From a virus: a DNA stretch of 20,654 nt. Below are positions 1 to 20,654 of the stretch, piece by piece. The notes under the pieces are model-generated. The model was not told the DNA's origin. It made no database searches and was given only the letters and a program-made list of their open reading frames with translations. Numbering within the stretch: position 1 is the stretch's first letter; each line of letters begins with the position of its first letter. The stretch lies in IMG/VR virus record IMGVR_UViG_3300035703_000460, positions 1-20,654 of that record. One strand, given 5' to 3'. A program made the translations under genes and the position numbers.

Positions 1-1570
1 GACGGACATTGTATGCGCCAATAGGCTGAGAACTGGGGGTAGTATCGCCCACAAGGAACTGTTCCCACCATGCCAAAGAGTTCCTGGGGATATTCTCGCC
101 CACATAATACTCTGGCAAATATACATACTTCAGCATCTGATTGGCGATAGCCAATGATATTACACGGTCGTCATGCGGACTGCCAGACATCTTACCATTC
201 TCTTTGCGTACAAATGTACGCAACTCCCCAATAGTGAACTCACAACAAATATCAATATCTTCATTGCGGACAGCAGCCGCCAACTCGTCAATCATCAAAG
301 GCTTAGAACTAGCAGTAGTACGCCACCCAAGAATAGTCGTAGGCACAGGTCTGGCTTGAGCCAAACGGCGCTGACGGTAAATGTTCTTATAACCAGTTCT
401 CTGCAAAGCCTTGATAGTAGTCAAACCGTGATTGTTGTTCTCAACGCCAACTAGCGCCATATTGTACATCATGCCAATTTCGGCTAGCATTTCCCCAAAC
501 AAGTCGGGGTCTATTCGTCCGTGCCAGTGAGCCGCAACAAGCCCCGTATTAGCATTGATAACATGAGCCGAACTATAGTCTCCATGTGACAAACCCTCCG
601 CAACGTCAGCCCCAACAACGTAATGGCTAGTTTCGTCTGGTTCCTCCCACATACGGAAAGGACCATCCCCAGGCACAAACCTAGAGTTCTCCCCAGTCAC
701 GACCGTACCAACAGTAGGCGAACTAGGGATAATCGAGTTGATAATCTCAATATCAAAAACAGGGTTACCTGACTTGATGAACGCTTCCTCTGGGGAGCGT
801 GGATACTCCTGATGTAACTGCCACTCAGGCAGAGAACGGCGCTTGACCTCATACCAGTCCTCGTTACGGTCACCAGCATCCCACGCCCAGAACACGCCCT
901 TGAACTGGTTGGTTCCAGTCTGGGAACCAACCCACAGTTTATGGAAGAAGTTACCTGAACCGTTAGCCGTACTTAGACAGATGACTCGTCCACCAACGTC
1001 AGCAATAGGCTCGATGGATGCCCACGCCTCATCAGGGTTACTGAGGAACGCCATCTCGTCAACCACTACCAAGTATACGGATTCACCACGGGCAGGGTCA
1101 TTGCTAGACGGCAATGACTCAATAGCGGACTCATTATCGAACACCATCTTCAACTGGTGATCCGTCAGCAGTCGGGGTCCACGAACCTTCATCCACTCAG
1201 GCAACCAACGGTACCCGTACTTGGACTTCTGAAGCAACTTCATTGCCTCACGCTCCGTCCTACTTAGCATGACCACAAACCTATCGGGCTCATAGTATGT
1301 CAACCAAAAACAGTATGCCGCCGCCAGAGTGGAGAATCCAATCTGGCGTGCCTTAAGGACTACACTATAGCGATTAGCCAACCAGGATCGGACTGTTTCC
1401 CGTTGCGCTTCACGCAACTCGAACTTGATACGCCCACGCTCAGGGTGTTTAATGTACCAGTAGTTCGAGCAGAAATGCACGAACGCATCCAACTGCTCGT
1501 CAATGCTGGCATCCTTCTTTGCTTTGCAGGCTCGCCATTCACGTTCCTGCACCAGTTCATTAATGTCCAT
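1..1570 (-). CDS. Phage terminase large subunit (partial, runs off left edge)
   Basis: ATPase-nuclease motor that packages phage DNA into the prohead. The frame is open from ATG at 1570 to the left edge: 523 codons, C-terminus missing. Visible motifs: Walker A KARQIGFST (residues 73-81), Walker B LVVVDE (167-172, D171/E172), a coupling motif STANG near 203, then an RNase H-like nuclease with D322 (GADVAEG), E377 (GVENNNHG) and D467/D468 (HDDRV). This is the standard TerL order and spacing, and most of the usual length is present. The start directly abuts the stop of the upstream repeat gene (TAA at 1573-1571, ATG at 1570), so translation is probably coupled. Placing TerL after fibre-type genes, away from the small subunit, is unusual. 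Confidence 0.95.
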   Translation of the reverse strand, partial: MDINELVQEREWRACKAKKDASIDEQLDAFVHFCSNYWYIKHPERGRIKFELREAQRETVRSWLANRYSVVLKARQIGFSTLAAAYCFWLTYYEPDRFVVMLSRTEREAMKLLQKSKYGYRWLPEWMKVRGPRLLTDHQLKMVFDNESAIESLPSSNDPARGESVYLVVVDEMAFLSNPDEAWASIEPIADVGGRVICLSTANGSGNFFHKLWVGSQTGTNQFKGVFWAWDAGDRNEDWYEVKRRSLPEWQLHQEYPRSPEEAFIKSGNPVFDIEIINSIIPSSPTVGTVVTGENSRFVPGDGPFRMWEEPDETSHYVVGADVAEGLSHGDYSSAHVINANTGLVAAHWHGRIDPDLFGEMLAEIGMMYNMALVGVENNNHGLTTIKALQRTGYKNIYRQRRLAQARPVPTTILGWRTTASSKPLMIDELAAAVRNEDIDICCEFTIGELRTFVRKENGKMSGSPHDDRVISLAIANQMLKYVYLPEYYVGENIPRNSLAWWEQFLVGDTTPSSQPIGAYNVR

Positions 1571-2383
1571 TTATCTGCGCCTAATGTACCTAGGGTTCTT
1601 GTCCACCCAGAAAGGTGGCATCTTAATCTCAGAATTCAGTGTAGCGCCCCCGTTGCGCCAGATGGCAGTCTCGGTGCTTCCAGCACCGTTCGAGCCGCCA
1701 GAACGAATTCTAGTGGCAAATGCGAGGACATTAGAACCACCATCCCCTACCCCATCCGCAGTCCTAAGTAGGGTCTTGACTTCGACTGTAACCGCAGACC
1801 CAAAGCCCACACCACTAGCAGATCGAACACCAGTGACAATAAAGCCACTAGAGGAACCACCAGAACCAGCCCCACTAGCAACTCTAATTCTAGATACTAT
1901 ATGGATGCTAGTTTGGGTTCCGCTACCAGAGGCGGAACCCGTCCTAATGTGCGCTCTAGCCCCCAGCGAAGTGCTAGAACCTAGACCGCTACCACTGGCG
2001 GATACAATACGGGTTCTAACTTGCGTCGATGACTGGGAACCCGATCCAGAGCCAGAGCCTGTCCTGGGAACAACAGTCAGCCTATCGGCGGTACCAGCCC
2101 CAGCACCAGATCCACTGGCGGATCTAGGCACGGACCTAATGGTGGTGGCAGTTTGCGTACTAGCGCCAGTACCACTGGCGTTCCTGGCGATAACCTCAAG
2201 CCCACTAGCAGACTCGGAGCCAGCCCCAGAACCAGTAGCAGTTCTGGATTTCGTTACAACACTAGTGGCTGAAGCAGAACCAAGACCGCTACCAGTAGCA
2301 GTACGATCTACCGAACTGGACGTTCCTTCGTAATCGTAGGATACGGAATCGTAGTCTACTATGGCATCATAGTCGATAGCCAT
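1571..2383 (-). CDS. Repeat-built putative tail fibre protein with eleven 20-residue repeats
   Basis: 270 residues. After a short acidic N-terminus (MAIDYDAIVDYDSVSYDYEG) the chain consists of about eleven repeats of exactly 20 residues from about residue 27 to 246, pattern R-[ST]-A-[ST]-G-[SV]-G-x-G-S followed by S/T/A-rich and then alternating V/I positions. A basic tail (NPRYIRRR) follows. The fixed period with glycine turns and alternating hydrophobics suggests a beta-solenoid or fibrous trimer; that is inference. Neighbours are tail-fibre-like genes upstream and TerL downstream, so a virion fibre or spike is the best guess. I do not recognise a named family. The repeats leave a long open frame on the opposite strand, which is a shadow. 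Confidence 0.75.
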   Translation of the reverse strand: MAIDYDAIVDYDSVSYDYEGTSSSVDRTATGSGLGSASATSVVTKSRTATGSGAGSESASGLEVIARNASGTGASTQTATTIRSVPRSASGSGAGAGTADRLTVVPRTGSGSGSGSQSSTQVRTRIVSASGSGLGSSTSLGARAHIRTGSASGSGTQTSIHIVSRIRVASGAGSGGSSSGFIVTGVRSASGVGFGSAVTVEVKTLLRTADGVGDGGSNVLAFATRIRSGGSNGAGSTETAIWRNGGATLNSEIKMPPFWVDKNPRYIRRR

Positions 2384-2391
2384 ATTCTAGG

Positions 2392-2577
2392 TTACTCTAC
2401 TGGTTCATCAAATACAGGAGGGAGAAAGCCGTTTGCTTCATCCCATAGCCAGCCGTTACCAACCAGAGTGTCGGTATTGACCCAGAATCCACCAAGACGT
2501 TCAGTAGCCCAATCAGCATTTCCGACAATGACACAAACAACTAAACCATCAATAATTTCTGCTGCATATGTTTCCAT
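2392..2577 (-). CDS. Small tail-associated hypothetical protein
   Basis: 61 residues beginning METYAAEIIDG. The pattern of a short beta-type start (AEIIDGLVVCVIVGNADW), an L-G-G-x-W core, G-x-G-W-x-W-D, then F-L-P-P-V-F resembles short phage proteins next to tail-fibre genes; the family has no firm function. The ATG at 2577 overlaps the upstream stop by one base (TAATG) and has AGGTGG eight bases before it, so I prefer it to the in-frame GTG at 2589, which would extend into the upstream gene. No signal peptide or membrane segment is seen. Probably a minor tail or fibre-associated protein. Confidence 0.7.
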   Translation of the reverse strand: METYAAEIIDGLVVCVIVGNADWATERLGGFWVNTDTLVGNGWLWDEANGFLPPVFDEPVE

Positions 2578-3473
2578 TAGACTTGCCACCTAATCATAAC
2601 AATCCCAGAACCGCCAGAACCACCAGAGCGGGTACCAGTAATAATGTAATTTGCGCCTGCCCCGCCGCCTCCAGTGTTCGCTGTTCCGTTACCACTATTT
2701 GTGCCTCCTCCATCCGAAGCAGACCCAGCAGTATCTCCCGAATATAAACCACCAGCACCACCACCACCAACGGACTTGGAATCGCCATATGTGGTTACAG
2801 TCAATCCTGCGCCTCCATTACCTGCTTTAGACGTTGTTCCAGCCTGACCAGCAGAAGTGCAACCACCACCGCCGCCACCACTTCCGCCGTTAACAGAGTC
2901 GCCACCAGCGTAACCCTGATAGGAGTACGTAGGGCTAGCGCCAGTTCCAGATTGGATAGTTGAGTTAACGCCAGCACCACCGCCAGAACCACCAGACGAA
3001 CCATTTCGGTTCGACTGGCTCCCGCCACCGCCGCCACCAATAGCGATAACCCCAGCGAACACAGAGTTATTTCCGTTGCTGCCTCGAACTTCAATGTTTG
3101 AAGAACCCGCCCCGCCAGCACCAATAATAACCGAATAAGTTCCAGGAGGCAAAGACAAGTTTCCGACAACGGTTGATAGGACTACACCACCAGCACCGCC
3201 GCCACCAGCACCAGCACTACCACCAGATTGTGAACCGCCGCCACCACCGCCGCCGACAACCACAAACTCAACATCCTTCAGCGTGCCGCCGCCAACAACA
3301 AAATCGCCAGAACCAGTATAAACATAGCCAGTATATCTACCATTATCAAACTGCGTAGGCGAACCAGACGACTGGGTTGCCGTGATCGACAACCCGTAAG
3401 TCTGGTTTACAGTATTAACCCAGTTAGCGACAATAGGGGAATTACCCTTGGAGCGTTCTCCGAATCTAGCCAT
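2577..3473 (-). CDS. Glycine-rich tail adhesin-like protein
   Basis: 298 residues. An N-terminal segment of about 75 residues (with QTYGLSITATQSSG and a Y-T-G-S-G-D-F start of the glycine domain) leads into a domain dominated by GGGGG and GGSGG runs to the end, which closes with SGGSGIVMIRWQV. That ending and the interspersed hydrophobic strands match the glycine-rich domain family of phage tail tip and receptor-binding proteins; in T-even-like adhesins such glycine runs form a polyglycine-II sandwich. Likely role: host recognition at the fibre tip, inferred from composition and neighbours. Shorter frames inside this stretch on both strands are by-products of the repetitive sequence. Confidence 0.8.
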   Translation of the reverse strand: MARFGERSKGNSPIVANWVNTVNQTYGLSITATQSSGSPTQFDNGRYTGYVYTGSGDFVVGGGTLKDVEFVVVGGGGGGGSQSGGSAGAGGGGAGGVVLSTVVGNLSLPPGTYSVIIGAGGAGSSNIEVRGSNGNNSVFAGVIAIGGGGGGSQSNRNGSSGGSGGGAGVNSTIQSGTGASPTYSYQGYAGGDSVNGGSGGGGGGCTSAGQAGTTSKAGNGGAGLTVTTYGDSKSVGGGGAGGLYSGDTAGSASDGGGTNSGNGTANTGGGGAGANYIITGTRSGGSGGSGIVMIRWQV

Positions 3474-3475
3474 AG

Positions 3476-3838
3476 TTACTGAGTAATCCTATTCACATAG
3501 CCGTGCAAGTTAATAACACTAGCGGTACCAGCAAAAGCACGAACAACCAAAGCAGTGGCGTTACCCTTAAGAACCAAGCCAGGGGTAATAAGAACCAAGC
3601 CAGACTCAGCGGGAATGGTAATTTCAATCAGATCGTCTGGAGAAGTTGTTCCTCCCCATTCAATAGTCAACTTCACGTTAGAAGTGCTAGTGTTCTGGGC
3701 GTACAACCAGATCTCGTCAAACTGAGATGTGCTAGTAGGACCAGTATGAATCGTCGTGCCAGGGGTTGCGGTTGACGCAACCTTGACAGCACGACCATCA
3801 GTTGATGCACTAAGTTTATCTTTAGCAAAAGTAGCCAT
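3476..3838 (-). CDS. Conserved small phage structural protein
   Basis: 120 residues, no cysteine, all beta-like. It starts MATFAKDKLSASTDGRAVKV and contains the T-P-G-T-T-I-H-T-G segment and an L-T-I-E-W-G-G-T-T strand region. I recognise the pattern from aquatic phage structural regions, where it is unassigned. GGAGT lies six bases before the ATG (good ribosome site) and the gene sits three bases from the next gene of the block. Probably a small virion or fibre-associated beta-sandwich; the exact role is unknown. Confidence 0.75.
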   Translation of the reverse strand: MATFAKDKLSASTDGRAVKVASTATPGTTIHTGPTSTSQFDEIWLYAQNTSTSNVKLTIEWGGTTSPDDLIEITIPAESGLVLITPGLVLKGNATALVVRAFAGTASVINLHGYVNRITQ

Positions 3839-3853
3839 TATATTACTCCAGTG

Positions 3854-4165
3854 TTATGAGAAAACTTGAAACGAAAGCGGATCGGCAGGGTTATCAACCC
3901 AAGCGGCATCATAGTTCGTAGCCGAATTTTTAATCAGCACCTGACCACTGGCACCACCAGCAGGCAGAACCTTGCCCTCAACCTGGGTCACCTTGTAATC
4001 CAGGCTCGTTGTAACCGCCGAACTGTTGACGCCCACCTTCGCTTGCAATGCTTCGATCGCATCGTTCGCATTAGCGTGCTGCGTTGAATGGCTAGGGTTG
4101 TTCAGTTTATCAGTAGCAATAGGATTCGTCAACGAATCCAGGCTAGTAGGAAAGTTAGTTGCCAT
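3854..4165 (-). CDS. Tail fibre-type protein, N-terminal/linker class
   Basis: 103 residues. The N-terminal half (FPTSLDSLTNPIATDKLN, then HSTQHANANDAIEALQAKVG) is a very common phage tail-protein motif, with a short heptad-like helix where three chains may coil. The C-terminal half carries the ASGQVLIKNSATNYDAAWVD element often seen before fibre tips. Here the chain stops soon after, so it is short for a fibre and may be a collar or baseplate connector. GGGGAG seven bases before the ATG gives a strong ribosome site. Function inferred from motif and neighbours. Confidence 0.75.
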   Translation of the reverse strand: MATNFPTSLDSLTNPIATDKLNNPSHSTQHANANDAIEALQAKVGVNSSAVTTSLDYKVTQVEGKVLPAGGASGQVLIKNSATNYDAAWVDNPADPLSFQVFS

Positions 4166-4178
4166 CTAGAATCTCCCC

Positions 4179-4541
4179 TTAGTCCAGGCTGAGTGTCAGG
4201 GTCGTGATCTGGAAGGTGTCACCCGCTGTGACAGCCGCTGAGGACGACAGAGCGCCAGTCCACAAACAGTTTCCTCCAGTTGAGGCATCCCAAAGCGACC
4301 AATGTGTATAGGTTTCCGTAGTAGAGACATTGGACCAAGTTGCAGTACCAGAGGTTGCCATCGAGCCGCTAGAGGCTGCGGCGAATGTGACAGATTGCCT
4401 TGCAGTGTTCGTTGCTGCATTACCAGTACCATCCTCTCCAGGGTCGCCCGTGTGCAACTTCAAGTACGCACCACCAGCAGCGAAACTAACACCACCAACT
4501 GCGTCAAGAAGTTTATTCTCAGCATAATTACTAATCGTCAT
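4179..4541 (-). CDS. Phage tail fibre-like protein, SNYAENKLLD type
   Basis: 120 residues beginning MTISNYAENKLLDAVGG and including the conserved Y-L-K-L-H-T-G-D-P stretch, a T-A-R-Q-S-V-T-F segment and Y-T-H-W-S-L-W-D-A-S-T-G-G-N near the end. This is a widespread short phage tail protein, usually annotated as tail fibre or structural. I chose ATG 4541 over the upstream in-frame starts because GGGG lies just upstream at proper spacing and homologues I know begin at this point. Its first codons overlap the end of the zinc-ribbon gene by 11 bases. Length matches the usual 110-130 residues. Confidence 0.78.
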   Translation of the reverse strand: MTISNYAENKLLDAVGGVSFAAGGAYLKLHTGDPGEDGTGNAATNTARQSVTFAAASSGSMATSGTATWSNVSTTETYTHWSLWDASTGGNCLWTGALSSSAAVTAGDTFQITTLTLSLD

Positions 4542-4677
4542 AATCATCCCCAGGTCTAATAGGTTTGGTAGATTTGCTTGTGCGGTTTGCGGGAACCGCA
4601 CAAAATGGACATCCGTTTAGATCGGCAGGAAAATACTCCCCACACTTAGGGCATTCGTTCGCCCGATATGAACCCAC
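4531..4677 (-). CDS. Small zinc-ribbon protein
   Basis: 48 residues from GTG 4677, with AGGTGG five bases upstream; an alternative GTG lies at 4686, right after the TerS stop. It contains two C-x2-C knuckles, CPKC (residues 9-12) and CPFC (23-26), spaced as in a zinc ribbon (ANECPKCGEYF ... NGCPFCA), followed by a basic then acidic tail. It lies between TerS and the tail genes and overlaps the next gene by 11 bases. Likely a small zinc-binding accessory protein; function unknown. Confidence 0.7.
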   Translation of the reverse strand: MGSYRANECPKCGEYFPADLNGCPFCAVPANRTSKSTKPIRPGDDYDD

Positions 4678-4686
4678 CCAAGCCAC

Positions 4687-5118
4687 CTAGACCGCTTTAA
4701 GCCGTTTCGACTGCTCTCGTTGGGCAAGATTAGCAAGCAACTTGTCCAGTTCCTCGTCTGTCAACTCACTAGCGTTCGTGGTCTGGGGGGCGGACGGAGC
4801 CACAACCAAACGGTTCGTAGCCTGGAGGTACAATTGTGCCGCACGATTGTCACCCTCAAGTGCTTTCGCATACAACGCATCCAACAATCTCTGGGTGCGC
4901 TCAGGCGAACCCTGGATTTCGGAGACACGGTTGTCCCACTCCTTCTTGAACACTGGCTTCTTCTCCCAGCGTCGAAGCGTAGTCGGATCAACACCGAGCA
5001 GCCTTGACATCTCAGCCTGAGTTCGGGGGTTTCGCTCAGGTCCAGGGGTAACTAGCCATTCCAAATATTGCAGTTGTCGGGAGTCCAAAAGGGGCGTGGG
5101 TTCTCGTTCTGCTTCCAT
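4687..5118 (-). CDS. Terminase small subunit-like DNA-binding protein
   Basis: 143 residues. An N-terminal helix-turn-helix (about residues 33-58, Q-A-E-M-S-R-L-L-G-V-D then T-T-L-R-R-W) is followed by a helical region with ALYAKALEGDNRAAQLYLQA and a charged C-terminal helix (LTDEELDKLLANLAQ). This layout matches small terminase subunits of the phBC6A51-like HTH family, which bind the packaging site and recruit the large subunit. It is the first gene of the leftward block. No good Shine-Dalgarno sequence precedes ATG 5118, so the start is less certain. Separation from TerL by seven genes is atypical. Confidence 0.78.
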   Translation of the reverse strand: MEAEREPTPLLDSRQLQYLEWLVTPGPERNPRTQAEMSRLLGVDPTTLRRWEKKPVFKKEWDNRVSEIQGSPERTQRLLDALYAKALEGDNRAAQLYLQATNRLVVAPSAPQTTNASELTDEELDKLLANLAQREQSKRLKAV

Positions 5119-5342
5119 ACTATAGGCGCAGCGTTCGCCGCACCTAGAGAGAACGGGGCGGGGATGGGGCTTGGTGTAAACGCCAGGGATGCCGACCGAA
5201 CGATGGGGGGACTATAGGGGGGTAATGTTTTCCTATGCCCAGTTATAGTATAGTATGGTTCCGTGTAGTAACACGGAACGGAACCATACGTCATGTATAC
5301 TAGGAACTAGGATTAGGCGTTTACAGCGAAAGAGAGATGGTT
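5119..5342. promoter_or_regulatory. Divergent intergenic control region
   Basis: 224 bases separate the leftward terminase/tail block from the rightward basic-protein block. Near the middle is an AT-rich stretch (5243-5256) with overlapping TATAGT on the plus strand and TATACT on the minus strand, and another TATACT at 5296-5301. These could be -10 boxes for divergent promoters, but I find no convincing TTGACA at the right spacing, so they are only candidates. A strong inverted repeat (5253-5289) lies between them. The part nearest TerS (5119-5225) is G-rich on the plus strand and holds nothing else I can name. Confidence 0.45.
5253..5289. repeat. Two competing inverted repeats in the divergent region
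   Basis: Inner hairpin: GTTCCGTGT (5258-5266) pairs with ACACGGAAC (5271-5279), nine pairs, four-base loop. Outer hairpin: GTATGGTTCCG (5253-5263) pairs with CGGAACCATAC (5279-5289), eleven pairs. Both use 5258-5263 and 5279, so only one can form at a time. No T-run follows on either strand, so it is not a simple intrinsic terminator. An operator or a switchable leader is more likely. Confidence 0.6.
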
Positions 5343-5519
5343 ATGCCAAAAGTTGGATCAAAAGAGTTCCCGTATTCGAAGGAAGGCATGAATGCCGCCC
5401 GTGAGGAAGCGGCTAAGTCTGGGAAGAAGATGGTGATGCCGAAGAAGGCAGCCAAGACGAAGGCGGCTGCCAAGAAGGTTGCGAAGAAGAAGGTTGCCGC
5501 TAAGCGGCGTGCCAAGTAA
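5343..5519 (+). CDS. Small basic protein with lysine/alanine-rich tail
   Basis: 58 residues from ATG 5343 (MPKVGSKEFPYSKEGMNAAR). I prefer this start to ATG 5337 because AAGAGAG sits at proper distance only for 5343. The first half matches a short phage family (M-P-x-V-G-x-K-x-F-P-Y-x-x-x-G-M-x-A-A). From about residue 24 it is almost only K, A and R, like the tails of linker histones and actinobacterial HU proteins. Likely a nucleic-acid-binding or virion-internal protein; inferred from composition. The stop overlaps the next start (TAATG). First gene of the rightward block. Confidence 0.75.
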   Translation: MPKVGSKEFPYSKEGMNAAREEAAKSGKKMVMPKKAAKTKAAAKKVAKKKVAAKRRAK

Positions 5520-5692
5520 TGATGTACGGTATGAATGATCTTGTTGAGGTTATGACGAAGCATACGGTGATGAAGCCGAAAGGCAAGTCGAAGAAGAAGC
5601 CGACTCCTAAGTCGGCGCCTAGCGCCTCGGGCGGATACACCGCCGCTAGTGGCACTTGGGATGTTTCCGCTAAGGGTGGCAAGAAGAAGTAA
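5519..5692 (+). CDS. Small basic hypothetical protein
   Basis: 57 residues, starting ATG at 5519 inside the preceding stop (TAATG) and ending in a stop that again overlaps the next start. The middle is K-rich (PKGKSKKKPTPKS), then a G/S/T segment with SGGYTAASGTWDVSAKGG and a KKK end. I do not recognise a family. The one-base overlaps on both sides, matching codon use and basic character support a real coupled gene. Other in-frame ATGs at 5522 and 5531 are possible starts. Confidence 0.62.
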   Translation: MMYGMNDLVEVMTKHTVMKPKGKSKKKPTPKSAPSASGGYTAASGTWDVSAKGGKKK

Positions 5693-6096
5693 TGGCGTAT
5701 ACAAAACCGACTCTTCGGAAACGGATTGTTGCCGAAGTCAAGGCTAGTGGCAAAGGCGGTAAGCCTGGGCAGTGGTCTGCACGGAAAGCGCAGATTGCTA
5801 GTGCGAAGTACGAGAAGGCGGGCGGGGGTTACTCGGGAGAGAAAACCTCCGCCCAACGGAATCTGAGTAAGTGGACAGCCGAAGAGTGGACCACGAAAAG
5901 TGGTAAGCCCAGCACCCAAGGTCCGAAGGCTACTGGGGAACGGTATCTTCCGAAGAAGGCGATCTCTAGTTTGTCATCTAGCGAGTATGCTGCTACTACT
6001 CGTGCTAAACGTGAAGGCATGAAGCGTGGTCAACAGTTTGTCCCGAATACTACTGCCGCCAAGAAGGCAAGTGCGAATGCCAGGAAAGGTAAGTAA
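5692..6096 (+). CDS. DUF5872-like basic protein
   Basis: 134 residues, highly basic. It contains K-G-G-K-P-G-Q-W-S-A-R-K-A-Q (residues 21-34), Y-x-K-A-G-G-G-Y (40-47), S-K-W-T-x-E-E-W-T-T (59-68), R-Y-L-P-K-K-A and a tail with K-R-G-x-Q-F-V-x-N-T. These are the hallmarks of the DUF5872 family, known from phages and large eukaryotic viruses, function unknown; full length. One-base overlaps (TAATG) with both neighbours show tight coupling. Its basic nature and neighbours suggest nucleic-acid contact; that is inference. Confidence 0.8.
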   Translation: MAYTKPTLRKRIVAEVKASGKGGKPGQWSARKAQIASAKYEKAGGGYSGEKTSAQRNLSKWTAEEWTTKSGKPSTQGPKATGERYLPKKAISSLSSSEYAATTRAKREGMKRGQQFVPNTTAAKKASANARKGK

Positions 6097-6386
6097 TGGC
6101 TGCGAAAAAGAAAGACCCCAGGTTGGAACGTGCTGGGGTCAGCGGTTACAACAAACCAAAACGCACACCAAATCATCCCACTAAGTCTCATGTGGTCGTC
6201 GCCAAAGAAGGCGACCAGGTTAAAACCATTAGGTTCGGTCAGCAAGGTGTCAGTGGTTCCCCGAAACGCCCAGGCGAATCGAAAGCCGACTTCAAACGTC
6301 GGGAATCATTCAAAGCCCGTCATGCGTTCAACATCAAGAAAGGAAAAATGTCCGCCGCATTCTGGGCGGACAAGGTGAAATGGTGA
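6096..6386 (+). CDS. DUF6321-like basic protein
   Basis: 96 residues. It carries D-P-R-L-E-R-A-G-V-S-G-Y-N-K-P-K-R-T-P near the start, then the H-V-V-V-A-K-E-G segment, I-R-F-G-Q-Q-G-V-S-G-S, and ends with KGKMSAAFWADKVKW. This matches the DUF6321 pattern, a compact strongly conserved family in phages and other viruses with no assigned function. Length is typical. It starts in the TAATG overlap with the DUF5872 gene, and its end overlaps the next gene by seven bases. Confidence 0.8.
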   Translation: MAAKKKDPRLERAGVSGYNKPKRTPNHPTKSHVVVAKEGDQVKTIRFGQQGVSGSPKRPGESKADFKRRESFKARHAFNIKKGKMSAAFWADKVKW

Positions 6387-6697
6387 AACAGTCATACACA
6401 ATCCCACCCCTAGTGGAAGTGTTCTGGTGGGATCACTACAGTATTGGTGACGACTGGTATCATAAAGGACATCGCCATGACCCCTGCATACTTAGCGCCG
6501 TAGGGTATGTTGTCGATGAAAACGAATACTACTACTGGGTGGCATCCACCTATGAGGTGTCCAACGGAGCCTACTCTAGTGGTACTGCCGTACTGAAGAA
6601 TTGTGTGACGCAACTCAATGAGTTGCGTCCCGCTAGTACCGTCAACTGGGATGGCACACCAGTGTCCAAGGCGATTACATCAGGGCGACGCAAATAG
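6380..6697 (+). CDS. Hypothetical protein, aromatic-rich
   Basis: 105 residues (MVKQSYTIPPLVEVFWWDHY...), rich in W and Y (ENEYYYWVASTYEV), two cysteines, basic end. No family recognised. It differs from the four basic proteins before it and resembles a small beta-barrel, but this is a guess. It overlaps the upstream gene by seven bases; AAGG lies four bases before the ATG, and a GTG one codon later is an alternative start. Last gene of the operon, before the terminator. Confidence 0.7.
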   Translation: MVKQSYTIPPLVEVFWWDHYSIGDDWYHKGHRHDPCILSAVGYVVDENEYYYWVASTYEVSNGAYSSGTAVLKNCVTQLNELRPASTVNWDGTPVSKAITSGRRK

Positions 6698-6706
6698 TAT
6701 CCCATC

Positions 6707-6725
6707 GGATACCGCAAGGGTATCC
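6707..6725 (+). repeat. Small hairpin downstream of the basic-protein operon
   Basis: GGATACC (6707-6713) pairs with GGTATCC (6719-6725), seven pairs and a five-base loop. A second AT-rich inverted repeat follows: CGTTTTA (6729-6735) with TAAAACG (6745-6751). Both lie between the last stop (6697) and the likely terminator, so they may stabilise the transcript 3' end. Confidence 0.5.
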
Positions 6726-6753
6726 AATCGTTTTAAAATAATTATAAAACGTG

Positions 6754-6791
6754 GGACTCCGTTTCCAAACATGGGGGCGGGGTCCTTTTTT
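6754..6791 (+). terminator. Likely rho-independent terminator
   Basis: GGACTCC (6754-6760) pairs with GGGGTCC (6779-6785), seven pairs including one G-T, with an 18-base loop, followed by TTTTTT (6786-6791). Position after the five-gene rightward operon fits. The loop is long, so strength is uncertain. Confidence 0.6.
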
Positions 6792-7209
6792 GTCCCCAAA
6801 CACCTGAGGGTATCCGAATCATATTTTCATAGTCAGATGGCTACGCGTTATTATAGTATCTATTGGAAGAACCTACATATGCCCCCCAGGGTGGGGGGGG
6901 TGCCGCGCGATTTTCGGTACGGTACGGGGTAGGGTATGCCCATTTCCCCAAGAAAAAAAAAGAAAGATAGTACCCCTACCCCTAGGGGTATAGGACATGG
7001 GACATGGGGCGACATGGGGCAGAGCGGGCGGGCGACTAGGCGGGGTCCCGATTGGGTTGTGGTTGGTTGGTGTCGGTTGGTTGGTGAAGGGCGGCGGATT
7101 CTATCTGGTTGGGTGTGTGGATTCCAACCAATTCTGTAGGTTGGTACATATGTCACTACTTGCCGTTTGGTGTTGCCATTCTTCTAGAAACCTGGTACCG
7201 TTCTTCTCA
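6792..7209. other. Gene-free G-rich region with short repeats
   Basis: About 420 bases with no credible gene. From about 6880 the plus strand is very rich in G: a run of G at 6893-6900, GACATGGG-type repeats near 6993-7020, and a 12-base direct repeat GGTTGGTTGGTG at 7061-7072 and 7075-7086. A 14-base palindrome TACCCCTAGGGGTA lies at 6977-6990, and an A-run at about 6953-6961. A frame continuous with the next gene crosses part of it but lacks a start signal. Candidate origin or regulatory region; not proven. Confidence 0.5.
7061..7086 (+). repeat. Tandem GGTTGGTTGGTG repeat, possible G-quadruplex
   Basis: Two perfect 12-base copies separated by TC, preceded by GGGTTGTGGTTGG-like sequence. 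Eight or more GG pairs spaced by TT or TGT fit a two-layer G-quadruplex on the plus strand. It lies inside the gene-free region. Confidence 0.6.
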
Positions 7210-7228
7210 TCGGAGCGAGCCGCTCCGA
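7210..7228 (+). repeat. Hairpin upstream of first array gene
   Basis: TCGGAGCG (7210-7217) pairs perfectly with CGCTCCGA (7221-7228), loop AGC. It ends six bases before the GAAAGG leader of the gene starting at 7252. First of a series of palindromes near gene starts in this array. Confidence 0.7.
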
Positions 7229-7251
7229 CTGACCGAAAGGTAGGTAGGGCT

Positions 7252-7569
7252 ATGAAGGTTAGGGACTTGTCGCCGTTGGTGACAGATTGGCAGAATGGCA
7301 AAACACGGTACGCTAGTACGTGGTCTAGTATTGACACTGTAAAGGTTTTCGCCGTTGGCAATAATGGTGATGCCGTAGCCTGTCGGCAGATTTTCCACTA
7401 CTCCACTCTCATGGGAGAATTCTACGAAACTAACGGCATTTGGGTGTTCGTTCCATGTTCTACTGGTTGGGGTAGTGCCTCTGACCAAAAGGGTATGAAT
7501 CAGATTTTGGACGGTATGGGCATGAAGTATCGTCGTAATGGTGGCAATCCCCGCTATGATTTCGTGTGA
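7252..7569 (+). CDS. Hypothetical protein, first gene of small-gene array
   Basis: 105 residues from ATG 7252 (MKVRDLSPLVTDWQNGKTRY...). The frame is open much further upstream, but the shared leader GAAAGG-N-AGGTAGGG immediately before 7252 matches those of the following genes and fixes the start. The protein has a beta-rich look (VKVFAVGNNGDAVACRQIF) and a basic end with MKYRRNGGNPRYDFV. No family recognised. A palindrome upstream (7210-7228) and one downstream (7582-7607) frame the gene as a separate unit. Confidence 0.7.
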   Translation: MKVRDLSPLVTDWQNGKTRYASTWSSIDTVKVFAVGNNGDAVACRQIFHYSTLMGEFYETNGIWVFVPCSTGWGSASDQKGMNQILDGMGMKYRRNGGNPRYDFV

Positions 7570-7581
7570 CTAATGGTGGAA

Positions 7582-7607
7582 TGGTTGGGGACTTGTGTCC
7601 CCAACCA
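7582..7607 (+). repeat. GGGGAC-N4-GTCCCC hairpin, copy 1
   Basis: TGGTTGGGGAC (7582-7592) pairs perfectly with GTCCCCAACCA (7597-7607), loop TTGT. No T-run follows. The core GGGGAC-N4-GTCCCC recurs at 8776-8803 and 9511-9536. Confidence 0.75.
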
Positions 7608-7659
7608 ACAAACCAAGATAGGTTATTAGTGTTCGTTTACAATCGAAAGGGTTAGGGAT

Positions 7660-7884
7660 ATGACGAAGAATGTTTATTCGTGGGATCGTGACAGTAACGG
7701 TGGATACGATTTTGTATGTGCCACATTTAGGGCATATGTTTGGCGAGATAAGTCCGACTATGGTGATATTCAATGGTATGGAGACATACACTATTTTGAT
7801 GGTAGGAACATGGGCTACGAACATATCCAAGTAGATTACCTTAATGATATTCGTAGGGCTCTTGTTAGTAAGGCTAGTGAATAG
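7660..7884 (+). CDS. Hypothetical small aromatic/acidic protein
   Basis: 74 residues (MTKNVYSWDRDSNGGYDFVC...), rich in Y, W and D, no clear domain. It begins after GAAAGGGTTAGGGAT, a form of the shared array leader, about 50 bases after hairpin 7582-7607. The length and composition suit the small early-type phage proteins of this block. Function unknown. Confidence 0.68.
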   Translation: MTKNVYSWDRDSNGGYDFVCATFRAYVWRDKSDYGDIQWYGDIHYFDGRNMGYEHIQVDYLNDIRRALVSKASE

Positions 7885-7900
7885 TATTTCTTTTAGTTTA

Positions 7901-7962
7901 GGGCTAGCATGTATGGTACTGGCGACGTTTGTCGTGATGTGGTTCGAGTCCACGCTAGTCCA
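7901..7962 (+). ncRNA. Compact tRNA-like element
   Basis: GGGCTAG (7901-7907) can pair with CTAGTCC (7955-7961) as a seven-pair acceptor stem with one G-T, followed by A as discriminator. The T arm is near canonical: TGTGG, loop TTCGAGT, CCACG (7938-7954). The middle is too short for a normal D arm plus anticodon arm: 30 bases, containing CGAC-GTTT-GTCG, a hairpin with a four-base loop. I cannot place a seven-base anticodon loop, so it is not a standard tRNA. It could be a degenerate tRNA, a tRNA mimic or a vestigial attachment site. No CCA is encoded. Confidence 0.5.
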
Positions 7963-7964
7963 CT

Positions 7965-7982
7965 ACCGAACAAATGTTCGGT
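7965..7982 (+). repeat. Hairpin upstream of array gene at 8004
   Basis: ACCGAAC (7965-7971) pairs with GTTCGGT (7976-7982), seven pairs and a four-base loop. It follows directly on the tRNA-like element and ends a few bases before the AGAAAGG leader. Confidence 0.6.
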
Positions 7983-8003
7983 CATATCAGAAAGGTTAGG
8001 GAA

Positions 8004-8291
8004 ATGGAAACGAAAGAATCGTTTATGTTGGACGCTTGTACCGATTGTGCTATGGCAGTAGCGAACGGCACTAGGGACGCTATGGAGAATCTTGAGTACC
8101 ATACATCAGGAGACTACGCTAGTGAGTGGTTGGACTCTTTCTCTCAGGCTAGTGAACGTTGGTTTTCTAAAGGCTACGTTTTGGTGAACGGTAGCGAGGA
8201 AGATGACACTACGTTTTCGTGGTCATCTTGTGATGTTTGTGGCTCTCGTCTTGGTGGCAGTAGGATGTCAGTAGTGGCTATCCCAATGTGA
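8004..8291 (+). CDS. Small phage protein with two C-x2-C pairs
   Basis: 95 residues from ATG 8004, set by the leader AGAAAGGTTAGGGAA; an in-frame ATG at 7974 lies inside the upstream hairpin loop and is rejected. Motifs: D-A-C-T-D-C-A-M-A-V-A-N-G near residues 10-22, and F-S-W-S-S-C-D-V-C-G-S-R-L-G-G-S-R near the C-terminus. This CxxC ... F-S-W-x-x-C-x-x-C-G-S-x-L-G-G-x-R pattern recurs in small phage proteins and probably binds zinc. Function unknown. Its stop codon lies inside the palindrome 8286-8303. Confidence 0.75.
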   Translation: METKESFMLDACTDCAMAVANGTRDAMENLEYHTSGDYASEWLDSFSQASERWFSKGYVLVNGSEEDDTTFSWSSCDVCGSRLGGSRMSVVAIPM

Positions 8292-8303
8292 CGAACGTCA
8301 CAT
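8286..8303 (+). repeat. Palindrome over stop codon of 8004 gene
   Basis: ATGTGACG (8286-8293) pairs with CGTCACAT (8296-8303), two-base centre. It spans the TGA stop (8289-8291) and ends ten bases before the -35 box at 8313, so it could be an operator for that promoter or a transcript-end hairpin. Confidence 0.65.
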
Positions 8304-8312
8304 GTTATTGAC

Positions 8313-8341
8313 TTGACACTAGGGTGCCATTGGGTTAGTGT
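8313..8341 (+). promoter_or_regulatory. Putative sigma70-type promoter for the ArdA-like gene
   Basis: TTGACA (8313-8318), 17-base spacer, TAGTGT (8336-8341). The -35 box is perfect and the -10 box is moderate. Transcription would begin near 8348, about 37 bases before the ATG at 8385. Confidence 0.6.
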
Positions 8342-8384
8342 GTTTCTTGTAGGTAAACAACAACAGAAAAGGTAGGGTAGGAAA

Positions 8385-8744
8385 ATGGAAACAGATAACG
8401 TGGACACAATCGAAATTGTGGACATGGAGACTAGAGCAGAATGGTTGGTCGAAGAGTCCATTTTAGATAGTGACCACGAACAAGCGTTCGTAATCTTCTG
8501 CGATTGGTTGGGCTACGAGTACGATGATGAGTCTACCGATTGGGCTAGCGTTGTATCGGATTTCGTTGACTCATTCTGTGGCGAGTATTCTAGCCATGAA
8601 GATTTTGTCATGGAGTACATGTGTGACATGATTGACGATATTCCCGATTGGGTTATCGGTCATATCGATTGGTCTAGCGTTTGGAATTGTGAACTACGCT
8701 ACGACTTTTACGAAGAGAATGGTCACTACTTTCGGAACATCTAG
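8385..8744 (+). CDS. ArdA-like antirestriction DNA-mimic protein
   Basis: 119 residues with about 33 D/E against three arginines and no lysine, so extremely acidic. The C-terminal half (GEYSSHEDFVMEYMCDMIDD, then I-D-W ... YDFYEENGHYFRNI) follows the layout of ArdA-type proteins, which copy the charge of B-form DNA and block type I restriction enzymes. Classical ArdA is about 165-170 residues, so this would be a short form; the N-terminal domain looks reduced. It has its own promoter (8313-8341) and the array leader (GAAAAGGTAGGGTAGGAAA). An unrelated acidic protein with a similar tail is the alternative. Confidence 0.62.
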   Translation: METDNVDTIEIVDMETRAEWLVEESILDSDHEQAFVIFCDWLGYEYDDESTDWASVVSDFVDSFCGEYSSHEDFVMEYMCDMIDDIPDWVIGHIDWSSVWNCELRYDFYEENGHYFRNI

Positions 8745-8775
8745 CAAGGTCAACTAGGGTAGCATGATGTGGTGT

Positions 8776-8803
8776 GATGTTGGGGACTATTGTCCCCAAC
8801 ATC
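8776..8803 (+). repeat. GGGGAC-N4-GTCCCC hairpin, copy 2
   Basis: GATGTTGGGGAC (8776-8787) pairs perfectly with GTCCCCAACATC (8792-8803), loop TATT, twelve pairs. No T-run follows. About 68 bases upstream of the next start. Confidence 0.75.
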
Positions 8804-8871
8804 TACCGAAACAATAAAACATATAGTCTAGTATTTCACTAGGCATTTACAACAAAAGGATGGGTAGGAAA

Positions 8872-9225
8872 ATGTATACGGTATCGGAACGTAGGGCATA
8901 CGAACGTGGCAAGGATCAGGGCATTAGCGACAATTTTCAGGACTACTACAATGAGGCACCACTATCGGGAGAATGGGCAGGCTATAGTCCGAAAGAAATT
9001 TTGGGCGACTTGTTCCCCGAATATGAAGATACGGTAGAGTATTTCGCAGAGAGTGGCGCTATCTGTGACGCGTATACTGAGGGTTACCAATCGGCATTCG
9101 TCGATCGTGTTTTCTGTGATGAGTGTGGCACATTGGTTAACCCTAATGATGGTGTCACGGATGATGTGTTCGTTTACTGTGGTTCGATGTTCGGTAATGG
9201 TTGTGCCGAAAAGATGGTGGCATGA
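8872..9225 (+). CDS. Acidic small protein with C-terminal zinc-ribbon-like cysteines
   Basis: 117 residues from ATG 8872 (MYTVSERRAYERGKDQGISD). The ATG at 8860 overlaps the leader AAAAGGATGGGTAGGAAA and is less likely. A helical front half with E-R-G-K-D-Q-G and Y-T-E-G-Y-Q-S-A-F motifs is followed by F-C-D-E-C-G-T-L and later V-Y-C-G and N-G-C-A-E, which could form a four-cysteine zinc site. Ends KMVA. Related in style to the gene at 9562, which also has a Y-R-D-G-Y / G-Y-C-D-G pair. Function unknown. Confidence 0.7.
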   Translation: MYTVSERRAYERGKDQGISDNFQDYYNEAPLSGEWAGYSPKEILGDLFPEYEDTVEYFAESGAICDAYTEGYQSAFVDRVFCDECGTLVNPNDGVTDDVFVYCGSMFGNGCAEKMVA

Positions 9226-9226
9226 C

Positions 9227-9255
9227 TTGACAAGCGTGAACATCTAGGATATGAT
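9227..9255 (+). promoter_or_regulatory. Strong sigma70-type promoter
   Basis: TTGACA (9227-9232), exactly 17 bases, TATGAT (9250-9255): a perfect -35 and a near-perfect -10. It begins two bases after the stop of the previous gene. The start of transcription would be near 9262, inside the hairpin at 9260-9278, so the RNA would begin with that stem-loop. Confidence 0.82.
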
Positions 9256-9259
9256 TTGA

Positions 9260-9278
9260 TTATCGGAAAGTCCGATAA
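9260..9278 (+). repeat. 5'-end hairpin of the 9298 transcript
   Basis: TTATCGGA (9260-9267) pairs with TCCGATAA (9271-9278), loop AAG. It lies at the predicted start of transcription from the 9227-9255 promoter and 19 bases before the next ATG. Confidence 0.7.
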
Positions 9279-9297
9279 CAGTAGAAAGGATTAGGGA

Positions 9298-9501
9298 ATG
9301 AGTAAGCGTAATGCTAGTGAGGGAATGTATCGTGATGTGTATTGGTATCGGCACCATTGGGGATTGGAATTGGCACACTACCCTGGCGATGGTGACTATA
9401 GGGTGATGAGAAAGGTAGTTTGGGATAGCGACTACCCTGTTACCGTAAAGTCTAGTGTCGATGAATTTCTTAATGACATTGCTAGTGGGTTAGTCAAGTG
9501 A
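9298..9501 (+). CDS. Hypothetical 67-residue protein
   Basis: 67 residues (MSKRNASEGMYRDVYWYRHH...), rich in aromatic residues, ending VDEFLNDIASGLVK. No family recognised. It has the clearest expression signals of the array: consensus promoter, 5' hairpin, leader AGAAAGGATTAGGGA directly before ATG. Palindrome copy 3 follows the stop by nine bases. It is expected to be strongly expressed, probably early; that is inference from the promoter. Confidence 0.7.
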   Translation: MSKRNASEGMYRDVYWYRHHWGLELAHYPGDGDYRVMRKVVWDSDYPVTVKSSVDEFLNDIASGLVK

Positions 9502-9510
9502 AATTAGATT

Positions 9511-9536
9511 GTGGTGGGGACGTTGGTCCCCACCAC
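9511..9536 (+). repeat. GGGGAC-N4-GTCCCC hairpin, copy 3
   Basis: GTGGTGGGGAC (9511-9521) pairs perfectly with GTCCCCACCAC (9526-9536), loop GTTG, eleven pairs. No T-run follows. It lies 25 bases upstream of the next ATG. Confidence 0.75.
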
Positions 9537-9561
9537 ACCAACAACAAAAGGATCAGGGACA

Positions 9562-9867
9562 ATGAACGAAAACAAATGGTCGTATTCGATAGTCATTCGC
9601 AAGGGCTATCGTGATGGGTACTCAGATTATGCTAATGGTTTCTATAATCGTAGATCACCTAGCGAGATTATGGCATGGTTGATCGACGTTGATCTAGGTG
9701 AAGAATTTTATGATGATTACATGATTGGCTACTGTGATGGTATCAAGGATGCCATTGGAGAAAAGCAGGATGATGAAGAGCGTACTCTTCGTGAAAAGCA
9801 TGACGAAGAATCCACTCATGTTAATTGGGTTCTGCTACACATGTTGAACAAAGAATTGGTGGCATGA
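9562..9867 (+). CDS. Acidic helical hypothetical protein
   Basis: 101 residues from ATG 9562, set by the leader CAAAAGGATCAGGGACA; the in-frame GTG at 9511 lies in the hairpin and is rejected. The sequence has R-K-G-Y-R-D-G-Y-S-D-Y-A-N-G-F and later G-Y-C-D-G-I-K-D-A, a repeat-like G-Y-x-D-G element also seen loosely in the 8872 protein, then a charged helix (KQDDEERTLREKHDEES). Family unknown. Its stop overlaps the next start (ATGATG), and GGTGG in its last codons can serve as ribosome site for that gene. Confidence 0.7.
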   Translation: MNENKWSYSIVIRKGYRDGYSDYANGFYNRRSPSEIMAWLIDVDLGEEFYDDYMIGYCDGIKDAIGEKQDDEERTLREKHDEESTHVNWVLLHMLNKELVA

Positions 9868-10040
9868 TGTTCACTAGATGTGATTGTTGTGGAGTCATCG
9901 ACGGTACTGTCGATGGTGGATTGTGCGATGAATGTTTTAGTCATCTGCCAGATGGTCGATGGGTTTTCTCAGATGACTTGGTGGATATCGTCAGTAATGG
10001 TACTGCCATTGTGCCATCCTCTGATTGGCTAGAAAGGTAG
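9864..10040 (+). CDS. Small zinc-ribbon protein
   Basis: 58 residues starting at ATG 9864 (or 9867). CDCC (residues 6-9) and CDEC (21-24) form a compact zinc ribbon (RCDCCGVIDGTVDGGLCDEC), followed by a D/V-rich tail. Overlaps the upstream stop in ATGATG. Function unknown; such mini ribbons are common in phage accessory regions. The end of this gene (GAAAGGTAG) doubles as the purine leader of the next gene. Confidence 0.7.
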   Translation: MMFTRCDCCGVIDGTVDGGLCDECFSHLPDGRWVFSDDLVDIVSNGTAIVPSSDWLER

Positions 10041-10044
10041 GATG

Positions 10045-10209
10045 ATGGAAACATTCGAATATGTACCGTACTCTAGATGGGGACGAAACAATTTTGTGAA
10101 CGTCTGTGGTCATTGTGGTGCCACTCTAGAGTACCTAGATAAGTCAGATAGTTATGTCAACGATTGGCATCACGAACACGAACACAATGAAAGTAGGATT
10201 GGAAAATGA
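10045..10209 (+). CDS. Small zinc-finger-like protein
   Basis: 54 residues from ATG 10045 (alternative ATG 10042). CGHC at residues 21-24 and a histidine-rich end (DWHHEHEHNE) could bind one zinc. AGAAAGGTAGGA, the array leader, sits just upstream inside the previous gene. The stop overlaps the next start (AAATGA). No family recognised. Confidence 0.65.
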   Translation: METFEYVPYSRWGRNNFVNVCGHCGATLEYLDKSDSYVNDWHHEHEHNESRIGK

Positions 10210-10718
10210 AAACATTGGGAAATAAATATACGAACGTAGAAACAGTCGCCAACGATTTGGTGTATGGGGATGATGTCGAATTGGATGATGGTCGTATCAT
10301 CCGATTGTTGGTGTCTCAGGATGATTGGGATACTACTAGCATGATCGACGAAGATTTGTTCGGTCGATTGGAATACATCGACTATCATGGATATGGTCGT
10401 GATCGTGTTCGCCCCGATTGGTGTGATGGTTCGGGACGTATCATCCATACGATGAATGGTGGTTCGTATTGGTGGCAACCACCATCCGATATCAAGCATG
10501 ATGGTGACGCTATTCGCAAGATGTTCCGATATCTTGCGGATGTTTTGGAAAATGGCTACCAGATTGTCACTGTGGAATTGTGCCGAAACGAAACGGATTA
10601 CTATGGGGGACCCATCGTGGATGATATCGCTAGCCTTAGTAGCGTCGAGTGGTATGTTGGTGACGATATCTATCGTCGTGAGATTGTTGCCGACTTGTTG
10701 GCACAGATTGGATTGTGA
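10206..10718 (+). CDS. Conserved phage hypothetical protein with Y-W-W-Q-P-P motif
   Basis: 170 residues. The stretch SGRIIHTMNGGSYWWQPPSD and the following I-K-H-D-G-D-A-I, a helix Y-L-A-D-V-L-E-N-G-Y, V-T-V-E-L-C and Y-Y-G-G-P-I-V-D-D-I-A-S-L match a protein seen in many actinobacteriophage-like genomes, always without a known role. Acidic overall. It starts in an ATGA overlap with the zinc-finger gene, with GAAAGTAGGATTGGAAA as leader, and ends in a TGATG overlap with the next gene. I regard the family as real and uncharacterised. Confidence 0.78.
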   Translation: MKTLGNKYTNVETVANDLVYGDDVELDDGRIIRLLVSQDDWDTTSMIDEDLFGRLEYIDYHGYGRDRVRPDWCDGSGRIIHTMNGGSYWWQPPSDIKHDGDAIRKMFRYLADVLENGYQIVTVELCRNETDYYGGPIVDDIASLSSVEWYVGDDIYRREIVADLLAQIGL

Positions 10719-10969
10719 TGTCACACAAGTACCGTGTCCTTAGTGTCCAATTCGTGGACGTATTCGCTAGCGATGTTGAGGACGCCGTTCGTATTGCGAA
10801 CGACTACTATGTCTCTAGTGGTCACCCTTTAGATACCCCTAGGGGTATGCGATATGCGGTCACTGGGTACGACTATGAGAGTGGTCTTGACCAGGATACT
10901 TTGATGACCATTGGTATCGACGTTGATGATACCGATAATGGTTTCGTTCCGATCAACGACCCGTTCTAG
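10718..10969 (+). CDS. Hypothetical acidic protein
   Basis: 83 residues from ATG 10718 (MSHKYRVLSVQFVDVFASDV...), overlapping the upstream stop by one base; an in-frame GTG at 10715 is an alternative start. Pattern V-F-A-S-D-V-E-D-A-V-R-I-A-N and a D-rich end fit a small alpha/beta protein. Contains the 16-base palindrome ATACCCCTAGGGGTAT near 10833-10848 inside the coding region. No family recognised. Confidence 0.68.
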   Translation: MSHKYRVLSVQFVDVFASDVEDAVRIANDYYVSSGHPLDTPRGMRYAVTGYDYESGLDQDTLMTIGIDVDDTDNGFVPINDPF

Positions 10970-10985
10970 GTGGTGCGCCATTAGC

Positions 10986-11318
10986 ATGTACCGTAAGCGC
11001 ATGGCTAGACGACTGGCTAGGGAATGGAAACCTGGCAAGCAGGTTATCTGTGACCACGATTGGGAACTAGATGTGATCGTGGTCTACGATCACACTGACT
11101 CGTTCCATCTATTGGTGGTGGAGACTGAGTTCGCAGATGAATACATCGACCACGTTAACTATAGTCTATGGTTCCTTAGCAAGCGTGGTTCTAGTTTGGT
11201 TAAGGTATGGGACGAGCATGATGTGGACATGCCACCCTACACTCAGGCTAGTGAGATAGTAACCCAATGGAAAGAACTAGAGTACGACATTTACGAAATG
11301 GAGATAGAGAATGATTGA
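10986..11318 (+). CDS. Hypothetical protein
   Basis: 110 residues from ATG 10986 (MYRKRMARRLAREWKPGKQV). The frame is open upstream but would cover most of the end of the previous gene, so the later ATG is preferred. A basic N-terminal helix is followed by an acidic beta-rich body (VIVVYDHTDSFHLLVVETEF). No family recognised. Its stop lies eight bases inside the next gene, consistent with coupled translation. Confidence 0.68.
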   Translation: MYRKRMARRLAREWKPGKQVICDHDWELDVIVVYDHTDSFHLLVVETEFADEYIDHVNYSLWFLSKRGSSLVKVWDEHDVDMPPYTQASEIVTQWKELEYDIYEMEIEND

Positions 11319-11526
11319 CATGAAATACATGAACGCTACCGTGGGTGTCGTTCGATATGTTGGTGATGATGGGGTGACCTTGATCGAATGTAGCGACCCG
11401 TTCACCACCACTAGCGTGCCAATGATCTTGGACAAAACCCAGGCTATGATCGCTAGCGTTTACATTGACCAGTGGGTTTGTGTCCATAGTGGCAAGGTGT
11501 ATCCTTTGATCGGTAAGGTGGCATGA
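11311..11526 (+). CDS. Hypothetical small beta-rich protein
   Basis: 71 residues (MIDMKYMNATVGVVRYVGDD...). Strand-rich with G-D-D-G-V-T-L-I and a V-C-V-H-S-G-K-V-Y-P-L end, suggesting a small barrel; family unknown. GGAGATAGAG precedes the ATG. It overlaps the upstream gene by eight bases and the downstream one by four; GGTGG in its last codons acts as the next ribosome site. Confidence 0.68.
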   Translation: MIDMKYMNATVGVVRYVGDDGVTLIECSDPFTTTSVPMILDKTQAMIASVYIDQWVCVHSGKVYPLIGKVA

Positions 11527-12263
11527 TGTCGAGCGAATACTGTGGGGTGGATGGACACTCTAGCGACTGCCTATGTGATGTGGTTATCCCTGAGTCAACG
11601 CCATGGGTTAAGTGTGCCATCCAAGATATGTGGATGGGTCAAGAGATAGTGAACCTGATGGACTATCAGGCTGAATGGACAGACGAAACTATCCTAGAGT
11701 ACCTAAACGATTTGGTGTACGCTAAGGAGAATTGGTCTAGGTACGAAACCAAGGTTGGTTTGGTTATTGGTCAAAGCAACTACTCTAGGTTGCGAGAGGA
11801 GATTCGTAAACGACTACGATCACCTCAGTCACCATCCATTCTGGATGTCGCCAAAGAACTAGGGTTAAAATATAATGAGTTGATGTTCCTGCTATTCACT
11901 AGCAAAAGATATATGTCCGTGAATGATCTGATGGATTTCGAGCGTGATGTTAAAGAACGACGATACGCCACCGCCCATAGTCTAGGTAAGAAATATGGGA
12001 TGACCCATAAGTCCGCCCTTACATTACACTCATATTGGGGCGTCCCATTCGGGGAACGTCAAGACATTCGACCACCTGACCAGGTTCTCGTGGACACACT
12101 GATCGAAACACAAAAGAACCTTAGTGTACCTGAGATTCTGAAGATTGTGAAACTACGATTCGGCGATGACACGACCCAGACGGTACCTAAAATCCGATAC
12201 AGGAAACACTACCTGCTCAAGACCAAGATCGAACGGGCTGTAAACGCCAAGTCACAATCCTAG
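11523..12263 (+). CDS. Putative multi-HTH DNA-binding protein
   Basis: 246 residues starting in an ATGATG overlap. The N-terminal 100 residues contain a cysteine-bearing start (YCGVDGHSSDCLCD) and a helical region. From about residue 108 there are three possible helix-turn-helix units: ILDVAKELGLKYNELMFLL, then ATAHSLGKKYGMTHKSALTL, then LSVPEILKIVKLRFG with a basic end (IRYRKHYLLKTKIERAVNAK). Several HTH-like repeats and a basic tail suggest a regulator or origin-binding protein. It precedes a 19-pair hairpin and the replication genes. Family not recognised; the DNA-binding call is inference. Confidence 0.6.
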   Translation: MMSSEYCGVDGHSSDCLCDVVIPESTPWVKCAIQDMWMGQEIVNLMDYQAEWTDETILEYLNDLVYAKENWSRYETKVGLVIGQSNYSRLREEIRKRLRSPQSPSILDVAKELGLKYNELMFLLFTSKRYMSVNDLMDFERDVKERRYATAHSLGKKYGMTHKSALTLHSYWGVPFGERQDIRPPDQVLVDTLIETQKNLSVPEILKIVKLRFGDDTTQTVPKIRYRKHYLLKTKIERAVNAKSQS

Positions 12264-12280
12264 TTCTACATCTAGTTCTA
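12260..12280 (+). repeat. Short direct repeat CTAGTTCTA
   Basis: Two nine-base copies (12260-12268 and 12272-12280) three bases apart, covering the TAG stop of the preceding gene, directly before the long hairpin at 12283. Possibly part of a protein-binding site. Confidence 0.4.
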
Positions 12281-12282
12281 GT

Positions 12283-12326
12283 GTGATTGTATCATCCCCC
12301 CTATGGGGGGGGGATGATACAATCAC
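12283..12326 (+). repeat. Nineteen-pair perfect hairpin before replication operon
   Basis: GTGATTGTATCATCCCCCC (12283-12301) pairs base for base with its complement at 12308-12326; loop TATGGG. There are nine G in a row. No T-run follows on either strand, so it is not a typical terminator. It ends 25 bases before the ATG at 12352 and would make a long double-stranded RNA, or a cruciform or operator in DNA. Confidence 0.85.
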
Positions 12327-12351
12327 CCAACCATAATAGAAAAGAGAAACA

Positions 12352-13233
12352 ATGAGACACGACCCGACAACCAACAGGATCTACGTTCGACAATCCTGGC
12401 TAGGAACCTACCTGACATGTCCGCAACGCTCTCGCTATGACCTGGTTATGCCAGCGTTGCGTCGTGGTTCGGACGCTACCGCTGTCGGTACTGGTGTCCA
12501 CTCCGCCATCGAAGGCTACCTGCTTGGGCAGTACGATGATCTGGATAGCATGATCACCAGGGCTAACGAGTCTGTGGCGATGGAGTTGGCTGACCCTAAT
12601 CTAAAGTTGTCGAAGATTAGTGCCGACCCTGAGTCCCTCAGGCTTAGTGTGATGGCGATGGTTGTGGCATGGTGGGATGACATCCGCCCTGCTGTTGCGT
12701 TGGGTGGGTTGGTCGAGCATCGGTTCGCTAGCCCACTGCTGACTGGTGGTGAGACCGAGTTGTGGCTAGAGGGTACGATGGATTATGTTGCGCCTGACGG
12801 TACGATCTGGGATTGGAAAACTGCGTCACGTTCGTACTATGCGAAGGAGAAACAGAAACATTCCCATCAGGCTACCTGCTATGTGGCTGCCGCTAGGACG
12901 TTGGGTTTGGTTGATAACGGTGTCGAGCCGACCCCGTTTCGTTTCGGGGTGATGATTCGTCAGACCACCCCGAAGGCGCAGATCGTCACGGTAAACCGTA
13001 GCATCGAGCATGTCGAATGGTTACGTCGCCAGGTTGCTAGCGTCATCACATCCGCTAAGATTGTTGGGGTGGAACGCGAGTGGGCTATTAATGACCAGCA
13101 CAATCTGTGTTCATCGACATGGTGCGATTACTGGTCGGTCTGTAAAGGCGTCCATTGGAGTGAGCAGGACATGGAGCCACCATCCCAGGCTGTGAACTTC
13201 ATTGGCGTTGACATCCCAGCCACCCAAGCGTGA
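12352..13233 (+). CDS. PD-(D/E)XK exonuclease with Cas4/AddB-like Fe-S cysteines
   Basis: 293 residues. RecB-type nuclease of the PD-(D/E)XK superfamily: G-T-G-V-H with H50 and E54, D144 (EGTMDY), D154-W-K156 and Q173-x3-Y177. Four cysteines placed as in Cas4 and AddB, C23 near the N-terminus (TYLTCPQR) and C253, C258 and C264 at the C-terminus, would hold a 4Fe-4S cluster that closes the domain. In phages such proteins act as 5'-3' exonucleases in recombination or replication. First gene of the replication operon, after the 19-pair hairpin. A CRISPR adaptation role is not supported; no cas1 or array is present. Confidence 0.88.
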   Translation: MRHDPTTNRIYVRQSWLGTYLTCPQRSRYDLVMPALRRGSDATAVGTGVHSAIEGYLLGQYDDLDSMITRANESVAMELADPNLKLSKISADPESLRLSVMAMVVAWWDDIRPAVALGGLVEHRFASPLLTGGETELWLEGTMDYVAPDGTIWDWKTASRSYYAKEKQKHSHQATCYVAAARTLGLVDNGVEPTPFRFGVMIRQTTPKAQIVTVNRSIEHVEWLRRQVASVITSAKIVGVEREWAINDQHNLCSSTWCDYWSVCKGVHWSEQDMEPPSQAVNFIGVDIPATQA

Positions 13234-13239
13234 TATAGT
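13208..13239 (+). promoter_or_regulatory. Possible promoter before the helicase operon
   Basis: TTGACA (13208-13213) is followed at 17 bases by TGATAT (13231-13236) or at 20 bases by TATAGT (13234-13239). The -35 box is perfect, the -10 box is either weak or too distant. Transcription would begin close to the hairpin at 13243, like the 9227 promoter. Confidence 0.4.
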
Positions 13240-13242
13240 TTC

Positions 13243-13350
13243 GACACCAGGTTTTCCCTATCCTTTCCTGGTGTCAGAACCTCCTGGGCATGAGGCTAAA
13301 CTGCCCCTCCCCCATCCTCGGGGGGATGAGTCCGCCACTCGTCCCCCCGA
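13243..13350 (+). promoter_or_regulatory. Structured leader between exonuclease and helicase operon
   Basis: Inside a 159-base gap (13234-13392) are two strong hairpins. GACACCAGG (13243-13251) pairs with CCTGGTGTC (13267-13275). TCGGGGGGATGAG (13318-13330) pairs with CTCGTCCCCCCGA (13338-13350), thirteen pairs with one G-T, loop TCCGCCA. A small GGGCA/TGCCC pair lies between. The C-rich segment at 13302-13319 can compete for the same G-run, so alternative folds exist. No T-run follows. Could be an mRNA leader or operator; no known riboswitch class recognised. Confidence 0.55.
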
Positions 13351-13392
13351 CACGGGGAACATTAGTATCAACATCAACCATTGGGAGTAACA

Positions 13393-13854
13393 ATGATTAG
13401 CAAAGACGAGAGTATCGTCACCCAGGTAGCGGCGAAGATCGCCAGCGAATTGACGAGTGCCACCCAGACGGATGGTTCAGCCGAAGCAGTCCAAGCAACT
13501 TACCTTAGCCACTTCGACTTTGTGCGTGAGTTGATTGTCGGGGCGCATGGTTTCAACGAAGCACCGAAGCAAGCACCCGCACCTCAGCGCAACGTCGATA
13601 ACGCTGTGTCGGAGTTCGGTGCCAGTTACGAATCCGCAGGTGGCGGTCTAATTGTCAAGGGTGTTCAGCATGGTCCGCTCCCAGCATGGCTGGTGGATGC
13701 CTGCTCTAAGGCTGGCGTTACCGCTGTGTTCGACAATCGTGATACTGCTACCGCCGAGAACCGTCGCCCTTTGTTCAAGGCTGCTGACGGTAAGACGAAC
13801 GGCAAGGGTCAGCCGATGGCTTTCTGGGCGCCCACCCCTGGGGGACGCCGATAA
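13393..13854 (+). CDS. Conserved phage protein of unknown DNA-metabolism role
   Basis: 153 residues from ATG 13393, with GGGAG five bases upstream; an in-frame ATG at 13381 lacks a site. An N-terminal helical region is followed by a linker and a C-terminal module with L-I-V-K-G-V-Q-H-G-P-L-P-A-W-L, V-F-D-N-R-D, R-R-P-L-F-K-A and A-F-W-A-P. The Q-H-G-P-L-P-x-W-L ... W/F-D-N-R ... P-x-F-K/R ... F-W-x-P pattern recurs next to phage exonucleases and helicases. Its place suggests a single-strand-binding or loading role; that is inference only. Confidence 0.7.
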   Translation: MISKDESIVTQVAAKIASELTSATQTDGSAEAVQATYLSHFDFVRELIVGAHGFNEAPKQAPAPQRNVDNAVSEFGASYESAGGGLIVKGVQHGPLPAWLVDACSKAGVTAVFDNRDTATAENRRPLFKAADGKTNGKGQPMAFWAPTPGGRR

Positions 13855-13857
13855 CCA

Positions 13858-14940
13858 ATGGATGATACCACGCTACTGAAGCGTTGGGAACAGGTCGGGC
13901 GAGGGGAACTAACACCCTCGCCCGAACCACATCTCCCGACAAGCACCTACTACAAGCCATTGTCAGATGCGGTGAACGAGTTCGTTCACTGGGCGCAAAC
14001 ACCTGACGAGCGAATCTATTTGGGGTTCGACGCATTGGATAACCAGATGCGTGGTGTCGCCCCATCTGAGATGCTACTGGTGAACGGCTACAGTCACAGT
14101 GGTAAAACCTTGTTCCTACTTAGTGTGCTGAACAAGAACCGTGATAAGACTGTGGTTTATTTCTGCCCTGATGAGCCACGCACCTTGACTCTGGTCAAGT
14201 TGGCGTGTGTCGCTAACGGGGTGAACGCATATGAGTTGGAACAACAGGTCGCTGACAACGACCCTAGGGGCATTGACCTACTGAAACACACCGCTATCGA
14301 GCAGTTCCCTCATCTCGCAGTTTTTGACCAGCCCATGACCCTTAGTGATATGGAGAAGGCGATGGGCGAGACAACCGATCTGGTTGGCAAGCCTGCCGTC
14401 ATGGTGTTCGACTATCTGGAGTTGCTCCAGGGTGGTGGCGAGGATGTCCCGTCGAAGGCGAATACAATCAAAGCGTTCGGCAAACGGCATCATGTTCCGC
14501 TAGTTGTTCTTCACCAGTCGTCTCGTACTTCTGGTGCGGACGGGCGCAAAGTAACCATTAGTTCTGGTGCGTACGGTGGCGAACAGCAGGCGTCCCATAT
14601 CATTGGTGTTCGACGTAAGAAGTTTGAGATCGAAGCACAAATCCAGGAGATCAATGAGAAACTGGCTAAGGGTACGGCGACCGAACGTTTGCTGGAAAGA
14701 CTGGACGTTCTCCGCTATGATGAGCGTATTCATGAGAATACTGTCACGCTGAATCTGGTTAAGTGTAAGCGTCCCGCTAGTTCTCTGCTGGATGATATCG
14801 ACTTTGAGATTGAGCAGGGCACTGGTCGGCTACTGCCGATGGGTTCGACTGTTCATCCTGATTCTGTCCAGGCACGCCATGATACGGAACGTGACCAGCG
14901 TTTGGAGTCCGAGTCCCTTAGTGAGATTGTGTGGGACTAG
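13858..14940 (+). CDS. DnaB-like replicative helicase
   Basis: 360 residues. RecA-fold motor of the DnaB family: Walker A G-Y-S-H-S-G-K-T (77-84), Walker B V-M-V-F-D-Y (181-186) in a D-Y-L-E-L-L context like DnaB D-Y-L-Q-L, then V-V-L-H-Q-S-S-R as motif H3, and a late I-H-E-N-T-V-T-L-N-L-V-K-C-K-R segment resembling the final strand and arginine-finger region. No DnaG-binding N-terminal domain is evident, which fits the separate primase gene that follows. Starts three bases after the previous stop. Unwinds DNA at the phage fork. Confidence 0.85.
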   Translation: MDDTTLLKRWEQVGRGELTPSPEPHLPTSTYYKPLSDAVNEFVHWAQTPDERIYLGFDALDNQMRGVAPSEMLLVNGYSHSGKTLFLLSVLNKNRDKTVVYFCPDEPRTLTLVKLACVANGVNAYELEQQVADNDPRGIDLLKHTAIEQFPHLAVFDQPMTLSDMEKAMGETTDLVGKPAVMVFDYLELLQGGGEDVPSKANTIKAFGKRHHVPLVVLHQSSRTSGADGRKVTISSGAYGGEQQASHIIGVRRKKFEIEAQIQEINEKLAKGTATERLLERLDVLRYDERIHENTVTLNLVKCKRPASSLLDDIDFEIEQGTGRLLPMGSTVHPDSVQARHDTERDQRLESESLSEIVWD

Positions 14941-14946
14941 GTGAAC

Positions 14947-15855
14947 ATGATGATGACTGATACTCAGGCGTTGGATATGTTCGTTTCTTTGTTTCGTGGT
15001 CGTGGTGACTGCTACGGTTCTGAGACGGGCGGTTGCGTTCGTGAACAGTTGACAAAGGATGTGTTCCTACAGCATCTAACGGACGGTCCGAGCATCGGTG
15101 TCTATCCTGCCGTTCCCACTGATGGCGACGCCATCTGTGTGTGGGGTTGTTCCGATATCGACATCGAGGACTTGGGTGCAGCCCGTCTACTACAACGCAC
15201 CCTTGAGGCTGCTGGTATTCATGCCTGGGTTGAGCGTTCACGCTCCAAGGGTTACCATGTGTGGGTGTTCGCAGACTCCCCTATCGCCGCTGAGGACATG
15301 CGTCGCATGTTGCTAGTGGCACATCATGTTGCGGATTATCCTGCCCGTGAGGTGAACCCTAAGCAGTCTGATGTTTCCGTCCACAAGGTTGGCAACTATG
15401 TTCGGTTGCCCTACCCGCATGGTCTAAGAATTGACCCTACTAGGCGCACCATGTTGGATGATGATGACCAGCCGATACCGTTGCGTGACTTCTTGCGAAT
15501 CGTATCCACCCAGCGCACATCATCGCATGACATTCTCCGTATCTCAGCGATGTACGTTCCGCCGAAACGTGAACATGTTGTTATCGACTTCGGCGCTAAT
15601 GAGAACCTGGATGAAGCACTTAGGCTCACTAGCCCACTGGCTAGGACTATCTGGAGGGATGGTCCGCTACCATCGCAGGATCGCTCGAAAGCACTGATGC
15701 GTTTGGCGTATGTGTGTGCCTCTAGTGGTATCACGCCATCGTTGTGTCATGTGATCGTGGTTGATGCTGATAAGCGTTGGGGTAAGTTCCATGCACGAGG
15801 TGATGCTGGCATGGAGCAGATAGCGAAGATCGTTGAACGAGCGTACGGTGGATGA
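14947..15855 (+). CDS. Archaeo-eukaryotic-type primase (AEP/TOTE-like)
   Basis: 302 residues from ATG 14947, with AGGTGA five bases upstream; the frame also has GTG at 14941. Motif I is the D-I-D-I pair (D70/D72 in W-G-C-S-D-I-D-I-E-D), motif II S-R-S-K-G-Y-H-V-W (S100, H104), and E-V-N-P-K-Q followed by G-N-Y-V-R-L-P-Y-P lies further on. These fit the AEP superfamily, close to the TOTE-type primase domain. The C-terminal third is helical. It follows the helicase directly, so the pair likely primes and unwinds as a unit. Confidence 0.82.
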   Translation: MMMTDTQALDMFVSLFRGRGDCYGSETGGCVREQLTKDVFLQHLTDGPSIGVYPAVPTDGDAICVWGCSDIDIEDLGAARLLQRTLEAAGIHAWVERSRSKGYHVWVFADSPIAAEDMRRMLLVAHHVADYPAREVNPKQSDVSVHKVGNYVRLPYPHGLRIDPTRRTMLDDDDQPIPLRDFLRIVSTQRTSSHDILRISAMYVPPKREHVVIDFGANENLDEALRLTSPLARTIWRDGPLPSQDRSKALMRLAYVCASSGITPSLCHVIVVDADKRWGKFHARGDAGMEQIAKIVERAYGG

Positions 15856-16208
15856 TGGCACGCAATAAGAAGCACACAGTTCACTACACCACTCGCCCCC
15901 AGGTGAAGCAACGTCCCCGCATGACTCGCAGAGGCAAGGCTTACACACCAATGAAAACTCATCTGGCGGAAGATTTGGTTCGGGAAGGATGGACGGGACC
16001 ACGCTTCGAAGGTCCAGTCTATTTGGAGGTGGACTTTCATAAGGATGGTTCTATCGTCACCGTTGGTGTCCTCGATGAGGAACATTACCCGCCCACCCCA
16101 CTTAGGGGTGACATTGACAACTATCTGAAGTTGGTGATGGACGGGTTGAACGGGGCAGCGTACGTTGACGACTCCCAAATCAGGCTAGTAGTTACGAGGA
16201 AACTATGA
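15852..16208 (+). CDS. RusA-type Holliday junction resolvase
   Basis: 118 residues, about the usual RusA length. Conserved acid and amide positions: D87, D89, N90, K93, D97 (GDIDNYLKLVMDGLN) and D106, D107, Q109 (YVDDSQI). RusA dimers cut four-way junctions and here would resolve recombination or replication intermediates before packaging. It begins in an ATGATG overlap with the primase stop, so 15852 or 15855 is the start, and overlaps the next gene by four bases. Confidence 0.92.
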   Translation: MMARNKKHTVHYTTRPQVKQRPRMTRRGKAYTPMKTHLAEDLVREGWTGPRFEGPVYLEVDFHKDGSIVTVGVLDEEHYPPTPLRGDIDNYLKLVMDGLNGAAYVDDSQIRLVVTRKL

Positions 16209-16804
16209 GCGCAGTTAAAGATTTTGTAGTTGAACCGACAGAACTGTCGGTCATCAAACCGTTCGTTGAATCCAATCATTATTCTGGTTCGATCAACGGC
16301 GTCAGGGTGTCCCACTCTTTCGGTCTTTTTAACGATGGCGAATTGATCGGGGCGATGATATACGGTTCACTCGGCATGGCTAACGCATGGAAGAAATACG
16401 GTGAACGTGAGTCGGATGTGGTTGAACTACGCAGGCTGTGTTGCATTGACGACACACCCAAGAACACGGAGAGTTACTTCATCGGCAAAACAATCAGGCA
16501 TTTAAAGAAGAACAGCAACTTCAAGGTTATTGTTTCTTACGCTGACCCCAACTATGGTCACAGTGGCGTGATCTATAAGGCTAGCAACTTCCAGTATTTG
16601 GGCAAGACATCCCCTGGTCGAGTCATCATGTTTGAGGGGAAGAAATACCATGACAAATCTATCCGCACATATTTCATTGACAAGGACGGCAACAAGAAGT
16701 TGAAGCCGTTTGCTATCAGGATTAAAGACGCTCTCGAAAATGGGGAAGCCGAATATGTAAAGACTAGCGGCAAGAATATCTATGTCTACAGACTGGACAA
16801 GTGA
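16205..16804 (+). CDS. Mom-like adenine hypermodification enzyme
   Basis: 199 residues. Matches the Mom family of phage Mu, a GNAT-fold relative that converts adenine in DNA to a methylcarbamoyl-type N6-modified base and so blocks restriction. Visible hallmarks: S-N-H-Y-S-G-S-I-N-G-V-R-V-S-H-S-F-G-L (23-41), E-L-I-G-A-M-I-Y-G, V-V-E-L-R-R-L-C-C-I-D-D-T-P-K-N-T-E-S, V-S-Y-A-D-P-N-Y-G-H-S-G-V-I-Y-K-A-S-N-F-Q-Y-L-G. Length is close to Mu Mom. Base content looks slightly more A-rich than its neighbours. It overlaps RusA by four bases. I am fairly sure of the family; activity and target site are inferred. Confidence 0.85.
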   Translation: MSAVKDFVVEPTELSVIKPFVESNHYSGSINGVRVSHSFGLFNDGELIGAMIYGSLGMANAWKKYGERESDVVELRRLCCIDDTPKNTESYFIGKTIRHLKKNSNFKVIVSYADPNYGHSGVIYKASNFQYLGKTSPGRVIMFEGKKYHDKSIRTYFIDKDGNKKLKPFAIRIKDALENGEAEYVKTSGKNIYVYRLDK

Positions 16805-17274
16805 TGAAGAACTTCAACGAACACAAATGGAGTCACCGATACAAGACAATGGGGGACACGGCAGAGAACGCCTTCCTCATGCTGTATCCGCACGCCCACC
16901 GCATGGGCATCAACCGCCCCGACTTCAGTGTTGCTTCGCTACCCAAACATTTTAGGCACACACCCGACTATCTACTTCCAGCAGGGTTCTATGAGGTGAT
17001 GGGCGTATCGTCCCGCTCCAAAGACCCGACCTTGAAGTTGAAGTTCGACAAGTTGGACTCACTCAAGATTTGGACACTACTGGGACCTGGGTTCCTGTGG
17101 GTGTGGGACTCCCATCGCAAACGGTACTGGTGTGCGACCATCGAAGAATGGGCGCACGCTTGCGCCCATCATGCCACAGTTGACTACTTCTCTGACAACA
17201 ACAAACCCTATTGGAATCTTGGGATAGAATGTTTCCCATGTGAACCAACCGTAGGGTTGGAGATGAACAACTAG
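16804..17274 (+). CDS. PD-(D/E)XK-like phage nuclease-family protein
   Basis: 156 residues from ATG 16804, overlapping the upstream stop; a GTG at 16801 is also in frame. Pattern: G-D-T-A-E-N-A-F (E in the first helix), H-T-P-D-Y-L-L (D), F-Y-E-V-M-G-V (E), then L-K-L-K-F-D-K-L-D and L-W-V-W-D-S. That is the PD-(D/E)XK core except that the usual lysine after E-x is methionine, a feature also seen in related actinophage proteins (E-V-M-G). It could be an active nuclease using a later lysine, or an inactive DNA-binding relative. Placed beside the Mom-like gene. Confidence 0.62.
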   Translation: MKNFNEHKWSHRYKTMGDTAENAFLMLYPHAHRMGINRPDFSVASLPKHFRHTPDYLLPAGFYEVMGVSSRSKDPTLKLKFDKLDSLKIWTLLGPGFLWVWDSHRKRYWCATIEEWAHACAHHATVDYFSDNNKPYWNLGIECFPCEPTVGLEMNN

Positions 17275-17276
17275 AC

Positions 17277-18101
17277 ATGCCTAGAGATATTCTGCCCAAG
17301 TTCTCTAATGATGACTTTGATCGGCTGGGTACCGTGCCGTCCCCAGTTGGTTCGACGTTCATCGAGCAACTGATGGCTGCACCAGGGGTTAACATCCCCG
17401 ACGATTTTGATATTGAAATTCGTGAGGCGGTTACAGAAGCGATCCTAGATTTGGATGAGGCTTCACGCTTTTACATTGAGTCCCGTTACATCTGGGGCTA
17501 CTCCTATAGTGAGATAGCCACCATGCTAGGATACAATTCCAAGTCCACCGCATATGATAGGATGAAGGATGCGGAAGCAGTTCTCAGAAACAAACTATTG
17601 GAATCACCGATCATTCGTGGGTTCCTGGGAGGCAATATGAAAACATGGGATGAGGCAGCACGATTCGAACTGGATAGAATCACGACTGCTTTGAAAGCGA
17701 ACTACAAGTTCGATGGTGACCTGTTTGATAATTATAGTATCATGTTGGGGGACGCTGTTCGCAGCGGCTCCGACCAGGACATCGTAGTGTGGGCATGGTA
17801 CACCGCTATCGAGGCTGCACGTTTCCTAGATACACAAAGCATGTGGGAACCCAGGGAACTAGAAAAGGTTCTTGTGTCGAAGCAGCATGACTATGGGCAT
17901 GACAACATTAACGCCTTCGGTCAGATCGGCATTGCCGTCCGTCTCAGTGATAAGATCGCACGCTACTACAATCTCGGTAGGCGAGATGTTGTGGCGAAGA
18001 ATGAGCCGTTCATTGACTGCATCAAAGATATGGTTGGTTATGGTGTCATTAGTGCTATGCTTGCAGCAGGCACATTCAATCTTGATTTGGCAGAAGGGTG
18101 A
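17277..18101 (+). CDS. Sigma-region-4-like HTH fused to DUF1599/Nmad1 domain
   Basis: 274 residues. Residues about 58-112 (DEASRFYIESRYIWGYSYSE, I-A-T-M-L-G-Y-N-S-K-S-T-A-Y) look like sigma region 4, a -35-binding HTH. Residues about 121-274 contain K-Q-H-D-Y-G-H, N-A-F-G-Q-I-G-I-A-V-R-L-S-D-K-I-A-R and N-E-P-F-I-D-C-I-K-D-M-V-G-Y-G, the DUF1599 (nucleotide-modification-associated domain 1) signature. An internal ATG at 17637 (M121) has GGGAGG four bases before it, so the second domain may also be made alone. Linked to the Mom-like gene two places upstream. Function of the fusion is unknown. Confidence 0.75.
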   Translation: MPRDILPKFSNDDFDRLGTVPSPVGSTFIEQLMAAPGVNIPDDFDIEIREAVTEAILDLDEASRFYIESRYIWGYSYSEIATMLGYNSKSTAYDRMKDAEAVLRNKLLESPIIRGFLGGNMKTWDEAARFELDRITTALKANYKFDGDLFDNYSIMLGDAVRSGSDQDIVVWAWYTAIEAARFLDTQSMWEPRELEKVLVSKQHDYGHDNINAFGQIGIAVRLSDKIARYYNLGRRDVVAKNEPFIDCIKDMVGYGVISAMLAAGTFNLDLAEG

Positions 18102-18106
18102 AGGTC

Positions 18107-18277
18107 ATGAGAAAGAAGTCGATTAAACTGGAGACACTTAAGGTGACGGTTGATAACCTGATTGTGTGCCGTCACATTTTCGTTGACATGGGCAAACCCA
18201 GGGCAACCATCCATAAGATTGATGATGCTTTCGTCGCCCTTAGTCATCTGATTGAAGAATTGGAGGACTCAAAGTGA
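18107..18277 (+). CDS. Small hypothetical helical protein
   Basis: 56 residues (MRKKSIKLETLKVTVDNLIV...), basic start, helical middle, acidic end (ALSHLIEELEDSK). AAGG lies two bases before the ATG, and a GGTGAAGG stretch overlaps the previous stop. The end overlaps the next gene (GTGA). No family recognised; codon use and fit between neighbours support a real gene. Confidence 0.6.
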   Translation: MRKKSIKLETLKVTVDNLIVCRHIFVDMGKPRATIHKIDDAFVALSHLIEELEDSK

Positions 18278-18534
18278 ACGACATGGAGGACGGGTTTGAC
18301 CCCGATCAGTTGGCTGAACTGGAGAAACTGATGGAGCAGGTTGTTTCAGATGAGATGACTGGCTATCAGATGGTGTTCTGGGTTAGCACATCGGCTGCGA
18401 AAGAAATGATCGACTGCTACGATAACGCTATCGGCGGGTCTGCTATTGATGGCGCATTATGTATGATCGAGTTCGGTAAGATTGTTAACCAATTAAGAGA
18501 GATTGTGAATGGTGATGAAGAAACTAGTGTCTAG
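18274..18534 (+). CDS. Acidic helical hypothetical protein
   Basis: 86 residues from GTG 18274, with GGAGG seven bases upstream; ATG 18283 is an alternative start. Helical and acidic (DPDQLAELEKLMEQVVSDEM), with a M-V-F-W-V-S-T-S-A-A-K-E-M middle and a long helix to the end. No family recognised. It overlaps the next gene by 26 bases. Confidence 0.65.
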   Translation: MNDMEDGFDPDQLAELEKLMEQVVSDEMTGYQMVFWVSTSAAKEMIDCYDNAIGGSAIDGALCMIEFGKIVNQLREIVNGDEETSV

Positions 18535-18865
18535 TTTGTTGAAGTTCGGTGGTGTCATTTCAGTATCATGGTGGCTGGGTGGAATGGCGTATTTCATGAT
18601 GGTCACCAAACACTTTAGGGATGAGGAAAAGCATGAGGATATGGCGAAGAATATTTCTAGTTACCTTGGCGGTGTCTCTCAGCGTGGCGCTAGTGCTGTC
18701 AGTGAGCCTGACGCTAAAGCATTGGGAATCACCAAATCTAGCCCCCGTGTCATCCGTGACCGCAACCCTGACTGGCACTCAGGTATCACAACCGTCCCCA
18801 ACAAGTGGCGCTCCTACTACAATCCCGCTAGTCGATACATCAACCACAATCCTGATATCCAGTGA
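18509..18865 (+). CDS. Small single-TM membrane protein overlapping the transglycosylase (possible holin-like)
   Basis: 118 residues from ATG 18509 (or 18515). A basic start (MKK) leads into one hydrophobic segment of about 20 residues (FGGVISVSWWLGGMAYFMMV) and a charged hydrophilic tail. From 18633 on it is read in a different frame from the transglycosylase gene, a double-coding stretch of about 230 bases. The tail may be only chance reading, so the functional part may be the first 45-50 residues. Position before a cell-wall enzyme makes a holin or lysis regulator conceivable, but one segment is weak proof. Confidence 0.45.
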   Translation: MVMKKLVSSLLKFGGVISVSWWLGGMAYFMMVTKHFRDEEKHEDMAKNISSYLGGVSQRGASAVSEPDAKALGITKSSPRVIRDRNPDWHSGITTVPNKWRSYYNPASRYINHNPDIQ

Positions 18866-19208
18866 TATCCCGCAGGAGATGGATGACGCCCAAGTCGATG
18901 ACTTGGCGGACGACCCATGCAACGAATGGTATGTTGACTTCCTCGACGCAGGCTGGGCTGAATCCGAATGGGATACCGCCAAATGGTTGCTGTATCGGGA
19001 GTCTCGCTGTGACCCGTATGCGTTCAACGGTGTTGACGCAGGGCTACTGCAAATCAACGAGTTTCATCGACCGTTGATCGAGTCATACGGTCTTAGTTTC
19101 CCCCAAGACATGTTTCATGGGGAGACGAACCTGTGGGTGGCGTTGACATTGTGGCAGCAGTACGGCTGGGAGCCTTGGATATATAAGGGAGTTGTGCCAG
19201 GTGAGTGA
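18633..19208 (+). CDS. Membrane-anchored lytic transglycosylase (SLT-like)
   Basis: 191 residues from ATG 18633, with GAGGA six bases upstream; ATG 18621 is an earlier alternative. An N-terminal hydrophobic helix after R-I-W-R-R (IFLVTLAVSLSVALVLSVSL) is a signal anchor, followed by a P/S/T-rich linker to about residue 80 and a compact SLT-like domain. Catalytic glutamate is E123 in L-L-Y-R-E-S-R-C-D-P, with V-D-A-G-L-L-Q-I-N as second motif. It would cut peptidoglycan from outside the membrane, for lysis or as a virion-associated enzyme. Domain is short for the family. Its N-terminal coding part overlaps the previous gene. Confidence 0.82.
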   Translation: MRIWRRIFLVTLAVSLSVALVLSVSLTLKHWESPNLAPVSSVTATLTGTQVSQPSPTSGAPTTIPLVDTSTTILISSDIPQEMDDAQVDDLADDPCNEWYVDFLDAGWAESEWDTAKWLLYRESRCDPYAFNGVDAGLLQINEFHRPLIESYGLSFPQDMFHGETNLWVALTLWQQYGWEPWIYKGVVPGE

Positions 19209-19362
19209 AGTGATAACAATGTGTGTCACATGCAAGAAGTGGGGTTGCACAACATGGGACGACAAACCAATCCCATGTGAGTGCGAACTGGTTTTCTGTG
19301 GCTGCGATCTGGAATGCTGCTGCGACTGCCACAAGGAAGGATGGGATGGGGATGACGCATGA
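19201..19362 (+). CDS. Cysteine-rich miniprotein
   Basis: 53 residues from GTG 19201, or 47 from ATG 19219. Eleven cysteines: C8, C11, C16, C26, C28, C33, C35, C39, C40, C41 and C43 (CVTCKKWGC, then CECELVFCGC, then CCCDCH). Net acidic. The spacing allows two or more zinc sites or a metallothionein-like cluster. It overlaps the end of the transglycosylase and the start of the next gene. No family recognised. Small size means the reading rests on cysteine density and gene packing. Confidence 0.6.
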   Translation: MSEVITMCVTCKKWGCTTWDDKPIPCECELVFCGCDLECCCDCHKEGWDGDDA

Positions 19363-19516
19363 CTCCGCCCAATACTGGAACCAGATGAACGACCTGAATA
19401 GGACAATACGTTCATCATTAGAACCCCAGTCATCCCAGATGTCGCAGATGGTGAATATCCTGGCGGATATTCGAGACACCCTAAGGGAGATTGCTAGGAA
19501 ACTTGATGAATCCTAG
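19346..19516 (+). CDS. Small coiled-coil-type hypothetical protein
   Basis: 56 residues from ATG 19346, with GGAAGG five bases upstream, or ATG 19352. A polar start (HDSAQYWNQMNDLNRTIRSS) and a heptad-like helix M-V-N-I-L-A-D-I-R-D-T-L-R-E-I-A-R-K-L-D. The upstream in-frame extension covers the cysteine-rich gene and is rejected. No family recognised. Overlaps both neighbours by 11-17 bases. Confidence 0.6.
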   Translation: MGMTHDSAQYWNQMNDLNRTIRSSLEPQSSQMSQMVNILADIRDTLREIARKLDES

Positions 19517-19676
19517 GGGGCGTATACGCAAACTAGTGTTCGAGTACGGGGAGTTCATCCTAGAGGAACGACCCTGGGACAAGGAGTGGGAAGCGGGTGA
19601 CCCTGTTGCTAAGGATAAGGAAACCCTAGGGGTGTTCTTGCATCGCAAAAACTACGAGATGGAGGAGGAAGAATGA
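19506..19676 (+). CDS. Small charged hypothetical protein
   Basis: 56 residues from ATG 19506 (MNPRGRIRKLVFEYGEFILE), with AGGA six bases upstream; the open frame also has TTG at 19491. Strongly charged, ends EMEEEE. No family recognised. Overlaps both neighbours by a few bases, typical of this packed block. Confidence 0.6.
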   Translation: MNPRGRIRKLVFEYGEFILEERPWDKEWEAGDPVAKDKETLGVFLHRKNYEMEEEE

Positions 19677-19945
19677 CCGACGACATCGTGACCAGAATGC
19701 GAGTCAAGGCATCTAGATGCACGCACGGCAACGAACGCTATTACAACGGACCCGAAGGAATAGACGCTTATTTGATTGACACATGTAGTTGGTGTTACTC
19801 GTGGAATGAGGCAGCCGATGAGATTGAACGGCTGCGGGAATGCCTGCAACACGCTATTGACCATGTAGGCAAATGGCAGTTGTTTACTTCAGAAGAAAGA
19901 CAGACGATACTTGCCGAGTACGAACAGGTGGTGCGTGGTGAGTGA
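19673..19945 (+). CDS. Phage small protein, M-T-D-D-I / D-E-I-E-R-L-R family
   Basis: 90 residues. It begins MTDDIVTRMRVKASRCTHGN and carries D-T-C-S-W-C-Y-S-W-N-E-A-A-D-E-I-E-R-L-R, a combination common in short phage proteins where a CxxC pair precedes the A-A-D-E-I-E-R-L-R helix. Possibly zinc-binding through C16/H18 and the CxxC. Function unknown. Overlaps the previous gene by four bases and the next by eight; its beginning is shared with the next two genes. Confidence 0.72.
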   Translation: MTDDIVTRMRVKASRCTHGNERYYNGPEGIDAYLIDTCSWCYSWNEAADEIERLRECLQHAIDHVGKWQLFTSEERQTILAEYEQVVRGE

Positions 19946-20240
19946 CGACATTGCAAACAAACTGGAAGAAATATGGAAACTTCTTGAAGAAGCATATGAC
20001 CATTATTTCTCTTATGAAGGACATTGTAAGTCTGGAGAGGGAACGGTTGAACTTTCTTATCCATCCTATTTCGAGATGAAGGATGGCAAGAGAGAGCCAT
20101 CTGTGACAATTCGGTCATATGTTTTAGGACCAGACAGAAGTCATGATTTTGATAATATTGATGATGCACTGACAGAAGTACGTAAATGGCATAAGCAAGA
20201 GATGTCGTATAAGCCAATGCAGGAGAATAATTATGAGTGA
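19938..20240 (+). CDS. Hypothetical protein, M-S-D-D-I start
   Basis: 100 residues from GTG 19938 (MSDDIANKLEEIWKLLEEAY), with AGGTGG six bases upstream. The start mirrors the next gene's MSDDI. Body: helix, then beta-rich (VELSYPSYFEMKDG), then helix. More A/T-rich codons than most neighbours, which may mean a later arrival. No family recognised. Confidence 0.65.
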   Translation: MSDDIANKLEEIWKLLEEAYDHYFSYEGHCKSGEGTVELSYPSYFEMKDGKREPSVTIRSYVLGPDRSHDFDNIDDALTEVRKWHKQEMSYKPMQENNYE

Positions 20241-20406
20241 CGACATCATTGACCAGTTGTCTTACTATGTCGCAAACGAAATGCGTATGCCCGCAGGACT
20301 AATTGTGACCACCATTGACGAGATTGAACGGTTGCGCCAGCAACTAGCCGAACATCGCCTTCCAAGTAACAGTGGCGACAACACCATCAGCGACCAAACC
20401 TCGTGA
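20233..20406 (+). CDS. Small protein, M-S-D-D-I / D-E-I-E-R-L-R family
   Basis: 57 residues from ATG 20233 (MSDDIIDQLSYYVANEMRMP), with D-E-I-E-R-L-R-Q-Q-L shared with the 19673 protein. AGGAG lies eight bases before the ATG. The last 63 bases are antisense to the end of the leftward lysin gene. The shared ends of this and the 19673 gene suggest paralogy or shared descent of modules. Confidence 0.65.
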   Translation: MSDDIIDQLSYYVANEMRMPAGLIVTTIDEIERLRQQLAEHRLPSNSGDNTISDQTS

Positions 20407-20654
20407 TGCCTGCCACACTTTTACTCGTCGCTCAGTAACAGCACCAAAGTCCCCATCGGGGGTAGCGCCCACGACCGCCTGAATTAGTTTCACGGCGGTC
20501 GTATGCTTTGAACCACGCTTAATCGGCTCACCAGGATAGGCGAACACAAGCGCAGGACCAGGCTCCACATTCGGTGGCGTCACCACCGTGGGGGGTACGA
20601 CACCACCATTGCGTTCGAAGTCACGGGTTGCCTGTGGGATGGCATCCCCCGCCA
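20344..20654 (-). CDS. Endolysin C-terminus with peptidoglycan-binding domain (partial, runs off right edge)
   Basis: The frame is open from the right edge to the stop at 20344 (about 103 codons seen); the first apparent start (GTG 20586) is probably internal. The last 60 residues form a PG_binding_1-like domain: A-V-K-L-I-Q-A-V-V, D-G-D-F-G-A-V-T-E, V-K-V-W-Q-A-S-R-G-L-V-A-D-G-V-V, T-W-K-A-M-F-G. Upstream is a P/V/G linker and A-G-D-A-I-P-Q-A-T-R-D-F, as seen after amidase or peptidase domains. The catalytic domain lies outside the window, so the enzyme class is unknown. It likely degrades the host wall at lysis. Confidence 0.85.
   Translation of the reverse strand, partial: AGDAIPQATRDFERNGGVVPPTVVTPPNVEPGPALVFAYPGEPIKRGSKHTTAVKLIQAVVGATPDGDFGAVTERRVKVWQASRGLVADGVVATVTWKAMFG

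Follow-up and report, generated by a model that had tools for sequence, protein, structure and literature searches.

Candidate mRNA punctuation by tRNA-like elements and hairpins at the gene borders of a group of phages

Background

In mitochondria, tRNA folds located between genes mark the cut sites of polycistronic RNA and thus act as its punctuation. In prophages, clustered hammerhead ribozymes flank genes, self-cleave in vitro as well as when cloned in E. coli, and have been suggested to divide long phage transcripts into mRNAs the length of a gene (Perreault et al. 2011, PMC3088659). RNase P, in turn, processes a number of other phage and operon RNAs, e.g., phage M3 RNA, the C4 antisense RNA of P1/P7, T4 gene 32 mRNA and polycistronic mRNAs (PMC11143913). 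With respect to the starts of non-structural genes, cluster K mycobacteriophages carry the repeated, Shine-Dalgarno (SD)-containing SAS/ESAS sequences, some of them with upstream inverted repeats; the ESAS repeats have a common 17-bp consensus, their pairing as RNA is unsupported, and they are thought to bind protein (PMC3203893). Here, we compare with these systems the gene borders of a 20,654-nucleotide stretch of viral DNA (IMG/VR record IMGVR_UViG_3300035703_000460, positions 1 to 20,654; the window), in particular those of an array of small genes at 7210-10209, as well as the corresponding borders in related phages. All features of the window described below lie on the + strand unless indicated otherwise.

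Results and discussion

A tRNA-like element in the window

Within the gap 7885-8003 lies a tRNA-like element of 61 nt (TLE; 7901-7961) that has an acceptor stem, a D-loop-like GG and a T-arm and is devoid of an anticodon arm. The acceptor 5' strand GGGCTAG (7901-7907) is followed by the D-loop-like TGGT (7914-7917), a small variable hairpin (7922-7935), the T-arm TGTGG TTCGAGT CCACG (7938-7954) and the acceptor 3' strand CTAGTCC (7955-7961), which together include a G3:U70 pair, and finally by an A-C-T tail (7962-7964; positions 73-75 in tRNA numbering). A hairpin of 7 bp, termed B (7965-7982), begins 2 nt past A73, and an upstream hairpin (A) is missing from this element. In the predicted RNA fold of TLE and hairpin B (z -3.5) none of 200 shuffles was as stable, and a TLE descriptor matched the window once on the + and never on the - strand, compared to a single match in 300 shuffled windows. 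The element is also the top match of model R2 within 6600-10800, with a modest score of 14.2 bits (E 0.056 in 4.2 kb). Neither an Rfam RNA nor a tRNA was called in the window by Rfam or ARAGORN, and there was no hammerhead ribozyme match of any kind; unlike the prophage hammerheads, the window has a TLE without catalytic core in the equivalent place. The gene downstream (8004-8291) codes for a 95-aa protein of phrog_3034, to which no function is assigned; phages of Microbacterium and Gordonia have distant homologues. An initial annotation of this DNA had pointed to recurring ACTAGGGT-GC-AT fragments, which indeed occur at 8317-8330 as well as 8752-8766; a further version, TTTAGGGCTAGCAT at about 7898, had been missed and is the 5' strand of the TLE.

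Hairpins at the gene borders of the array

The seven inverted repeats listed by the initial annotation are all present at their positions. They comprise a hairpin of 8 bp in B position 23 nt 5' of start 7252 (7210-7228), one of 11 bp directly 3' of the stop codon of gene 7252-7569 (7582-7607), hairpin B of the TLE, one of 7 bp overlapping the stop codon of gene 8004-8291 (8286-8303), one of 12 bp within the gap 8745-8871 (8776-8803), one of 8 bp 19 nt 5' of start 9298 (9260-9278), and one of 12 bp which fills the 60 nt that separate stop 9501 from start 9562 (9510-9537). Several array hairpins lie directly 3' of stop codons, and four are found 19-24 nt 5' of start codons. The hairpin 8776-8803, which has GGTAG/CTACC on its flanks, is possibly a degenerate TLE, with a model score at noise level (4.8 bits). 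Apart from the gap 7885-8003, with the one clear TLE of the window, the gaps contain hairpins only, i.e., six of the seven are without TLE or known ribozyme.

A perfect hairpin with arms of at least 7 bp was found in all seven array gene gaps tested, in contrast to a mean of 0.24 gaps (maximum 2) in dinucleotide shuffles of the same gaps, so that shuffled intergenic sequence does not yield such stems equally often. In mostly coding sequence, cut into 100-nt chunks, just 8 of 92 had a perfect arm of this length. The proposal that the arms differ while the structure is kept is borne out by the relatives, where 195 of 413 gaps of 50-250 nt (95 loci) have a TLE or a hairpin of at least 7 bp, as opposed to such hairpins in 4.8% of their shuffled versions, about half of the long gaps being without one. 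In addition, a hairpin of 19 bp lies 5' of the exonuclease gene 12352 (12283-12326), and in the closest relative, L004, a hairpin that also has 19 bp but another sequence occupies the same place. Unlike ESAS, the array hairpins of the window differ in their letters and keep their pairing; the 13-bp SAS GGGATAGGAGCCC is absent from the leaders and arms of the window, as are 17-bp consensus repeats.

As a set of promoters the array could not be substantiated, as there are 10 promoter-like sites compared to 9.1 in shuffles. Only one stands out, a sigma-70-type match TTGACA-17-TATGAT (11/12) at 9227-9255, which makes the gap 5' of 9298 the only one in the array with a convincing promoter, and hairpin 9260-9278 begins at about its predicted transcription start. 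Intrinsic terminators were likewise rejected, since a T run follows the stem on the + strand in none of the seven hairpins; the one clear terminator, with T tract, is found at 6753-6792. That the window hairpins are nevertheless ordinary factor-independent terminators or generic mRNA-stability stems, with a leader that is a mere ribosome-binding site and hairpin-only gaps that are nothing special, is an unlikely explanation, although it would fit those hairpins that directly follow stop codons, and actinobacterial terminators may miss the U tract. However, it does not account for the contrast to the terminator 6753-6792 or for the four hairpins close to start codons, and it leaves the TLE 7901-7961 unexplained.

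The purine leader

The leader AAAGG-N(1-8)-RGG-N(0-5)-ATG has eight matches on the + strand of the array region (shuffles: mean 0.13, maximum 3), none on its - strand and none 5' of the other genes of the window. Of the nine starts at which it had been claimed, eight carry it, namely 7252 (7236-7251), 7660 (7646-7659), 8004 (AGAAAGGTTAGGGAA, 7989-8003), 8385 (8368-8384), 8872 (8855-8871), 9298 (9284-9297), 9562 (9546-9561) and 10045, or 10042 (10032-10044), whereas gene 10206 is preceded by the divergent AAAGTAGGATTGG (10190-10205), with GAAAGTAGGA in place of AAAGG. At two array starts there is an in-frame ATG slightly upstream (8860 and 10042). Since AGAAAGG is complementary to the very 3' terminus of 16S rRNA in actinobacteria, the leader is most simply read as a phage-specific SD variant. 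A signal common to a cassette system it is not, as in most relatives the ordinary AAGGAGG is the SD sequence and the exact 18-letter pattern is scattered in IMG/VR; a scan for it as a conserved regulatory motif gave 16 single-copy matches on unrelated contigs, which is about chance level.

TLEs in related phages

The relatives yielded about 40 TLEs, without exception on the coding strand. In particular, searching 1.58 Mb of relatives with the TLE model (E <= 2) yielded 39 matches, all on the coding strand, and the five outside the training set that were individually inspected lie again in gaps 5' of an SD sequence and ATG. The usual order at such a border is stop, hairpin, TLE, hairpin, SD, ATG. 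Hairpin A often ends 0-4 nt 5' of the TLE (arms of at least 6 bp in 15 of 32), and hairpin B begins at most 1-2 nt past R73 in most TLEs (arms of at least 6 bp in 23 of 32).

In an alignment of 17 elements, nine pairs are 100% paired and seven of them changed on both sides, with 41 double-change cells compared to 12 expected, these pairing counts being inflated because the acceptor 5' strand was picked as the best match 5' of the T-arm. The covariation score was 0.733; shuffles gave 0.218 +/- 0.034 and slid controls no more than 0.108. In MAFFT alignments with N-padding or long variable arms the acceptor 5' strand came out in the wrong place, and these alignments were excluded from the counts. 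All 32 T-arm-defined TLEs have the D-loop GG (0.52 expected) as well as invariant R73 and C74, and C is never found at position 75. The elements combine what characterises a tRNA (acceptor, T-arm with TTCRA loop, D-loop GG) with the features of an RNase P substrate, i.e., a coaxial acceptor/T-stem of about 12 bp (6 or 7 bp of acceptor plus 5 bp), an elbow, and R73-C74. In the curated TLEs, however, an anticodon arm with a 7-nt loop is missing or a variable hairpin takes its place, and neither Rfam nor ARAGORN calls them as tRNA or tmRNA. In L033, four modules occupy four gaps of a small-gene array (112, 91, 112 and 112 nt) and differ from one another by compensatory changes.

The tRNA-like domain of tmRNA (RF00023) resembles the TLEs in its acceptor and T-arm, degenerate D region, lack of an anticodon arm and, often, G3:U70 and A73. 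The TLEs, however, have neither an mRNA-like domain nor a tag ORF, share G3:U70 with alanine tRNAs and tmRNA in only half of the cases (16 of 32), and occur several per genome 5' of genes. They are also unlike mitochondrial tRNA punctuation in that they cannot decode and are located in a phage. As in the RNase P-processed phage RNAs (PMC11143913), a tRNA-like fold resides in a phage transcript, its cleavage being predicted in the case of the TLEs; unlike those RNAs, the TLE recurs as a hairpin-framed module at many borders of one phage group.

A broad scan of IMG/VR with a TLE pattern returned mostly real tRNAs and tmRNAs and is unsuited to measuring the spread of TLEs. A DNA search gave no isolated relatives of the phage, no relative was found in bacterial genome contigs, and gene 7252 as sole query gave no close relatives. 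The best helicase match (43%) is in an uncultured 42-kb podovirus, a 23.8-kb stretch of which contains no convincing TLE.

Interchange with hammerhead-like elements

As in the prophages with clustered hammerheads (PMC3088659), type-II hammerhead-like elements occur in the relatives, where they lie 5' of genes whose homologues elsewhere have a TLE. A gene of about 430 aa is preceded by a TLE in 11 cases and by a hammerhead-like element in four, and the proteins encoded downstream of the TLE in L033 and of the hammerhead-like elements in L034/L037 are 80-82% identical. Altogether 17 candidates, all intergenic and on the + strand, fit a descriptor (CUGAUGA / GAAA core, three stems), most of them coming from a descriptor that demands this core. 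The L034 element scores 34.6 bits against RF02276 (E = 0.003; gathering score 37), those of L107, L121, L129 and L095 are unlisted by Rfam even at E <= 1, and for those in L039, L043 and two others the assignment was made by eye. A third kind of structured RNA, with the letters ATTAG..AGCC, is found at equivalent borders in 14 relatives. We found no earlier report of TLEs and hammerheads replacing each other before homologous genes, and this interchange points to cleavage as the role of the TLE.

It also bears on the other roles that a TLE might have. Quite improbably, TLEs might remain uncut and act in cis as regulators of translation or transcription, i.e., as tRNA mimics to which a protein or ligand binds, or in antitermination. 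Most of them lie about 55-150 nt 5' of a start codon, all are in sense, and a hairpin and SD sequence come next, which would suit such a function, and tRNA-shaped regulators such as the yjdF riboswitch are known (PMC9142559). However, besides the interchange with hammerhead-like elements, no common alternative pairing masking the SD sequence was seen, and acceptor and variable arm vary freely among TLEs. Very unlikely is a release of TLEs as trans-acting small RNAs (decoys for host tRNases, EF-Tu or AlaRS, or ribosome rescue) with the message as a by-product: while half of the elements, including that of the window, have G3:U70, and other phages have tmRNA-like RNAs without mRNA-like domain, the other half are without this pair, CCA is not encoded, the anticodon is missing, and a hammerhead in the place of a TLE would not preserve a function in trans. 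Finally, although 3' tRNA ends at attP are frequent in phages, it is scarcely credible that integration or gene capture left the T-arm sequences behind as remnants of attachment sites or tRNA genes, given up to four TLEs per genome on the sense strand only at a fixed spacing 5' of starts, compensatory changes between copies which are not expected of remnants, and the lack of an anticodon arm and of any complete tRNA predicted at TLE sites.

A model of mRNA punctuation

Judging from sequence, the border modules probably serve as mRNA punctuation, with cleavage at TLEs and hammerheads dividing polycistronic mRNA into hairpin-capped messages. The array would be transcribed as a polycistronic mRNA with RNA-cutting and RNA-capping modules at its gene borders. 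The transcript of 7885-8003 would fold into the TLE without anticodon arm, which host RNase P would take for a pre-tRNA and cut on the 5' side of the acceptor, while RNase Z might cut on the 3' side. The message of gene 8004 would then start with C-U and hairpin 7965-7982, which would protect its 5' end, followed by the extended SD sequence, and in relatives the hairpin just 5' of the TLE would cap the 3' end of the preceding message. The same end state would be reached by self-cleavage of the hammerhead-like elements in relatives, by the promoter that starts at the hairpin (9227-9278) at that border, and by long hairpins, with stems of 11-19 bp, as possible RNase III sites. Cleavage, the enzymes involved and the stabilising effect are what we infer from the structures, their covariation, position and orientation and the interchange, and the model would extend from the relatives to the hairpin-only gaps of the window.

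With a chance somewhat short of even, TLEs, hammerheads, long hairpins and the third kind of RNA, a three-way junction that may be a new ribozyme, would form a kit of interchangeable cleavage modules, i.e., exchangeable border cassettes leaving hairpin-capped monocistronic mRNAs. Of the modular cassette system proposed initially, what holds is that in this phage group each accessory gene can bring along a border module, which keeps its structure rather than its letters and is exchanged between phages, and not that the leader is its common signal; the control element ascribed to each gene looks like a device for RNA cleavage or RNA ends and not like an individual promoter.

The replacement of TLEs by hammerheads before homologous genes offers a testable answer to the question of what phage ribozymes are for, namely that both cut the transcript at this place. 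If true, this would be viral tRNA mimicry of a kind not built for aminoacylation or decoding, operons would be split with neither promoter nor terminator, and leaving a hairpin on both ends would be a simple rule that makes accessory genes exchangeable without matching regulatory context.

Setting of the small-gene array

The virus record is linear and comprises 20,654 bases, with packaging and structural genes on its left side and exonuclease, DnaB-like helicase, primase, RusA-like (assigned by position and a related record) and Mom-like genes on its right side. The array (7252-10718) lies between these two blocks, in a slot occupied by different small genes in relatives. It is preceded by a G-rich non-coding stretch of about 500 nt (6698-7200) with a T-tailed terminator at 6753-6792, and before the exonuclease gene 19-bp hairpins of differing sequence are found at the same place in the window (12283-12326) and in the related contig stretch L004 (3542-3583). 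A search for an isolated phage close to the window found none; as distant homologues of the gene at 8004-8291 occur in Microbacterium and Gordonia phages, an actinobacterial host is, by sequence, plausible.

Leader and inverted repeats

The purine leader and the seven inverted repeats described in the initial annotation are both borne out: eight leaders were found versus 0.13 in shuffles, and all seven repeats are present, with arms of at least 7 bp in 7/7 gaps versus 0.24 in shuffles. The leader is confined to array genes in this phage. Because AGAAAGG is complementary to the seven bases (CCUUUCU) with which actinobacterial 16S rRNA usually ends, and because the leader GG lies 7-12 bases 5' of the start, a normal Shine-Dalgarno spacing, we read it as an extended Shine-Dalgarno sequence. 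Among the relatives, AAAGG occurs in some (L033, L034) and AAGGAGG in most.

A tRNA-like element

The gap 7885-8003, upstream of the gene at 8004-8291, contains the single clear tRNA-like element (TLE) of the window (7901-7961; GGGCTAG...TGTGG TTCGAGT CCACG CTAGTCC, followed by ACT), in which a 7-bp acceptor stem is flush with the T-arm, TGGT occupies the D-loop position and the anticodon arm is absent. A T-arm scan of relatives revealed elements of the same type; these lie on the coding strand, most of them in gaps, 55-150 nt upstream of a start codon. ARAGORN and Rfam did not call the TLEs; in other parts of these contigs, real tRNAs were called. The descriptor occurred once in 300 shuffled whole windows, and covariance model searches of 1.58 Mb of relatives gave 28 matches at E <= 1 and, after refinement, 39 at E <= 2, all on the plus strand. 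Before a gene of ~430 aa, L011 (3805-3844), L091 and L109 carry probable TLEs whose T-loops deviate (TCCGATT, TGCGATT, TGCAATT), which suggests that the count underestimates the family. Short arrangements of TLE, hairpin and Shine-Dalgarno sequence also occur beyond the helicase-defined group (L150, minus strand, ~2353 of the reverse strand; L198, ~5407).

With the acceptor 5' strand placed by best match, all nine pairs form in each of 17 aligned TLEs, seven having changed on both sides, and the covariation score is 0.733; shuffles score 0.218 +/- 0.034, and slid controls do not exceed 0.108. The L033 array carries four TLE modules in four gaps, with compensatory differences between copies. 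Position 73 is a purine, position 74 C and the D region GG in all 32 curated TLEs, and position 75 is never C but T in 24, G in 4 and A in 4, several of these elements being orthologous and the counts thus not independent; the anticodon arm is missing or varies freely. Purine 73, C74 and the D-region GG are where bacterial RNase P makes its contacts, and the anticodon arm is ignored by this enzyme. Avoidance of CCA is consistent with RNase Z. Half of the TLEs (7901-7961 and 15 others) have G3:U70, the alanine-tRNA identity pair.

Flanking hairpins

Hairpin A ends 0-4 bases before the TLE in about half of the cases, and hairpin B (7965-7982 in the window) follows in most after 1-2 unpaired bases. 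As initially proposed, the arms vary in sequence while the structure is retained. Among 413 gaps of relatives (95 loci), 53 have arms of at least 10 bp, versus 2 of 2,065 shuffled gaps, and another 118 have arms of 7-9 bp. In the window, GGTAG/CTACC flanks the 12-bp hairpin at 8776, possibly a degenerate TLE, its TLE model score being at noise level. Before 9298, the gap includes a promoter with a predicted start at the hairpin; this would yield a hairpin-first message, as TLE cutting would. The remaining gaps have hairpins of 7-12 bp and no additional signal.

Interchange with hammerhead-like elements

Gaps of the relatives also contain 17 type-II hammerhead-like elements (14 loci), all intergenic, on the plus strand and variable in their stems. 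In a first group, the 3' tail and loop I are complementary, a feature described for type II hammerheads (PMC3088659). Since Rfam matches only one element (RF02276, E 0.003, slightly under the curated cut-off) and does not recognise the longer-stem group, these elements are considered candidates. Clustering of downstream proteins shows that the ~430-aa gene is preceded by a TLE in 11 cases and a hammerhead-like element in 4, and that homologous genes differ likewise between L004 and L107/L121/L129 and, at 80-82% identity, between L033 and L034/L037; in two further cases the elements were assigned by eye. Both the structures and their interchange are well supported.

Other structured RNAs

A third conserved structured RNA lies directly 5' of the Shine-Dalgarno sequence at 14 loci, all on the plus strand (L087:3502-3560, L094:3396-3454, L108:3180-3238 and 11 others). 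It forms a three-way junction in which ATTAG, CGTGAACG and AGCC are invariant, 11/21 pairs covary, and an Rfam scan of four of these loci gave no match at E <= 1; it is possibly a new ribozyme. Unrelated phage contigs carry tmRNA-like RNAs of ~80 nt without the mRNA-like domain (L131:2105-2185; L173:4069-4150 and L195:1755-1832, both minus strand), which match the ends of RF00023, the middle being absent.

Proposed punctuation of phage mRNA

When a type-II hammerhead cuts, the upstream RNA keeps stem III at its 3' end and the downstream RNA keeps stem I at its 5' end; excision of a TLE from between hairpins A and B would produce the same end state, a hairpin on both RNA ends. Mainly on account of this convergence, we interpret the TLE as a probable cleavage site, and mRNA punctuation by TLE cleavage would be the mechanism that best fits the sequence data; the same model may extend to the other gaps of the window. 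Punctuation of phage mRNA by cleaving RNAs was earlier proposed for hammerheads (PMC3088659). Punctuation of the TLE type was not found in the literature searched on tRNA-like elements in phage mRNAs, which included only a minority of subscription papers. The new element here would be a tRNA mimic acting alongside hammerheads in the punctuation of phage mRNA.
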